Source of the DNA: Prescottella subtropica
GTDB lineage: Bacteria; Actinomycetota; Actinomycetes; Mycobacteriales; Mycobacteriaceae
Reading direction: 5' to 3'
Assembly: GCF_005434945.1 (NCBI RefSeq)
Contig: NZ_SKCH01000010.1
Span: 1-64,000, forward strand
Length of the DNA: 64,000 bases
The number at the start of each line of letters is the position of its first letter. Position 1 is the first letter of the stretch. Positions 1 through 64,000 of this stretch are shown piece after piece. Made by a program: the position numbers and the translations under genes. Under the pieces are notes generated by a model. The model was not told the DNA's origin and did no database searches. It saw only the letters and a program-made list of their open reading frames with translations.

Positions 1-91
1 CCTGCCCACCGGCCAAGGCGCCGGCACCGCCGAGGACGCTCTCGACACCGCCTGCGGCCTCTACCTCGCAGACCCGACCGCGTGGGGCTGA
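1..91 (+). CDS. C-terminal fragment of an unidentified gene
   Basis: The frame whose codons begin at base 2 is open from the window edge to a TGA at 89-91 and encodes 29 residues ending DPTAWG. Codon use (G or C in third positions) matches the real genes of the window. The upstream part lies outside, so no family can be assigned. It converges with the minus-strand yajQ gene, whose stop is 28 bases further on. Confidence 0.5.
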   Translation, partial: LPTGQGAGTAEDALDTACGLYLADPTAWG

Positions 92-119
92 ACCCCCGAC
101 GAACTAACGCCGACGACCA

Positions 120-611
120 CTAGCGGTAGTTCACGAACTGCAGGGCGATCCCGAAGTCCTCGTTCTTGAGCAGCGAGATGACGGCCTGCAGGTCGTCCCG
201 CTTCTTGCTGCTCACCCGCAGTTCCTCGCCCTGGATCTGTGCCTTGACGCCCTTGGGGCCTTCGTCGCGGATCTTCTTCGAGATCTTCTTCGCGTTCTCG
301 CTGCTGATGCCCTGGACCAGGGTGCCGCTGAGCTTGTAGATCTTGCCGGACTGCGCGGGCTCGCCGGCGTCGAACGCCTTGAGCGAGATGTCCCGGCGGA
401 TCAACTTCTCCTTGAAGACGTCGAGCGCGGCCGTCAGACGCTCCTCGGTCTCGGCGGTCAGCGTGATGGACTCCTCGCCGGACCACTCGATGCTCGCACC
501 GGTGTTGCGGAAGTCGAACCGGGTGCCGAGCTCCTTCTCAGCCTGATGCAGAGCGTTGTCCACCTCTTGACGGTCGACTTTGCTCACCACGTCGAAGGAC
601 GAATCAGCCAC
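120..611 (-). CDS. yajQ: YajQ family nucleotide-binding protein (DUF520)
   Basis: The product is 163 residues, the usual YajQ length. These small cytosolic proteins have two ferredoxin-like domains, and some members bind cyclic di-GMP; the exact role in actinobacteria is unknown. The N-terminus [20 protein letters not shown] and the C-terminus QFVNYR are typical of the family. I place the start at the GTG at 609-611 (complement), because it gives the family length and has GGGAG six bases upstream. The same frame stays open to 686, but that extension has no ribosome binding site and is Arg-rich. The gene stands alone, facing away from the tRNA block. Confidence 0.93.
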
Positions 612-705
612 TGCACACTCCCAATTCACTAGCGGACGGACCCGCCGCGGACAGCGGCGGTCGAGGTCGACGCTATCGGTTCGCAACCGCCCGTATCCAC
701 CCGGT

Positions 706-734
706 TTGCGTTTCGGGGGGTGCTTCGTTGTATT
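706..734 (+). promoter_or_regulatory. Probable promoter of tRNA-Tyr
   Basis: A TTGCGT -35 element (706-711) and a TGTATT -10 element (729-734) are separated by 17 bases. This would place the transcription start about 40 bases before the tRNA. The assignment rests on motif match and position only. Confidence 0.4.
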
Positions 735-778
735 CTTCGATACGCATCAGGGCGCTGCGGCGCCGTGAGTGCGAACCA

Positions 779-861
779 GGCAGATTGCCCGAGCGGCCAA
801 TGGGAGCGGACTGTAAATCCGTCGGCTTATGCCTACGTAGGTTCGAATCCTACATCTGCCA
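779..861 (+). tRNA. tRNA-Tyr (GTA)
   Basis: The acceptor stem GGCAGAT (779-785) pairs with ATCTGCC (854-860), followed by discriminator A. The anticodon loop CTGTAAA gives anticodon GTA. The extra arm is long, as expected for a bacterial type II tRNA-Tyr. The 83-nt gene has no encoded CCA and is followed at once by a strong terminator, so it is a single-gene unit. Confidence 0.97.
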
Positions 862-863
862 CA

Positions 864-903
864 CAGTTCAGCCCCGGTCCGGAAACGGACCGGGGCTGAA
901 CTG
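864..903 (+). terminator. Terminator after tRNA-Tyr
   Basis: A perfect 18-bp stem (864-881 with 886-903) closes on a GAAA tetraloop and begins three bases after the tRNA. Only a short C/T stretch follows, typical of actinobacterial terminators that lack a U-run. Confidence 0.85.
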
Positions 904-1076
904 CTTTCCGGGCCCGGTGGCCTTCGCCCCGACTTCGCGACTGCAGGAGGGCCCGCTACCTGACGTCCCGCGACCGGTGCCGGCGGCCCCGGTGCGATGT
1001 CGGTGGGGTTCCAACGCGGCCCGGACGTCGGCAGACCCCGGTCGATGCGCCGATATACCGGATCTGACCAGGCAAT

Positions 1077-1104
1077 TTGTATCTGGTGCGAAGGTCTGTG
1101 TAAT
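1077..1104 (+). promoter_or_regulatory. Probable promoter of the tRNA-Thr/tRNA-Met/rpmG unit
   Basis: TTGTAT (1077-1082) and TGTAAT (1099-1104) are spaced by 16 bases and lie about 40 bases before tRNA-Thr. The rest of the 904-1146 gap shows no gene. Confidence 0.45.
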
Positions 1105-1146
1105 CTTCTGGAGGCTTCGGCGAGCAGAGATGCCCAGCGAAGCCAC

Positions 1147-1219
1147 GCCCCCTTAGCTCAGTCGGCAGAGCGTTTCCATGGTAAGGAAAAGGTCGACGGT
1201 TCGATTCCGTCAGGGGGCT
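1147..1219 (+). tRNA. tRNA-Thr (GGT)
   Basis: Acceptor GCCCCCT (1147-1153) pairs with AGGGGGC (1212-1218), and the discriminator is T. The loop ATGGTAA carries anticodon GGT, reading ACC. T-arm GGTTCGATTCC is canonical. The gene is 73 nt long and lies 45 bases before tRNA-Met. Confidence 0.97.
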
Positions 1220-1264
1220 CGCTGGATTGTGGTGTCGCCTGTTCCACGCGACACTCGACACCGA

Positions 1265-1337
1265 GGCGGTGTAGCTCAGTTGGTAGAGCAAACGACTCAT
1301 AATCGTTGTGTCGCCGGTTCAAGTCCGGCCATCGCTA
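1265..1337 (+). tRNA. tRNA-Met (CAT), elongator type
   Basis: Acceptor GGCGGTG (1265-1271) pairs with CATCGCT (1330-1336) through a G-T pair at position 1-72. The anticodon stem-loop AACGA-CTCATAA-TCGTT gives CAT. The wobble-paired end and lack of the three G-C pairs of the initiator anticodon stem fit an elongator tRNA. rpmG follows 63 bases downstream, probably in the same transcript. Confidence 0.95.
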
Positions 1338-1400
1338 CACAAGACGAATGATCCACCCTGATCACTCTTTGATCAGATTCACGCGAAAGAAGGCATCCCC

Positions 1401-1568
1401 GTGGCCTCCTCGACTGACGTTCGGCCGAAGATCACCCTGGCCTGCGAGGTGTGCAAGCACCGCAACTACATCACCAAGAAGAACCGCCGCAACGATCCCG
1501 ATCGGCTCGAGCTGAAGAAGTTCTGCCCGAACTGCGGATCTCACCAGGCGCACCGCGAGTCCAAGTAA
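1401..1568 (+). CDS. rpmG: 50S ribosomal protein L33 (zinc-binding form)
   Basis: This 55-residue gene starts at GTG 1401 (AAAGAAGG lies seven bases upstream) and ends at TAA. The product begins [20 protein letters not shown] and ends SHQAHRESK, a typical L33 near the E-site of the large subunit. Two CxxC pairs (CEVC and CPNC) form a zinc ribbon, so this is the zinc-containing paralogue that zinc-starved actinobacteria replace with a cysteine-free form. In mycobacteria one rpmG copy also sits just before hadA, so the order is conserved. Confidence 0.95.
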
Positions 1569-1653
1569 GTTCTTCACGGAGTCGATGCGCGCGCGTTAGG
1601 TTCGCTGTCACACTGCCCTAACGGAAGCGTCAACAGGGCAGGGGTGTTTCGTT

Positions 1654-2202
1654 GTGACGGAAACAGTCGTGAGAGAGACCGACGCGGTGCTCGATCCCGC
1701 CGCTCATGCGGCCGCGATGGTCGGACATCACTACCGTGTGACCGACTTCTACGAGATCGGCCGGGAGAAGGTCCGCGAGTACGCTCGTGCGGTCCTGGAC
1801 AATCACCCCGCCCATCACGACGAGGACGCGGCGAAGAGTCTCGGCTACGACGGTCTGATCGCACCGCTGACCTTCGTTTCCATCGTGGGGATGCTCGCGC
1901 AGCGCAAGCTGTTCGAGGAGATCGTCACCGGTTACGACCTCAGCCAGATCATGCAGACCGACCAGCGGTTGGTGTTCCATCGACCCCTGCAGGCCGGCGA
2001 CCGACTGATCTGCGACGTCTACCTGGAGTCGTTCCGTCAGGTGGCGGGCAGTGACATCATCGTCACCAAGAACGTCATCTCCGATGTGAACGGTGAACTG
2101 GTGCAGACCACTTGGACGACGCTGGTTGCGCGTTCCGGGGGTGAAGTGGACGAGAACATCGCCCACGCGGTCAAGGATGTGATGATGCATGCCGCTCCGT
2201 AG
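1654..2202 (+). CDS. hadA: (3R)-hydroxyacyl-ACP dehydratase subunit HadA
   Basis: The 182-residue product has a MaoC-like N-terminal hot-dog fold (VGHHYRVTDFYEIGREKVREYA). HadA is the structural and substrate-binding partner of HadB in the type II fatty acid synthase that elongates mycolic acid chains. The start is GTG 1654. The gene overlaps hadB by 14 bases, so the two subunits are translationally coupled. It lies between rpmG and tRNA-Trp/secE, as in mycobacteria. HadA lacks the Asp/His catalytic pair, which is supplied by HadB. Confidence 0.93.
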   Translation: MTETVVRETDAVLDPAAHAAAMVGHHYRVTDFYEIGREKVREYARAVLDNHPAHHDEDAAKSLGYDGLIAPLTFVSIVGMLAQRKLFEEIVTGYDLSQIMQTDQRLVFHRPLQAGDRLICDVYLESFRQVAGSDIIVTKNVISDVNGELVQTTWTTLVARSGGEVDENIAHAVKDVMMHAAP

Positions 2203-2614
2203 GTTCGAGGACGTCGCTGTCGGCGATGAACTGCCTGAGCGTGTCGTCACTCTGACCCGTGGCAATCTCGTCAACTATGCCGGCGTGTCGGGCGATCCCA
2301 ACCCGATCCACTGGAGCGACCATGTGGCCCGACTGGCCGGCTTGCCGGACGTCGTCGCACACGGGATGCTCACGATGGGTCTGGGCGGCGGGTTCGTCTC
2401 GTCCTGGCTCGGCGATCCGGGTGCCGTGACCGAATACAACGTTCGGTTCACCAGTCCGGTGTACGTGGCGGCCGACAAGGCTGCCGAAGTGGAGTTCACC
2501 GGCAAGATCAAGTCGGTGGACGCCGAAAGCAAGACCGCAGTAGTCGCGATCGTGGCGCGGTCCGAGGGTCGGAAGATCTTCGGACGGGCCACCGCAACGG
2601 TCCGTTTGGCCTGA
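2189..2614 (+). CDS. hadB: (3R)-hydroxyacyl-ACP dehydratase subunit HadB
   Basis: This is the catalytic subunit of the FAS-II dehydratase. The 141-residue hot-dog protein carries the hydratase motif SGDPNPIHWSD, with Asp36 and His41 at the positions known as catalytic in M. tuberculosis HadB. It acts in the cytoplasm on long 3-hydroxyacyl-ACP. In mycobacteria a third gene, hadC, follows directly. Here the next gene is tRNA-Trp, so only an A/B pair exists at this locus. Confidence 0.94.
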   Translation: MPLRRFEDVAVGDELPERVVTLTRGNLVNYAGVSGDPNPIHWSDHVARLAGLPDVVAHGMLTMGLGGGFVSSWLGDPGAVTEYNVRFTSPVYVAADKAAEVEFTGKIKSVDAESKTAVVAIVARSEGRKIFGRATATVRLA

Positions 2615-2632
2615 TGGCCTTGCGGATTGGGT

Positions 2633-2661
2633 TTGATCCGGGCATTGAAGTACACTAGAGT
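2633..2661 (+). promoter_or_regulatory. Probable promoter of tRNA-Trp/secE/nusG
   Basis: TTGATC (2633-2638), a 17-base spacer and TAGAGT (2656-2661) lie 19 bases after the hadB stop and about 95 bases before tRNA-Trp. The same TAGAGT hexamer appears in the proposed mce promoter. Confidence 0.5.
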
Positions 2662-2756
2662 TTCTGTGGTTACTCAGGAGCTGCGCGCTGCCCTGTGAGG
2701 GTGGCGCGCATGTCATGTGAACACAGACAGGTCGATCGACTCGATCGGTCGGCCAA

Positions 2757-2829
<73 letters not shown>

Positions 2830-2863
2830 CATCCGGATCGGCCAGCGACTGAGAGGAACGACG

Positions 2864-3325
2864 GTGAGCGAGGAGCGCGGTAAGCCCGACGACAGCGTTG
2901 CCGGGTCTTCGGACTCCACACCTGTCGACGATTCGGTCGTTTCCGATCAGGACGCCCAGGTTCCTGCTGAAGAGAGCCCCACGAGCGTGGCCCCAGCAGG
3001 CAAGCCCAGCGGCAAGCGCGGTGCACGTCGCACCGGAACCACCGAGCTGGCGTCTCCGGCGGTCGCAGCGTCGTCCGTGAAGACGACGAAGTCCGGCGGC
3101 AAGGCTGCCGCCAAGGCGGGCAAGGCCGGCACCGAGAACATCTTCATGCGGCTGCGCCGCTTCCTGCGGGAAGTGATCGCCGAGCTCCGTAAGGTCATCT
3201 GGCCCAATCGTAAGCAGATGATCACCTACACCAGCGTGGTGCTCGTGTTCGTGGCCTTCATGGTGACGTTCGTCAGCGTCCTCGATCTCGGCTTCGCCCA
3301 GGGCGTCACCTGGTTGTTCGGCTAA
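2864..3325 (+). CDS. secE: Preprotein translocase subunit SecE
   Basis: SecE clamps SecY in the membrane as part of the SecYEG channel. The 153-residue product has a long, low-complexity Ser/Pro/Lys/Ala N-terminal extension (about residues 1-90). It is followed by the conserved amphipathic helix ([20 protein letters not shown]) and one C-terminal transmembrane helix. The start is GTG 2864 with GAGAGG seven bases upstream. Upstream codons in the same frame run through tRNA-Trp and are not coding. nusG follows after 60 bases. Confidence 0.95.
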
Positions 3326-3361
3326 TCCGGGGACGCCCGTCGGCGTTCCCGAACGATGTGA

Positions 3362-4192
<831 letters not shown>

Positions 4193-4290
4193 TTCGTCCC
4201 ACGGCGTCCGTCACGGGCGCCCGGCCGGGACACACACACACTTGCACGCAGTACGGCAAGAAACACACCCCGTAAGAACAAGGAACGAAG

Positions 4291-4725
4291 ATGCCCCCCA
4301 AGAAGAAGAAGCTCGCAGGGCTCATCAAGCTTCAGATCCAGGCTGGTCAGGCCAACCCTGCCCCGCCCGTGGGTCCGGCGCTCGGTCAGCACGGCGTCAA
4401 CATCATGGAGTTCTGCAAGGCTTACAACGCGGCGACTGAGTCTCAGCGCGGCAACGTGATCCCGGTCGAGATCTCCGTCTACGAAGACCGGACCTTCGAC
4501 TTCAAGCTGAAGACCCCGCCGGCCGCCAAGCTGCTGCTCAAGGCTGCTGGTGTCCAGAAGGGCTCCGGCGAGCCGCACAAGACCAAGGTTGCGACCGTGA
4601 CCATGGATCAGGTGCGCGAGATCGCGAAGACCAAGCAGGAAGACCTCAACGCGAACGACATCGACGCGGCCGCGAAGATCATCGCCGGCACCGCGCGTTC
4701 GATGGGTATCACCGTCGAGGGCTGA
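4291..4725 (+). CDS. rplK: 50S ribosomal protein L11
   Basis: L11 binds the GTPase-associated centre of 23S rRNA and is the thiostrepton target region. The 144-residue product shows the N-terminal domain motif [23 protein letters not shown] and C-terminal RNA-binding residues ending [12 protein letters not shown], with the usual length. AAGGAACGAAG precedes the ATG. It is paired with rplA, as in nearly all bacteria. Confidence 0.98.
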
Positions 4726-4764
4726 GCTCAGCGAAGCCCGCATGTAAGCAGTGGGTGATTCCTA

Positions 4765-4793
4765 GTGGGAGGGCCTGCCAGGCCCGTAACCAC
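4765..4793 (+). promoter_or_regulatory. Candidate L1-binding stem in the rplK-rplA gap
   Basis: The RNA would fold as GUGG (4765-4768) with CCAC (4790-4793) and GGGCCU (4771-4776) with AGGCCC (4780-4785), leaving an asymmetric GA/GUAA internal loop. L1 is known to repress its own mRNA by binding an rRNA-like helix with an internal loop. The position in the 125-base gap before rplA fits, but the identification is inference. Confidence 0.4.
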
Positions 4794-4850
4794 AACTGAA
4801 CCATTCACCCGGGACGATCGTTCCAGGGTGAGAATGTAAGGACAGAAGAA

Positions 4851-5564
4851 ATGGCAAAGCGCAGCAAGGCGTACCTCGCCGCCGCTGAGAAGATCGATGC
4901 GGACAGCCTCTACAGCCCCCTGCAGGCTGCGAAGCTGGCCAAGGAGACGTCGTCGAGCAAGATGGATTCGACCGTCGAGGTTGCCGTCCGGCTGGGCGTC
5001 GACCCCCGCAAGGCGGACCAGATGGTCCGCGGCACGGTCAACCTGCCGCACGGCACGGGTAAGACCGCGCGCGTCGTCGTGTTCGCCGTCGGCGAGAAGG
5101 CCGCCGAGGCCGAGGCCGCCGGTGCCGACGTCGTGGGTGCCGAGGACCTGATCGAGCGCATCCAGGGCGGTTGGACCGACTTCGACGCCGCGATCGCCAC
5201 CCCGGACCAGATGGCCAAGGTCGGCCGCATCGCGCGTGTCCTCGGACCGCGTGGCCTGATGCCGAACCCGAAGACCGGCACGGTCACCCCGGATGTCGCG
5301 AAGGCTGTTGCGGACATCAAGGGCGGCAAGATCAACTTTCGCGTCGACAAGCAGGCCAACCTGCACTTCGTGATCGGTAAGGCGTCGTTCGACGAGGCCA
5401 AGCTGGTCGAGAACTACGGCGCCGCGCTCGACGAGATCCTGCGTGCGAAGCCGTCGTCGGCCAAGGGCCGCTACGTCAAGAAGGTCACGGTTTCGACCAC
5501 CTCCGGACCGGGCATCCCGGTGGATCCGAACCGTACCCGCAACCTCCTCGAGGACGGCGAGTAA
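4851..5564 (+). CDS. rplA: 50S ribosomal protein L1
   Basis: L1 forms the mobile stalk that helps release E-site tRNA and is also a translational repressor. The 237-residue product has the conserved segments [38 protein letters not shown] and the C-terminal [12 protein letters not shown], at the usual length. ATG 4851 follows GGACAGAAGAA. A perfect hairpin terminator follows, separating it from rplJL. Confidence 0.98.
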
Positions 5565-5592
5565 ATCGCGTCACCACGCGATCTGATCGACT

Positions 5593-5630
5593 CCGAAGGC
5601 CGGCACAGAGTGTTCTGTGCCGGCCTTCGG
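5593..5630 (+). terminator. Terminator after rplA
   Basis: A perfect 16-bp stem (5593-5608 with 5615-5630) closes on a six-base loop 28 bases after the rplA stop. No U-run follows. Confidence 0.85.
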
Positions 5631-5696
5631 CGTATCCGGGTGGCGGTCGGCGGACGTGACGGTCGCCACGATCCGACGTCCCGGGCCGGATCGGTT

Positions 5697-5725
5697 TTGC
5701 TTCACGGCATCGGGTCCGTTACGCT
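5697..5725 (+). promoter_or_regulatory. Probable rplJL promoter
   Basis: TTGCTT (5697-5702) and TACGCT (5720-5725) are separated by 17 bases. Transcription from here would give a leader of about 260 nt before rplJ. The 427-base gap between rplA and rplJ therefore holds a terminator, this promoter and a structured leader, and no gene. Confidence 0.45.
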
Positions 5726-5909
5726 GCTCGATGGAGTTCGGTGCTAGATGCGAATTCCGCCCCGAAAATGTTCTACCCAAGACCGTTGGTCACCGATCCA
5801 GTCTGGAATCGGTTGAAGGTCCGGGATTGCCCGGCGGCCCACGCAGGAGGACGAGGTGGGGGATGCTTGTCTGCGTCCGATTTCGATCGGCCGGTCGGTT
5901 TCCTCGTGT

Positions 5910-5940
5910 ACGCCCCGTGTGCCCTGCACCGGGGCGTTTT
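5910..5940 (+). promoter_or_regulatory. Attenuator-like hairpin in the rplJ leader
   Basis: ACGCCCCG (5910-5917) pairs with CGGGGCGT (5930-5937), and an inner GTG/CAC extends the stem. TTT follows, so this looks like a true intrinsic terminator lying about 50 bases ahead of rplJ inside its own leader. L10-L12 complexes are known to control rplJL leaders in other bacteria. Here an attenuation mechanism is inferred from structure alone. Confidence 0.6.
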
Positions 5941-5991
5941 GCATGTCACGGCCCGAAGTGGAACAACGACTGTCACGAGAGGAGGCGAAGT

Positions 5992-6549
5992 ATGGCAAAG
6001 CCTGAGAAGGTTTCCGCGGTTGCGGAGATCACCGAACAGTTCAAGGAGTCGTCTGCCGCAGTCATCACGGAATACCGTGGTCTGTCGGTCACGAGTCTGA
6101 CGCAACTGCGACGCGCTCTCGGAGAGGGTGCCACCTACTCCGTCGCCAAGAACACCCTGGTCAAGCGCGCCGCTGCTGAAGCGGGCGTCGAGGGCCTTGA
6201 CGACCTGTTCGTCGGACCGACCGCCATTGCATTCATCAAGGGCGAGCCGGTCGACGCTGCGAAGGCCATGAAGGCTTTCGCGAAGGACAACAAGGCGCTT
6301 GTCATCAAGGGCGGCTACATGGACGGCGCTGCGCTGTCCGTGGATCAGGTCAACAAGATCGCGGACCTCGAGTCCCGCGAGGTTCTGTTGGCCAAGCTTG
6401 CCGGCGCGATGAAGGGCAACTTGGCAAAGGCCGCCGGCCTGTTCAACGCTCCCGCTTCGCAGGTGGCCCGTCTGGCCGCCGCGCTGCAGGAGAAGAAGGC
6501 TGCGGAAGGTGGGGCCGCCGAGGCTCCCGCCGACGCCGCTGCCGAATAG
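5992..6549 (+). CDS. rplJ: 50S ribosomal protein L10
   Basis: L10 anchors the L12 stalk dimers on the ribosome. The 185-residue product starts at ATG 5992 behind GAGAGGAGG. It shows the family N-terminus [20 protein letters not shown], the RNA-binding [13 protein letters not shown], and a C-terminal helix for L12 binding ([15 protein letters not shown]) followed by an Ala/Glu tail. The frame is open further upstream, but that part is the untranslated leader. rplL follows after 83 bases. Confidence 0.97.
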
Positions 6550-6632
6550 CTGATCCGCACCTGCGCATCACAACCATCACCACCTGTCCGGTCGCGGATC
6601 GGCGACAGGGACTTTAGAGAAGGGACGCCATC

Positions 6633-7016
6633 ATGGCGAAGCTCACCACCGAAGAGTTGCTGGACCAGTTCAAGGAGCTGACCCTGCTCGAGCTCTCGGA
6701 GTTCGTGAAGGCTTTCGAGGAGACCTTCGAGGTCACCGCTGCTGCTCCGGTCGCCGTCGCCGTTGCCGGCGCTCCGGCTGCCGCTGAGGCTGCCGAGGAG
6801 CAGGACGAGTTCGACGTCATCATCGAGTCGGCCGGCGACAAGAAGATCCAGGTCATCAAGGTCGTCCGTGAGGTCGTCGCGGGCCTGGGCCTGAAGGAAG
6901 CCAAGGACCTCGTCGAGGGCGCTCCGAAGGCGATCCTGGAGAAGGTTGCCAAGGAGGCCGCCGAGGCCGCCAAGGAGAAGCTCGAGGCTGCCGGCGCGAA
7001 GATCACCCTCAAGTAA
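6633..7016 (+). CDS. rplL: 50S ribosomal protein L7/L12
   Basis: L12 forms the stalk that recruits translation GTPases. The 127-residue product has the dimerisation N-terminus ([20 protein letters not shown]), an Ala-rich hinge (residues about 36-58) and the conserved C-terminal domain ([20 protein letters not shown] and [16 protein letters not shown]). A strong terminator follows, which sets it apart from the mce operon. Confidence 0.98.
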
Positions 7017-7052
7017 GAGGTTGCTGCGCGCTGCTTCCTGACGAAGCATCGA

Positions 7053-7088
7053 GAAGAGGGCCGTCCCCGTTCGGGGGCGGCCCTCTTC
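7053..7088 (+). terminator. Terminator after rplL
   Basis: A 16-bp stem (7053-7068 with 7073-7088, one T-G pair) with a four-base loop lies 36 bases after rplL. It marks the end of the ribosomal block. Confidence 0.85.
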
Positions 7089-7198
7089 GGCTTCCGAGAC
7101 TGTTCGAGGGCGTCCGTGGGGTGACGGGACCGTTGTGTGCGGGTCGCGAGGCGTGATAGGCAAGTCGGAGTGATCACGATCGTCGTATTGCCATTTTT

Positions 7199-7252
7199 CC
7201 TTACTCGCAAGTAAGGTTTGAAGTTACGCGTAACACTTCAATGCGATAGAGT
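7199..7252 (+). promoter_or_regulatory. Promoter and double operator region of the mce operon
   Basis: CCTTACT (7199-7205) and AGTAAGG (7210-7216) form a perfect 7-bp inverted repeat around CGCA. A second, perfect 12-bp palindrome GTTACGCGTAAC lies at 7223-7234 and covers the -35 (TTACGC, 7224-7229) of a candidate promoter whose -10 is TAGAGT (7247-7252), spaced by 17. Such palindromes are typical of TetR-family operators. The regulator is not identified. Confidence 0.55.
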
Positions 7253-7310
7253 GACCCAACCCACAGCGGACTCGACGTTGGGGGAGATGTGCCCGACGCA
7301 GGAGGTAAAG

Positions 7311-8357
7311 GTGGGAGTCGAGGTAGCAGTCGAGGGACTTACGAAGTCTTTCGGCTCTCAGAAGATCTGGCAGGACGTGACGCTCACGCTGCCGTCCGGC
7401 GAGGTCAGCGCCCTGCTCGGTCCGTCCGGTACCGGTAAGTCGGTGTTCCTGAAGTCCCTGATCGGTCTGCTCCGGCCCGAAGAGGGTTCGATCGTCATCG
7501 ACGGCACCGACATCCTGCAGTGCTCCTCCAAAGAGTTGTACGAGATCCGCAAGCTGTTCGGTGTCCTGTTCCAGGACGGCGCGCTGTTCGGCTCGATGAA
7601 CCTCTACGACAACGTGGCGTTCCCGCTGCGCGAGCACACCAAGAAGCCCGAGTCCGAGATCCGCAGGATCGTGATGGAGAAGCTCGAGCTCAACGGTCTC
7701 GTCGGAGCGGAGAACAAGCTCCCCGGCGAGATCTCCGGCGGTATGCGCAAGCGTGCCGGCCTCGCGCGGGCACTCGTGCTGGACCCGCAGATCATCCTCG
7801 TCGACGAGCCGGACTCGGGCCTGGATCCGGTCCGCACCACGTATCTCAGCCAGTTGCTGATCGACATCAACGCGCAGATCGACGCCACGATCCTGATCGT
7901 GACGCACAACATCAACCTCGCCCGGACGGTGCCGGACAACCTGGGCATGCTGTTCCGTAAGCAGCTCGTCATGTTCGGTCCCCGCGAGGTGCTGCTCACC
8001 AGCGACGAGCCCGTCGTCCACCAGTTCCTCAACGGCAGCAAGATCGGGCCGATCGGCATGTCGGAGGAGAAGGACGACGCGCAGATGGCGCACGAGCAGG
8101 CGCTCGTCGACGCCGGCCACCACCACGGCGGCACCGACGACGTCTACGGTGTCGTCCCGCAGATGCTGGCAACCCCGGGCCTGCCGGAGCGGCAGGCCGT
8201 CGGCCGTCGTCAGGCGCGCGTCCGGGAGATCCTGCACACGCTGCCGTACGACGCGCAGAAGGCCATCCTCGAGAGTCTCGACGGGGATCAGGCGACGCAG
8301 GTCATTCCCACGTACGACGACGGGGGATTCGGGCAGTCCACCATCGAGCGCGGTTAG
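7311..8357 (+). CDS. mceG: Mce system ATPase MceG (Mkl/MlaF type)
   Basis: MceG powers Mce lipid importers by driving the YrbE permeases at the cytoplasmic membrane. The 348-residue product has Walker A GPSGTGKS (37-44), the signature ISGGMRKRAGLARAL, Walker B IILVDEPDSGLDP and the H-loop THN. It also has the C-terminal extension seen in actinobacterial MceG, absent from Gram-negative MlaF. The start is GTG 7311 with AGGAGG five bases upstream, although the frame is open from 7218. It heads the whole mce operon here, while in mycobacteria the ATPase gene is usually unlinked to mce loci. Confidence 0.92.
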   Translation: MGVEVAVEGLTKSFGSQKIWQDVTLTLPSGEVSALLGPSGTGKSVFLKSLIGLLRPEEGSIVIDGTDILQCSSKELYEIRKLFGVLFQDGALFGSMNLYDNVAFPLREHTKKPESEIRRIVMEKLELNGLVGAENKLPGEISGGMRKRAGLARALVLDPQIILVDEPDSGLDPVRTTYLSQLLIDINAQIDATILIVTHNINLARTVPDNLGMLFRKQLVMFGPREVLLTSDEPVVHQFLNGSKIGPIGMSEEKDDAQMAHEQALVDAGHHHGGTDDVYGVVPQMLATPGLPERQAVGRRQARVREILHTLPYDAQKAILESLDGDQATQVIPTYDDGGFGQSTIERG

Positions 8358-8367
8358 GGGACCGCGC

Positions 8368-9162
8368 ATGGGGGGCACTCGTACTTCGATGATGAAGCCG
8401 GTCACCGGGGCGTTGACGCAGGCCGGCAACATCGTCCAGCTGTTCGTCGACGTCGTCCGGAACACGTTCAAGCGCCCGTTCCAGTTCAAGGAATTCATCG
8501 AGCAGGCGTGGTTCATCGCGAGCGTGACGATCCTGCCGACGGCGCTCGTCGCGATCCCGTTCGGCGCGGTCGTGTCGTTGCAGACCGGTTCGTTGATCAA
8601 GCAGTTGGGTGCCGAGGCGTTCACGGGTGCCGCCAGTGTGCTGGCGGTGATCCAACAGGGCAGTCCGATCGTGACGGCGTTGCTCATCGCGGGTGCCGCG
8701 GGTTCCGCGGTCACCGCCGATCTCGGGTCACGGACCATCCGTGAGGAGATCGACGCGATGGAGGTGCTCGGCATCAACCCGATCCAGCGTCTCGTCGTCC
8801 CGCGGGTGCTCGCGATGGTGCTGGTGGCGGTGCTCCTCAACGGTTTGGTGTCGGTCGTCGGTATCGCGGGCGGCTACTTCTTCAACGTGATCCTGCAGGG
8901 CGGTACGCCCGGTGCGTACCTGGCGTCGTTCTCGGCGCTCGCCCAGCTGCCGGACCTGTACATCGCGGAGGTCAAGGCCGCCGTCTTCGGTGTCATCGCC
9001 GGTGTCATCGCGTCCTACAAGGGACTCACCCCCAAGGGCGGCCCGAAGGGTGTCGGCGAGGCGGTGAACCAGGCCGTCGTCATCACGTTCCTGGTGCTGT
9101 TCTTCGCGAACCTGATCCTGACGATGGTCTACCTCCAGATCGTCCCGGCGAAGGGGGCATGA
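8368..9162 (+). CDS. yrbEA: YrbE-type MlaE permease, first subunit
   Basis: This 264-residue integral membrane protein is one of the two permease subunits of the Mce lipid importer. The MlaE signature is visible in VVSLQTGSLIKQLGAEAFTG, ADLGSRTIREEIDAMEVLGI and IASYKGLTPKGGPKGVGEAV. About five to six hydrophobic segments follow a soluble N-terminus. ATG 8368 follows AGGGG by seven bases and lies ten bases after mceG. The EIDAMEVLGI segment is the cytoplasmic coupling helix for MceG. Confidence 0.92.
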   Translation: MGGTRTSMMKPVTGALTQAGNIVQLFVDVVRNTFKRPFQFKEFIEQAWFIASVTILPTALVAIPFGAVVSLQTGSLIKQLGAEAFTGAASVLAVIQQGSPIVTALLIAGAAGSAVTADLGSRTIREEIDAMEVLGINPIQRLVVPRVLAMVLVAVLLNGLVSVVGIAGGYFFNVILQGGTPGAYLASFSALAQLPDLYIAEVKAAVFGVIAGVIASYKGLTPKGGPKGVGEAVNQAVVITFLVLFFANLILTMVYLQIVPAKGA

Positions 9163-9166
9163 GCCG

Positions 9167-10027
9167 ATGACGATCGCACGAGGTCGCGGTGACCTGGCAT
9201 TGATGCGGGCACGCCGCTGGGCGCGCAAACCGCTCGACGTGCTCGACAATGCCGGCGAGCAGATGTCGTTCTACTCGCGGGCCATCGCCTGGACGCCGCG
9301 TACGCTGCGCCGCTACCGCAAGGAGTTGCTGCGACTGCTCGCCGAGGTGACCTTCGGCAGTGGCGCGCTCGCGGTGATCGGCGGCACCATCGGCGTGATC
9401 GTGATGATGTCCGGTTTCACCGGCGTCGTCGTCGGCCTGCAGGGCTTCGCGGCCCTCGACCAGTTGGGCAGTTCGGTGCTGACCGGCTTCCTGTCCGCGT
9501 ACGTCAACACCCGTGAGATCGCGCCGATCGTGGCGGCGCTGGCCCTGTCCGCGACGGTGGGCTGTGGGTTCACCGCGCAACTCGGTGCCATGCGGATCTC
9601 GGAGGAGATCGATGCTCTCGAGGTGATGGCCGTGCCGAGTGTGCCGTTCCTCGTGACCACCCGCATGATCGCCGGTTTCATCGCGGTGATCCCGCTGTAC
9701 ATCGTGGGTCTGCTCGCCGCCTACCTGGCCTCACGTGTCGTGAGTACCGTGTTCAACGGGCAGTCGACCGGATCGTACGACCATTACTTCAACCTGTTCC
9801 TGCCGCCGGTGGACGTGCTGTGGTCCTTCGGCAAGGTGCTGGTGTTCGCGTTCGTCCTCATCCTCATCCACTGCTATTACGGGTTCCACGCCCGCGGCGG
9901 GCCGGCCGGTGTCGGTGTCGCCGTCGGTCACGCCGTGCGGACCGCCATCGTCACCATCGCCGTCCTGGACTTCTTCCTGAGCCTCGCCATCTGGGGCACG
10001 ACGACGACGGTGCGGGTGGCCGGATGA
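9167..10027 (+). CDS. yrbEB: YrbE-type MlaE permease, second subunit
   Basis: The partner permease has 286 residues and the same fold. It has a basic N-terminus, MSGFTGVVVGLQGFAALDQL, the coupling helix ISEEIDALEVMAVPSVPFLV, and a C-terminal YGFHARGGPAGVGVAVGHAV element. It starts four bases after the first permease and its TGA overlaps the mceA ATG, indicating coupled translation. Together the pair forms the membrane channel that receives lipid from the Mce shaft. Confidence 0.92.
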   Translation: MTIARGRGDLALMRARRWARKPLDVLDNAGEQMSFYSRAIAWTPRTLRRYRKELLRLLAEVTFGSGALAVIGGTIGVIVMMSGFTGVVVGLQGFAALDQLGSSVLTGFLSAYVNTREIAPIVAALALSATVGCGFTAQLGAMRISEEIDALEVMAVPSVPFLVTTRMIAGFIAVIPLYIVGLLAAYLASRVVSTVFNGQSTGSYDHYFNLFLPPVDVLWSFGKVLVFAFVLILIHCYYGFHARGGPAGVGVAVGHAVRTAIVTIAVLDFFLSLAIWGTTTTVRVAG

Positions 10028-11361
10028 TCGAGCACCCGTCGAAGCTGCGCCGCCGGATCCTGGGAATCGTGTTCTTCCTGGTCCTGGCACTGTTCCTGGG
10101 CGGCACCATCGCCAGCTACAACCAGGCGTTCACCTCGGTCGTCAAGGTGGATCTCGTGACCGACACCGTCGGTAACGCGCTGCCCCGCAACGCGGACGTC
10201 AAGGTACGCGGTCTGATCGTCGGTGAGGTGCGCTCGGCGGCCACCGCGGACGGCAAGGTCACGTCGGTCATGGCGATCCAACCGGACAAGGTGGATCTGA
10301 TCCCGTCGAACACGACGGCACGGTTGCTGCCGAAGACGTTGTTCGGTGAGCGGTACGTCGATCTCGTGATGCCGGCGAACCCGAGTCCCAACCCGATCGT
10401 GGCCGGCGGCACCATCTACCAGGACAAGAGCGGCAATGCGGTCGAGCTCGGCAAGATGCTCGACGGTCTGCTGCCGCTGTTGCAGGCGATCCCGCCGGAG
10501 AGTCTGGCGTCGACGCTGGGTGCGCTGTCGCAGGCCCTCGACGGGCGGGGCGAGCAGATTGGCGTCACCCTCGATCAGCTCGACACGATCTTCGCGGGCG
10601 TGAACACGCGGATGCCGGACCTGAAGGCGGGTCTGCAGAGCTTCGCGACGTTCACCCAGACCTATTCGGATGCGGCGCCGCAGTTGATCGACGCGCTCGA
10701 CGATCTGCGGACCACCAACGCCACGATCGTGCAGGAACGCACGTCGATCGACGCACTCATGGCGTCGGTGACCGCGACCGGGGCGAGCACAGCGGATCTG
10801 CTCACCACCAACCGGGATTCGCTCATCTCGATCGCCGCGGACTCGCGGGAGGCGCTCGGGATCCTGGCGCGGTTCTCGGGGACGTTCGGGTGCACGTTCG
10901 CGAACTTCGCCGACGTGATGAGGCGTTCCGGTGCGATCACCGGTGAGGGATCGGACATGCCCGGCGCCCGGGCGACGATCGAGTTGGTCAATCCGCGCGG
11001 GCGGTATCTGCCCAACCAGGACGAGCCGCGGTTGTTCGACACGCGTGGGCCGCGGTGCTACACGCCGCCGCCGCTGGGCACGGACATCGGTCAGTACCCG
11101 GGTGGAGCCATCCATGACGGTTCCTACCAGGTGCCGTCCCGTAATCCGGGTGACCAGACCATTTCGGATCTGCCGTCGCCGCAGTACTCGATGGTGCCGG
11201 CTGCGACGGCCCCGGTCTCGTACGTGGGTTCGCAGTTGGAGCAGGACACGCTCGCGGTCGTGTACGGCGAGGCCACGGGAATCGCTCCGCAGGATGTGCC
11301 GTCGTGGGCGGCGAAGATCGGTGCGCCCGCGCTCCGTGGAAACGAGGTGAGCATCAAGTGA
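10024..11361 (+). CDS. mceA: Mce family protein A
   Basis: Mce proteins assemble into a periplasmic shaft that carries lipids such as sterols or fatty acids. This 445-residue subunit has an N-terminal membrane anchor (ILGIVFFLVLALFLGGTIA), an MCE/MlaD domain (about 35-120, with NADVKVRGLIVGEVRS and RLLPKTLFGERYVDLV), and a long helical region of Leu/Asp/Gln heptads. A Pro/Tyr-rich C-terminus ends it. ATG 10024 overlaps the yrbEB stop by four bases. Which lipid is carried cannot be told from the sequence. Confidence 0.93.
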   Translation: MIEHPSKLRRRILGIVFFLVLALFLGGTIASYNQAFTSVVKVDLVTDTVGNALPRNADVKVRGLIVGEVRSAATADGKVTSVMAIQPDKVDLIPSNTTARLLPKTLFGERYVDLVMPANPSPNPIVAGGTIYQDKSGNAVELGKMLDGLLPLLQAIPPESLASTLGALSQALDGRGEQIGVTLDQLDTIFAGVNTRMPDLKAGLQSFATFTQTYSDAAPQLIDALDDLRTTNATIVQERTSIDALMASVTATGASTADLLTTNRDSLISIAADSREALGILARFSGTFGCTFANFADVMRRSGAITGEGSDMPGARATIELVNPRGRYLPNQDEPRLFDTRGPRCYTPPPLGTDIGQYPGGAIHDGSYQVPSRNPGDQTISDLPSPQYSMVPAATAPVSYVGSQLEQDTLAVVYGEATGIAPQDVPSWAAKIGAPALRGNEVSIK

Positions 11362-12434
11362 GGCGACAGCTGCGAGGGGTGGCTGCCCCGCTGATCAAGT
11401 TGCTGATCTTCGCGGTCGTCACGATCCTGGCGACGGGGTTCCTGGCGCTCACGATCGCGAACACGACCTCGACCGGTGGCACGAAGTTCAGTGCCCGGTT
11501 CACCGATGTGACATCGCTCAACAACGGCGACGAGGTGCGTATCGCGGGTGTGCGGGTCGGTCAGGTGACGAACATCGAGATCGTCGACGACCGGGAGGCT
11601 CAGGTCGAGTTCGCGGTGACGGATCGGGACTGGCTGCCGGCCAGTACGACGGCGACGATCCGGTTCCGCAATCTCGTCGGGCAGCGGTACATCGCGCTCG
11701 AGCAGGGCACCGGGCAGCAGGGCTACAAGATGTCGGCGGGGGAGACGATCCCGCTCGATCGTACGAAGCCGGCGGTCAACCTGACGACGTTGTTCAACGG
11801 GTTCCGGCCGCTGTTCCAGACGTTGAGTGCGGACGATGTCAACAAGCTGTCGTATCAGATCGTCCAGGTGTTCCAGGGGGAGGGCGGAACCATCGAGGAG
11901 CTCGTGGCGAACACGGCGTCGCTGACGAACACGATCGCGGACAAGGACAAGGTGATCGGTGAACTCGTCACCAATCTGAACAAGGTCCTCGACACCGTCA
12001 ACGCCCGGGACGAGCAGGTCGACCAGTTGATCGTCAACACGGAAAGACTGGTGAGTGGACTCGACGCCGATCGGGGGGTCATCGGGCAGTCGGTGCAGTC
12101 GCTGTCGGAGTTGACCAGCGCGACCGCCGATCTGCTGGTGCCGACACGGCCGTCGATCCAGGGGTCGATCGCCGGGTTGAACACGCTCGCCGGTCACATC
12201 AACGATCGGTCCGACGACGTGAACCAGGTGCTCGCGAATCTGCCGGTGAAGATGGCGAAGCTGGGGCGGGCCGGTAGTTACGGTTCGTGGTTCCAGTTCT
12301 ATCTGTGTGGCATCGACGTCGTCGCCGGGCCGGGTAGTGCCCCGCAGCTGAATCTGCCGTCGAATCTGCCGACGGTGAATCAGCCGATCTACACGAACAC
12401 GGCTACCCGGTGCTACGCGGACGGTGTGCGATGA
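11358..12434 (+). CDS. mceB: Mce family protein B
   Basis: This 358-residue subunit starts at GTG 11358, overlapping the mceA stop. It has an uncleaved N-terminal helix (LIKLLIFAVVTILATGFLA), an MCE domain with NNGDEVRIAGVRVGQVTNIE and FRNLVGQRYIALEQG, then a coiled helical domain (about 155-290). The C-terminal segment has Cys-containing FQFYLCGIDVV, typical of MceB. It is one of the six paralogues forming the hexameric shaft. Confidence 0.93.
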   Translation: MRRQLRGVAAPLIKLLIFAVVTILATGFLALTIANTTSTGGTKFSARFTDVTSLNNGDEVRIAGVRVGQVTNIEIVDDREAQVEFAVTDRDWLPASTTATIRFRNLVGQRYIALEQGTGQQGYKMSAGETIPLDRTKPAVNLTTLFNGFRPLFQTLSADDVNKLSYQIVQVFQGEGGTIEELVANTASLTNTIADKDKVIGELVTNLNKVLDTVNARDEQVDQLIVNTERLVSGLDADRGVIGQSVQSLSELTSATADLLVPTRPSIQGSIAGLNTLAGHINDRSDDVNQVLANLPVKMAKLGRAGSYGSWFQFYLCGIDVVAGPGSAPQLNLPSNLPTVNQPIYTNTATRCYADGVR

Positions 12435-13426
12435 CGAACAAGCGCAGCCCGGCCGCCACCGGTGCCCTCGGCATCGTCGTGGTTCTGCTGGCGACCATGT
12501 CGGCGTTCTTCCTCGACAGCCTGCCGATCGTCGGGGCCGCCAACCGGTACACCGCCGAGTTCTCGGAGGCGGCCGGTCTCAAGTCCGGCAACGAGGTGCG
12601 TGTCGCGGGCGTGAAGGTCGGCAAGGTGACCGGTGTGGGCCTCGACGGCGATCGGGTTCTGGTGACGTTCCAGACGAAGGATGCGTGGGTCGGGGACCAG
12701 ACGACGGCGTCGATCCAGATCAAGACGATCCTCGGGCAGAAGTATCTGTCCCTCGATCCGCGGGGTACCGAGGTGCTCGCCCCGGGGGTGCGGATTCCGT
12801 TGGAGCGGACCACGTCGCCGTACGACGTCATCGACGCGTTCAGTGATGCCGCGACCACGCTCGAGGAGATCGATACCACCCAGTTGGCGTCGAGCTTCGA
12901 GGTGCTGTCCCAGGCGTTCGAGGGCACACCGGACGAGATCCGGGCGTCGCTCGACGGTGTCGCGCGGCTGTCGGAGACGGTGGCGAAACGGGACCAGGAG
13001 TTGAAGCATCTGTTCGGGGCGACCAAGCAGACGTCGCAGATTCTCGCGGACCGCAGCGAGCAGTTCGAGAAGATCCTCGCGAACGGTGGCACGCTGCTGG
13101 CGGAACTCAATACCCGGCAGGAGGCGATCGCGCAGCTGCTCACCAGCACCCAGACGTTGTCACGGGAATTGGCGGGCCTGGTGGCGGACAACGAAGCGCA
13201 GATCACGCCGGCGTTGACGCAGCTGCAGGGTGTCATCGACATCCTCAACGAGAACCAGCAGAACCTGGACAAGGCGCTCGAGTACGCGGCGCCGTTCTAC
13301 CGGATCTACGCGAACGTTCTCGGCAACGGCCGCTGGTTCGACACGGTCGTGACGAACCTGCTTCCGCCCGGGCTGCCGGACGTTCCGGGTGAGCGTGAGC
13401 CCTTCCGCACCCTGGGGGGTAACTGA
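12431..13426 (+). CDS. mceC: Mce family protein C
   Basis: This 331-residue subunit starts at ATG 12431 (ATGA overlap with mceB). An N-terminal hydrophobic helix (GALGIVVVLLATMSAFFLDS) precedes the MCE domain (SGNEVRVAGVKVGKVTGVGL, IKTILGQKYLSLDPRG) and a helical domain. It is the shortest of the six and lacks the extended C-terminal tail seen in MceD. The C-terminus (NLLPPGLPDVPGEREPF) is typical of MceC proteins. Confidence 0.92.
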   Translation: MTNKRSPAATGALGIVVVLLATMSAFFLDSLPIVGAANRYTAEFSEAAGLKSGNEVRVAGVKVGKVTGVGLDGDRVLVTFQTKDAWVGDQTTASIQIKTILGQKYLSLDPRGTEVLAPGVRIPLERTTSPYDVIDAFSDAATTLEEIDTTQLASSFEVLSQAFEGTPDEIRASLDGVARLSETVAKRDQELKHLFGATKQTSQILADRSEQFEKILANGGTLLAELNTRQEAIAQLLTSTQTLSRELAGLVADNEAQITPALTQLQGVIDILNENQQNLDKALEYAAPFYRIYANVLGNGRWFDTVVTNLLPPGLPDVPGEREPFRTLGGN

Positions 13427-14655
13427 TGAGTGATACACGAGGCGGCGGTCGTCGCCGGTGGATTCCGGTGGCCCTGATCGCGGTGGTGGCCGTGGTTGCG
13501 GCGGGTGCGGGGTGGTGGCTGTTCCAGAACGCCGGCACCACGAAGATCACCGCGTACTTCGACAAGTCGGTCGGCATCTATTCGGGGTCCGACGTGCGGG
13601 TTCTGGGTGTGAAGGTCGGTCGGGTCGACTCGGTCGAGCCGCAGGGCGAGCAGGTGCAGGTGACGATGACGGTGGAGCGGGGTGTCGACATTCCTGCCGA
13701 CGCGAAGGCCGCGCAGGTCACGCCGTCGGTGGTGTCGGATCGCTACATCCAGCTCACTCCCGCGTACACCGGGGGCGAGAAGATGGCGTCGGATGCGGAG
13801 ATCCCGCGGGAGCGCACCGCGACCCCGGTCGAGGTGGACCAGTTGTACGCGAGTGTCACCGAACTGTCGCAGGCGTTGGGGCCGGACGGCGCCAACAAGG
13901 ACGGTGCCCTGTCGAATCTCGTCGACAGTGCGGCCGCGAACCTCGACGGCAACGGTGACGCGCTCGGGAACACGTTCTCGAAGCTCTCGGATGCCGCCCG
14001 GACCCTGTCGGATTCGCGGACGGACATCTTCGACACGATCAAGAACCTGCAGGTGTTCGTGAGTGCGTTGGCGGCCAACGACACGCAGGTGCGTCAGTTC
14101 AACACGCAGCTCGCGGATCTGAGCGGTTTCCTGGCGGGGGAGAAGGACAATCTGGGGCTCGCGCTGAACCAGTTGTCGCTCGCGCTCGGGGACGTGGCCC
14201 GGTTCGTGGAGAACAATCGGGAACTGCTCGGACGCAACATCGACGGATTGACGACGGTCACGCAGACCGTCGCGAACCGGCGGGACGAACTCGCGGAGTC
14301 GCTGGTGACGATCCCGTTGGCGCTGAGCAACCTGGTGAACGCGCACGATGCGGAGTCCGGCACGCTGCAGATGCGTGTCGACCTGCCCGATCTGCAGGAT
14401 CCGCTCGGGCTCGGCTGCAAGCTCATCGACGTCGCGAAGCTGATGCCGGGTGATCCGCGGTTCGAGGCGCTGGGCCGGCAGATGCGGCCGGTGATCGACA
14501 ACTGCAAGATGATCACCGATCAGATGACGGCCGGGGTGAAGAATCCGTCGCTGAATCTGCCGTTGGGCATTCTCAGTGGCGACAATCTGCAGCGGGGCAC
14601 GGTTCCGGGCACGGTTCCGGGCACGCCGTCGCCGCGGTTGGGGGGGACGCCGTGA
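13426..14655 (+). CDS. mceD: Mce family protein D
   Basis: This 409-residue subunit overlaps mceC by one base. The N-terminal anchor (WIPVALIAVVAVVAAGAGWW) leads into the MCE domain (YSGSDVRVLGVKVGRVDSVE, VVSDRYIQLTPAYTGG). A long helical domain follows, then a Pro/Gly/Thr-rich tail with a repeated PGTVPGT element. MceD family members commonly carry such disordered C-termini. It is part of the same coupled operon. Confidence 0.92.
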   Translation: MSDTRGGGRRRWIPVALIAVVAVVAAGAGWWLFQNAGTTKITAYFDKSVGIYSGSDVRVLGVKVGRVDSVEPQGEQVQVTMTVERGVDIPADAKAAQVTPSVVSDRYIQLTPAYTGGEKMASDAEIPRERTATPVEVDQLYASVTELSQALGPDGANKDGALSNLVDSAAANLDGNGDALGNTFSKLSDAARTLSDSRTDIFDTIKNLQVFVSALAANDTQVRQFNTQLADLSGFLAGEKDNLGLALNQLSLALGDVARFVENNRELLGRNIDGLTTVTQTVANRRDELAESLVTIPLALSNLVNAHDAESGTLQMRVDLPDLQDPLGLGCKLIDVAKLMPGDPRFEALGRQMRPVIDNCKMITDQMTAGVKNPSLNLPLGILSGDNLQRGTVPGTVPGTPSPRLGGTP

Positions 14656-15908
14656 GGACGGTGAAGGTGCGGTCCGCGGCGGTCGCTGCGGGGGTGTGCG
14701 CGGTGGCGTTGACGGCGAGCGCGTGCGGGTCGGGCGGGATCTACTCGATTCCTCTGCCCGGTGGTGCCGATGTCGGCAGCGATCCGATGCGGGTGTCGAT
14801 CCAGTTCGACGACGTCCTGGATCTGGTGCCGCAGTCGACCGTGAAGGTCGACGGTGTCCCGGTCGGTCGTGTCGAGAGCATCGTGATGGCGCCGGACGGT
14901 TGGACCGCGCAGGTGGACACGCTGGTGAACAGTTCGGTGGAGTTGCCGGCGAACGCGGTCGCGGAGGTGCAGCAGTCCAATCTGCTGGGTGAGAAGTTTG
15001 TCGCGATCTCGGCGCCGACGCAGAAGCCGTCGTCGGAGCGGTTGGTGAGCGGCGCGACGATTCCGGTGGACCGCACCCGGCACGCGACGGACATCGAGCA
15101 GGTGCTCGGCGCGATGTCGCTGCTGCTCAACGGCGGCGGTGTCGCGCAGTTGCAGCCGATCGTCTCGGAACTGGAGAAGGCGCTCGACGGCCGCGAGACC
15201 AAGGTGCGGAGTCTGCTCGAACAGGCGAACACGCTCATCGCGGGTCTCGAGGAGCAGAGGGATTCGATCACGCGGGCGCTCGACGGTCTCGACACGCTCA
15301 GCGCGAGGGTCTCCGACCAGACGGGCAAACTCGAGAAGATCCTCGACGAACTACCGCGGGGTGTGGAGATCCTGTCCGAGCAGCGACCGCAGCTCGTGCA
15401 GATGCTCACGCAGGTGGATCGGCTGGGTCAGGTGGGTGCCGATGTCATCAACCGGTCGAAGGACGATCTGATCGCGGATCTGCGGGCGCTGCGGCCCACG
15501 CTGCAGCAGTTGGGGGAGGCCGCGCCGGACCTGATCACGTCGTTGCCGATCGTGCCGACGTTCCCGTTCCCGGATTCGATCATCCCGTCGATCCACGGCG
15601 GGCAGACCAACGTGTTCCTGTCGATCGATCTGCAGATCGGGGACACGCTGTCGAATCTGGGTGTCGGCAAGCCGGATCCGGTGTATCTGCCCCCGAAGTT
15701 CGGTCCGCCGGTGCCGGTGGATCCGAGCAACCCGTACTACAACGGCAACGGGCCGAGGCCGGGGTGGCCGACGGTGTCGCTGCTGCCGCTGCCTCCGATC
15801 GTTCCGAATCCGGTTCCGGAGCCGGGCACGGCGGCGGTGTCCGCGAAGGCGAAGGCGCAGCCCAATCCGTTCGATGCGTTCCTGAACCAGCTGGGGGTGG
15901 GTGAGTAG
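14652..15908 (+). CDS. mceE: Mce family lipoprotein E (LprN type)
   Basis: MceE is the lipoprotein subunit of Mce systems. The 418-residue precursor has a signal peptide ending in the lipobox LTASAC, giving Cys25 as the lipidated residue. The MCE domain (QSTVKVDGVPVGRVESIVM, EVQQSNLLGEKFVAI) is followed by helices and a Pro-rich C-terminus. The GTG start at 14652 overlaps the mceD stop by four bases. Confidence 0.93.
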   Translation: MRTVKVRSAAVAAGVCAVALTASACGSGGIYSIPLPGGADVGSDPMRVSIQFDDVLDLVPQSTVKVDGVPVGRVESIVMAPDGWTAQVDTLVNSSVELPANAVAEVQQSNLLGEKFVAISAPTQKPSSERLVSGATIPVDRTRHATDIEQVLGAMSLLLNGGGVAQLQPIVSELEKALDGRETKVRSLLEQANTLIAGLEEQRDSITRALDGLDTLSARVSDQTGKLEKILDELPRGVEILSEQRPQLVQMLTQVDRLGQVGADVINRSKDDLIADLRALRPTLQQLGEAAPDLITSLPIVPTFPFPDSIIPSIHGGQTNVFLSIDLQIGDTLSNLGVGKPDPVYLPPKFGPPVPVDPSNPYYNGNGPRPGWPTVSLLPLPPIVPNPVPEPGTAAVSAKAKAQPNPFDAFLNQLGVGE

Positions 15909-17158
15909 TGGTCTCGCGTCTGGCCAGGTGGCAGTTGGTGGCGTTCATCGTCGTCGCGGTGCTGGGAATCGGTTACGTCGGCGCCAAGTACGTGCGGCTC
16001 GATTCGCTGCTCGGGTTCGGGGAGTACCGGGTGGATGTCGAACTCGCGCATTCGGGTGGCATCTTCACGAACGCCGAGGTGACGTATCGCGGTGTTCCGG
16101 TCGGCCGGGTCGGCGACCTGGCACTCACCGAGAACGGGGTGTCGGTTGCGTTGATGATCGACAACGGTGCCCCGCCGATTCCTGCATCGGCGCGGGCCGT
16201 GGTGGCGAACCGGTCGGCGATCGGTGAGCAGTACGTCGATCTGCAACCGGACACCGATCAGGGTCCGTTCCTGGCCGAGGGTTCGGTGATCGCCGAACCC
16301 GACACCGCGACCCCGGTCCCGGTGGAGGACCTGATCGGCAGCGTCGACAAGCTGGCCCGCTCGGTCCCGGTGGATTCGTTGCACACCGCGGTCGTCGAAC
16401 TGGGCAAGGCGTTCACCGGCAAGGGGGAGGATCTGCAGGTTCTGGTGGATTCGCTGGGCCGGTTCACGGAGACGGCGACGGAGGCGCTGCCGCAGACCCT
16501 CACGTTCATCTCCGACGGCCGTACCGCACTCGACACCCAGGCGAACCAGTCGGGTGCGATCCGGGAGTTCAGTGACGGGTTGCTGCAGGTGGCCGCGCAG
16601 TTGAAGTCGAGCGATCCGGATGTGCGCCGGCTGATCGGCACCGGCAAGGAGGCCACCGACACGGTCGGCAAGCTGGTCGCCGACAGTGGGAGCGCGCTCA
16701 CCACGGATCTGACGAACCTGGCGACGACGCTGCGGACGGTCGGCCCGCGGTCGATCGCGTTGCAGCCGTTCCTGCAGTTCCTGCCGGCGCTGTCGGCGGG
16801 TGCGTCGGCTGTGGCTCCGGGTGACGGCACGATCCACTTCGGTCTGGTGCTCGAGACGAACAATCCGTCGCCGTGCACCCGGGGTTACGAGAGCACGTAC
16901 GAGATCCTGGCGCAGATGAAGGCGCAGAACCCGGACTTCGACGACACGGTCGACGATTTCCCGTTCAACACGAACGTGCGGTGTGCGACCGAGCCGGGTA
17001 ATCCGACGGGTGTGCGCAGTGCGGAGCGGATCGTCTACGCCGACCCGCAGGTGCCTCAGCCGTGGGACAGCACCCCGAAGGTCGATCCCGACAAACTGAA
17101 CCTCAATCCGATCGCCGGCCAGCTCGCGACCCTCATGGGTGTCACGCCGGTCCGGTAG
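15908..17158 (+). CDS. mceF: Mce family protein F
   Basis: This 416-residue subunit is the last of the shaft. An N-terminal helix (WQLVAFIVVAVLGIGYVGA) precedes the MCE domain (FTNAEVTYRGVPVGRVGDLA, VVANRSAIGEQYVDLQPD) and a helical domain. Cysteines occur in the C-terminal third (NPSPCTRGYES, VRCATEPG), as in other MceF proteins. Its GTG overlaps the mceE stop by one base. Confidence 0.93.
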   Translation: MVSRLARWQLVAFIVVAVLGIGYVGAKYVRLDSLLGFGEYRVDVELAHSGGIFTNAEVTYRGVPVGRVGDLALTENGVSVALMIDNGAPPIPASARAVVANRSAIGEQYVDLQPDTDQGPFLAEGSVIAEPDTATPVPVEDLIGSVDKLARSVPVDSLHTAVVELGKAFTGKGEDLQVLVDSLGRFTETATEALPQTLTFISDGRTALDTQANQSGAIREFSDGLLQVAAQLKSSDPDVRRLIGTGKEATDTVGKLVADSGSALTTDLTNLATTLRTVGPRSIALQPFLQFLPALSAGASAVAPGDGTIHFGLVLETNNPSPCTRGYESTYEILAQMKAQNPDFDDTVDDFPFNTNVRCATEPGNPTGVRSAERIVYADPQVPQPWDSTPKVDPDKLNLNPIAGQLATLMGVTPVR

Positions 17159-17176
17159 CGTTTCGGTATCACCTCG

Positions 17177-17190
17177 TTACCTGAGAGTAA
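17177..17190 (+). promoter_or_regulatory. TTAC-N6-GTAA site before the mas genes
   Basis: TTAC (17177-17180) and GTAA (17187-17190) have the same six-base spacing as in the operator at 7201-7214, and the right half AGTAAGG is identical. The site overlaps the ribosome binding region of the next gene. It may be a second binding site of the operon's regulator. Confidence 0.35.
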
Positions 17191-17199
17191 GGTTGCCGT

Positions 17200-17817
17200 G
17201 TGACGGACACCACGACCAAGAACGACAAGGCCCTCGTCGCGGCGACTGCCGTGGCAGCCGTGCTGCTGCTGTCCGCGTTGGTGGCGGCGGTGGTGTTCGG
17301 CGCAGGTTGGGGACGGGCCGCGATCGTGGACAAGCCCCGTGCGGACGCCCGCGAGTCGGCGCTGTCGGATGCCCGGCAGGCGGCGATCAACCTGAACTCG
17401 TTCGATGCGGAGAACCTGGACGGGTCGTTCGCGAACATCGAGTCGTCGATCACCGGTGATCTCACCGGGGATCTGGCGTCGACCCGGGACCAGTTGACGG
17501 AGCAGACGCGGCAGACCGGTGCCCGTAGTTCCGCGGAGGTGATCGGCGCGACGCTGACATCGCTCGACACCGATGCCGGCACCGCCGATGCGCTCGTCGT
17601 TCTCGCCACCACCACGGCGTGGCCGAACGATTCCTCGCGCAAGGTGCGGGTGACGATGCGGTTGACGATGGTCGAGGGCGACGACGGCGTCTGGCGGGCG
17701 GCGAAGTCGGTGAACCTCGGCAATGCGGCGGTGCTCGACGAGACCCCGGCGCCCGCACCGGCCGCGCATCCGGACGCGGAGGCGGCGTCGCCGTCGTCCG
17801 ACGCCGACGGCCAGTAG
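17200..17817 (+). CDS. Mce-associated membrane protein (Mas), first
   Basis: This 205-residue protein has one N-terminal transmembrane helix (VAATAVAAVLLLSALVAAVV) and an exported domain resembling NTF2-like folds. It ends in a disordered Ala/Pro/Ser tail. Genes of this kind follow mce operons in actinobacteria, and some stabilise the transporter. It starts at GTG 17200, 41 bases after mceF. Confidence 0.85.
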   Translation: MTDTTTKNDKALVAATAVAAVLLLSALVAAVVFGAGWGRAAIVDKPRADARESALSDARQAAINLNSFDAENLDGSFANIESSITGDLTGDLASTRDQLTEQTRQTGARSSAEVIGATLTSLDTDAGTADALVVLATTTAWPNDSSRKVRVTMRLTMVEGDDGVWRAAKSVNLGNAAVLDETPAPAPAAHPDAEAASPSSDADGQ

Positions 17818-17847
17818 CGTCGGACAGCTTTCGAAGGAGTATGTGCA

Positions 17848-18552
17848 GTGCCCCCGATTCGCCGTACCACCAGGCCGAACGCGTCGTCGTTGCGGCGTCC
17901 GAAGATTGCAGGTAGCGCGACCCGTCCGGGACCGGATGTCACCGTGCCCGGAGAGTCGGACGTGGCCGAGTCGGCCGGTGCCGCGGTGACGCTCGTGAAG
18001 GACCGAGAACCGGCGATCGATCCGGTGACGATCCCGGACACCGCCGAAACCGGGGCGCGGTCCCGGCTGTCGTGGAAGCTGGTCGCGGGTACGGGTGCCG
18101 CGGCGCTGGTGCTGGCGGGGTTCGCGGGTGTGGCGGCGTGGCGTCCGGGTGCGCAGGTGAGCAATACCGCGTATGTCGACGTATCGGGGACTGCGCAGGT
18201 CACCGAGGCTGTCCGCGGCGCGTTGGAGACGCTGTACGCGTACGCGCCGGATTCGATCGGCGAGTATCCGGACCGGGCGCGGGGTGTGCTGACGGAGTCG
18301 ATGCGGGCGGAGTTCGACAAGACTGTCGATCCGACGGTGTCGGCGGTCGAGCAGATGGGGACGCGTACGTCGGTTCAGGTGAGCGACATCGGGGTGAAGG
18401 TGCTCGACGGCGATCGGGCCGAGTTGATCGTGAACATGACCGTCAGTGCCGAGTCGAACGGGGTCGCGCAGGACAGTGCGTCGGGCCCGTTGATCGTCCA
18501 GATGGAAAAAGTGGACGGCGTGTGGCTATTGTCGGATATCGCGGATCAGTAG
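17848..18552 (+). CDS. Mce-associated membrane protein (Mas), second
   Basis: This 234-residue protein has a cytoplasmic basic N-terminus, one transmembrane helix (VAGTGAAALVLAGFAGVAAW, about 78-97) and an outer domain ending QMEKVDGVWLLSDIADQ, the hallmark of Mas proteins. It starts at GTG 17848 behind GAAGGAG. With the preceding gene it closes the mce operon. No clear terminator follows; the 370-base gap to rpoB holds promoter-like sequences instead. Confidence 0.85.
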   Translation: MPPIRRTTRPNASSLRRPKIAGSATRPGPDVTVPGESDVAESAGAAVTLVKDREPAIDPVTIPDTAETGARSRLSWKLVAGTGAAALVLAGFAGVAAWRPGAQVSNTAYVDVSGTAQVTEAVRGALETLYAYAPDSIGEYPDRARGVLTESMRAEFDKTVDPTVSAVEQMGTRTSVQVSDIGVKVLDGDRAELIVNMTVSAESNGVAQDSASGPLIVQMEKVDGVWLLSDIADQ

Positions 18553-18707
18553 TCGGGTGCGTGGCAGGTCGGTCAGCGCCTCCTGTCTCCCGGCACACGG
18601 ACTCTCCGGCTTGACGGGGCGATGATCACGCGTCACTCTATCCGTGAACATTCGCGCGGGGGTTCCGCGCGCGGCGCCTGCTGTGGGTGCTCTTTCTGCG
18701 ACCCGAC

Positions 18708-18736
18708 TCGACATCTCTCGAGATTGGGTGTAATTT
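18708..18736 (+). promoter_or_regulatory. Probable rpoB promoter
   Basis: TCGACA (18708-18713), a 17-base spacer and TAATTT (18731-18736) match vegetative sigma consensus well and predict a leader of about 180 nt. A weaker pair, TTGACG (18611-18616) with CACTCT (18634-18639), lies further upstream. The rest of the 18553-18922 gap shows no gene. Confidence 0.55.
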
Positions 18737-18922
18737 TGGACGTTGCGCTGGCTGCCTCCTGTCCACCTCTCGACCTCACTGCGGTGAAGTGACTCGCTTC
18801 CTGCTTCCGTGGCGAGAATTCGTTCGGGTTGTGACCAGCGAATTCGCCCCACATGAAGAAGCAGATACAGCGGCGGTCGCACCTGCACGAGCGGCCCGCG
18901 TGAGGTGCTGGAAGGACGCATC

Positions 18923-21900
18923 TTGGCAGTCTCTAGCCAGACCAAGGCAGTTGCCGGAATCCCCGGAGCCCCCCGAAGGGTGTCATTCGCGAAGATTCGC
19001 GAGCCCCTCGAGGTCCCAGGGCTCCTCGATCTACAGACCGATTCGTTCGAATGGTTGGTTGGTTCACAGGCCTGGCGCGAGCGCGCGGCCGCACGTGGTG
19101 ACGGCGCCGTCATGGGTGGTCTCGACGAGGTCCTGGCCGAGCTCTCTCCCATCGAGGATTTCTCGGGCTCGATGTCCCTGTCCTTCTCGGACCCGCGCTT
19201 CGACGAGGTCAAGGCCTCGACTGACGAGTGCAAAGACAAGGACATGACGTACGCGGCGCCGCTGTTCGTCACCGCCGAGTTCATCAACAACAACACCGGT
19301 GAGATCAAGAGCCAGACGGTCTTCATGGGTGATTTCCCGATGATGACCGACAAGGGCACGTTCATCATCAACGGCACCGAGCGTGTCGTGGTGTCGCAGT
19401 TGGTGCGTTCGCCGGGCGTGTACTTCGACGACACGATCGACAAGAGCACCGAGAAGACGCTGCACAGCGTCAAGGTCATCCCGGGTCGCGGTGCGTGGCT
19501 CGAGTTCGATGTCGACAAGCGTGACACCGTCGGTGTGCGTATCGACCGCAAGCGCCGTCAGCCGGTCACCGTGCTGCTCAAGGCGCTGGGGTGGACCACC
19601 GAGCAGATCACCGAGCGTTTCGGGTTCTCCGAGATCATGATGTCGACGTTGGAGAAGGACTCGACGGCCGGCACCGACGAGGCGCTGCTCGACATCTACC
19701 GCAAGCTGCGTCCGGGCGAGCCGCCGACGAAGGAGTCGGCGCAGACCCTGCTGGAGAACCTGTTCTTCAAGGACAAGCGTTACGACCTGGCTCGTGTCGG
19801 CCGTTACAAGCTGAACAAGAAGCTGGGCCTGAACTTCGGGCTGCCGATCGAGGCGTCGACCCTCACCGAGGAAGACATCGTCGCGACGATCGAGTACCTG
19901 GTGCACCTGCATGCGGGTGACACCGAGATGACCGCTCCGGGCGGCGTCGAGGTGCCGGTCGAGGTCGACGACATCGACCACTTCGGTAACCGTCGTCTGC
20001 GTACGGTCGGCGAGCTGATCCAGAACCAGATCCGTGTGGGCCTGTCCCGTATGGAGCGTGTGGTCCGTGAGCGCATGACGACGCAGGACGTCGAGGCGAT
20101 CACCCCGCAGACGCTGATCAACATCCGTCCGGTCGTGGCTGCGATCAAGGAGTTCTTCGGAACGTCGCAGCTGTCGCAGTTCATGGACCAGAACAACCCG
20201 CTGTCGGGTCTGACGCACAAGCGTCGTCTGTCGGCGCTGGGCCCGGGTGGTCTGTCGCGTGAGCGTGCCGGCCTCGAGGTCCGTGACGTCCACCCGTCGC
20301 ACTACGGCCGTATGTGCCCGATCGAGACTCCGGAAGGCCCGAACATCGGCCTGATCGGTTCGCTGTCGGTGTACGCGCGGGTCAACCCGTTCGGCTTCAT
20401 CGAGACCCCGTACCGCAAGGTCGAGAACGGTGTCATCACCGATCAGGTCGACTACCTGACCGCTGACGAGGAGGACCGGTACGTCGTCGCGCAGGCCAAT
20501 TCGCCTGTCGACACGAGCGGTCACTTCGTCGAGGATCGCGTCCTGGTCCGCCGTAAGGGCGGCGACGCTGAGCTGGTCTCCGGGTCCGAGGTCGACTACA
20601 TGGACGTCTCGCCGCGCCAGATGGTGTCGGTCGCGACCGCGATGATTCCGTTCCTCGAGCACGACGACGCCAACCGTGCCCTGATGGGTGCGAACATGCA
20701 GCGTCAGGCGGTGCCGCTGGTCCGCAGTGAGGCTCCGCTGGTCGGTACCGGCATGGAGTTGCGTGCCGCGGTCGACGCCGGTGACGTCATCGTCACCGAG
20801 AAGAGCGGTGTCGTCGAGGAGGTCTCCTCCGACTACGTCACCGTCATGGCCGACGATGCGAGCCGCAAGACGTACCGTCTGCGCAAGTTCGCGCGCTCGA
20901 ACCAGGGCACGTGCGCCAACCAGCGTCCGATCGTGGACGAGGGTCAGCGGGTCGAGGCCGGTCAGGTCCTGGCCGACGGCCCCTGCACCGAGAACGGTGA
21001 GATGGCGCTCGGCAAGAACCTGCTCGTGGCGATCATGCCGTGGGAGGGCCACAACTACGAGGACGCGATCATCCTGTCGCAGCGCCTCGTGGAGGAGGAC
21101 GTGCTCACCTCGATCCACATCGAGGAGCACGAGATCGACGCCCGCGACACCAAGCTCGGTGCCGAGGAGATCACTCGGGACATCCCGAACGTCTCGGACG
21201 AGGTCCTCGCGGATCTCGACGAGCGCGGCATCATCCGTATCGGTGCCGAGGTCCGCGACGGCGACATCCTGGTCGGCAAGGTCACCCCGAAGGGTGAGAC
21301 GGAGCTGACTCCGGAGGAGCGGCTGCTGCGCGCGATCTTCGGTGAGAAGGCCCGCGAGGTCCGCGACACCTCTCTGAAGGTGCCGCACGGCGAGTCCGGC
21401 AAGGTCATCGGCATCCGCGTGTTCTCGCGTGACGACGACGACGATCTGCCTCCGGGTGTCAACGAGTTGGTCCGCGTCTACGTTGCCCAGAAGCGCAAGA
21501 TCCAGGACGGCGACAAGCTCGCCGGCCGCCACGGCAACAAGGGTGTCATCGGCAAGATCCTCCCGCAGGAGGACATGCCGTTCCTGCCCGACGGCACTCC
21601 GGTCGACATCATCCTGAACACGCACGGTGTTCCGCGTCGTATGAACATCGGTCAGGTTCTCGAGACGCACCTCGGTTGGGTCGGCAAGGCCGGCTGGAAC
21701 GTGCAGATCGCGGCCGACGGTTCGCGCCCGGACTGGGCGGAGACGCTGCCCGAGGAGATGCTGTCCGCTCCGGTGAACTCGAACATCGCCACGCCGGTGT
21801 TCGACGGTGCCAAGGAGGACGAGCTCACCGGTCTGCTCGGTTCGACGCTGCCGAACCGTGACGGTGAGCGGATGGTCGGTCCGGACGGCAAGGCGACGCT

Positions 21901-22411
21901 GTTCGACGGTCGTTCCGGCGAGCCGTTCCCGTACCCGGTGTCGGTCGGCTACATGTACATCATCAAGCTGCACCACTTGGTCGACGACAAGATCCACGCG
22001 CGTTCGACGGGTCCGTACTCGATGATCACCCAGCAGCCGCTCGGCGGTAAGGCCCAGTTCGGTGGCCAGCGCTTCGGTGAGATGGAGTGCTGGGCGATGC
22101 AGGCGTACGGCGCTGCCTACACGCTGCAGGAGCTGCTCACCATCAAGTCGGACGACGTCGTCGGCCGCGTGAAGGTGTACGAGGCGATCGTCAAGGGCGA
22201 GAACATCCCCGAGCCGGGCATCCCGGAGTCCTTCAAGGTGCTCCTCAAGGAGCTCCAGTCGCTGTGCCTGAACGTGGAGGTGCTGTCGTCGGACGGCGCC
22301 GCCATCGCGATGGCCGACGGTGACGACGAGGACCTCGAGCGTGCCGCCGCGAACCTGGGCATCAACCTGTCCCGGAACGAGGCCGCGACCGTGGACGATC
22401 TCGCGAACTAG
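18923..22411 (+). CDS. rpoB: RNA polymerase beta subunit
   Basis: This is the catalytic beta subunit of RNA polymerase. I place the start at TTG 18923 (sequence AVSSQTKAV), six bases after GGAAGGA, giving 1162 residues. GTG 18905 is an in-frame alternative that adds six residues. The rifampicin region [20 protein letters not shown] is wild type, with Asp422, His432 and Ser437 equivalent to E. coli 516, 526 and 531. Conserved C-terminal motifs ([20 protein letters not shown]) are intact. rpoC follows 127 bases downstream. Confidence 0.98.
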
Positions 22412-22420
22412 GTTTCCGGT

Positions 22421-22455
22421 CCCCGGGGCCGTGCTGTGAGTGCACGGCCCCGGGG
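22421..22455 (+). other. Strong hairpin between rpoB and rpoC
   Basis: A perfect 14-bp GC-rich stem (22421-22434 with 22442-22455) closes on a seven-base loop nine bases after the rpoB stop. It has no U-run. It resembles the terminators elsewhere in the window but lies inside the rpoBC operon, so it may be a partial terminator or an RNA-processing or stability element. Confidence 0.7.
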
Positions 22456-22538
22456 GCGCTAGAGCACATTTGAATTGGCAGTCAGGAATGGCGGACCTCC
22501 ACCGCCGATCCGCAATCCCTCTGGGGAAAGGAAGTTAC

Positions 22539-25500
22539 GTGCTCGACGTCAACTTCTTCGATGAACTCCGCATCGGTCTGGCGACCGCGGAGGACATCCG
22601 CAACTGGTCCTACGGCGAGGTCAAGAAGCCGGAGACCATCAACTACCGCACGCTCAAGCCCGAGAAGGACGGCCTCTTCTGCGAGAAGATCTTCGGCCCT
22701 ACCCGGGACTGGGAGTGCTACTGCGGTAAGTACAAGCGTGTCCGTTTCAAGGGCATCATCTGTGAGCGCTGCGGCGTCGAGGTGACGCGTGCGAAGGTTC
22801 GTCGTGAGCGCATGGGTCACATCGAGCTCGCGGCTCCGGTCACGCACATCTGGTACTTCAAGGGTGTGCCGAGCCGGCTGGGCTACCTGCTGGATCTGGC
22901 GCCGAAGGATCTCGAGAAGATCATCTACTTCGCCGCCTACGTGATCGTCGGTGTCGACGACGAGCTGCGCCACAACGAACTCTCGACCCTCGAGGCCGAG
23001 ATGGAGGTCGAGAAGAAGACCGTCGCGGATCAGCGTGACGCCGACCTCGAGGCCCGTGCGCAGAAGCTCGAAACCGATATCGCCGAGCTCGAGGCCGAGG
23101 GCGCGAAGTCGGACGTCCGTCGCAAGGTCAAGGACGGCGGCGAGCGTGAGATGCGTCAGCTCCGGGACCGTGCGCAGCGTGAGCTGGACCGGCTCGACGA
23201 GATCTGGACCACGTTCACGAAGCTGGCTGTCAAGCAGCTGATCGTCGACGAGGGCATCTACCGCGAGCTGGTCGACCGTTACGGCGAGTACTTCACCGGT
23301 GCGATGGGCGCGGAGTCGCTCCAGAAGCTGATGGAGAACTTCGACATCGCGGCCGAGGCCGAGTCGCTGCGCGAGACCATCCGGTCCGGCAAGGGCCAGA
23401 AGAAGCTGCGTGCGCTCAAGCGTCTCAAGGTCGTCGCCGCGTTCCAGATGTCCGGGAATTCGCCGATGGGCATGGTCCTCGACGCTGTTCCGGTGATCCC
23501 GCCGGAGCTGCGCCCGATGGTGCAGCTCGACGGTGGCCGGTTCGCCACGTCGGACCTGAACGACCTGTACCGCCGCGTCATCAACCGCAACAACCGTCTC
23601 AAGCGACTGATCGATCTGGGTGCCCCCGAGATCATCGTCAACAACGAGAAGCGGATGCTGCAGGAGTCGGTGGACGCGCTGTTCGACAACGGTCGTCGTG
23701 GCCGGCCCGTCACGGGTCCGGGCAACCGTCCGCTCAAGTCGCTGTCCGATCTGCTCAAGGGCAAGCAGGGTCGTTTCCGTCAGAACCTGCTCGGTAAGCG
23801 CGTCGACTACTCGGGTCGTTCCGTCATCGTCGTCGGCCCGCAGCTGAAACTGCACCAGTGTGGTCTGCCGAAGCTGATGGCGCTCGAGCTGTTCAAGCCG
23901 TTCGTGATGAAGCGTCTGGTCGATCTGAACCACGCGCAGAACATCAAGTCGGCGAAGCGCATGGTCGAGCGTCAGCGCGCCCAGGTGTGGGATGTCCTCG
24001 AAGAGGTCATCGCCGAGCATCCGGTGCTGCTGAACCGTGCACCTACGCTGCACCGTCTGGGTATCCAGGCGTTCGAGCCGCAGCTCGTCGAGGGCAAGGC
24101 CATCCAGCTGCACCCGCTGGTGTGTGAGGCGTTCAACGCCGACTTCGACGGTGACCAGATGGCCGTCCATCTGCCGCTGTCGGCGGAGGCGCAGGCCGAG
24201 GCCCGCATCCTGATGCTGTCGTCGAACAACATCCTGTCGCCGGCGTCGGGTCGTCCGCTCGCCATGCCGCGTCTGGACATGGTGACGGGTCTGTTCCACC
24301 TGACCCGTCAGATCGAGGACGGGCTGGGCGAGTACCGGCCGGCCGCCACCGATCAGGCCGAGCAGGGCGTGTACTCGTCCCCGGCCGAGGCGCAGATGGC
24401 CGTCGACCGCGGTGTGCTGTCGGTGCAGTCGAAGATCAAGATCCGTCTGACGCATCAGCGTCCGTCGGCCGAGGTCGAGGCCGAACTGTTCCCCGAGGGT
24501 TGGGGTTACGGCGACGCGTGGATCGCGGAGACGACGCTGGGCCGGATCATGTTCAACGATCTGCTGCCGGCGGACTACCCGTTCGTCAACGAGCAGATGC
24601 CGAAGAAGCGTCAGGCGACGATCATCAACGATCTCGCCGAGCGTTACCCGATGATCGTGGTCGCGCAGACGGTCGACAAGCTCAAGGACACCGGCTTCTA
24701 CTGGGCCACCCGTTCCGGCGTGACGGTCTCGATCTCCGACGTGCTCGTGCCGCCGGAGAAGGCTCAGATCATGGAGCAGTTCGAGGCGCAGGCCGACCAG
24801 ATCGAGAAGAAGTACCAGCGTGGTGCTCTCAACCACACGGAGCGCAACAGTGCTCTGGTGAAGATCTGGTCCGAGGCCACCGACGAGGTCGGTAAGGCCA
24901 TGGAGGCCCACTTCCCCGACGACAACCCGATTCCGATGATCGTGAAGTCCGGCGCGGCCGGCAACATGACGCAGGTTCGGTCGCTCGCCGGCATGAAGGG
25001 TCTGGTGACGAACCCGAAGGGTGAGTTCATCCCGCGTCCGATCAAGTCCTCCTTCAAGGAGGGCCTGACGGTTCTCGAGTACTTCATCAACACGCACGGT
25101 GCCCGTAAGGGTCTGGCCGATACCGCGCTGCGTACCGCCGACTCGGGTTACCTGACCCGTCGTCTGGTGGACGTGTCGCAGGACGTCATCGTCCGTGAGG
25201 TCGACTGTGGCACCGAGCGCGGCATCATCACGCACATCGCGGAGAAGCAGGCCGACGGCACGATCATCCGCGACGCGCACGTCGAGACCTCGACGTACGC
25301 CCGCACCCTCGCCTCGGATGCGGTCGACGAGAACGGCAACGTGATCGTCGAGCGCGGCCACGATCTGGGCGATCCGGCGATCGACGCGCTGCTCGCGGCG
25401 GGTGTCACGCAGGTCAAGGTCCGTTCGGTCCTCACCTGCACCACCGCGACCGGTGTGTGTGCCACCTGCTACGGCCGTTCGATGGCGACGGGCAAGCTCG

Positions 25501-26498
25501 TCGACATCGGCGAGGCCGTCGGTATCGTCGCCGCCCAGTCGATCGGTGAGCCGGGTACCCAGCTGACGATGCGTACCTTCCACCAGGGTGGTGCGGCCGG
25601 CGCGGCCGACATCACCGGTGGTCTGCCGCGTGTCCAGGAGCTGTTCGAGGCGCGTATCCCGAAGGGCAAGGCGCCGATCGCGGACGTCTCCGGCCGGGTG
25701 CAGCTCGAGGACGGCGAGCGCTTCTACAAGATCACCATCGTCCCGGACGACGGTGGCGAAGAGGTTGTCTACGACAAGCTCTCGAAGCGTCAGCGTCTGC
25801 GCGTGTTCAAGCACGACGACGGCTCCGAGCGTCTGCTGTCGGACGGCGACCACGTCGACGTCGGCCAGCAGCTCATGGAGGGTGCTGCCGATCCGCACGA
25901 GGTGCTGCGTGTCATGGGCCCCCGTCAGGTGCAGATCCACCTCGTCAACGAGGTCCAGGAGGTGTACCGGAGCCAGGGTGTGTCGATCCACGACAAGCAC
26001 ATCGAGGTCATCGTGCGCCAGATGCTGCGTCGCGTCACGATCATCGATTCGGGTGCGACGGAGTTCCTGCCCGGTTCGCTGGTCGAGCGCGCCGAGTTCG
26101 AGTCCGCGAACCGTCGGGTCGTCGCCGAGGGTGGCGAGCCGGCGTCGGGTCGCCCGGTGCTGATGGGTATCACGAAGGCGTCGCTGGCGACGGATTCGTG
26201 GCTGTCGGCGGCGTCGTTCCAGGAGACCACCCGAGTGCTGACCGATGCGGCGATCAACTGCCGCTCGGACAAGCTGATCGGTCTCAAGGAGAACGTGATC
26301 ATCGGCAAGCTGATCCCGGCCGGCACCGGCATCAACCGGTACCGGAACATCCAGGTGCAGCCGACCGAAGAGGCACGTGCGGCCGCGTACGCGGTCCCGT
26401 CGTACGACGACCAGTACTACAGCCCGGAGGGCTTCGGCACCGGTACCGGTGCTGCGGTTCCGCTGGACGACTACGGGTTCGGTAACGACTACCGCTAA
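22539..26498 (+). CDS. rpoC: RNA polymerase beta-prime subunit
   Basis: The 1319-residue product carries the zinc-binding cysteines C60, C62, C75 and C78 near the N-terminus. The absolutely conserved NADFDGD motif that holds the catalytic magnesium is at about residues 533-539, and the trigger-loop region lies near [11 protein letters not shown]. The start is GTG 22539 ([20 protein letters not shown]), just after GGAAAGGAAG; the open frame upstream belongs to the intergenic hairpin. The length matches mycobacterial RpoC, including the Glu/Arg-rich coiled insertion at about 140-220. Confidence 0.98.
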
Positions 26499-26510
26499 CC
26501 ATTAGCGGCG

Positions 26511-26546
26511 TGTGGCCCCACATCCTTCACGGGATGTGGGGCCACA
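26511..26546 (+). terminator. Terminator after rpoC
   Basis: A perfect 15-bp stem (26511-26525 with 26532-26546) and six-base loop lie 12 bases after the rpoC TAA. Confidence 0.88.
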
Positions 26547-26625
26547 GTCGTATGTCCCTCTGTCCGGGGACGGAACCTTCGGGCATTCTGGAGACAGCAC
26601 GACCGGAACGGACCCTGGAGGCGAC

Positions 26626-26826
26626 ATGGCCGGCAAGAAAATAGACCGCGTGAAAACCGAATCGGCACTCGAGGTCGTCAAGGAAAGCCCGGTGATCGTC
26701 GGAATCGTCGCCGCCCCCGCCATCATCATCTTCGGTGTGCTGTGGTGGCTCACAGGCTTCGGAACTGCACTCCTCGTCACCGCGATCCTCGCCGGACTCG
26801 CCGTCGTCGCCAAGAAAGTCCTGTAA
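26626..26826 (+). CDS. Small membrane protein of unknown function
   Basis: This 66-residue protein starts at ATG 26626 behind GGAGG. A charged N-terminus (MAGKKIDRVKTESALEVVKE) is followed by two hydrophobic stretches (VIVGIVAAPAIIIFGVLWWL and ALLVTAILAGLAVVA) and a KKVL end. The frame is open from 26512, but that part overlaps the rpoC terminator. I recognise no family. It may be a small membrane modulator, but this is a guess. Confidence 0.7.
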   Translation: MAGKKIDRVKTESALEVVKESPVIVGIVAAPAIIIFGVLWWLTGFGTALLVTAILAGLAVVAKKVL

Positions 26827-26914
26827 GCGACCCCGTCACGCTTGTCGGACCGTGTGATGCCGACTACAGTCCTATAGCTGTAACTCTCGGTCACATGAAG
26901 GACGGGAATCGACC

Positions 26915-28609
26915 ATGGCCTACGTCATCACCCAGGCATGCTGCAACGACGCGAGCTGCGTGTCCGCGTGCCCGGTGAACTGCATTCACCCCACGCCCGA
27001 CGAGCCCGAGTTCGCCACCACTGAGATGCTGTACATCGAACCGCAGGCGTGCATCGACTGCGGCGCCTGCGTCGACGCGTGCCCCGTCGACGCGATCTTC
27101 CCCGAGGATCAGCTCACCGCACCCCTGCGGCGGTACGCGGAGATCAACGCCGACTACTACACGCGGCACCCCATGCCGGAGACATGGATTCCGATCACCC
27201 CGGAGACGCCGCCGGTGCGGGACCTCGGGACGTTGCGGGTCGCCGTCGTCGGCGCCGGCCCCGCCGCCTGCTACGCCGCGGAGGAGTTGCTCAAGCGCTC
27301 CGACGTCGAGGTCGAGATGTTCGAGAAGCTGCCCACCCCGTGGGGGCTCGTCCGCGCCGGCGTCGCCCCCGACCATCCCGGCACCAAGACCGTCACCGAG
27401 ATGTTCGACTGGTCCCTCGACCGGGACGCCTTCCAGTTCCACCTCAACGTCGAGATCGGCAAGCATCTCGGCCACGCGGACCTGCTCACCCACCACCATG
27501 CCGTGATCTACGCGGTCGGCGCGTCCGCGGACCGCACGCTCGGCATCCCCGGCGAGGACCTGCCCGGCAGTCACGCCGCCACCGAGTTCGTCGCCTGGTA
27601 CAACGGGCATCCCGACTACGCCGACCGAACGTTCGACCTGTCCGGGGAGCGGGCCGTCATCGTCGGCAACGGCAACGTCGCCCTCGACGTCGCCCGCATC
27701 CTCGCAGCGGACCCGGACGACCTCGCCAAGACCGACATCGCCGACCACGCGTTGAAGGCGCTGCGGGACAGCAACATCCGTGAGGTGATCCTCCTCGGAC
27801 GCCGCGGACCCGCTCAGGCTGCCTACACCAACCCCGAATTCCTCGCGCTCGGCGACCTGCCCGGCGTGGACGTCGTCGTCGACCCCGCCGAACTGCAGCT
27901 CGACGAGCATTCGCAGGCCCTGCTCGACAGCGGCGACGTCGAACCCGCGATCACCATGAAAGTGCGTCTCGCCCTTGAGTTCTCGCAGCGCACCCCGACA
28001 CCCGGCAACAAGCGGATCGTGTTCCGCTACCTGACGTCGCCCACCGAGGTCGACGGCGACGAGCGGGTTGCGGGCCTGACCGTCGTCGCCAACGGACTCG
28101 TAGAGAACGCGGCCGGCGGGTTCACCGCCCGCCCCACCGACCGCGCCGAGCGGATCGACACGACGCTGGTGCTGCGGTCCATCGGCTACCGGGGCCGCCC
28201 GATCCCGGGGATCCCGTTCGACGAGCGGCGTGGCGTCGTCCCCAACGACCGCGGCCGCGTCGTCCTCGACGAGGGAAACGCGCTCCCCGGCGTCTACGTG
28301 ACCGGCTGGATCAAACGCGGCCCCAACGGGGTCATCGGCACCAACAAGACGTGCGCCAAGGAAACCGTCGCCCGGATCATCGAGGACTTCGAGGCCCGCC
28401 GCCTGCCCGCCCCCGCCGCGGGCCGCAAGGAACTCGGCAGACTGCTCGACCAGCGGCAGCCGCAACAGATCACCCGCCGCGGCTGGCAGGCCATCGACGA
28501 GACCGAACGCGGCCGCGGCGTCGTCGAGGGCCGTCCACGCGTGAAGATGACCGACACGACCGAGATGGTCGACGTCGGACACAAGCGTCGCGGCCTGTTC
28601 GCGCGGTAG
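26915..28609 (+). CDS. fprB: Ferredoxin/ferredoxin-NADP reductase fusion (FprB type)
   Basis: The 564-residue protein joins a 7Fe-type ferredoxin domain (Cys9, 15, 19 and Cys46, 49, 52, 56) to an adrenodoxin-reductase-like flavoprotein (FAD motif VGAGPAACYAAEEL near 110, NADP motif VGNGNVALDVARIL, C-terminal GWIKRGPNGVIGTNK). Such enzymes move electrons from NADPH to ferredoxins and cytochromes P450. Domain order and length match M. tuberculosis FprB. It is a single gene with its own RBS. The redox partner is unknown. Confidence 0.9.
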   Translation: MAYVITQACCNDASCVSACPVNCIHPTPDEPEFATTEMLYIEPQACIDCGACVDACPVDAIFPEDQLTAPLRRYAEINADYYTRHPMPETWIPITPETPPVRDLGTLRVAVVGAGPAACYAAEELLKRSDVEVEMFEKLPTPWGLVRAGVAPDHPGTKTVTEMFDWSLDRDAFQFHLNVEIGKHLGHADLLTHHHAVIYAVGASADRTLGIPGEDLPGSHAATEFVAWYNGHPDYADRTFDLSGERAVIVGNGNVALDVARILAADPDDLAKTDIADHALKALRDSNIREVILLGRRGPAQAAYTNPEFLALGDLPGVDVVVDPAELQLDEHSQALLDSGDVEPAITMKVRLALEFSQRTPTPGNKRIVFRYLTSPTEVDGDERVAGLTVVANGLVENAAGGFTARPTDRAERIDTTLVLRSIGYRGRPIPGIPFDERRGVVPNDRGRVVLDEGNALPGVYVTGWIKRGPNGVIGTNKTCAKETVARIIEDFEARRLPAPAAGRKELGRLLDQRQPQQITRRGWQAIDETERGRGVVEGRPRVKMTDTTEMVDVGHKRRGLFAR

Positions 28610-28669
28610 CGTCGCCCGCACGGGCCGACAGCATTCGAGCGGGGCCCGGACGAGGCGGAGGTGGGGTAC

Positions 28670-29635
28670 GTGCGCGCAGTGGTGGTCACCGAGTTGGCGG
28701 GACCGTCGGCGATGGTTCTCCGGGACGTTCCCGAACCGGAGGCGTCGGGGCTGGTCCTGATCGATGTGAAGGCGTCCGGCGTGTGCTTCCCCGACCTGCT
28801 CATCAGCTACGGCAAGTATCAGTTGCGGCCCGAGGCGCCGTTCGTGCCGGGCACCGAGGTGGCCGGTGTGGTGCTCGACGCCCCCTTCGGTAGCGGGTTC
28901 ACGGCCGGGCAGCGGGTGCTCGCCGTGTCCAGCCTCGGCGGTTACGGCGAACGCGTCGCCGTCCACCCGAATCTGGTGCTGCCGATGCCGGACGAGCTCA
29001 CGTTCGCCGAGGGCGCGTCGCTCATCATCAACTATCAGACGATGGAGTTCGCGTTCGGTCGCCGCGCGAAGCTGCAGCCGGGGGAGACCGTCGTCGTTCT
29101 CGGTGCGGCCGGCGGTATCGGCACGTCCGCGATCCAGTTGGCGAAGGCGCACGGCGCTCGGGTGATCGCGGTGGTGCGACGGGAGGGCGCCGACGACTTC
29201 CTGCGTCAGGTCGGGGCCGACGACGTGGTCCGGCTCGCCGACGGCTGGGCCGGACGGATCCACGAGCTCACCGACGGGCGCGGCGCGGACGTCGTCGTCG
29301 ACCCGGTCGGCGGGGACGCGTTCGACGACGCGGTCCGGGCGCTCGCCCCGGAGGGCCGGCTCGTGGTGATCGGGTTCGCGGGCGGCGGCATCCCGTCGGT
29401 GAAACTCAACCGGGTGCTGTTCCGCAACATCAGCATCGTCGGTGCGGCGTGGGGCGAGTTCCTGCGGCACGAGCCGTCGGCGCTCGCGCAGACGCATGCG
29501 GCGCTCGTCGAGCACGTGCGGCGTGGGCTGCGTCCCCTCGTCGAGGCCCGGTATCCGCTGGCCGACGCCGCGCAGGCCCTCGCGGACCTCGAGGCCGGCC
29601 GGGTGATCGGGAAGGCCGTTCTCACCCAGGAATGA
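28670..29635 (+). CDS. Zinc-independent quinone oxidoreductase-like protein (FadB4 type)
   Basis: This 321-residue medium-chain dehydrogenase/reductase starts at GTG 28670, eight bases after GGAGG (GTG 28661 overlaps that element). It has a GroES-like N-terminal domain (GVCFPDLLISYGKYQLRPEA) and the NADPH-binding motif VLGAAGGIGTSAIQLAKAHG. It lacks the zinc ligands of alcohol dehydrogenases. It resembles mycobacterial FadB4, a NADPH:quinone reductase-like enzyme. The substrate is unknown. Confidence 0.85.
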   Translation: MRAVVVTELAGPSAMVLRDVPEPEASGLVLIDVKASGVCFPDLLISYGKYQLRPEAPFVPGTEVAGVVLDAPFGSGFTAGQRVLAVSSLGGYGERVAVHPNLVLPMPDELTFAEGASLIINYQTMEFAFGRRAKLQPGETVVVLGAAGGIGTSAIQLAKAHGARVIAVVRREGADDFLRQVGADDVVRLADGWAGRIHELTDGRGADVVVDPVGGDAFDDAVRALAPEGRLVVIGFAGGGIPSVKLNRVLFRNISIVGAAWGEFLRHEPSALAQTHAALVEHVRRGLRPLVEARYPLADAAQALADLEAGRVIGKAVLTQE

Positions 29636-29742
29636 ATGTGTTCCTCGTCACCTGACGGCGGTGCGGGTGGAAAACCTGTTGCCGCAGGTCGGGGGCGCGT
29701 GGTGTCGTGGACGGGTCGCGATCGGGGGCGGCCCGGGGGTTT

Positions 29743-29779
29743 TATTGCGTTGTCGCAATAGTTGCAGCGGCGTTAGCAT
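29743..29779 (+). promoter_or_regulatory. Autoregulated promoter of the MarR/exporter operon
   Basis: TATTGCG (29743-29749) and CGCAATA (29754-29760) form a perfect 7-bp inverted repeat that covers the proposed -35 TTGTCG (29750-29755). An 18-base spacer leads to TAGCAT (29774-29779), eight bases before the GTG start, suggesting a leaderless transcript. The arrangement fits MarR autorepression. Confidence 0.55.
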
Positions 29780-29786
29780 CTCGTGC

Positions 29787-30260
29787 GTGGCAACAGAGGC
29801 GACTCCGGACGACGTCTACACGGTGCTCGAGGAGTTCATCATGCGTCTGTTGGGCATGGGGGAGTCCGAATCGATGGACACCCTCGTCGCGATGGACCTG
29901 TCGTTCTCGCAGGTCCGGGCACTGTTCGTGCTGGCGCAGCACGGAGAGCCGATCGCGATCAACGTGGTCGCCGAGCATCTGCGGATCTCGGTGGCCGCCG
30001 CCGGCCGCAACATCGACCAGCTGGTGTCCCAGGAGTTGGTGCTGCGCCGCGAGGACCCGGACGATCGTCGGATCAAACGGGTCTCGCTGACGGAGGCCGG
30101 GCGTGCCCTGGTGTCCCGTCACCTCGAGGACAAGCGTGACGAGCTCCGCGCGTTCGCGGGCCGGCTGGACCGGTCGGATCGTGTGCGGTTACTCGACGCT
30201 CTCCAACCCATACTCGCGGGCACCGCCCTGCGGGCCCGAAGTCAGGAATTCTGCGGATGA
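29787..30260 (+). CDS. MarR family transcriptional regulator
   Basis: The 157-residue product has a winged helix (NVVAEHLRISVAAAGRNIDQ as recognition region and the wing REDPDDRRIKRVSLTEAG). The start is GTG 29787; the frame runs open from 29661 without a plausible start. It overlaps the exporter gene by four bases, so regulator and pump form one operon. It is likely a repressor relieved by the pump's substrate, as in other MarR-exporter pairs. Confidence 0.9.
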   Translation: MATEATPDDVYTVLEEFIMRLLGMGESESMDTLVAMDLSFSQVRALFVLAQHGEPIAINVVAEHLRISVAAAGRNIDQLVSQELVLRREDPDDRRIKRVSLTEAGRALVSRHLEDKRDELRAFAGRLDRSDRVRLLDALQPILAGTALRARSQEFCG

Positions 30261-31759
30261 CGACCAATTCGACCACCGGACCACCAGTGTCCGACAAGAT
30301 CGACGGGGCGGTCCTCAAGATCGCGTCCGTGGTGGTGCTCGGCGCCATCATGTCCATTCTCGACGTCACCGTGGTCAGCGTCGCGGTACCCACGTTCATC
30401 CAAACGTTCGAGACCAGCTACGCCGTCGTCGCCTGGACGATGACCGCCTACACGCTGGCCCTGGCCACCGTCATCCCGGTCACGGGCTGGGCGGCCGACC
30501 GGTTCGGCACCAAACGTCTCTACATCGGCGCTCTGATCCTGTTCGTCGCCGGTTCGGTGGCGTGCGCGTTCGCGTGGGACATCACCTCGCTCATCGCGTT
30601 CCGCGTGCTGCAGGGCTTCGGCGGCGGCATGCTCATGCCGCTCGGTATGACGATCATGACCCGTGCCGCCGGCCCCGAACGGGTCGGACGCGTCATGGCC
30701 GTCCTCGGTATCCCGATGCTGCTCGGCCCGATCTGCGGCCCGATCCTCGGCGGCTGGCTGATCGACGCGGCCAGCTGGCACTGGATCTTCCTCATCAACC
30801 TGCCCGTCGGCATCATCGCCCTCGTGGCCGCGGTCAAGCTGCTGCCCAAGGACGAGGCGAGCCCGTCGCAGGCGTTCGACGTCGTCGGCATGCTGCTGCT
30901 CTCGCCCGGTCTGGCGCTGTTCCTGTTCGGTGTCTCCTCGATCCCCGAGACCGGCACCGTCGCGTCGGCGCGGGTGCTCGTCTCCGCCGGTGTCGGCCTG
31001 CTGTTGATCGTCGGTTTCGTCTTCCATGCGCTCCGCAAGGATCACCCGCTGATCGACCTGCACCTGTTCAAGAACCGGCAGCTGACCGTCGCCGTGCTCA
31101 CCACGTCGACGTTCATCGTCGCGTTCATGGGTGCCGGTCTGCTGTTCCCCAGCTACTTCATCCAGGTGCGCGGTGAGTCGACGCTCGCCGCCGGTCTGCT
31201 GCTCGCCCCACAGGGCATCGGCGCAATGGTGACCATGCCGATCGCCGGACGCCTCGTCGACAAGATCGGCCCCGGCAAGATCGTGCTCACGGGTCTGCCG
31301 CTGATCGCGCTCGGCATGTTCTCGTTCACCCAGCTGTCCGCCGACACACCGTACTGGCTGCTGCTCGGGTCGCTGTTCGTGCAGGGCCTCGGCATGGGCT
31401 GCACCATGATGCCGCTGATGACCGCCGCGATGGTCACCCTCAAGAACGAGATGATCGCCCGCGGCTCGACACTGATGAACATCGTCCAGCAGACCGCCGG
31501 CTCCATCGGCACCGCCACCATGTCGGTGATCCTCACCAACCAGCTGCTGTCCCGCGACCTCACCAACGAGAAGGTCGCGATGCAGCACGTCCAGGAATCT
31601 GACGCGACAGATCAGATCCTCAGCGCCGCATCCGACGCGTTCGGCAACACGTTCTTCATCGCGTTCCTGCTGCTGCTGTGCACGTTGATCCCCGCGTTCT
31701 TCCTGCCGCGGAAACTCACCGTCCAGAAGAGCAGCGACGCACCGGTGATGATGCACTGA
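30257..31759 (+). CDS. MFS exporter, DHA2 (EmrB/QacA) family
   Basis: The 500-residue protein has the 14-helix DHA2 pattern. Family motifs include LDVTVVSVAVPTFIQ in helix 1 and GWAADRFGTKRLYIG as motif A. Motif C is visible in GIPMLLGPICGPILGGWLI. It exports hydrophobic or cationic drugs by proton antiport. It is coupled to the MarR gene through ATGA. The substrate cannot be predicted. Confidence 0.9.
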   Translation: MTTNSTTGPPVSDKIDGAVLKIASVVVLGAIMSILDVTVVSVAVPTFIQTFETSYAVVAWTMTAYTLALATVIPVTGWAADRFGTKRLYIGALILFVAGSVACAFAWDITSLIAFRVLQGFGGGMLMPLGMTIMTRAAGPERVGRVMAVLGIPMLLGPICGPILGGWLIDAASWHWIFLINLPVGIIALVAAVKLLPKDEASPSQAFDVVGMLLLSPGLALFLFGVSSIPETGTVASARVLVSAGVGLLLIVGFVFHALRKDHPLIDLHLFKNRQLTVAVLTTSTFIVAFMGAGLLFPSYFIQVRGESTLAAGLLLAPQGIGAMVTMPIAGRLVDKIGPGKIVLTGLPLIALGMFSFTQLSADTPYWLLLGSLFVQGLGMGCTMMPLMTAAMVTLKNEMIARGSTLMNIVQQTAGSIGTATMSVILTNQLLSRDLTNEKVAMQHVQESDATDQILSAASDAFGNTFFIAFLLLLCTLIPAFFLPRKLTVQKSSDAPVMMH

Positions 31760-31777
31760 CCGGTTCGACACTGTGAC

Positions 31778-31816
31778 CCCGTGCCCCCGAACGATCCGAT
31801 CGTTCGGGGGCACGGG
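31778..31816 (+). terminator. Terminator after the MFS gene
   Basis: A perfect 18-bp stem (31778-31795 with 31799-31816) with a three-base loop is followed by TGTTT. Confidence 0.88.
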
Positions 31817-31879
31817 TGTTTGCCGATCCTCGGCGGGTGAATCTCGTATGGCGTCCGGTCCGATGCTTGCCGACGATGA

Positions 31880-31909
31880 GGTACCTATTCCGGTACCTGG
31901 ATAGGTACC
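31880..31909 (+). promoter_or_regulatory. Three phased GGTACC operator boxes
   Basis: GGTACC occurs at 31880, 31892 and 31904, exactly 12 bp apart, and the whole 30-bp block is a near-perfect palindrome. It ends ten bases before the antitoxin start. Ribbon-helix-helix antitoxins bind such arrays cooperatively to autorepress. A TACCAT -10-like element overlaps the last box. Confidence 0.6.
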
Positions 31910-31918
31910 ATCGGTGGT

Positions 31919-32116
31919 ATGCCTGCGCTCAACATTCAGTTCACCGACGACGAGCAGATCCTGATCCGTGAGGCTGCGGACCGCGAAGGGGTCTCCCTCA
32001 AGGCCTTTGTGCGAAGCGTGGCTCTCGATGCGGCCAGTTCCCGGAAACATCTGCGGGACGAGTTGCTTGCCGACATCTTCGACAAATCGGCCGAGTTGAA
32101 CGAGCGCCTCGCGTGA
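31919..32116 (+). CDS. Antitoxin, ribbon-helix-helix type
   Basis: This 65-residue protein begins MPALNIQFTDDEQILIREAA, a short beta strand and helix typical of RHH DNA-binding proteins. SLKAFVRSVALDAASSRKHL continues the helix pair. A C-terminal helix would cover the toxin. It overlaps the Fic/Doc toxin by four bases. The pairing of an RHH antitoxin with a Doc toxin is common in actinobacteria, whereas E. coli phage P1 uses Phd. Confidence 0.8.
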   Translation: MPALNIQFTDDEQILIREAADREGVSLKAFVRSVALDAASSRKHLRDELLADIFDKSAELNERLA

Positions 32117-32490
32117 CCGTTCACCTCGATCGCGGCGACCTCCTCGCGATTGCGGCCCGTATCAACAACGGGAACCCTGCTGTCCGGGACATGGGACTGC
32201 TGGATGCGGCCATTGCGAGACCGCGAAGCACGGTATTCGGTGTCGACGTCTACTCGACTGTGTACGAGAAGGCCGCGGCTCTGCTTCATTCGGTCGCCCG
32301 GAATCAGGCGCTCGTCGACGGCAACAAGCGCACCGCCTGGGCCGCGGCATGGCTGTTCCTCGGTTACAACGGCATCCGCCTACGTCGTGGGTTCGACGTC
32401 GATGCCGCCGAACTGCTGATGAACGATGTCGCTGCGGGTGTCCACGACGTGGACGTCATTGCTGCTGCCCTCGTATCGTTCACCGCCTGA
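32113..32490 (+). CDS. doc: Death-on-curing (Doc/Fic) family toxin with altered active site
   Basis: Doc toxins are Fic-fold kinases that phosphorylate elongation factor Tu. The 125-residue protein has the usual length and the motif VDGNKRTAWAAAW. The position normally held by the catalytic His of the H-x-F-x-D-G/A-N-K-R motif is Gln65 here (NQALVDGNKR, codon CAG at 32305-32307). Asp69, Asn71, Lys72 and Arg73 are kept. Loss of this His inactivates known Doc proteins, so this copy may be non-toxic or work differently. The start is GTG 32113, overlapping the antitoxin. Confidence 0.85.
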   Translation: MTVHLDRGDLLAIAARINNGNPAVRDMGLLDAAIARPRSTVFGVDVYSTVYEKAAALLHSVARNQALVDGNKRTAWAAAWLFLGYNGIRLRRGFDVDAAELLMNDVAAGVHDVDVIAAALVSFTA

Positions 32491-32517
32491 ATCGATGGCC
32501 GTTCCTTCTCTCGTCCC

Positions 32518-32548
32518 TTGACCTTGACGCAGCGTCATGGTCGAGACT
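32518..32548 (+). promoter_or_regulatory. MerR-type promoter with 19-bp spacer
   Basis: TTGACC (32518-32523) and GAGACT (32543-32548) are separated by 19 bases, the unusual spacing of MerR-activated promoters. The spacer contains TGACGC-A-GCGTCA (32525-32537), a perfect inverted repeat. The start point predicted six to seven bases downstream coincides with the ATG at 32555. Confidence 0.65.
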
Positions 32549-32554
32549 CGGGAC

Positions 32555-33361
32555 ATGCGAATCGGTCAGGTGGCAGAGGCGGCGGGGACGACGACGAGAG
32601 CGGTGCGGCACTATCACCGGCTCGGACTGTTGGCGGAGCCGGAACGGTTGCCCAACGGGTACCGCGAGTACACGGTCGACGACGTCGTCCGGTTGATGCG
32701 GATCCGGTGGCTCGCCGACAGCGGTGTTCCGCTCGGTTCCGTTGCCGCCGTTCTCGGTGGCGACGCGTCCGATGCCGGAAGCCGTGATGTGGTGGACGAT
32801 CTGCGGGCCCTGCTCGACGCGATCCGGCGGGAACAGGCGACGCTCGCGCGACGCAGTGCGCTGCTCGCCGGGATGCTGTCGGACGCCGAATCGGGGAACC
32901 CGATCTCGGCACTGCCCACGGGGATTGCCGCGGCCTTCCGGGACGCGATCGGCACCGCCGAGACGGCCTCGGCTGCAGCGGTACTGGAACGCGAGCGCGA
33001 TCTGCTCGAGATGCTCGCGATCACCGGCAATGCCCCGGCATCACTGCTCGACGGGTTCGCTGCGTTCCTGACCGATCCCGGGCAGCGATCCGAGTACCTC
33101 GCGATCCTCGTCGAGTGGTCGACACTCGCGGGCCGGCCTCCGGCATCCGTCGGGAAGGAGATCGACGTGCTGGTGCACCGGATGGTCGACAGCTTCGACC
33201 GGAACCACACACATCACCCGGGAATACCGGCGGGCATCGACTCGAGCGACGACTCCGCGCACTGGGCACTCGACCTCGACGACGTCGTCCCGGATCCTGC
33301 GCAACGCGAGGTCGTGCTGCGGGCGACACGAATCCTGCTGTCCCGCACGGAGGAATCGTGA
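32555..33361 (+). CDS. MerR family transcriptional regulator
   Basis: The 268-residue product has the N-terminal winged helix of MerR proteins (MRIGQVAEAAGTTTRAVRHY HRLGLL) and a long effector region without conserved cysteines, so a metal sensor is unlikely. I start at ATG 32555, because the ATG at 32537 lies within the operator. The transcript would be leaderless. The C-terminal half is helical and of unknown ligand. The stop overlaps the next gene by four bases. Confidence 0.87.
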   Translation: MRIGQVAEAAGTTTRAVRHYHRLGLLAEPERLPNGYREYTVDDVVRLMRIRWLADSGVPLGSVAAVLGGDASDAGSRDVVDDLRALLDAIRREQATLARRSALLAGMLSDAESGNPISALPTGIAAAFRDAIGTAETASAAAVLERERDLLEMLAITGNAPASLLDGFAAFLTDPGQRSEYLAILVEWSTLAGRPPASVGKEIDVLVHRMVDSFDRNHTHHPGIPAGIDSSDDSAHWALDLDDVVPDPAQREVVLRATRILLSRTEES

Positions 33362-33915
33362 GGGTCGTGAGGGTACTGAGAGCGTTGTGGATGTGGGTGC
33401 GTGGCCGACGGTCGGTTCCGGACGCGGCGGTAGAGGTATTCACCGCGGACCGGGGGACACTTGCCGTCCCGGTGGCGTTCGCGATCGCGACGGGTGTCGA
33501 GATGGTCGTCCTGCATCTGCTCGTGCCGTGGCCGTGGCTGCAAATCGTGCTCGCGGTTCTCTCCGTCTGGTCGCTGCTGATGCTGTTCGGCTTCCTGGCT
33601 GTGCACCGGACGCATCCGCACTACATCACCGAGGATCGCCTGGTACTGCGGCAGTTCGGATCTGTTGTCGCCTCGATCGACCTGGACGAGGTGGAACACG
33701 TGTCGCGGACGTCCCGGTACGCGGAGACGGCCCCGGTGATCGTCGACGGACGACTGTTCCTGCCGAACTCCGACGGCACCACAGTCGATGTGACGGTGGC
33801 GAGACCGATCCCGGTGCGTCTTCCGGCGTTGTTGCCGGGCCACCGGACGACGGAGTCGGTGACGGCTGTGGGCGCTTGTCCGTCGACGAACCGCAGCAGC
33901 TCGTTGAACGGTTGA
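33358..33915 (+). CDS. Membrane protein of unknown function coupled to MerR
   Basis: This 185-residue protein starts at GTG 33358, after GGAGG, overlapping the MerR stop. It has a basic N-terminus and two hydrophobic helices (about residues 35-57 and 61-82). A cytoplasmic beta-rich domain follows (YITEDRLVLRQFG, IDLDEVEHVSR, LFLPNSDGTTVDV) resembling bacterial PH-like membrane proteins. The link to the MerR regulator suggests a shared stress response, but its role is unknown. Confidence 0.7.
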   Translation: MRVVRVLRALWMWVRGRRSVPDAAVEVFTADRGTLAVPVAFAIATGVEMVVLHLLVPWPWLQIVLAVLSVWSLLMLFGFLAVHRTHPHYITEDRLVLRQFGSVVASIDLDEVEHVSRTSRYAETAPVIVDGRLFLPNSDGTTVDVTVARPIPVRLPALLPGHRTTESVTAVGACPSTNRSSSLNG

Positions 33916-33930
33916 TCGGGGTGCGCGACG

Positions 33931-33963
33931 GCCGGCCCGGGTGATCGGTCGATGCGGGCCGGC
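33931..33963 (+). terminator. Bidirectional terminator
   Basis: GCCGGCCCG (33931-33939) pairs with CGGGCCGGC (33955-33963) around a 15-base loop. It lies between two converging genes, touches the stop codon of the minus-strand gene, and can serve both. Confidence 0.6.
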
Positions 33964-34250
33964 TAATCCAACGCTGTCGGCGGGAAATTACCGTAGATAC
34001 CGCGGTCCTCGCCGGCGAGGTGCTGCTGGTGCTGAATGTCGGCTCGGGCGGCGAGTGCCGATCGGCGGGCGGTCTCACCGTTGCGCCGATCCTGCACCTG
34101 CTGCTGCCTCCGCTGCCACAACGGGACCCCGAATGCGCATCCGGCCCACACAATTCCGCCGATGATGGCAGCAGCGACAAGCCACTTCCAGTACGTCATC
34201 ACGAACGCGAGAACAAGGAACGCGGCAATCCAGCCGACCACGTTCTTCAT
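33963..34250 (-). CDS. Small membrane protein of unknown function
   Basis: This 95-residue protein starts with MKNVVGWIAAFLVLAFVMTY and has a second hydrophobic stretch (LVAAAIIGGIVWAGCAFGV). A polar Gln/Arg-rich C-terminal half follows, ending NFPPTALD. An in-frame ATG 33 bases upstream (34283) is an alternative start. No family is recognised. The codon bias supports a real gene, and it is divergent from the luciferase-like gene. Confidence 0.6.
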   Translation of the reverse strand: MKNVVGWIAAFLVLAFVMTYWKWLVAAAIIGGIVWAGCAFGVPLWQRRQQQVQDRRNGETARRSALAARADIQHQQHLAGEDRGIYGNFPPTALD

Positions 34251-34465
34251 ACGACCACCGATCCCTCCCGACCGCCGTCCCATGACGGATCCGGTCGAAC
34301 TCCTCGCCGCTGTCTGCACTGTAGCGGTCGTGCCCGACACTCCGGGACGGCTGTGCTGCGCGCGCACCGTGACGTTGCGTGCAGTGCTGACGGTTGGGGT
34401 GCGCGACGGCACGACCCGCCGACCGTGATCGAATGTTCCCGGACATCGGGATCGAAGGATTGTGC

Positions 34466-35410
34466 ATGACGCGTTTCGGAGTGATCAGCCACTGTGCGGG
34501 GGCACGGAGTTCGCGGGAGGAACTGCGCGACACCGTCGAATCGGCGTGCCGGGCCGAGGAGTTGGGGTTCGATTCGTTCTGGATCGCGCAGCATCATTTC
34601 GGTGCGCAGCGGGGGCATTCGCCGTCCCCGCTGGTGCTGCTCGCCGCGGTCGCGGAACGCACCACGTCCATCCGGCTCGGCACCGCGGTCGTCGTGGCGT
34701 CGCTCGAGGATCCGATCCGGCTGGCCGAGGACGCCGCAACCGTCGACGCCCTCAGTGGTGGCCGGCTCGAACTCGGGCTCGGGGCGGGCGCCGACCCGGA
34801 CACCGCCCGCCGGTTCGGCCGGGACCACGACCGGCGGCGGGACGAGTTGCGGCGCGCCGTCGACACCGTGATCGACCTGCTCGAGGGCGGTGGCATCGTC
34901 CCCGACGAGCGGGGGCTGCGGGACCGGATCTGGCTGGGCACCGCGTCGGAGTCCGGGATGCGGCTGGCCGCCGAGCGTGGGCTGGGGGTGCTGTCCGGGC
35001 GCAGTTCGACACCGCACGGACCCGACGACACGACCGCCGCCCGGATGCTCGACGAGTACACCCGGCACGCCGCCGATCCCCGTGTCGGACTGTCCCGTCC
35101 GGTGGCCTGCACCGACGACGTCGCGTCGGCGCGGGCCCTGCTCGCGGACGGGGTGACCGACTGGGTGCGGCGGGGCATCGAGGCCGGACGCTTCCCGGAC
35201 GGCTACACCGCCACCGACTACCTGGACCGCGGCCACATCTACCACGGGTCGGCGGAACAGGTCGCCGACGGCCTGCGCGGTGACGCCGGCCTGGTCTACG
35301 CCACCGACCTGCTGTGCCACGTGCAGCCGGTGCAGCTCACTGCGGCACAGTGGAATCCGATCCTGGAACGGATCGCCGGCCGGCTGCGTCCGCTACTGGC
35401 CGAGCGTTAG
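34466..35410 (+). CDS. Luciferase-like FMN-dependent monooxygenase
   Basis: This 314-residue (beta/alpha)8 flavin enzyme has the bacterial luciferase signatures FDSFWIAQHHFGAQRGHSPS, RLGTAVVVASLEDPIRLAED and VDALSGGRLELGLGAGADP. The start is ATG 34466 behind GAAGGA. Its 3' end overlaps that of the convergent ABC ATPase gene by 18 bases. Luciferase-like proteins of this kind are repeatedly found with peptide/nickel-type ABC importers (families like TIGR04027/TIGR04028), so it may process the imported compound. The substrate is unknown. Confidence 0.85.
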   Translation: MTRFGVISHCAGARSSREELRDTVESACRAEELGFDSFWIAQHHFGAQRGHSPSPLVLLAAVAERTTSIRLGTAVVVASLEDPIRLAEDAATVDALSGGRLELGLGAGADPDTARRFGRDHDRRRDELRRAVDTVIDLLEGGGIVPDERGLRDRIWLGTASESGMRLAAERGLGVLSGRSSTPHGPDDTTAARMLDEYTRHAADPRVGLSRPVACTDDVASARALLADGVTDWVRRGIEAGRFPDGYTATDYLDRGHIYHGSAEQVADGLRGDAGLVYATDLLCHVQPVQLTAAQWNPILERIAGRLRPLLAER

Positions 35411-36793
35411 GATGCGGTCGCACACTGACGCCAGTGCCCGGTCGTCGTGGCTGACCATCACCACCGCGGTCCCGGTGTCGGCCAGGTCGCGCAGGGCGCG
35501 GAGCACCTGCCGGCCCACCGTGGGGTCGAGTGCTGCGGTGGGTTCGTCGGCCAGCACCAACCGGGCACCCGAGACGAGTGCGCGGGCGAGCGCGACCCGC
35601 TGGCACTGCCCACCGGACAGCGCGGCCGGGCGGGCCTGCAGCGGTATCGATTCCAGCCCGAGCCGGTGCAGCGCCGCCGCCGCGGCCTCGCGGCCCCGGG
35701 TTCCGCGTAGCCGGACCGGTTCGACGACCGACTTCCAGATCGGCCACCGCGGATCGAGGCTGCCGACCGCGTCCTGGAACACCATCTGGACCGACCCCGG
35801 TGCGGGGGCGGCGGCGCCGGACCACGAGACGGTCCCGGTCGTGGCCCGCTCCAGACCGGCCAGGATCCGGAGCAGCGTGCTCTTGCCGGAACCGGACGGC
35901 CCTCGGAGACCGAGGATCTCGCCGCGGCACACCCGGAACGTCGTCGGCGGGACGACCCGCCTGGCCCCGTAGTCGTGGGCGACGGCATCGACATTCACCA
36001 CCACGTCGCCGTCGGGGGCGGTGGTCGACACGCCGGTCATCGGGTCGTGTGCGTGGACCAGTGTGCGGGTGTACGGATCCTGCGGGGCCCGGAGCACCCG
36101 GTCGGCGTCGCCGTGCTCCACGATCTCGCCGTCCTTCAGGACGTAGACGTGGTCGGCGAACCTCGCGACGAGCGGCAGGTCGTGACTGACGATCAGCAGG
36201 CTCTGGGACTCCGCGACCAGCCGGGCCAGGACGGCGTCGGCGGTGACCGCGTCCAACGCGGACGTGGGTTCGTCGGCCACCACGAGCGCCGGTGCGAGCG
36301 CGGTCGCCGCAGCGATCCCCGCACGCTGCTGCATGCCGCCGGACCACGTGTGCGGCCAGTCCCGCACCCGGCCGGCACCGTGCTCGATACCGAGGGCGGT
36401 GAGCCGGTCGGCGGCCCCGGCCGCGGGGACGGGCAGCGACTTCGCCCGCCACGCCTCCTCGACGTTCGCCCCGATCCGCAGCAGCGGGTCCAGCCCGCCG
36501 TAGGCGTCCTGGTTGACGTACCCGACATCGCTGCCGCGCAGGGCCCTCAGTGCCGTCCCGGACATGCCCTGTACGTCGTGCCCGTCGATGCGGACGGTCC
36601 CGGACACGGTCGCCGTCGACGGCAGCAGCCCCAGCAGCGCCTTGACCAGAGTGCTCTTGCCGCAGCCGCTCTCACCGATCACGGCGACGACCGACCCGGC
36701 CGGAACGGTGACGGTGACGTCGTGCAGGGCGCGGCGCCCGTCGGCGTAGGTGACGGTGAGTCCGGTGATCCCGGCCGCGGAGGGGTCGGTCAT
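35393..36793 (-). CDS. Fused double ATPase of a peptide/nickel-type ABC importer
   Basis: The 466-residue protein contains two complete ABC domains. The first has Walker A GESGCGKST, signature WSGGMQQRAG and Walker B VVADEPTSALD. The second has Walker A GPSGSGKST, signature LSGGQCQRVALARAL and Walker B VLADEPTAALDP. It thus fuses the DppD- and DppF-like subunits into one chain. The start is the ATG at 36791-36793, overlapping the upstream permease stop by four bases. It energises the two permeases encoded just upstream. Confidence 0.92.
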   Translation of the reverse strand: MTDPSAAGITGLTVTYADGRRALHDVTVTVPAGSVVAVIGESGCGKSTLVKALLGLLPSTATVSGTVRIDGHDVQGMSGTALRALRGSDVGYVNQDAYGGLDPLLRIGANVEEAWRAKSLPVPAAGAADRLTALGIEHGAGRVRDWPHTWSGGMQQRAGIAAATALAPALVVADEPTSALDAVTADAVLARLVAESQSLLIVSHDLPLVARFADHVYVLKDGEIVEHGDADRVLRAPQDPYTRTLVHAHDPMTGVSTTAPDGDVVVNVDAVAHDYGARRVVPPTTFRVCRGEILGLRGPSGSGKSTLLRILAGLERATTGTVSWSGAAAPAPGSVQMVFQDAVGSLDPRWPIWKSVVEPVRLRGTRGREAAAAALHRLGLESIPLQARPAALSGGQCQRVALARALVSGARLVLADEPTAALDPTVGRQVLRALRDLADTGTAVVMVSHDDRALASVCDRILTLGQ

Positions 36794-37620
36794 CGGCGTC
36801 CCTCCGGGGTGTGTCGACGGTGCAGGCTGTCGGCGATCAGGTTGGCGGCCGCGGTCATCGCGAGGATCGCCGTCGCCGGCACGATCAGCAACCACGGTGC
36901 GGCGGTGAGGAACTTGCGGGCGTCGCCGAGCATCGCGCCGAGTTCCGCGTCCGGCTGTTGGACGCCGAGACCGAGGAACGACAGCCCGGCCAGCGACACC
37001 ACGACCGCACCCAGGCGCAGGGTCGCGACGATCGACAGCCGCGGCAGTACCGCGGGCACGATGTGCCGCAGTGCGATCCGGACGGTCCCGGACCCGGACA
37101 GCCGTGCCGCCGTGATGTACGGCCGGTGGAGCACCTCGAGGGTGAGGGCGCGGGCCAGTCGGGCGTCGGCCGCCCACGACGAGACGACGAGGGCGAGAAG
37201 AAGGTTCACGTATCCCGGGCCGAGGACCCCGACGAGGGCCAGCGCCAGTACGAGACTGGGCACCGCGAGCAGGATGTCGACGATCCGACTGAGGACCCCG
37301 TCGACCCAGCGTCCGGACAACGCGGCGAACACGCCGACGAGCAGGCTCACGGTCATCGACCCGGCGAGCACGGCCAGCGCCGACAACAGCGACCGGCGCA
37401 GGCCGACGGCGAGCCGGGCGGCCTGGTCGCGGCCGTACTGGTCGGTCCCGAGCCAGTGTTCGGCGCTCGGCGGACGGAGTTTGGCGCCGTAGTCGGGCAG
37501 GTTCGGGTCCACGGACACCACCAGCGGACCGAGGGCCGCGACGGCCACGACGAGGACCGCCAGTCCGGCGCCGGTCCACAGCGCGAGGTCGCGGCGTGGG
37601 GGAGCGGTGCGGCCGGTCAT
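36790..37620 (-). CDS. ABC importer permease (DppC/NikC type)
   Basis: The 276-residue permease has an N-terminal helix and the DppC/NikC motif HWLGTDQYGRDQAARLAVG. The EAA-type loop ARLSGSGTVRIALRHIVPAV contacts the ATPase. About six transmembrane helices are visible. The start MTGRTAPPRRD (ATG at 37618-37620) overlaps the preceding permease stop. The open frame extending upstream is not coding. Confidence 0.92.
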   Translation of the reverse strand: MTGRTAPPRRDLALWTGAGLAVLVVAVAALGPLVVSVDPNLPDYGAKLRPPSAEHWLGTDQYGRDQAARLAVGLRRSLLSALAVLAGSMTVSLLVGVFAALSGRWVDGVLSRIVDILLAVPSLVLALALVGVLGPGYVNLLLALVVSSWAADARLARALTLEVLHRPYITAARLSGSGTVRIALRHIVPAVLPRLSIVATLRLGAVVVSLAGLSFLGLGVQQPDAELGAMLGDARKFLTAAPWLLIVPATAILAMTAAANLIADSLHRRHTPEGRR

Positions 37621-38570
37621 ACGGGGGACTCCCGGTTCCGTAGTCGCGGATCGATCAGTGCCGCAACCGCGTCCGCCGCCAGGTTGACCACCACGTAGGT
37701 GACGGTGGCGAACATCGCGAACGCCTGGATGACCGGCAGGTCCCGGGTGGCGACCGAGGTGACGACCCACGCCCCGAGTCCGGGCCAGGTGAACACGGTT
37801 TCGACGATCGCCGCCCCACCGAGGACACTGCCGGCGCCTACGGCCACCGCATGCAGGTACGACGGCAGGCTGTGCGGCAGGGCGTGCCGCAGCAGCACCC
37901 GCCGCGTGGTGGCACCGCGACTGCGGGCGACCGTCGCCACCGACGACTCCGTGACCTCCACCAGATTCGACCGCAGCAGCCGTGACCACGTGTCGAACAG
38001 CCCGAACGCCAGGCAGATCGCCGGCATCGCGACCGTCGCCCACGAGCCGTCCAGGACGACCCTGCCGACACCGAGATCGATGACGACGACCTGGATGAGC
38101 ACGAGACCCACCACGAATCCCGGGGTGGACGCCGACAGCAACGCGATCACCCGGGCGACCGTGTCGGGCCAGCGGTCCCGGTAGCGGGCGGCGAGCAGGC
38201 CGAGGCCGAGCGACAGCAGCACGGCCAGGACCAGTGCGGCCGACGCGAGACGCAGTGTGGGGCCGAGTCGTTCGGCGAACTCGGTGGCCACGGGCCGACC
38301 GGTGACGTACGACGACCCGAAGTCGAGTCGCACGACACCGGCCAGCCAGTGCAGGTACTGCTGCGGCAGCGACAGGTCGAGGCCGAGCTGTTCCCGGACC
38401 TCGGACAGCTGTTCGTCCGTCGGCTCCGGGATCCCCTGCGCGGTCAGCGTCAACCGGGCCGGATCCCCGGGTGCCAGCGGCAGCAGCGCCCAGATGAGCA
38501 GGCTCGCACCCCAGGCGGCGCCCAGCGCCTGCAGCAGGCGCAGGACGCCGGAGCGCAGGCGGGATCTCAC
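37617..38570 (-). CDS. ABC importer permease (DppB/NikB type)
   Basis: The 317-residue permease has the DppB/NikB pattern: an N-terminal helix, PLAPGDPARLTLTAQGIPEP, then LDFGSSYVTGRPVATEFAER and the EAA loop ARSRGATTRRVLLRHALPHS. The start is GTG 38570, overlapping the stop of the binding protein gene by four bases. All four importer genes are therefore translationally coupled. Confidence 0.92.
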   Translation of the reverse strand: MRSRLRSGVLRLLQALGAAWGASLLIWALLPLAPGDPARLTLTAQGIPEPTDEQLSEVREQLGLDLSLPQQYLHWLAGVVRLDFGSSYVTGRPVATEFAERLGPTLRLASAALVLAVLLSLGLGLLAARYRDRWPDTVARVIALLSASTPGFVVGLVLIQVVVIDLGVGRVVLDGSWATVAMPAICLAFGLFDTWSRLLRSNLVEVTESSVATVARSRGATTRRVLLRHALPHSLPSYLHAVAVGAGSVLGGAAIVETVFTWPGLGAWVVTSVATRDLPVIQAFAMFATVTYVVVNLAADAVAALIDPRLRNRESPV

Positions 38571-40159
38571 GCGCCGGTGTCGTACCGGATGTGGCGTCGG
38601 ACGTTGGAGACCTCGTAGCCGGACCACTGCTGCGAGGTGACGACCGTGAAGTACTTGAAGGTGCCCGCGACGACGTACGCCTGCTCGGTCACCAGGATCT
38701 CCTGGGCCCGCTTCAGTAGGGCGTCACGCTCGCCGTCGTCGAACGTGCTGCGCAGCGTGTCGCCGATCGCGTCGATCTCCGGATTCGACAGGCCCTGCAT
38801 GTTCGACGAGCCGCCGGTCGTCCACCGCACCAGGTACGGCTGGACGGGATCGGCTGTGCCGGACAGCGATCCACTCAGCGCGATGGACGACTCCCAGCCG
38901 GCCGGGTTCTCCTTCACCGCCGCGGAATCCTCGGCGACGTCGATTTTCAGCTCGAACCCGGCCCGCGCGACCTGGTCCTGGATGCCGATGGCGACGTCGG
39001 TGGTCTCCGGTCCCTGCGCCTGCGTGACGAAGCGGACCGTGAGACGCTGCCCGTCCTTGGTGCGGACACCGTCGGCGCCCGGAACCCAGCCGGCCTTGTC
39101 CAGCAACGCCTTCGCGGACTCCACGTCGTACTTCTGGTTGCCCAGAGCGAACGACAGCTGCTGCGGGTACAAGCCTTCGGCGGCGTCGAACGAGCCGTTG
39201 CCGATGTTGTCGGCCAGCCCCTGGTAGTCGATGGCCTGCACGAACGCTTTGCGGACGTCGACGTCGGTGAAGATGCCCTGCTTCAGGTTCATCTCGACGA
39301 GCAGCGACTGCAGCGCCTCCGGCGAGTTCTTCACCGCCACGTCGTCGCGGCCCGAGAGTGCCAGTCGCGCACCGGTCGACGGGTAGAACGCCATGTCGGC
39401 CTCGCCGCTCTCCACGCCGGCGATACGGGCCTGCTCGTCGGGCACGACGTCGACACTGATCCCGGCCAGGGCCGGGGTGCCCTGCCAGTACCCGTCGTAG
39501 CGGGCGAGCTCCAGATCCGTCGGCGTCCACGCGGTGATCGCGTACGGGCCGGTGTAGGCGCCGGATCCGACGATCTTCGCGGAGTCGCCGCCGGCGGCCT
39601 CGACGGCCTCGACGTCGTAGATCTGCAGCGAGTTGTCGCGGGCGGCCAGCCCCGCGGGCACCATCGCGTTCGGGGTGGGGGTGTGCAGCAGCACGGTGTC
39701 GTCGTCCTCGGCGACCGCGCGGGTGCCCGGCTGCAGGTACACCTGCGCGGCCTTCGACCTGTCGATCTGCCGGCTCAACGCGGCCGCGACCGCCTGCGCC
39801 GTCACGGGTGTGCCGTTCTGGAACGTCTGACCGTCCCGCAATTCGACGGCCCACGTGAGGTCGTCGCGGCGCTCGACGCTCTCCGCGAGCCACGGGCTGA
39901 TCGTGCCGTCCTCGTCCACCTGGAGGAGGTTCTCGGCGATGCCCCAGTCGAACAGCCAATTGGTGCCGGTGGCGACGGGGTCGAGACCGGCGATCTTGTA
40001 GGAGTTGTAGATCGTCAGGTGATCGTCGGTGGGGCCGGACCGGGTGTCGGCCGTACTCGACGAGCAGCCGGCGACGGCGACGGCCGCGGCGACAGTGACG
40101 ATGCCGGCGCACAGCACCGACTGCCACCCGGTGCGGGTGGTGGGTATCGAGTTGTTCAT
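38567..40159 (-). CDS. Substrate-binding lipoprotein of a peptide/nickel-type ABC importer
   Basis: This 530-residue SBP_bac_5 protein (DppA/NikA/OppA class) has a signal peptide with lipobox VAGC, giving lipidated Cys32. LTIYNSYKIAGLDPVATGTN and the FVQAIDYQGLADNIGNGSFD region are typical of the class. The start is the ATG at 40157-40159 behind GAGGATGG. It heads the importer operon and follows a cobalamin riboswitch by 26 bases, so uptake should fall when B12 is plentiful. Peptides, nickel or cobalt chelates, or corrinoid-related molecules are possible ligands. Confidence 0.92.
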   Translation of the reverse strand: MNNSIPTTRTGWQSVLCAGIVTVAAAVAVAGCSSSTADTRSGPTDDHLTIYNSYKIAGLDPVATGTNWLFDWGIAENLLQVDEDGTISPWLAESVERRDDLTWAVELRDGQTFQNGTPVTAQAVAAALSRQIDRSKAAQVYLQPGTRAVAEDDDTVLLHTPTPNAMVPAGLAARDNSLQIYDVEAVEAAGGDSAKIVGSGAYTGPYAITAWTPTDLELARYDGYWQGTPALAGISVDVVPDEQARIAGVESGEADMAFYPSTGARLALSGRDDVAVKNSPEALQSLLVEMNLKQGIFTDVDVRKAFVQAIDYQGLADNIGNGSFDAAEGLYPQQLSFALGNQKYDVESAKALLDKAGWVPGADGVRTKDGQRLTVRFVTQAQGPETTDVAIGIQDQVARAGFELKIDVAEDSAAVKENPAGWESSIALSGSLSGTADPVQPYLVRWTTGGSSNMQGLSNPEIDAIGDTLRSTFDDGERDALLKRAQEILVTEQAYVVAGTFKYFTVVTSQQWSGYEVSNVRRHIRYDTGA

Positions 40160-40184
40160 ATTCCATCCTCGTGGTGTCCTGCAG

Positions 40185-40335
40185 TCGCCACAGGTGTCCT
40201 GGCTCCCGAATCGACACTCGCCCCCGGCCTTCCAACCCCTCGGGGTCGTGGCCGAACGTTGGGGGTTCGCTCCTCGGTGACAGTTGCGGGACAGCCCCGG
40301 ATTCCCACCGGTGTTCCCTGCGACGAGACGCACCC
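40185..40335 (-). promoter_or_regulatory. Cobalamin riboswitch of the ABC importer operon
   Basis: On the minus strand the leader reads CAGGGAACACCGGTGGGAAT (about 40301-40320), then CCCGCAACTG, the hallmark core of cobalamin aptamers. The B12 box GAGCCAGGACACCTG lies at about 40191-40206. Its end is so near the RBS that translational control is likely. The aptamer boundaries are approximate. Confidence 0.88.
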
Positions 40336-40336
40336 T

Positions 40337-40366
40337 ACTAGACCGATTCGGGCAACTCGGATGCAA
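40337..40366 (-). promoter_or_regulatory. Probable promoter of the ABC importer operon
   Basis: On the minus strand TTGCAT (40361-40366), an 18-base spacer and TCTAGT (40337-40342) would start transcription right at the 5' end of the riboswitch. Confidence 0.45.
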
Positions 40367-40479
40367 CAGTCGACCGATGTTCCCGGACAGCCGCTGTACG
40401 CGCGCCGGGAACTGCCCCTAAACTGGCGGACGCAGTTGGTTCGCCTGCCCCGGTCGTGAGGAGCCCCGAAGACCGGGGG

Positions 40480-40672
40480 CGGCGTCGAAGCGCATCCACC
40501 CCTCCGGGAGGGGTGCGTGAGAGGGAACCCGGTGGGAATCCGGGACTGTCCCGCAGCGGTGAGTGGGAACGACCGCCGTCATGAGCACTGGACCCCAGGG
40601 TCCGGGAAGCGACGGCCAGTAGGTTCGGTATCGATACCGGATGCCCGCGAGTCCGAAGACCTGCCCACTGTG
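40480..40672 (+). promoter_or_regulatory. Cobalamin riboswitch of metE
   Basis: The core GAGGGAACCCGGTGGGAATC (about 40521-40540), CCCGCAGCGG and the B12 box GAGTCCGAAGACCTGCCC (about 40649-40666) identify a cobalamin aptamer. A hairpin GTCGGGC/GCCCGAC (40672-40692) follows and may belong to the expression platform. A TAAACT -10-like element lies at 40419-40424. Known cobalamin riboswitches switch metE off when B12 allows MetH to work. The boundaries are approximate. Confidence 0.92.
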
Positions 40673-40821
40673 TCGGGCGCGTCGTGCCCGACGGGCCACC
40701 GCCTCGGGGAATGGGCGTGTAGACCACTCGTGTTGCCGCATGCGTTCGTTCGGGGCTTCGAGGGGTGTACCAGTTCTGCCGGCGGTGGTTCATCCCGCGA
40801 ATGCACACTGGAGACACACAC

Positions 40822-43083
40822 GTGACTACCTCGTTCACCGCAACCGTACTGGGCTCGCCCCGTATCGGTCCTCGTCGCGAACTCAAGAAGGCCGTCGAGG
40901 CCTACTGGGCGGGCCGCATCGGCGCCGACGCCCTGGCCGCTGTCGGTGCCGATCTGCGTCGTCGGATGTGGATCGGACTCCGGGACGCCGGCCTGGACTC
41001 CGTTCCGGTCAACACGTTCTCGTACTACGACCAGATGCTCGATACAGCCGTCATGCTCGGGGCACTGCCGGACCGGGTCATCGGACTCGGCACCGACCTC
41101 GACCGCTACTTCGCGGCCGCCCGCGGCACCGACACCGTCGTGCCCCTCGAGATGACCAAGTGGTTCGACACCAACTACCACTACCTGGTTCCGGAGATCA
41201 CCGCAGCGACGTCGTTCGTACTCGACGCGTCGAAGGTTCTGGCCGAATTGCAGGAGGCCCGCGACCTCGACGTTCCCGCGCGGCCCGTCGTCATCGGCCC
41301 GGTCACGTTCCTGCTGCTGTCGAAGGCGGTCGGCTCGGACACACCGCTGCTCGACCGGATCGACGAACTCGTGCCCCTGTACGCCGACCTCCTGGGCAGA
41401 CTGCACGAGGCCGGAGCGGACTGGGTGCAGATCGACGAACCGGCGCTGGTCGCCGATCGGACGGCGGACGAGATCGCCGTCGCCGCCCGCGTCTACGACC
41501 GTCTCGCCGCGATCCCGCGGCGGCCCGCGATCCTGGTCGCGTCGTACTTCGGCAGCCTCGGCGACGCGTTGCCCGCGCTCGCGGCGACCGGGATCGAGGG
41601 CCTTGCCATTGACGCCGTCGCCGGGTCCGACGTGCTCGGCGCGGTCCCCGACCTCGCGCACAAGCACGTCGTCGCGGGCGTCGTGGACGGCCGGAACGTC
41701 TGGCGCACCGACCTCGATCGGACCCTGACCACGCTGGACGCACTGCGGGGGAGCGTCGGGTCGCTGGCGGTGTCGACATCGTGCTCGCTGCTGCACGTGC
41801 CGTACACGCTCGACGCCGAGACGAATCTCGATGCCGCGCTTCGGTCGTGGCTGGCGTTCGGGTCGGAGAAGACCGAGGAGGTGGTGACCCTCGCGACCGC
41901 ACTGACACGGGGTCGTGACGCGGTGGCCGACCGTCTCGTGTCCGATCGGGCCGCGCGGTCGACGCGGACCTCCGACCCGCGTCTGCACGACGATGCCGTC
42001 CGCACCCGGCTCGCGTCGATCCTGGCGTCCGATCCGGGCCGGTCGCCGGCGGATCGTCGTCGCGCAGCCCAGTCCGGACTGAACCTGCCGGTGCTGCCGA
42101 CCACGACGATCGGCTCGTACCCGCAGACGATGCAGATCAGGGTCGCGCGCGCGGCGCTGCGCAAGGGGGAGATCACCGAGTCGGAGTACCGCGACCGGAT
42201 GCGGTCGGAGATCGTCGATGTGGTTGCACTGCAAGAGGAACTGGGACTCGATGTGCTCGTGCACGGTGAGCCGGAGCGCAACGACATGGTGCAGTACTTC
42301 GCGGAACAGCTCGACGGTTTCGCCGCGACGGTGAACGGCTGGGTGCAGTCGTACGGCAGTCGGTGCGTGCGGCCACCGATCCTGTTCGGTGACGTCCGGC
42401 GTCCGGTGGCGATGACCGTCGATTGGATCTCGTACGCGCAGTCGCTGACGGACCGTCCGGTCAAGGGCATGCTCACCGGTCCCGCGACGATCCTGGCGTG
42501 GTCGTTCGTGCGGGACGACCAGCCCTTCGCCGAGTCGGCGAACCAGGTGGCGCTGGCCATTCGCGACGAGACCGTCGACCTGCAGAACGCAGGGATCGCC
42601 ATTGTCCAGGTCGACGAGCCGGCGCTGCGGGAGTTGTTGCCGCTACGTGCGGCCGGTCGGCAGGAGTACCTCGACTGGTCGGTCGGATCGTTCCGCCTCT
42701 CGACGTCGGGTGTCGAGGACTCGACCCAGATCCACACGCACCTGTGCTACTCGGAGTTCGGTGAGGTGATCGACGCGATCGTGAACCTCGACGCGGACGT
42801 GACCTCGATCGAGGCGGCGCGCTCGCACATGGAGGTGCTCGATGACCTCGACGCGGTCGGGTTCGACCGGGGGGTCGGTCCGGGTGTCTACGACATCCAC
42901 TCGCCCCGCGTCCCGAGTGTCGACGAGATCGTCACGTCCCTGAAGGAAGCGCTGGAAGCCGTTCCGGCGGAACGCCTGTGGGTCAATCCCGACTGCGGTC
43001 TCAAGACCCGTGGACGCGTCGAGGTCGAGGCGTCGCTGCGGAACATGGTGGAGGCCGCGAAGCGGGTGCGCGCGAGCCTGTGA
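40822..43083 (+). CDS. metE: Cobalamin-independent methionine synthase
   Basis: MetE transfers a methyl group from 5-methyltetrahydropteroyltriglutamate to homocysteine. The 753-residue protein starts at GTG 40822 ([15 protein letters not shown]), after GGAG, and shows the usual N-terminal duplicated barrel. The catalytic C-terminal barrel has [52 protein letters not shown] (zinc ligands His and Cys) and [11 protein letters not shown] (zinc Cys). It is controlled by the riboswitch upstream. Confidence 0.97.
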
Positions 43084-43087
43084 CCGA

Positions 43088-43129
43088 AAACTGTGGCCCC
43101 GCACCGGTATCGGTGCGGGGCCACAGTTT
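43088..43129 (+). terminator. Bidirectional terminator between metE and prpC
   Basis: A perfect 19-bp stem (43088-43106 with 43111-43129) closes on a tetraloop. T-rich ends occur in both directions, and the two flanking genes converge on it. Confidence 0.9.
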
Positions 43130-44250
43130 CAGGCCACCACGGGCCGTTGTGGGACGCCCGTGTACTCGCTGAGCGGCCGGATCAGGGCGTTCGATTCACC
43201 CTGTTCGATGATGTGCGCGGTCCATCCGACGATACGGCTCATCACGAAGATCGGGGTGAATACCTCGATGTCGAAGCCGAGCAGGTGGTACGTCGGGCCG
43301 GTGGGGAAGTCGAGGTTCGGCGCGATCCCGGTGGCAGCGTCCATGGTGCGTTCGAGGATCTCGTACATCTGCACCCACTTGTCGCCGTCGGTGCGGGCGG
43401 CGACATCCCGGAACGCTGCGCGCATCGTCGGCACCCGCGAATCGCCACTGCGGTAGACACGGTGACCGAAGCCCATGACCTTCTCCTTGCGGGCCAGCTT
43501 GTCCCGCATCCAGTCCTCGGCGCGCTCGGGTTCACCGATCTCGAGCATGTCGTGCATGACGGCCTCGTTCGCGCCGCCGTGCAGCGGACCCTTGAGGGTG
43601 CCGATCGCGGCGGTGACCGCGCTGTAGATGTCCGACAGCGTCGAGGTGACCACGCGGGCTGCGAACGTCGACGCGTTGAAGCTGTGCTCCGCGTACAGGA
43701 TCAGCGACACCTCGAATGCCGTGACCAGTTCCGGTTCCGGTACCTCGCCGAAGCACATGCGTAGAAAGTTCTCGGCGAACCCGAGGTGACTGTGCGGTGC
43801 GATCGGGTCGAGGCCGCGGCGGCGACGATGGTCTGCGGCGACGATCGTCGGCAGGACCGCCATCATGCGGAGTGCCTTCTCCCGGTTGACGTTCGGCGAG
43901 TTGTCGGCCTCCTCCGGATCCTCCGCGCCGAGGTAGCTGATCGCGGTGCGGACCACGTCCATCGGATGGCAGTTGTCGGGTAGCTTCGCCACCAGCGACA
44001 GCATCGAGCGGTCGGCCCGACGGCTCGCTCGCTCCCGCTGACAGAACAGCTCGAGCTGGGCGTCGGTGGGCAGCTCGCCGTTCCACAGCAGGTAGGCGAC
44101 CTGTTCGAAGCTGCAGTGCGCGGCGAGATCCTCGACCGCGTAGCCGCGGTAGGTCAGCGAGTTGCTCTCGGGCACCACCTTGGAGATTGCGGTGGTGTCG
44201 ACGACGACACCGGCGAGGCCCTTGTGGATCGTCGGGGCGGTGTTCGTCAT
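43129..44250 (-). CDS. prpC: 2-methylcitrate synthase
   Basis: PrpC condenses propionyl-CoA with oxaloacetate in the methylcitrate cycle, and it often also makes citrate. The 373-residue protein has the citrate synthase catalytic set: His224 in GPLHGGANEA, His263 in GFGHRVY and Asp314 in LDFPTG, plus His189 in EHSFNAS. It overlaps prpB by four bases and is last in the prpDBC operon. Confidence 0.95.
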   Translation of the reverse strand: MTNTAPTIHKGLAGVVVDTTAISKVVPESNSLTYRGYAVEDLAAHCSFEQVAYLLWNGELPTDAQLELFCQRERASRRADRSMLSLVAKLPDNCHPMDVVRTAISYLGAEDPEEADNSPNVNREKALRMMAVLPTIVAADHRRRRGLDPIAPHSHLGFAENFLRMCFGEVPEPELVTAFEVSLILYAEHSFNASTFAARVVTSTLSDIYSAVTAAIGTLKGPLHGGANEAVMHDMLEIGEPERAEDWMRDKLARKEKVMGFGHRVYRSGDSRVPTMRAAFRDVAARTDGDKWVQMYEILERTMDAATGIAPNLDFPTGPTYHLLGFDIEVFTPIFVMSRIVGWTAHIIEQGESNALIRPLSEYTGVPQRPVVA

Positions 44251-45161
44251 TGGTTCCCTCCGAGTGTGAAAGTGAAGATGCCGGAATCGAATTCGTTGTA
44301 GCGGTCGTACTCGAGCAGTTCGTACAGTCGCGATCGGGTCTGCATGGACCCGAGCAGACTCTCCTGGGTGCCGGTGGCGTGGATCTCCCGCAGGCCGGCC
44401 TCGATCGCGCCCATCGCCAGTCGCAGTGTGGTGACCGGGTAGATCACCGCGTTGTAGCCGATGTCCTCGAGTGTCCGCGCCGGGATCAGCGTCGACTTGC
44501 CGAACTCGGTCATGTTCGCGAGCAGCGGGATGTCCACGGCGTAACGGAACTTCGTGAAGTCGGCCTCAGTGTGCAGTGCCTCGGTGAAGATCATGTCCGC
44601 GCCGGCGTCGGCGTACGCCTTCGCACGTTCGATCGCCGCGTCGATGCCGTCGATCCCGGCGGCATCGGTGCGGGCACAGATCACGAAGTTCGGATCCCGC
44701 CGGGCCGCGACGGCGGCGCGCAGACGACGGACCATCTCGTCGGTGGGGACGATGGCCTTGCCGTCGAGGTGGCCGCAGCGCTTGGGATTGACCTGGTCCT
44801 CGAGGTGCAGGCCGGCGATCCCGGCATCCTCGGCGGCCAGGACGGTGCGGGCCGCCGACATCGGCTCCCCGAAGCCGGTGTCGGCGTCGATCAGTACCGG
44901 CAGATCCGTCACCCCGGCGATCTGCCGACTGTGCCCGACCACCTCGGTGAGCGTCGTCAGGCCGATGTCGGGCAGGCCGAGCGCGGCGGAGAACGCGCCG
45001 CCGGAGACGTACACGCCCTCGAACCCGATCTCCTGGATCAGTTTGGCGGTCAACGGGTTGATCGCACCGGGCAGACGCTGGATCGTGCCCGAGGTCAGCC
45101 CCGCCCGGAACGCGGCGCGCTTGTCGGCGGGGGAGGTGGCGGCGGCGATGAGGCCGGTCAT
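44247..45161 (-). CDS. prpB: 2-methylisocitrate lyase
   Basis: PrpB cleaves 2-methylisocitrate to pyruvate and succinate. The 304-residue protein has the isocitrate lyase superfamily motif KRCGH at 127-131 and metal-site residues in IDADTGFGEP and HLEDQ. M. tuberculosis H37Rv lacks prpB and uses isocitrate lyase; this organism has a dedicated gene. It starts one base after the prpD stop. Confidence 0.95.
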   Translation of the reverse strand: MTGLIAAATSPADKRAAFRAGLTSGTIQRLPGAINPLTAKLIQEIGFEGVYVSGGAFSAALGLPDIGLTTLTEVVGHSRQIAGVTDLPVLIDADTGFGEPMSAARTVLAAEDAGIAGLHLEDQVNPKRCGHLDGKAIVPTDEMVRRLRAAVAARRDPNFVICARTDAAGIDGIDAAIERAKAYADAGADMIFTEALHTEADFTKFRYAVDIPLLANMTEFGKSTLIPARTLEDIGYNAVIYPVTTLRLAMGAIEAGLREIHATGTQESLLGSMQTRSRLYELLEYDRYNEFDSGIFTFTLGGNQ

Positions 45162-45162
45162 G

Positions 45163-46665
45163 TCAGAACAGTCCCTTCGGCGACTTCGGGGCGTGCGCGA
45201 GGACGTCGCCGGTGACGGTGAACGTGAGCTGGTCCAGCTCGCCGGCTTTCAGTTCGGGGGTGCGCTGTGCGGCGTCGAGGAAGCGGTCCTGTTCGGCCGG
45301 GTCGACGACACCGTCGGAGAGGGTGCGGAACTTCGCGACGTACTGGTCGCGGGCGAACGGGCGGGCGCCGAGCGGGTGCGCGTCGGCGACCGCGAGTTCG
45401 TCGACGATCACCTCGCCGCTCTTCAGCGTGATCTCGGCACGGGCACCGAACGCCTTCTCGGCTGGATCGGTGGAGTGGTAGCGGCGCGTCCACTCCGGAT
45501 CCTCGGCGGTGGAGATCTTGCGCCACAGTCCGATCGTGTCGGGGCGCTGTGCCCGCTCGGGGGCGTACGAGCGCTCGTGGTGCCACGTGCCGTCCTGCAG
45601 GGCGACCGCGAAGATGTACATCACCGAGTGGTCGAGGGTCTCGCGGCTGGCCGTCGGGTCGAACTTCTGCGGGTCGCCGGACCCGGTGCCGATCACGACG
45701 TGGGTGTGGTGGCTGGTGTGCAGCACGATCGACGCGATCTGCTCGAGGTCGCCGATCCGTTCGCGCATCCGGCGGGCCAGGTCGATCGGGGCCTGGCTCT
45801 GGTACTCCGCGGAGTGCTCCTTGGTGTAGGTGTCCAGGATCGCGCGCTTCGCCTCGCCCGGGCCGGGCAGCGGCACAGCGTATTCGGCGTTCGGGCCGCC
45901 GAGCAGCCACGCGATGACACCGTCCTCGCCCTCCCAGATCGGGGACGGTGCGCCCTCACCGCGCATCGCCCGGTCGACGGCCTCGACGGCCATCTTCCCG
46001 GCGAACGCCGGCGCGTACGCCTTCCAACTGGAGATCTCGCCCTTGCGGGACTGACGGGTCGCCGTGGTGGTGTGCAGCGCCTGCCCGACCGCCTGGTACA
46101 CGGTCTCGGTGTCCAGCCCGAGCAGCGCGCCGATGCCGGCTGCCGCGGACGGTCCGAGGTGCGCGACGTGGTCGATCTTGTGCTCGTGCAGGCAGATCGA
46201 GCGCACCAGGTCCACCTGGACCTCGTAGCCGGTGGCGATGCCGCGGATCAGATCGGCACCGCTGCGGCCGGCGTGCTGGGCGACCGCGAGGATCGGTGGA
46301 ATGTTGTCGCCCGGGTGCGAGTATTCCGCGGCCAGGAACGTGTCGTGGAAGTCGAGTTCACGCACCGCGACCCCGTTGGCCCACGCCGCCCACTCGGGCG
46401 AGTACCGGCCGGTCACGCCGACGACCGTCGCACCCGGCGTGTACGGGTGGGCCACGGCCTGGGCGCGGGCGTTCACTACAGGGCGGCGCGTCACCGATGC
46501 CGCCGCGACGGCCGCGTTGTCGATGATCCGGTTCACGATCATCTCGGTGCTGTCGGCGGGAACCTCGACCGGATCGGTCGCGACCTCGGCGATCTTCCAT
46601 GCGAGGTGCTCGCACTTCGGGAAGGTCTCGGCCGAGCGGTGGGTGCGGACGGAATGGGTCTTCAA
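45163..46665 (-). CDS. prpD: 2-methylcitrate dehydratase
   Basis: PrpD dehydrates 2-methylcitrate in propionate catabolism. The 500-residue MmgE/PrpD protein contains [40 protein letters not shown] and [21 protein letters not shown] place the start at TTG 46665 ([14 protein letters not shown]), with AAGGG upstream. The frame is open to 46875, but that part lies in the divergent control region and in the start of the regulator gene. It is first in the prp operon. Confidence 0.93.
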
Positions 46666-46804
46666 CTTCGGTGCCCTTCGTCGAAACTGTGCTGTGTCTT
46701 GCAGCGTATGCACGCCGGGCACCGCCGGAAAGTGGCTGAACATGCGTATTTCGGTGGTGTGGGTGGCCGGGTTCTGCGAATGGTGCGAATGCGCGGGGTC
46801 GTGG
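46666..46804. promoter_or_regulatory. Divergent prpD-prpR control region
   Basis: This 139-base gap separates prpD from its divergent regulator gene. It contains a direct repeat TGCGAATG at 46775-46782 and 46784-46791 (nine-base period), a candidate regulator binding site. RamB/PrpR proteins are known to bind such intergenic regions. No clear promoter elements are seen. Confidence 0.35.
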
Positions 46805-48247
46805 TTGAGTGACGCGGTGCAGAAGATATACGGCGGTCCCAGGCTGCGCCGGCTGCGTGAGGAGAGGGGGCTCACGCAGCTGGCGCTCGCCCGGATCCTG
46901 GATCTGTCGGCCAGCTACGTCAATCAACTCGAGAACGACCAGCGACCGCTCACCGTGCCGGTGCTACTCAAACTGAACGCGATGTTCGACCTGGATGCGC
47001 AGTTCTTCGCCGCCGAGTCCGACGCGCGACTGGCCGCCGACCTGCAGGACGTGCTGACCGCGCTCGGGACACCGGCGTCGTCGTCGACCATCGACGAGTT
47101 CGTGGCGCGTATGCCCGAGGTGGGGTACGCGCTGGTGGGCATGCACCGCCGGCTGCAGGCGGCGACCGAACAGCTCGAACAGTTCAGTGCGCATTTCACG
47201 GCCCCGTCCTCCGCGGACGCCGGTGAGGTGACCCCGATGCCGTTCGAGGAGGTGCGAGACTTCTTCTACGACAGGCATAACCACATCGCCGAACTCGACG
47301 ACGCCGCCGAACGGCTGTTCGTCGGCAGCGGTCTGCGGATCGGGTCGCTCGACACCCAGTTGACGGCGCTGCTCGAATCCGGATACGGCATCGTCGTCCG
47401 GTTGCGGAGCGACCCGCCCGACCGGCCCGGCCCCAAACGCCACTACGACGCCACCGGGCGTGTGCTGACCCTGTCGCGGCACCTGTCGCCCGGTCAGCGT
47501 GCCTTCCAGATCGCCACGCAGCTCGCGTTCCTCACCCAGTCGGAGGTGATCGACCGGCAGGTGGTCGCCGCGGTGACGCTCAGTGAGAACGCCCGGGAAC
47601 TCGCGAAGATCGGCCTGGCCAACTACTTCGCGGGCGCACTGTTGTTGCCGTACAACGAGTTCCTCGATGCCGCGGAGCGGCTGCACTACGACATCGACAT
47701 GCTGGCACTGCAGTTCGAGGTGGGGTTCGAGACGGTCTGCCATCGGTTGTCGACGATGCAGCGCCGCACCCGGCGGGGTGTTCCGTTCTTCTTCGTCCGC
47801 ACCGACCGGGCCGGGAACATCTCGAAACGGCAGTCCGCCACTGCCTTCCACTTCTCGCGGGTCGGTGGCAGCTGTCCCCTGTGGGTGGTGCACGACGCCT
47901 TCGGCACCCCCGACCGCATCCTCACCCAGGTGGCTCGCATGCCGGACGGGCGCACCTACCTGTGGATCGCGCGGACCGTCGACGGGGGTGCGTCCCCGTA
48001 CGGCACTCCCGAACGGAACTTTGCCGTCGGCCTCGGCTGCGACATCACCCACGCCGAACGACTCGTCTACTCGCAGGGACTGCGGCTCGACGAACGGATG
48101 TCGCCGGTGCCGATCGGTGCCGGATGCAAGATCTGTGAACGCACCGACTGCGCGCAGCGGGCCTTTCCGCAGATCGGCCGTCCGGTGCGCGCCGACGTGA
48201 ACGTCAGCAGCAGGCTGCCGTACCCGCCGGTCGAACGCGACCACTGA
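46805..48247 (+). CDS. prpR: Methylcitrate/short-chain fatty acid regulator PrpR (RamB family)
   Basis: PrpR/RamB proteins control propionate and acetate genes. The protein has an N-terminal XRE helix-turn-helix ([20 protein letters not shown]). A helical middle domain follows, then a C-terminal domain with four cysteines ([24 protein letters not shown]) known in PrpR to bind an Fe-S cluster. The start is uncertain: TTG 46805 gives 480 residues, GTG 46817 gives 476. It is divergent from prpDBC, consistent with local activation. Confidence 0.9.
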
Positions 48248-48355
48248 CTCCTGCCGACCTGCACTTTCCTCGCGACGCGCCCCGGAAACAATCACAGATG
48301 CTTGATTCCGGGGCCTCGTCCTGTGATGCTCGTCTCATCATTCGAGGAGGCGTGT

Positions 48356-49153
48356 GTGACGGACTTGGACAAGATCGTCGACGACCTGCGTGCGGAAGGC
48401 GACGCGCTCGATGCGCTGGTCGCGGACCTGACCGAGGAGCAGTGGGCGACGTCGACGCCGGCCGTGGGGTGGTCGATCGCGCACCAGATCGGACACCTGC
48501 ACTGGACGGATCGGTCGTCGCTGCTGGCGGCCACCGACAACGACGCGTTCGCCGATCAGGTGACGGAAGCGTGGAAGAACCCGCACGGTTTCGTCGACGA
48601 CGCCGCCGACGTCGAGGCGCAGCGGCCGCCGCGCGACCTGCTCGCCGACTGGCGGGCCACCCGCGCGCGGCTCGCCGACGTCCTGCTCGATGTCCCGGCG
48701 GGCACGAAGCTCCCGTGGTACGGGCCGCCGATGGGCGCGGCGTCCATGGCGACGGCCCGGCTGATGGAGACGTGGGCGCACGGCCGGGACGTCGCCGACA
48801 CACTCGGGATCCGCACCGAACCGACGCCGCGACTGCGGCACATCGCGCGACTCGGTGTCCGGACCCGGAACTTCGCGTTCGACGTCCACCAGTTGCCGCC
48901 ACCCACAGCGGAATTCCGTATCGAGCTCACGGCACCCGACGGTTCCGTCTGGACGTTCGGACCGGATGATGCGGCCCAGCGGGTGACCGGCCCGGCCGAG
49001 GACTTCTGCCTGCTCGTCACCCAGCGCATCCACCGCGACGGCACCGCGCTCACCGCGACCGGCGCCGACGCCGACCGGTGGCTCGGTATCGCGCAGGCCT
49101 TCGCGGGCCTGCCCGGGGTCGGACGTGACACGACAGCGGAGGCGACGCAGTGA
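48356..49153 (+). CDS. TIGR03084/DinB-like metal-binding protein
   Basis: This 265-residue protein resembles the mycothiol-dependent maleylpyruvate isomerase fold, with likely metal ligands in [19 protein letters not shown] and [10 protein letters not shown]. The start is GTG 48356 behind GAGGAGG. It overlaps the DUF1446 gene by four bases, so it belongs to the acyl-CoA operon. Its reaction is unknown. It could use a thiol cofactor such as mycothiol. Confidence 0.8.
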
Positions 49154-50931
49154 CGATCCCGACGGCAGCCCCGACGACAGTCCCGACGACGGCCCCGGTG
49201 CGGATCGGCAACTGTTCCGGCTTCTACGGAGACCGGCTCTCCGCGATGCGGGAGATGCTCACCGGCGGTGACCTCGACTACCTCACCGGCGACTACCTGG
49301 CCGAGTTGACGATGCTCATCCTCGGCCGCGACCGGTTGAAGGACCCGTCCCGCGGATACGCGAAAACCTTTCTGCGGCAGGCGGAGGACTGTCTCGGGCT
49401 CGCCCTGGAGAAGGGCGTGAAGATCGTCGCGAACGCCGGCGGACTCAACCCTGCCGGTCTCGCCGACGCGCTCCGCGAAGTGAACGACCGGCTCGGACTG
49501 CACGCCACGATCGCCCATGTCGAAGGCGACGATCTCATCGCCCGCGCCGGCGAACTCGGTCTCGACCGCGACATCGCCCCGCTCACCGCCAACGCCTACC
49601 TTGGCGCGTGGGGGATCGTCGACTGCCTGCACGCGGGCGCCGACGTCGTCGTCACCGGCCGCGTCACCGACGCCTCCGTCCTCGTCGGACCAGCTGCCGC
49701 GCACTTCGGTTGGGCGCGTGACGACTTCGACCGGCTCGCGGGTGCCGTCGTCGCCGGGCACGTCATCGAATGCGGCACCCAGGCCGCCGGTGGCAACTAC
49801 TCGTGGTTCACCGAGATCGGCGACCTCACCCGGCCCGGCTTCCCGATCGCCGAGATCCACGCCGACGGCGCGTCCGTCATCACCAAACATGCGGGCACCG
49901 GGGGCGCGGTCACCGTCGGCACCGTCACCGCGCAACTGCTGTACGAGATCACCGGCGGCCGCTACGCGAACCCCGACGTCACCGCCCGCATGGACACGAT
50001 CGTCCTGTCCGACGACGGACCCGACCGTGTCCGCATCAGCGGGGTCCGCGGGGAGGCGCCTCCACCGCAGTACAAGGTGTCGCTCAACGCGCTCGCCGGA
50101 TTCCGCAACGAGGCCACGTTCGTGCTCACCGGCCTGGACATCGAGGCCAAGGCGGAACTGGTGCGCCGGCAACTGGAGTCGTGGCTGACGACCCGACCGC
50201 AGGAACTCGACTGGACTCTCGCCCGCACCGACCACCCGAACGCCGACACCGAGGAGGCCGCGAGCGCACTGCTGCGGTGCACGGTCCGCGACACCGACCC
50301 GAATGTGGTGGGACGCGCCTTCTCGTCCGTCGCCGTGGAACTCGCCCTTGCGAGCTACCCGGGTTTCACGCTCACCGCACCGCCGTCGCACGGGCAGCCG
50401 TACGCGGTGTTCACCCCCGGCTACGTCGACGCCGGACAGGTGCCGCACATCGCGGTCCACCCCGACGGCACCCGCGTCGACATCACGCCGAGTGGCACGA
50501 CGAAAGAACTCGAGGGCGTCCCGGAACCCGATCTCCCGCAACCGTTCACCGACGACGCTGCCGGCACCGTCACCGTCCCGCTCGGGACGGTCGCGGCCGC
50601 CCGCAGTGGCGACAAGGGCGGCAACGCCAACGTCGGAGTGTGGGTCCGCACCGACGACGCCTGGCGCTGGCTCGTGCACACCCTCACCGTCGGCGAGCTG
50701 AAACGACTTCTCCCCGAAGCGGAACCGCTCACCGTCACCCGGCACGTGCTGCCGAACCTGCGGGCGGTCAACTTCGTGATCGAGGGAATCCTCGGGCGTG
50801 GCGTCGCCTCCCAGGCCCGCTTCGACCCGCAGGCCAAGGGCCTCGGCGAATGGCTGCGCTCCCGGCACATCGACATCCCGGTGGCACTCGTACCCGACTA
50901 CCGCAACGAACTCGAGGAAGGCCACGCGTGA
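49150..50931 (+). CDS. Acyclic terpene utilisation AtuA-like protein (DUF1446)
   Basis: This 593-residue protein belongs to the DUF1446/AtuA family ([74 protein letters not shown]). AtuA is needed for citronellol and geraniol growth in Pseudomonas, but its biochemistry is unknown. The order here (DUF1446, fadE, accD, accA, fadE, echA) matches M. tuberculosis Rv0976c-Rv0971c. The GTG start overlaps the previous stop. Confidence 0.85.
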
Positions 50932-52076
50932 CCATGTGGGACACCCCGGAACGACAGCAACTCCGCAAGACCGTCCGCTCGTTCGTGGAGCAGGAGATCC
51001 TGCCGTACCAGGACGACTGGGAACGCGACGGCGAGATCCCGCGAGAGCTGCATCGCAAGGCCGCGGCCCTGGGACTGCTCGGCGCCGGCTTCCCGGAGCA
51101 CGTCGGCGGCGAGGGCGGTGACCTGGTCGACGCCGTCGTCATCTGCGAGGAGATGCACCAGGCCGGCGCGTCCGGGGGCCTGTTCGCGTCCCTGTTCACG
51201 TGCGGGATCGCACTGCCGCACCTCGTTGCGGCCGGTGACCCGGACCAGATCGAACACTGGGTGCGGCCCACCCTCGCCGGCGAGAAGATCGGCTCGCTCG
51301 CCGTCACCGAACCCGGTGGCGGCTCCGACGTCGGACACCTGCGCACCACCGCGGTTCGGGACGGTGACCATTACATCGTCAACGGATCCAAGACGTTCAT
51401 CACGTCCGCGGTACGCGCCGACTTCGTCGTCACCGCCGTCCGCACCGGCGGGGCGGGTGCCGGTGGGGTATCGCTGCTCGTGATCGAGAAGGGCACACCG
51501 GGATTCGAGGTAGCCCGCAAACTCGACAAGATGGGCTGGCGGGCGTCGGACACCGCGGAACTGGCGTTCGTCGACTGCCGTGTCCCCGCGGGCAACCTGG
51601 TGGGCATCGAGAATTCGGGGTTCGCGCAGATCGCGCAGGCGTTCCTCACCGAACGTATCGCGCTGGCCGCGCAGGCGTATGCGAGTGCGCAACGCTGCCT
51701 GGACCTCACGATCCGGTGGTGCCGCGACCGCGACACGTTCGGCCGGCCCCTGATCTCCCGGCAGGCCGTGCAGAACACCCTCACCGAGATGATGCGGCGC
51801 ACCGACGTCGCCCGCGTCTACACGCGGACCCTGGTCGAACGTTCGCTCACCTCGGACGAGGACTTCGTCGCCGAGGTGTGCTTCGCGAAGAACACCGCCG
51901 TCGAGGCCGTGGAATGGGTTGCGCACCAGGCCGTCCAACTGTTCGGCGGCATGGGCTACATGCGTGAGAGTGAAGTGGAGAGGCAGTACCGGGACATGCG
52001 CATTCTGGGAATCGGCGGCGGCACCACGGAGATCCTGACCGCCCTGGCCGCGAAGCGATTGGGGTACCACGCGTGA
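50928..52076 (+). CDS. Acyl-CoA dehydrogenase (FadE13 type)
   Basis: This 382-residue flavoprotein has the acyl-CoA dehydrogenase signatures AVTEPGGGSDVGHLRT and GKTFIT-like SKTFITSAVRADFVV. The classic catalytic Glu near the C-terminus is replaced by Gly (IGGGTTEI). As in long-chain and isovaleryl types, Glu242 (LTERIAL) is the likely base. The start is GTG 50928 behind GAGGAAGG; the next ATG is 50934. It overlaps the genes on both sides by four bases. Confidence 0.88.
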   Translation: MTMWDTPERQQLRKTVRSFVEQEILPYQDDWERDGEIPRELHRKAAALGLLGAGFPEHVGGEGGDLVDAVVICEEMHQAGASGGLFASLFTCGIALPHLVAAGDPDQIEHWVRPTLAGEKIGSLAVTEPGGGSDVGHLRTTAVRDGDHYIVNGSKTFITSAVRADFVVTAVRTGGAGAGGVSLLVIEKGTPGFEVARKLDKMGWRASDTAELAFVDCRVPAGNLVGIENSGFAQIAQAFLTERIALAAQAYASAQRCLDLTIRWCRDRDTFGRPLISRQAVQNTLTEMMRRTDVARVYTRTLVERSLTSDEDFVAEVCFAKNTAVEAVEWVAHQAVQLFGGMGYMRESEVERQYRDMRILGIGGGTTEILTALAAKRLGYHA

Positions 52077-53671
52077 CGATCCTGCGATCGACCCTCGACA
52101 CCGCCTCCCTGGAGTACGTGTCGGCGGCCGAAACCATGACGACCAAGCTCTCCGACCTCGAGGTCGAACACGCCAAGGCCCTCGCCGGCGGCGGCGAGAA
52201 GTACGTCGAGCGGCACCACAAGCGCGGCAAACTGCTGGCCCGTGAACGCATCGAACTGCTCCTCGACGAGGATTCCCCGTTCCTGGAGTTGTCGCCGCTC
52301 GCCGCGTGGGGCAGCCAGTTCCCGGTCGGGGCGTCCACGATCGTCGGGATCGGCACGGTCAGCGGCGTCGAATGCCTGATCGTCGCCAGCGATCCGACGG
52401 TCCGCGGCGGCACCTCGAACCCGTGGACGCTCAAGAAGGGGTTCCGCGCCAACGACATCGCCGTCGCCAACCGGCTGCCGGTGATCTCCCTCGTCGAATC
52501 CGGTGGTGCCGACCTGCCGACTCAGAAGGAGGTGTTCATCCCCGGCGGACGCATGTTCCGCGACCTCACCCGACTGTCCGCGGCCGGAATCCCCACCATC
52601 GCACTGGTGTTCGGCAACTCCACCGCCGGTGGCGCCTACATCCCCGGCATGTCCGACCACGTCGTGATGATCAAGGAGCGGTCCAAGGTGTTCCTGGCCG
52701 GGCCGCCGCTGGTGAAGATGGCCACCGGCGAGGAGTCCGACGACGAATCCCTCGGCGGCGCCGAGATGCACGCCCGCACCTCGGGTCTGGCCGATTACTT
52801 CGCGCAGGACGAGCAGGACGCCATCCGCATCGGACGCAGCATCGTCGCCCGCCTGAACTGGCGCAAACAGGGGCCGCCGCCGCGTTCCGAGGTGATCGAA
52901 CCCCTCTACGACGCCGAGGATCTACTCGGCATCGTGCCGGAGGACCTGAAGATTCCGTTCGATCCACGGGAGGTGATCGCCCGCATCGTCGACGGCTCCG
53001 ACTTCGACGAGTTCAAGCCGCTGTACGGCAGTTCGCTCGTCACCGGCTGGGCGCAGCTGCACGGGTATCCGATCGGCATTCTCGCCAACGCCCGCGGAAT
53101 CCTGTTCAGCGAGGAAGCCCAGAAGGCTACCCAGTTCATCCAGCTCGCCAACCGGTCGAACACGCCGTTGCTGTTCCTGCACAACACCACCGGCTACATG
53201 GTCGGCAAGGAGTACGAGGAGGGCGGCATGATCAAACACGGGTCGATGATGATCAACGCGGTCTCCAACTCCACCGTCCCGCACATCTCGATCCTGCTCG
53301 GCGCCTCCTACGGAGCCGGTCACTACGGCATGTGCGGACGCGCCTTCGATCCCCGATTCCTGTTCGCGTGGCCCAGCTCCAAGTCCGCCGTCATGGGCGG
53401 CGCGCAACTCGCCGGTGTCGTCTCCATCGTCGGCCGCGCCGCCGCCGAGGCCCGCGGGCAGGCGTTCGATCCCGAGGCCGACGCCGGGATGCGCGCCATG
53501 ATCGAGAACCAGATCGAGGCCGAATCGCTGCCGACGTTCCTGTCCGGGATGCTCTACGACGACGGCGTCATCGACCCCCGCGACACCCGCACGGTGGTGG
53601 GAATGTGCCTGTCGGCCATTGCCACCGCCCCGATCGAGGGCGCCGCCAACTTCGGTGTCTTCCGGATGTGA
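52073..53671 (+). CDS. accD2: Acyl-CoA carboxylase carboxyltransferase subunit (AccD2 type)
   Basis: The 532-residue protein is the beta subunit of a biotin-dependent acyl-CoA carboxylase. It has the two oxyanion motifs (FGNSTAGGAYIPGMSDHVVM and LLGASYGAGHYGMCG). The methylcrotonyl-/geranyl-CoA type is the closest functional class, but the sequence alone does not fix the substrate. The length matches M. tuberculosis AccD2. It is flanked by the biotin carboxylase gene. Confidence 0.9.
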   Translation: MTILRSTLDTASLEYVSAAETMTTKLSDLEVEHAKALAGGGEKYVERHHKRGKLLARERIELLLDEDSPFLELSPLAAWGSQFPVGASTIVGIGTVSGVECLIVASDPTVRGGTSNPWTLKKGFRANDIAVANRLPVISLVESGGADLPTQKEVFIPGGRMFRDLTRLSAAGIPTIALVFGNSTAGGAYIPGMSDHVVMIKERSKVFLAGPPLVKMATGEESDDESLGGAEMHARTSGLADYFAQDEQDAIRIGRSIVARLNWRKQGPPPRSEVIEPLYDAEDLLGIVPEDLKIPFDPREVIARIVDGSDFDEFKPLYGSSLVTGWAQLHGYPIGILANARGILFSEEAQKATQFIQLANRSNTPLLFLHNTTGYMVGKEYEEGGMIKHGSMMINAVSNSTVPHISILLGASYGAGHYGMCGRAFDPRFLFAWPSSKSAVMGGAQLAGVVSIVGRAAAEARGQAFDPEADAGMRAMIENQIEAESLPTFLSGMLYDDGVIDPRDTRTVVGMCLSAIATAPIEGAANFGVFRM

Positions 53672-53682
53672 GGCACCGGAAA

Positions 53683-55683
53683 ATGAGTAAGCCCATGATC
53701 CGATCCGTTCTGGTCGCCAACCGCGGTGAGATCGCCCGTCGCGTCTTCGCGACGTGCCGGCGCACCGGTGTCGGCACCGTCGCCGTCTTCTCCGATCCCG
53801 ACGCCGCCGCCCCCCACGTCGCCGAGGCCGACGCCGCCGTCCGCCTGCCCGGTGCGACACCCGCCGACACCTATCTGCAGATCGACAAGATCGTCGACGC
53901 CGCCCGCACGTCCGGGGCCGACGCCGTCCACCCCGGGTACGGGTTCCTGTCCGAGAACGCCGACTTCGCCCGCGCCGTCGAGGCCGCCGGCCTCACCTGG
54001 ATCGGCCCGCCCGTCAAGGCCATCGAACTCATGGGCTCCAAGGTCGAATCCAAGCGGATCATGGCCGACGCCGGTGTCCCCGTCCTCGCCGAACTCGATC
54101 CCGCCACCGTCACCGACGCAGACCTGCCGGTGCTGGTGAAGGCGTCCGCCGGTGGCGGCGGACGCGGCATGCGCGTCGTGCGCGAGTTGTCGGCGCTGCC
54201 CGGCGAGATCGAGGCCGCCCGCCGGGAAGCGCAGTCCGCGTTCGGGGATCCGACGGTGTTCTGCGAGCGCTACCTCGAGACCGGACGCCACATCGAGGTC
54301 CAGGTGATGGCCGACGGCCACGGCACCGTGTGGGCGATCGGCGAACGCGAATGCTCCCTCCAACGCCGCCACCAGAAGGTCGTCGAGGAGGCGCCGTCGC
54401 CGTTGGTGCAGCGCATTCCGTCCATGCGGGACAAGCTCTTCCATGCGGCCCGGCTCGCCGCGACGGTGATCGGGTACGAAGGTGCCGGCACGGTCGAGTT
54501 CCTCGCTGATGAAAACGGTGGTTTCTTCTTCCTCGAGATGAACACCCGCCTGCAGGTGGAGCATCCGGTCACCGAGTGCACCACCGGACTCGACCTCGTC
54601 GAGATGCAACTACAGGTCGCGTCCGGGACGCCGCTGCCGCCGGAGCCACCGCAGATCCGCGGGCACTCGATCGAGGTCCGGTTGTACGCCGAGGATCCCG
54701 CCCACGGCTGGCGTCCGCAGTCCGGCACCGTCGAACGCATCGAGGTCCCCGACGCCACAGCCGCGTTCGAGATCCTGGACCGGACCGGGGTCCGGCTCGA
54801 CTCCGGCGTCGAGGACGGCTCCGTGGTGAGCGTGTTCTACGACCCGATGCTCGCGAAGGTGATCTCGTATGCGCCCACCCGTGGGCAGGCCGCGCAGGTA
54901 CTGGCGTCCGCGCTGGCCCGGATGCGGCTGCACGGGCTGACCACCAACCGGGATCTGCTCGTCACCGTGCTGCGGCATCCGGCGTTCCTCGCCGGCGACA
55001 CCGACACCGCGTTCTTCGACACCCACGGCCTCGACGTGCTGTCCCGGCCGCTCGCCGACGAGGCCGCGGAGACACTGTCCGCACTCGCCGCGGCCCTCGC
55101 GGACGCCGCCGCGAACCGGGCTGCGGCCCCGGTGAACCGGGGCCTGCCGAGCGGCTGGCGGAACCTGCCGTCCCAGCCGCAGGTCAAGCGCTACACCGGA
55201 ATCCACGACGACCACGACGTCCGTTACCGGCTCACCCGATCCGGGCTGCACGCCGAGGGTCACCCCGACGTCACGCTCGTCTCGTCCGAGTCCGATGTCG
55301 TCGTCCTCGACATCGCCGGGCTGCGACGCCGCTTCGACGTCGCCCGCTACGGCGCGCTCGTATGCGTCGACTCGCCGCTCGGGCCGGTGACCCTCACCGC
55401 CGTCCCGCGGTTCGTCGACCCGTCGACCGTCGTCGCCGAGGGCTCGCTGCTCGCACCGATGCCCGGCGCGGTGATCCGGCTCGGTGCCGCCGTCGGCGAC
55501 CGCGTCGAGGCCGGACAGCCGATCCTGTGGCTCGAGGCCATGAAGATGGAACACACCGTCAAGGCCCCCGTCACCGGGGTGCTCACCGAACTGTCCGTCG
55601 ACGTCGGCCGGCAGGTCGACGTCGGTGCCGTCCTGGCCGTCGTCGAAACCGAAACCGCAGTGTCCGAAGGGGAGTCCGCATGA
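53683..55683 (+). CDS. accA2: Biotin carboxylase/biotin carrier subunit (AccA2 type)
   Basis: The 666-residue protein has the biotin carboxylase ATP-grasp core (MIRSVLVANRGEIARRVFAT, KASAGGGGRGMRVV, FLEMNTRLQVEHPVTE). The C-terminal carrier domain holds biotinylated Lys621 in LEAMKMEH. It is the ATP-using half of the acyl-CoA carboxylase with the AccD2-like subunit 11 bases upstream. The start is ATG 53683. Its size matches M. tuberculosis AccA2. Confidence 0.92.
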   Translation: MSKPMIRSVLVANRGEIARRVFATCRRTGVGTVAVFSDPDAAAPHVAEADAAVRLPGATPADTYLQIDKIVDAARTSGADAVHPGYGFLSENADFARAVEAAGLTWIGPPVKAIELMGSKVESKRIMADAGVPVLAELDPATVTDADLPVLVKASAGGGGRGMRVVRELSALPGEIEAARREAQSAFGDPTVFCERYLETGRHIEVQVMADGHGTVWAIGERECSLQRRHQKVVEEAPSPLVQRIPSMRDKLFHAARLAATVIGYEGAGTVEFLADENGGFFFLEMNTRLQVEHPVTECTTGLDLVEMQLQVASGTPLPPEPPQIRGHSIEVRLYAEDPAHGWRPQSGTVERIEVPDATAAFEILDRTGVRLDSGVEDGSVVSVFYDPMLAKVISYAPTRGQAAQVLASALARMRLHGLTTNRDLLVTVLRHPAFLAGDTDTAFFDTHGLDVLSRPLADEAAETLSALAAALADAAANRAAAPVNRGLPSGWRNLPSQPQVKRYTGIHDDHDVRYRLTRSGLHAEGHPDVTLVSSESDVVVLDIAGLRRRFDVARYGALVCVDSPLGPVTLTAVPRFVDPSTVVAEGSLLAPMPGAVIRLGAAVGDRVEAGQPILWLEAMKMEHTVKAPVTGVLTELSVDVGRQVDVGAVLAVVETETAVSEGESA

Positions 55684-56843
55684 GCAGCTTCATCGAGACC
55701 GACGAGCAGAAGGCGCTGCGGGCCGCGGTGTCCACACTTGCGCAGCGCTACAACTACGTCGACTACGTTCTGCCCAAGGCGCGCAAGGGTGAACCGCTCA
55801 CCGAACTGTGGACCGAGGCCGGCAAGCTCGGTTTCCTCGGCGTCAACCTGTCCGAGGAGTACGGCGGCGGGGGAGCAGGCATCTACGAACTCGCCCTCGT
55901 CCAGGAGGAACTCGCTGCGCAGGGCGCCGGCCTGCTACTCGTCGTCGTCTCACCCGCGATCTGCGGCACCATCATCGGCAAGTACGGCACCGACGCCCAG
56001 AAACAGGACTGGCTCACCGCACTCGCCGACGGCTCCAAGATCATGGCGTTCGGCATCACCGAACCCGACGCCGGCTCCAACTCGCACAGGATCACCACCA
56101 CCGCCCGCAGAGACGGCGACCAGTGGATCCTGCGCGGCAACAAGGTCTACATCTCCGGCGTCGACCAGGCCGACGCGGTCCTGATCGTCGCCCGCACCGA
56201 GGACCACAAGACGGGCAAACTCAAGCCCGCGCTGTTCATCGTCCCCACCGACGCCGACAACCTCGTCGCGACCCGGATGGAGATGGACATCGTCGAACCC
56301 GACCACCAGTTCACGCTGTTCCTCGACGACGTCCGACTCCCCGCCGACGCGCTCGTCGGATCGGAGGATGCCGCGCTGATGCAACTGTTCGCGGGCCTGA
56401 ACCCGGAACGCATCCTCGGCGCCGCGATGGCGATCGGTATGGGCCGCTGGGCGCTCGACAGGGGGGTGCAGTTCGCGAAGGAACGCACCGTGTGGAACAC
56501 CCCGATCGGTGCGCACCAGGGTCTCGCGCACCCGCTCGCACAGTGCAAGATCGAACTCGAGCTCGCCAAGCTGATGATGCAGAAGGCCGCGACCCTCTAC
56601 GACAACGGCGACGACTTCGGGGCCGCCGAGGCCGCCAACATGGCCAAGTACGCGGCCGCCGAGGCCAGCATCAAGACCCTCGACCAGGCCATCCAGACCC
56701 ACGGCGGCGGCGGACTGGCCAAGGAGTACGGGCTGGCGGCGATGCTCGGGGCCGCCCGCATCGCGCGCGTCGCGCCGGTCAGCCGCGAGATGATCCTCAA
56801 CTTCGTCTCCCAGCATTCGCTGGGCCTGCCCAAGTCGTACTAG
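55680..56843 (+). CDS. Acyl-CoA dehydrogenase (FadE12 type)
   Basis: This 387-residue acyl-CoA dehydrogenase has FGITEPDAGSNSHRITTTA, VYISGVDQADAVLIVART and KERTVWNTPIGAHQGLAHPL. The usual C-terminal catalytic Glu motif is absent (APVSREMI). Glu243 in NPERIL is the likely base. It overlaps the accA2 stop by four bases and pairs with the FadE13-like enzyme in the same pathway. Confidence 0.88.
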   Translation: MSSFIETDEQKALRAAVSTLAQRYNYVDYVLPKARKGEPLTELWTEAGKLGFLGVNLSEEYGGGGAGIYELALVQEELAAQGAGLLLVVVSPAICGTIIGKYGTDAQKQDWLTALADGSKIMAFGITEPDAGSNSHRITTTARRDGDQWILRGNKVYISGVDQADAVLIVARTEDHKTGKLKPALFIVPTDADNLVATRMEMDIVEPDHQFTLFLDDVRLPADALVGSEDAALMQLFAGLNPERILGAAMAIGMGRWALDRGVQFAKERTVWNTPIGAHQGLAHPLAQCKIELELAKLMMQKAATLYDNGDDFGAAEAANMAKYAAAEASIKTLDQAIQTHGGGGLAKEYGLAAMLGAARIARVAPVSREMILNFVSQHSLGLPKSY

Positions 56844-56853
56844 GGGAATGCCG

Positions 56854-57639
56854 ATGACGGATCGTCTCGTCCGCTACGACGTCGCCGACGGCCTGGCGAC
56901 GCTGACCCTGGACTCGCCGCGCAACCGCAACGCCATCTCGAGCCGGCTCGTCGCCGAGCTGCGGCAGGGTCTGTCCGACGCCGCCGCCGACGCGTCCGTC
57001 CGCGCCGTCGTCCTCACCCACACCGGCGGCACGTTCTGTGCCGGGGCCGACCTGTCCGAGGCGAGCACCGCCGCGGAGACGACACCCCAGGAACTCGCCG
57101 CGCAGCGCACGACACAGATGACCGAGCTGCTGCGCGTCATCGTCGAACTACCCAAACCGGTGATCGGACGCCTCGACGGGCACGTCCGCGCCGGCGGAAT
57201 GGGGCTGGTCGGGGCGTGCGACATCGTCGTCGCCGGACCCGACACCACGTTCGCACTCACCGAGGCCCGCCTCGGGCTGGCGGCGTCGATCATCTCGCTG
57301 ACGGTGATCCCTCGGCTCACGTCCCGGGCCGCCGGACGCTACTTCCTCACCGGGGAGAAGTTCGGCCCCCACGAGGCGGAGGCGATCGGACTGATCAGCG
57401 AAGCCGTCCCCGACACGGGCAAGGCGATCGGCGAACTGGCGGCCGCACTGCGGAAATGTTCCCCGCAGGGGCTCGCCGAATCGAAGAAACTCACCACGAT
57501 GCGGATGCTCGCCGACTTCGACCGGTACGCGGACGGCCTCGCCCAGCAGTCCGCGCGACTGTTCGGAACCGCGGAGGCCGTCGAGGGCATGACCGCGTTC
57601 CTCCAGAAGCGGCCGCCGGCCTGGGCGGGGGAGGGGTGA
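56854..57639 (+). CDS. Enoyl-CoA hydratase (EchA7 type)
   Basis: This 261-residue crotonase-fold enzyme has the oxyanion segments GTFCAGADLSEA and GHVRAGGMGLVGACDIVVA. An atypical Arg-Leu replaces the usual AVNG stretch (IGRLDGHVRAGG). The start is ATG 56854, seven bases after GGGGA; ATG 56848 abuts that element. It hydrates an unsaturated acyl-CoA made by the FadE and carboxylase enzymes. It is last in the operon. Confidence 0.87.
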   Translation: MTDRLVRYDVADGLATLTLDSPRNRNAISSRLVAELRQGLSDAAADASVRAVVLTHTGGTFCAGADLSEASTAAETTPQELAAQRTTQMTELLRVIVELPKPVIGRLDGHVRAGGMGLVGACDIVVAGPDTTFALTEARLGLAASIISLTVIPRLTSRAAGRYFLTGEKFGPHEAEAIGLISEAVPDTGKAIGELAAALRKCSPQGLAESKKLTTMRMLADFDRYADGLAQQSARLFGTAEAVEGMTAFLQKRPPAWAGEG

Positions 57640-57644
57640 AACGA

Positions 57645-57681
57645 GGCGAGGGCGGTGACCGTGACGGTCACCGCCCTCGCC
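57645..57681 (+). terminator. Bidirectional terminator after the acyl-CoA operon
   Basis: A perfect 16-bp stem (57645-57660 with 57666-57681) lies between the converging echA-like gene and the small minus-strand gene, and can end both transcripts. Confidence 0.82.
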
Positions 57682-57694
57682 GGGGAGATCGGGC

Positions 57695-57826
57695 TTACTT
57701 CTGGCCCAGCTTGCCGAGCTCGTCCAGCGAACCGGTGAAGAACACGAGGGCTTTCAGCGAGCTGTTGGCGTTGCTGGCCAGGTCGGAAACGAACTTCAGG
57801 AAGGGCAGAACCTCGGCGGAACCCAT
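57695..57826 (-). CDS. Small 43-residue gene of unknown function
   Basis: On the minus strand an ATG (57824-57826) follows TAGGAGA by five bases and opens a 43-residue frame ending in TAA at 57695-57697. The product MGSAEVLPFLKFVSDLASNA continues through NSSLKALVFFTGSLDELGKL and ends GQK. It has hydrophobic residues spaced as in amphipathic helices. A strong ribosome binding site, a terminator just after it and operator repeats before it argue that it is real. It resembles in size and character the small cell-wall channel peptides of mycolata, but this is speculation. Confidence 0.7.
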   Translation of the reverse strand: MGSAEVLPFLKFVSDLASNANSSLKALVFFTGSLDELGKLGQK

Positions 57827-57853
57827 GATTTCTCCTAGCTACGTGGTGGTGAG

Positions 57854-57936
57854 GGAAGGTAACCCTTCCTTGCCCTGAATTAGTAACGTGTTCGAGGCCG
57901 ACCCGCAATGAGATTGTGATGGAGGTAACCCTTACT
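57854..57936. promoter_or_regulatory. Paired operator-like repeats between the small gene and tetR
   Basis: GGAAGG-TAAC-CCTTCC (57854-57869) is a perfect 6-bp inverted repeat. AGGTAACCCTT recurs at 57923-57933, running on into CCTTACT (57930-57936), the half-site found at the mce promoter. The pair lies in the divergent region between the 43-residue gene and the tetR gene and fits TetR autoregulation. Confidence 0.5.
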
Positions 57937-57962
57937 TCTGGTGGCTCGACGAGAGGAAACGG

Positions 57963-58616
57963 ATGCGTGCACCGCAACAGGACCGGAGTCGGCTGACGCG
58001 GCATCGACTGCTCGAGGCGACGGTCGACTGTCTGGTCGAGTTCGGATGGTCGGCCACCACGGTGGCGGTGGTCGCACAGCGGGCCGGCGTGTCGCGGGGT
58101 GCGGCGCAGCATCACTTCCCGACCCGAGAGGACCTCATCACCGCGGCGCTCGAGTTCATGTTCGACGGCCGGATCGAACAGGCGCGCCGGGAGATCACGG
58201 AACTGCCGGAGGGGGAGGGGCGTACCGAGGCGGTCGTCGCCCGGCTCGTCGACTACTACACGGGGACCCTGTTCAAGGCGGCGCTGCAGGTGTGGACGGC
58301 GGCGGCCGCGGACCCGGCGCTACGGGCGCGGATCCTGCCGCTGGAGGAGCGTTTCGGCCGCGTCGTGCACCGCACCGCCGTCGAGAGTCTCGGTGTCGAC
58401 GACTCCGACCCTGCGGCCCGGCGCCTCGTGCAGGCCACGCTCGACTTCGCGCGCGGGCTGGGGCTCGCGGACGTGCTCACCGACGACTCGCGTCGCCGCG
58501 CCGAGATCGTGCGGTGCTGGGCCGTCCAGGTCGACGCGGCACTGGCGTCCGCACCTGCGGATCGATCGGGAATCGTCCCGTGTGACGTGCACCCGGTGCC
58601 GCCTACCTCACTTTGA
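57963..58616 (+). CDS. TetR family transcriptional regulator
   Basis: This 217-residue regulator has the N-terminal helix-turn-helix (TRHRLLEATVDCLVEFGWSA, VAQRAGVSRGAAQHHFPTRE) and a helical ligand-binding domain with a conserved LDFARGLGLADV segment. ATG 57963 follows GAGAGG. It probably controls the divergent small gene and itself, and perhaps the acyl-CoA operon upstream. In Pseudomonas a TetR protein controls the atu genes. The ligand is likely an acyl-CoA, by inference only. Confidence 0.88.
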   Translation: MRAPQQDRSRLTRHRLLEATVDCLVEFGWSATTVAVVAQRAGVSRGAAQHHFPTREDLITAALEFMFDGRIEQARREITELPEGEGRTEAVVARLVDYYTGTLFKAALQVWTAAAADPALRARILPLEERFGRVVHRTAVESLGVDDSDPAARRLVQATLDFARGLGLADVLTDDSRRRAEIVRCWAVQVDAALASAPADRSGIVPCDVHPVPPTSL

Positions 58617-58642
58617 CCTGGCCCGGAGCTGCCAGGTATCGT
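58613..58642 (+). promoter_or_regulatory. Probable promoter of the str operon
   Basis: TTGACC (58613-58618) and TATCGT (58637-58642) are separated by 18 bases. The -35 overlaps the tetR stop codon. Transcription from here gives a leader of about 300 nt before rpsL. Confidence 0.55.
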
Positions 58643-58649
58643 TGGGGGT

Positions 58650-58956
58650 CGTGTCCGACCGCAGGGGTCGCTACGCAGGCTTTACTTCTGCATGCTCGGG
58701 CCGATCAGTGTGCCTATGCGAGGCATTGGCGTGCGCGTGTTGCTGTGGCTTTCCGGCCGATTTTCGGTCAGTTTCCGCAGGTACGAGCATCCGGTTGCCT
58801 GTGTAGGGGTGCGCGACACGCCCGACCTCGTGTGCACGCGGGGATGGGTGCGGGGCAGTAGCTTTCTTGCCCCAACCGATGGATCCCTAATTTCAGAACA
58901 GCCAGGATTGCTCGACTGTGTCGAGGCGAACTGGAACCTACGAAGAAAGCCGATAC
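58650..58956 (+). other. Long rpsL leader without a gene
   Basis: About 300 bases precede rpsL. Open frames here have poor codon bias, and I accept none as genes. A TTGCCC/TAATTT pair near 58870-58895 may be a second promoter with a short 15-base spacer. The leader may hold an untested regulatory RNA. Confidence 0.4.
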
Positions 58957-59331
58957 ATGCCAACCATCAACCAGCTGGTCCGCAAGGGCCGCCGCGACAA
59001 GGCCGCCAAGGTCAAGACCGCGGCCCTGAAGGGCAGCCCGCAGCGTCGTGGCGTGTGCACCCGCGTGTACACCACCACCCCGAAGAAGCCGAACTCCGCG
59101 CTGCGGAAGGTCGCCCGCGTGCGCCTGACCAGCTCTGTCGAGGTCACCGCTTACATCCCGGGTGAGGGCCACAACCTGCAGGAGCACTCGATGGTGCTCG
59201 TCCGCGGCGGTCGTGTGAAGGACCTCCCGGGTGTGCGCTACAAGATCATCCGCGGCTCGCTCGACACGCAGGGCGTCAAGAACCGCAAGCAGGCCCGCAG
59301 CCGCTACGGCGCCAAGAAGGAGAAGAGCTAA
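58957..59331 (+). CDS. rpsL: 30S ribosomal protein S12
   Basis: S12 lies at the decoding centre. The 124-residue product is standard in length and sequence ([50 protein letters not shown]). The two Lys residues whose mutation gives streptomycin resistance (in TPKKPNS and GRVKDLPG) are wild type. It starts at ATG 58957 and overlaps rpsG (TAATG). Confidence 0.98.
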
Positions 59332-59801
59332 TGCCACGTAAGGGCCCCGCTCCCAAGCGCCCCCTGGTCGCCGACCCGGTCTACGGTTCGCCGCTGGTGA
59401 CCCAGCTCGTCAACAAGATCCTGCTGGACGGCAAGAAGTCCACCGCCGAGCGCATCGTCTACGGTGCCCTCGAGCAGGCCCGCGAGAAGACCGGCACCGA
59501 TCCGGTCGTCACCCTCAAGCGTGCGCTCGACAACGTCAAGCCCGCCCTCGAGGTCCGCAGCCGTCGCGTCGGTGGCGCCACCTACCAGGTCCCGGTCGAG
59601 GTTCGTCCGGGCCGTTCCACCACGCTGGCCCTGCGCTGGCTGGTGACCTTCTCGCGCGCCCGTCGTGAGAAGACCATGGTCGAGCGTCTCGCCAACGAAC
59701 TTCTCGATGCGAGCAACGGCCTGGGCGCTGCTGTCAAGCGCCGCGAGGACACCCACAAGATGGCTGAAGCCAACAAGGCGTTCGCGCACTACCGCTGGTG
59801 A
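59331..59801 (+). CDS. rpsG: 30S ribosomal protein S7
   Basis: S7 nucleates assembly of the 30S head. The 156-residue product ([38 protein letters not shown], ending [13 protein letters not shown]) is of normal length. ATG 59331 overlaps the rpsL stop by one base. Confidence 0.98.
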
Positions 59802-59805
59802 TACC

Positions 59806-59851
59806 ACGCCAGGCCGAGGGAGCCTCACGGCACAGACTCTCGGCCTGGCGT
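59806..59851 (+). terminator. Hairpin between rpsG and fusA
   Basis: A 13-bp perfect stem (59806-59818 with 59839-59851) with a 20-base loop begins four bases after the rpsG stop and ends 98 bases before fusA. It may attenuate or process the operon transcript. TTGT, not a U-run, follows. Confidence 0.6.
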
Positions 59852-59949
59852 TGTCACTACTGTGTCGGTTCCGTCACCGGGCCGGCTGACAAGAATAGAA
59901 GACGTGGCCCCAGAAGGGCCGACACGATCAACGAGCGGGGAAGAATCCT

Positions 59950-62052
59950 GTGGCACAGGAAGTGCTGACCGACCTGAACAAGGTCCGCAACATCGGCATC
60001 ATGGCGCACATCGATGCCGGCAAGACCACCACCACCGAGCGCATCCTCTTCTACACCGGTGTGAACTACAAGATCGGTGAGACCCACGACGGCGCGTCGA
60101 CGACGGACTGGATGGAGCAGGAGAAGGAGCGTGGCATCACGATCACCTCCGCCGCCGTCACCTGCTTCTGGAACAACAACCAGATCAACATCATCGACAC
60201 CCCGGGCCACGTCGACTTCACGGTCGAGGTCGAGCGCTCGCTGCGCGTGCTCGACGGTGCCGTTGCCGTCTTCGACGGCAAGGAAGGCGTCGAGCCCCAG
60301 TCCGAGCAGGTCTGGCGCCAGGCTGCCAAGTACGACGTGCCGCGCATCTGCTTCGTCAACAAGATGGACAAGATGGGCGCGGACTTCTACTTCACCGTGC
60401 AGACGATCATCGATCGTCTCGGTGCGAAGCCGCTCGTCCTGCAGCTGCCGATCGGCGCCGAGGACGAGTTCGACGGTGTCGTCGACCTCGTCGAGATGCG
60501 CGCGCTGACCTGGCGCGGCGTCACCGAGATCGGCACCGAGGCCACCATCGAGGAGATCCCCGCGGATCTGGCCGACAAGGCCGCCGAGTACCGCGAGAAG
60601 CTGCTCGAGACCGTTGCCGAGTCCGACGAAGCTCTCATGGAGAAGTACTTCGGCGGCGAGGAGCTCACGGTCGAGGAGATCAAGGGCGCCATCCGCAAGA
60701 TGACGGTCAACTCCGAGCTGTACCCGGTGCTGTGTGGCACCGCGTTCAAGAACAAGGGCGTTCAGCCCATGCTCGACGCGGTCATCGACTACCTGCCGAC
60801 CCCGCTGGACATCGGTGAGGTCGAGGGTCACAAGCTGAACGACGAGGAGACCATCCTCAAGCGCAAGCCGAGCAAGGACGAGCCGTTCTCGGCTCTGGCC
60901 TTCAAGATCGCTGCGCACCCGTTCTTCGGCAAGCTCACCTTCGTGCGCGTCTACTCGGGTCGTATCGATCCGGGTGCCCAGGTGCTCAACGCCACCAAGG
61001 GCAAGAAGGAGCGCATCGGCAAGCTCTTCCAGATGCACGCCAACAAGGAGAACCCGGTCGACGAGGCCGTGGCCGGCCACATCTACGCGATGATCGGCCT
61101 GAAGGACACCACGACCGGTGACACCCTGTGCGCGCAGGACAACCCGATCGTCCTCGAGTCGATGACGTTCCCGGACCCGGTCATCCAGGTCTCGATCGAG
61201 CCCAAGACCAAGTCCGACCAGGAGAAGCTGGGCACCGCGATCCAGAAGCTCGCCGAAGAGGACCCGACCTTCTCGGTCGAGCTGGACGAGGAGACCGGCC
61301 AGACCGTCATCGGCGGCATGGGCGAGCTGCACCTCGACATCCTCGTCGACCGTATGCGTCGCGAGTTCAAGGTCGAGGCCAACGTCGGCAAGCCGCAGGT
61401 CGCGTACCGTGAGACGATCACCAAGGCCGTCGAGAAGCACGAGTTCACCCACAAGAAGCAGACGGGTGGCTCCGGCCAGTTCGCAAAGGTCATCATCGCC
61501 CTCGAGCCGTACATCGGCGAGGACGGCGAGTCCTACGCGTTCGAGAACAAGGTCTCCGGTGGCCGCGTTCCTCGCGAGTACATCCCCTCCGTCGATCACG
61601 GCGCGCAGGATGCGATGCAGTACGGCGTGCTCGCCGGCTACCCGCTCGTGAACCTGAAGCTGACCCTGCTCGACGGCGCGTACCACGACGTCGACTCCTC
61701 GGAAATGGCCTTCAAGGTCGCCGGTTCGCAGGCGCTGAAGGAAGCTGCCCGCAAGGCCGGCCCGGTCATTCTCGAGCCCCTCATGGCTGTCGAGGTCACC
61801 ACCCCCGAGGACTACATGGGTGAAGTGATCGGCGACCTCAACTCCCGCCGTGGCCAGATCCAGGCCATGGAGGAACGCAGTGGTGCCCGTGTCGTCAAGG
61901 CGCTGGTTCCGCTCTCGGAGATGTTCGGCTACATCGGTGACCTGCGGTCGAAGACCCAGGGTCGCGCGAACTTCTCCATGGTGTTCAACTCCTACGCAGA
62001 GGTTCCCTCGAACGTCTCGAAGGAGATCATCGCCAAGGCGACCGGCGAGTAA
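59950..62052 (+). CDS. fusA: Elongation factor G
   Basis: EF-G drives translocation. The 700-residue GTPase has G1 [10 protein letters not shown] (19-28), [15 protein letters not shown] and the downstream G' and domain III-V sequences ([28 protein letters not shown]). The start is GTG 59950. It is the third gene of the str operon and lies 89 bases before tuf. Confidence 0.98.
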
Positions 62053-62141
62053 CCTCGGTTTCGTCGACCGCAAGCACGACCAAGTAATAACCAACCGCAC
62101 TGCTGCATACCGCAAGCACAATCAGTCCAGGAGGACATCCA

Positions 62142-63332
<1,191 letters not shown>

Positions 63333-63349
63333 GCTAGTTCTCACTGACG

Positions 63350-63387
63350 CGAATGGCGTCCACTCCTTCGGGAGTGGACGCCATTCG
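63350..63387 (+). terminator. Terminator after tuf
   Basis: A perfect 17-bp stem (63350-63366 with 63371-63387) closes on the stable tetraloop TTCG, and GGCGTTT follows. Confidence 0.9.
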
Positions 63388-63415
63388 GCGTTTCTGGGTA
63401 CTCGTCTCGGGGCGC

Positions 63416-64000
63416 CTACCGGAATGCTCGGTGTGCGTGCCGCAGGAACTCGCGCAGCGCCGGGGACGGCGCCGGTTTCCACACGAGTGCGAGGACGGCG
63501 TCGACATCGGTGTCGGCGATGGGCACCGGTACGAGGTGTGGATAGGCGGCCGCCATCGACGTGCTGAGGATCGCGACGCCCAGTCCGCGGCCGGCGAGGT
63601 CGGCCACCGCGTCCGGGGCGCTGGCCTGCATGACGACCTCACCCTCGATACCGGCCGCGGCGCACTCCCGGTCGAGGACGGTGCGGACACCGGTGCCGAC
63701 GGGCATGCAGATCAGAGGATGTTCGCACACGTCGGCCAGGCGTACCGGTGCCGACGCGGTCAGTGGATGTCCGGGTTCGACGAGGGCCGTGATCCGCTCG
63801 GAGACGACCGTCAGGGTGTCCAGGTCTGTCGGTGGGCCGCCCGCGAGCCCGACGAGAGCGACGTCGAGGTGTCCTGTCCGGACACGGTCGAGCAGGACGT
63901 CCGAGATGTCTTCGACGAGATCGACGCCGATGCCCGGATGGGCGCGGCGGCAGGCGGCCAGGGCGTCGAACAGCGGGGTGACGGTGCAGGCGGTGACCAT
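63416..64000 (-). CDS. LysR-type transcriptional regulator, effector domain (partial)
   Basis: The minus-strand frame runs from the window end to a TAG at 63416-63418 and encodes 194 residues of a LysR substrate-binding domain (LFDALAACRRAHPGIGVDLV, VRTGHLDVALVG, LAGRGLGVAILSTSMAA). The N-terminal DNA-binding helix-turn-helix lies beyond 64000. The ATG at the very edge is not the true start. It converges on tuf. Confidence 0.85.
   Translation of the reverse strand: MVTACTVTPLFDALAACRRAHPGIGVDLVEDISDVLLDRVRTGHLDVALVGLAGGPPTDLDTLTVVSERITALVEPGHPLTASAPVRLADVCEHPLICMPVGTGVRTVLDRECAAAGIEGEVVMQASAPDAVADLAGRGLGVAILSTSMAAAYPHLVPVPIADTDVDAVLALVWKPAPSPALREFLRHAHRAFR

Follow-up and report, generated by a model that had tools for sequence, protein, structure and literature searches.

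A nickel/peptide-class ABC importer led by a cobalamin riboswitch beside metE in Prescottella subtropica: a candidate for cobalt uptake

Introduction

Genes behind cobalamin riboswitches have been assigned to B12 synthesis, to transport of B12 or its precursors, to cobalt transport and to B12-independent isozymes (PMC3766115); metE falls in the last of these classes. In Mycobacterium tuberculosis, metE has an upstream cobalamin riboswitch and its transcription is described as suppressed with B12 (PMC3603451).

Among transporters, the closest described systems are the NikABCDE importers of Clostridium tetani and Desulfitobacterium hafniense, which have a B12 riboswitch in front and were presented as exceptions to nickel specificity, with cobalt as the predicted substrate (Zhang et al. 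2009, PMC2667541). For 40 Actinobacteria a table of the same paper gives no NikABCDE; its entries for Cbi/Nik ECF transporters are 2 cobalt and 13 unassigned, those for NiCoT are 2 nickel, 1 cobalt and 11 unassigned, and other predicted cobalt transporters are entered for 17. A further precedent is CbtJKL of Sinorhizobium meliloti, an importer under an adenosylcobalamin riboswitch that was first taken for a B12 transporter and proved to carry cobalt (PMC7689651). By this reassignment, cobalt and corrinoid transport appear hard to tell apart by sequence.

We analysed a stretch of 64,000 nucleotides from the actinobacterium Prescottella subtropica (contig NZ_SKCH01000010.1, positions 1 to 64,000; hereafter the window), in which a riboswitch-led importer and a riboswitch-led metE stand back to back. 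As with NikABCDE of the two Clostridia, an importer of the nickel/peptide class is under a cobalamin riboswitch and cobalt is proposed from the regulation. Unlike these systems, as they are described in the cited paper, the family of the window has a fused ATPase, occurs in Actinobacteria and Alphaproteobacteria, has a ferredoxin-like partner in some members and adjoins metE. With CbtJKL it shares the general design of an ABC importer with a binding protein (SBP) under a riboswitch; CbtJ, however, is described as BtuF-like, whereas the SBP of the window is of family 5 (PF00496) and its permeases are PF00528 proteins, not of the FecCD type. The FecB-type genes on two other contigs of the same genome (C12 and C20) look closer to CbtJKL, judged by the Pfam family Peripla_BP_2. 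The gene order (SBP, two permeases, ATPases) is that of Escherichia coli NikABCDE, and nickel-type models match all parts; unlike there, the SBP is only 22% identical, the ATPase halves are fused and a B12 riboswitch stands in front. The arrangement of metE recalls M. tuberculosis, with the difference that the window has a second, divergent riboswitch before the importer.

The prediction of cobalt for riboswitch-led NikABCDE in two Clostridia was already made; the family spanning two phyla, the separate riboswitch lineages and two further riboswitch-led FecB-type genes are added here. In the open-licence PMC literature we recognised no paper on the actinobacterial and alphaproteobacterial importer family, though an earlier mention is possible.

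Results

Two cobalamin riboswitches of separate lineage

The first-pass annotation of this DNA had proposed two outward-pointing cobalamin aptamers about 150 bases apart. Both were confirmed by Rfam 15 cmscan with the cobalamin model RF00174 (gathering score 31.5 bits). The metE aptamer lies at 40495..40663 on the plus strand (84.3 bits, E 2.7e-19); the importer aptamer lies at 40192..40319 on the minus strand (82.8 bits, E 6.9e-19), its 3′ end 32 bases from the ATG of the SBP gene. The two are divergent, face outward and are separated by 175 bases. The host genome (4.4 Mb) contains four RF00174 matches over the cut-off, two of which are this pair. The single-strand minimum free energies of the two aptamers were not clearly lower than those of shuffled sequences (z 1.08 and −0.81), and the identification of the riboswitches thus rests on the covariance model and on conservation.

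In the aligned core, the importer riboswitch shares 92% identity with its counterpart in Prescottella equi and 82% with those of three further genomes (G175, G022 and G687); in G022 a second nickel-type transporter also has a leader that is 83% identical to it. For the metE riboswitch, identity is 81% to the leader of metE in G022 and 82% to the metF leader in P. equi. Between the two riboswitches of the window it is 55%. A local duplication of one riboswitch was ruled out by this comparison (55% between the copies in the window versus 81–92% to counterparts in relatives): each kind has stayed with one gene or pathway, and the pair therefore did not arise by a recent duplication; by these alignments the two riboswitches are separate lineages.

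Inspection by eye found CACGAGGAUG, with a likely ribosome-binding site, ahead of the start codon in all five importer leaders of the window's family; CACGAGGAUG was absent, also by eye, from the importer leader of Propionicicella. Neither a terminator nor a sigma-70 promoter was found between positions 40100 and 40900 of the window. The lack of a terminator-like site there, together with the gap of 32 bases between aptamer and start codon, suggests that the importer riboswitch acts on translation.

An importer of the nickel/peptide class

Behind the minus-strand aptamer the first-pass annotation had placed a binding protein, two permeases and a fused double ATPase of the peptide/nickel class, and the Pfam domains agree. 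The SBP (38567..40159, minus strand, ATG start) is a lipoprotein of SBP family 5, nickel/peptide class (PF00496, E 1.8e-64). It is followed on the same strand by a NikB-like permease (37617..38627; PF00528; Opp2B 293.5 bits, cut-off 350 missed), a NikC-like permease (36790..37629; PF00528; Opp2C 239.6 bits, cut-off 300 missed) and a fused ATPase with NikD-like and NikE-like halves (35393..36826, the start being taken as 36826), in which PF00005 matches two stretches. The best stretch for TIGR02770 is 34–260 and that for TIGR02769 is 294–475, both below cut-off. A single cluster therefore holds SBP_bac_5, two BPD_transp_1 and two ABC_tran domains, as is characteristic of an ABC importer of the nickel/peptide class. 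In some related units the genes are annotated only as ‘ABC transporter’.

The names of the nearest matches could be read as those of a nickel transporter under an unusual regulator: the nearest NCBIfam model of the SBP is Opp5A_nikA (229 bits, cut-off 600 missed) and its nearest solved chain, 3t66_A, is named a nickel ABC transporter. We consider this reading very unlikely. The NCBIfam nickel equivalog cut-offs were missed by all parts (NikA-type, 229 against 600 and 139 against 393; NikB-type, 294/350; NikC-type, 240/300; NikD, 265/319; NikE, 252/333), and control by B12 would not be expected for nickel. The nickel site of E. coli NikA we take to consist of Arg97, Arg137, Tyr402 and His416. 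In an alignment at ∼22% identity, in which residue placement is unsure, Arg97, Arg137 and His416 are missing from all seven aligned SBP rows of the window's clade (clade I, see below); Tyr402, with the same uncertainty of placement in this ∼22%-identical alignment, is retained only in L019. An E. coli-type nickel transporter was rejected on the missed cut-offs and the largely absent site residues. Since the presumed NikA residues are mostly not kept, the ligand of the importer may be a chelate or may be held differently.

Solved relatives of the SBP also include proteins named as heme-binding (3m8u, 6ofq and 3tpa), a point in favour of corrinoids as ligands, to which we return below. The first-pass annotation had further stated that no classical B12 importer, corrin synthesis gene or cobalt transporter lies nearby. 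This holds for the 16 window proteins scanned (importer and metE included), none of which exceeded the cut-off of such a family; three of the 16 matched nothing at the threshold used.

metE, methylcitrate cycle genes and a flavin monooxygenase

The gene behind the plus-strand aptamer had been called metE, and the call was upheld: the protein exceeds the cut-off of the B12-independent methionine synthase family TIGR01371 (1036 bits, cut-off 930), and PRK05222 likewise matches over its cut-off (1077 bits). The ORF opens at 40765; we chose GTG at 40822 as the probable start, giving coordinates 40822..43083 on the plus strand. A metE with its own riboswitch adjoins the importer in the window and in G022. 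In P. equi, metE is ∼8 kb from the importer, and no riboswitch was seen in a stretch that covers only the end of the gene. On a Shinella plasmid (L045:1-4906), metE and a unit of the nickel-type importer are ∼2 kb apart and are led by one cobalamin riboswitch each, the pairing of the window thus being met in another phylum.

Beside metE lie prpC, prpB and prpD of the methylcitrate cycle, a B12-free route for propionate (window 43129-46875, minus strand, and 46232-48247, plus strand), together with a RamB-like regulator (560 bits, cut-off 700). The end of prpC is ∼100 bases before the importer riboswitch in P. equi (L011), and prpC is ∼10 kb from the importer in G022. Together, the importer, metE and prp genes have the look of a neighbourhood that serves growth under B12 shortage.

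On the other side of the importer, a luciferase-like flavin monooxygenase (LLM) is encoded at 34466..35410 on the plus strand (TIGR04027, 190 bits, cut-off 412.9 missed). Its gene is convergent with the ATPase gene and their 3′ ends overlap by 18 bases; a convergent overlap of 18–41 bases is present in all five loci of the window's family. A riboswitch for this monooxygenase was looked for between positions 31500 and 36500 of the window, where no cobalamin match was found at E up to 5; two other Rfam families matched in this interval below their cut-offs, which we take as chance. In P. equi the monooxygenase gene is located downstream of a riboswitch and metF (L011:14402-16769; the riboswitch is of the cobalamin class, and FecB-, FecCD- and ATPase-like genes lie beyond).

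G022 has a monooxygenase gene downstream of its second riboswitch-led nickel-type transporter. In this second operon (L013:12773-18803), which has its own cobalamin riboswitch, the monooxygenase gene comes after the ATPase gene; the riboswitch is the one 83% identical to that of the window importer, and the SBP is only ∼27% identical to that of the window. These identities look like those of a leader copied to a different transporter. The NCBIfam model nearest to the window monooxygenase is KPN_01858 and a weak match of the SBP is KPN_01854; these neighbouring locus numbers suggest, from the names alone, a similar pairing of monooxygenase and SBP in Klebsiella.

Such neighbours bring up a second reading, by which the importer would take up methionine, a peptide, a sulphur compound or another substance needed in B12 shortage, on which the flavin monooxygenase would act. 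The company of metE (adjoining in the window and G022, and ∼2 kb away with its own riboswitch in Shinella), the place of the P. equi monooxygenase gene after a riboswitch and metF, and the prpDBC genes next door all agree with it. We regard it as improbable nonetheless, given that no methionine-transport family is among the matches of the importer and that the search for the monooxygenase was negative in Propionicicella and in the alphaproteobacterial loci tested, many of which keep riboswitch and importer.

The riboswitch follows the lineage of the binding protein

The host belongs to the same genus as P. equi, its nearest importer-bearing relative, whose SBP (strain DSM 20307, NZ_LWTX01000002.1) is 84% identical to that of the window. 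Searches with the SBP gave a patchy distribution. At E 1e-60 or better it was found in 4 of 251 genomes of the family, its own included. A six-row SBP profile matched 2 of 396 genomes of the phylum at E 1e-120 and 2 of 118 genomes of genus g22 at E 1e-100; a ten-row profile matched 5 of 376 genomes of the phylum at E 1e-65 and 13 of 289 genomes of the class of a Loktanella genome at E 1e-60. A scan of contigs of named genomes returned P. equi, Propionicicella superfundia (61% SBP identity) and the Loktanella MAG (36%). Among plasmids, 52 records matched the SBP at E 1e-30, and of 14 examined, four carry a riboswitch unit (L022, L043, L044 and L045) and ten do not; one more unit, L049, was reached via the partner gene described below and not by SBP search. 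Patchy distribution and plasmid copies suggest that the importer spread by horizontal transfer.

A maximum-likelihood tree of 41 SBPs contains clade I (8 rows), clade II (8), clade Z (16) and nine other rows. Duplicates were counted once (L018 with L011; L058 with L019; L027 and L077 with the window; L028 and L078 with L013), and L062, which has one in-frame stop, fills 36% of the tree columns. Clade I (support 100/99) unites the window, P. equi, G175, G022, G687, Propionicicella superfundia, the Loktanella MAG and a Roseinatronobacter plasmid, and so spans Actinobacteria and Rhodobacterales. A cobalamin riboswitch stands in front in 8/8 rows, all of which were found by SBP similarity alone; as far as such conservation can tell, this bears out the B12 control of the importer that the first-pass annotation had proposed.

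Clade II (100/100, Alphaproteobacteria) has a riboswitch in six of eight rows, a figure biased by four units (L043, L044, L045 and L049) that were picked because the partner gene adjoined. The other four came from a profile search, and two of them (L061 and L062) have a riboswitch; for L060 the contig ends 279 bases upstream, and L059 (genome G1022) is a true miss, with no riboswitch within 4.5 kb by Rfam or within 12.7 kb by motif. Clade Z (100/100) has none in its 16 rows (15 by Rfam, L080 by motif only); four of its seven members with annotated loci adjoin zinc or metal ABC genes. Of the nine other rows, one of which is E. coli NikA (scanned by motif only), two have a riboswitch (L064 of G882 and the second SBP of G022), both outside clades I and II, which are themselves joined weakly (83/36). 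The pattern of 8/8, 6/8 and 0/16 indicates that the regulator follows the SBP lineage, and the metal neighbours in clade Z make the wider SBP family look metal-linked.

The riboswitch is not a perfect marker of a high SBP score, a notion that was rejected because RF00174 was found in only 4 of 15 alphaproteobacterial matches at E 1e-60 or better: L058 (the Loktanella locus again), L061, L062 and L064. Among the five strongest of these matches, three have a riboswitch, one is cut by the contig end and one (L059) is without; among the ten weaker there is one. Three further actinobacterial matches (L079, L080 and L081) have no riboswitch by motif. Negatives of the motif scan are softer than those of Rfam, as it recovered the known riboswitch in 15 of 19 loci; it found nothing in 26 Rfam-negative loci or in the E. 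coli nik stretch, which was scanned by motif only. For many of the loci taken from genome searches, just ∼1.5 kb of upstream sequence was covered.

Redox partner genes

In six loci (L019, L022, L043, L044, L045 and L049) a gene for a protein with a C-terminal (2Fe-2S) ferredoxin-like region is placed between riboswitch and SBP gene. No homologue was found in the five loci of the window's family, in Propionicicella, in any of ten other loci searched (L023-L026 and L052-L057) or in L073-L076, three of which bear a riboswitch. The N-terminal half of the protein had no Pfam match in L019 and L022, and the sole NCBIfam match, in L014, had E 0.15; the impression of a CbiX-like N-terminal half was dropped on these results. 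Downstream of the Propionicicella importer lies a FhuF-like ORF (21.3 bits, cut-off 25.2), the end of which reads CC-x10-C-x2-C, presumably the iron-sulphur pattern of FhuF.

Homologues of the ferredoxin-like protein also occur with transporters of another type. One is encoded by the last gene of the riboswitch operon on contig C12 of the host genome, after FecB, FecCD and ATPase genes. Homologues end FecB-type operons on two Rhodococcus plasmids as well, with a riboswitch over the cut-off before the operon only in the second, and in Azospirillum a homologue shares a riboswitch-bearing locus with cobN, nikR and a gene for a TonB receptor.

These observations bear on the main rival explanation, namely that the importer carries corrinoids, B12 precursors (cobinamide or cobyric acid) or B12 itself. 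B12 riboswitches commonly govern transporters of B12 and its precursors, as summarised in PMC3766115, and both the heme-binding names among the solved SBP relatives and the travelling of the partner with FecB-type transporters, one of them by a TonB receptor and cobN, fit such ligands. Against this, and in particular against ligands of corrinoid size, the incomplete gene tables of the four annotated gram-negative units with the partner gene (L022, L044, L045 and L049) list no TonB receptor; the host genome already has two other B12-riboswitch-led genes for FecB-type binding proteins; and the nearest named families, as well as part of a related clade, are metal-linked. On balance we hold corrinoid transport to be unlikely, though of all alternatives it deserves most attention.

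Other riboswitches of the host and its need for cobalt

The two RF00174 sites of the host outside the window pair precede the FecB-type binding-protein genes just mentioned (L014 on C12 and L015 on C20). The C12 operon (L014:3724-7547) consists of a FecB-type SBP, a FecCD-like permease, an ATPase and the (2Fe-2S) ferredoxin-like protein; the nearest NCBIfam name of its SBP is a putative F420-0 transporter, below cut-off. The C20 site (L015:7569-8738), ahead of another FecB-type SBP, is better matched by RF01482 (56.6 bits). Two sub-threshold RF00174 sites, L005 (C4:15944-16020) and L006 (C1:270801-270914), score 31.3 and 28.4 bits, and nothing over the cut-off was found in longer stretches around them (L016 and L017).

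The host genome encodes CobN, over its cut-off, and MetH. By the single marker CobN, the host would make B12 and would therefore need cobalt. One CbtA, a predicted cobalt transporter, is present, and CbiM and NicO were not found; given this CbtA, the importer is not the sole candidate for cobalt transport. P. equi has the importer together with two CbtA and one CbiM. Across the 118 genomes of genus g22, the importer is found in 2, CbtA in 105 and neither in 12; G022, with the importer and no CbtA, would fit a replacement of CbtA by the importer, but G687 has both.

Discussion

We propose that the importer of the window is B12-repressed and takes up cobalt, as an ion or a small chelate, and give this reading a probability of roughly 0.6. 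The first-pass annotation had named as possible substrates cobalt, corrinoids or B12 precursors, and compounds required in B12 shortage; the comparison with relatives narrows this list towards cobalt. The SBP family, its metal-linked relatives and the ferredoxin-like partner shared with other B12-riboswitch transporter operons favour it; so do the presence of cobN and metH in the host, the absence of a TonB receptor from the incomplete gene tables of the four annotated units with the partner gene, and the published prediction for riboswitch-led NikABCDE of two Clostridia (PMC2667541). Plentiful B12, probably as adenosylcobalamin, would bind both aptamers and shut off metE and the importer alike; when B12 is short, both would be expressed, and the cobalt imported would serve the making of B12.

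A more speculative extension, to which we attach a rather low probability, takes the members in both phyla as one B12-riboswitch importer family whose substrate would be chelated cobalt (as a cobalt metallophore or an inert Co(III) chelate), the metal being freed inside the cell by a lineage-specific redox partner. This role would fall to the (2Fe-2S) ferredoxin-like protein in Alphaproteobacteria and to the FhuF-like protein in Propionicicella; for the window's family the flavin monooxygenase is a possible partner.

The supply of B12 is set by that of cobalt, and for many candidate importers of cobalt the assignment is a prediction. The present comparison draws attention to a (2Fe-2S) protein that accompanies B12-controlled transporters of two unrelated ABC types, and it offers a likely function for genes annotated just as ‘ABC transporter’. 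A lineage of B12-riboswitch-led, nickel-type importers that spans two phyla would thus be a concrete and testable candidate for a cobalt-import family.
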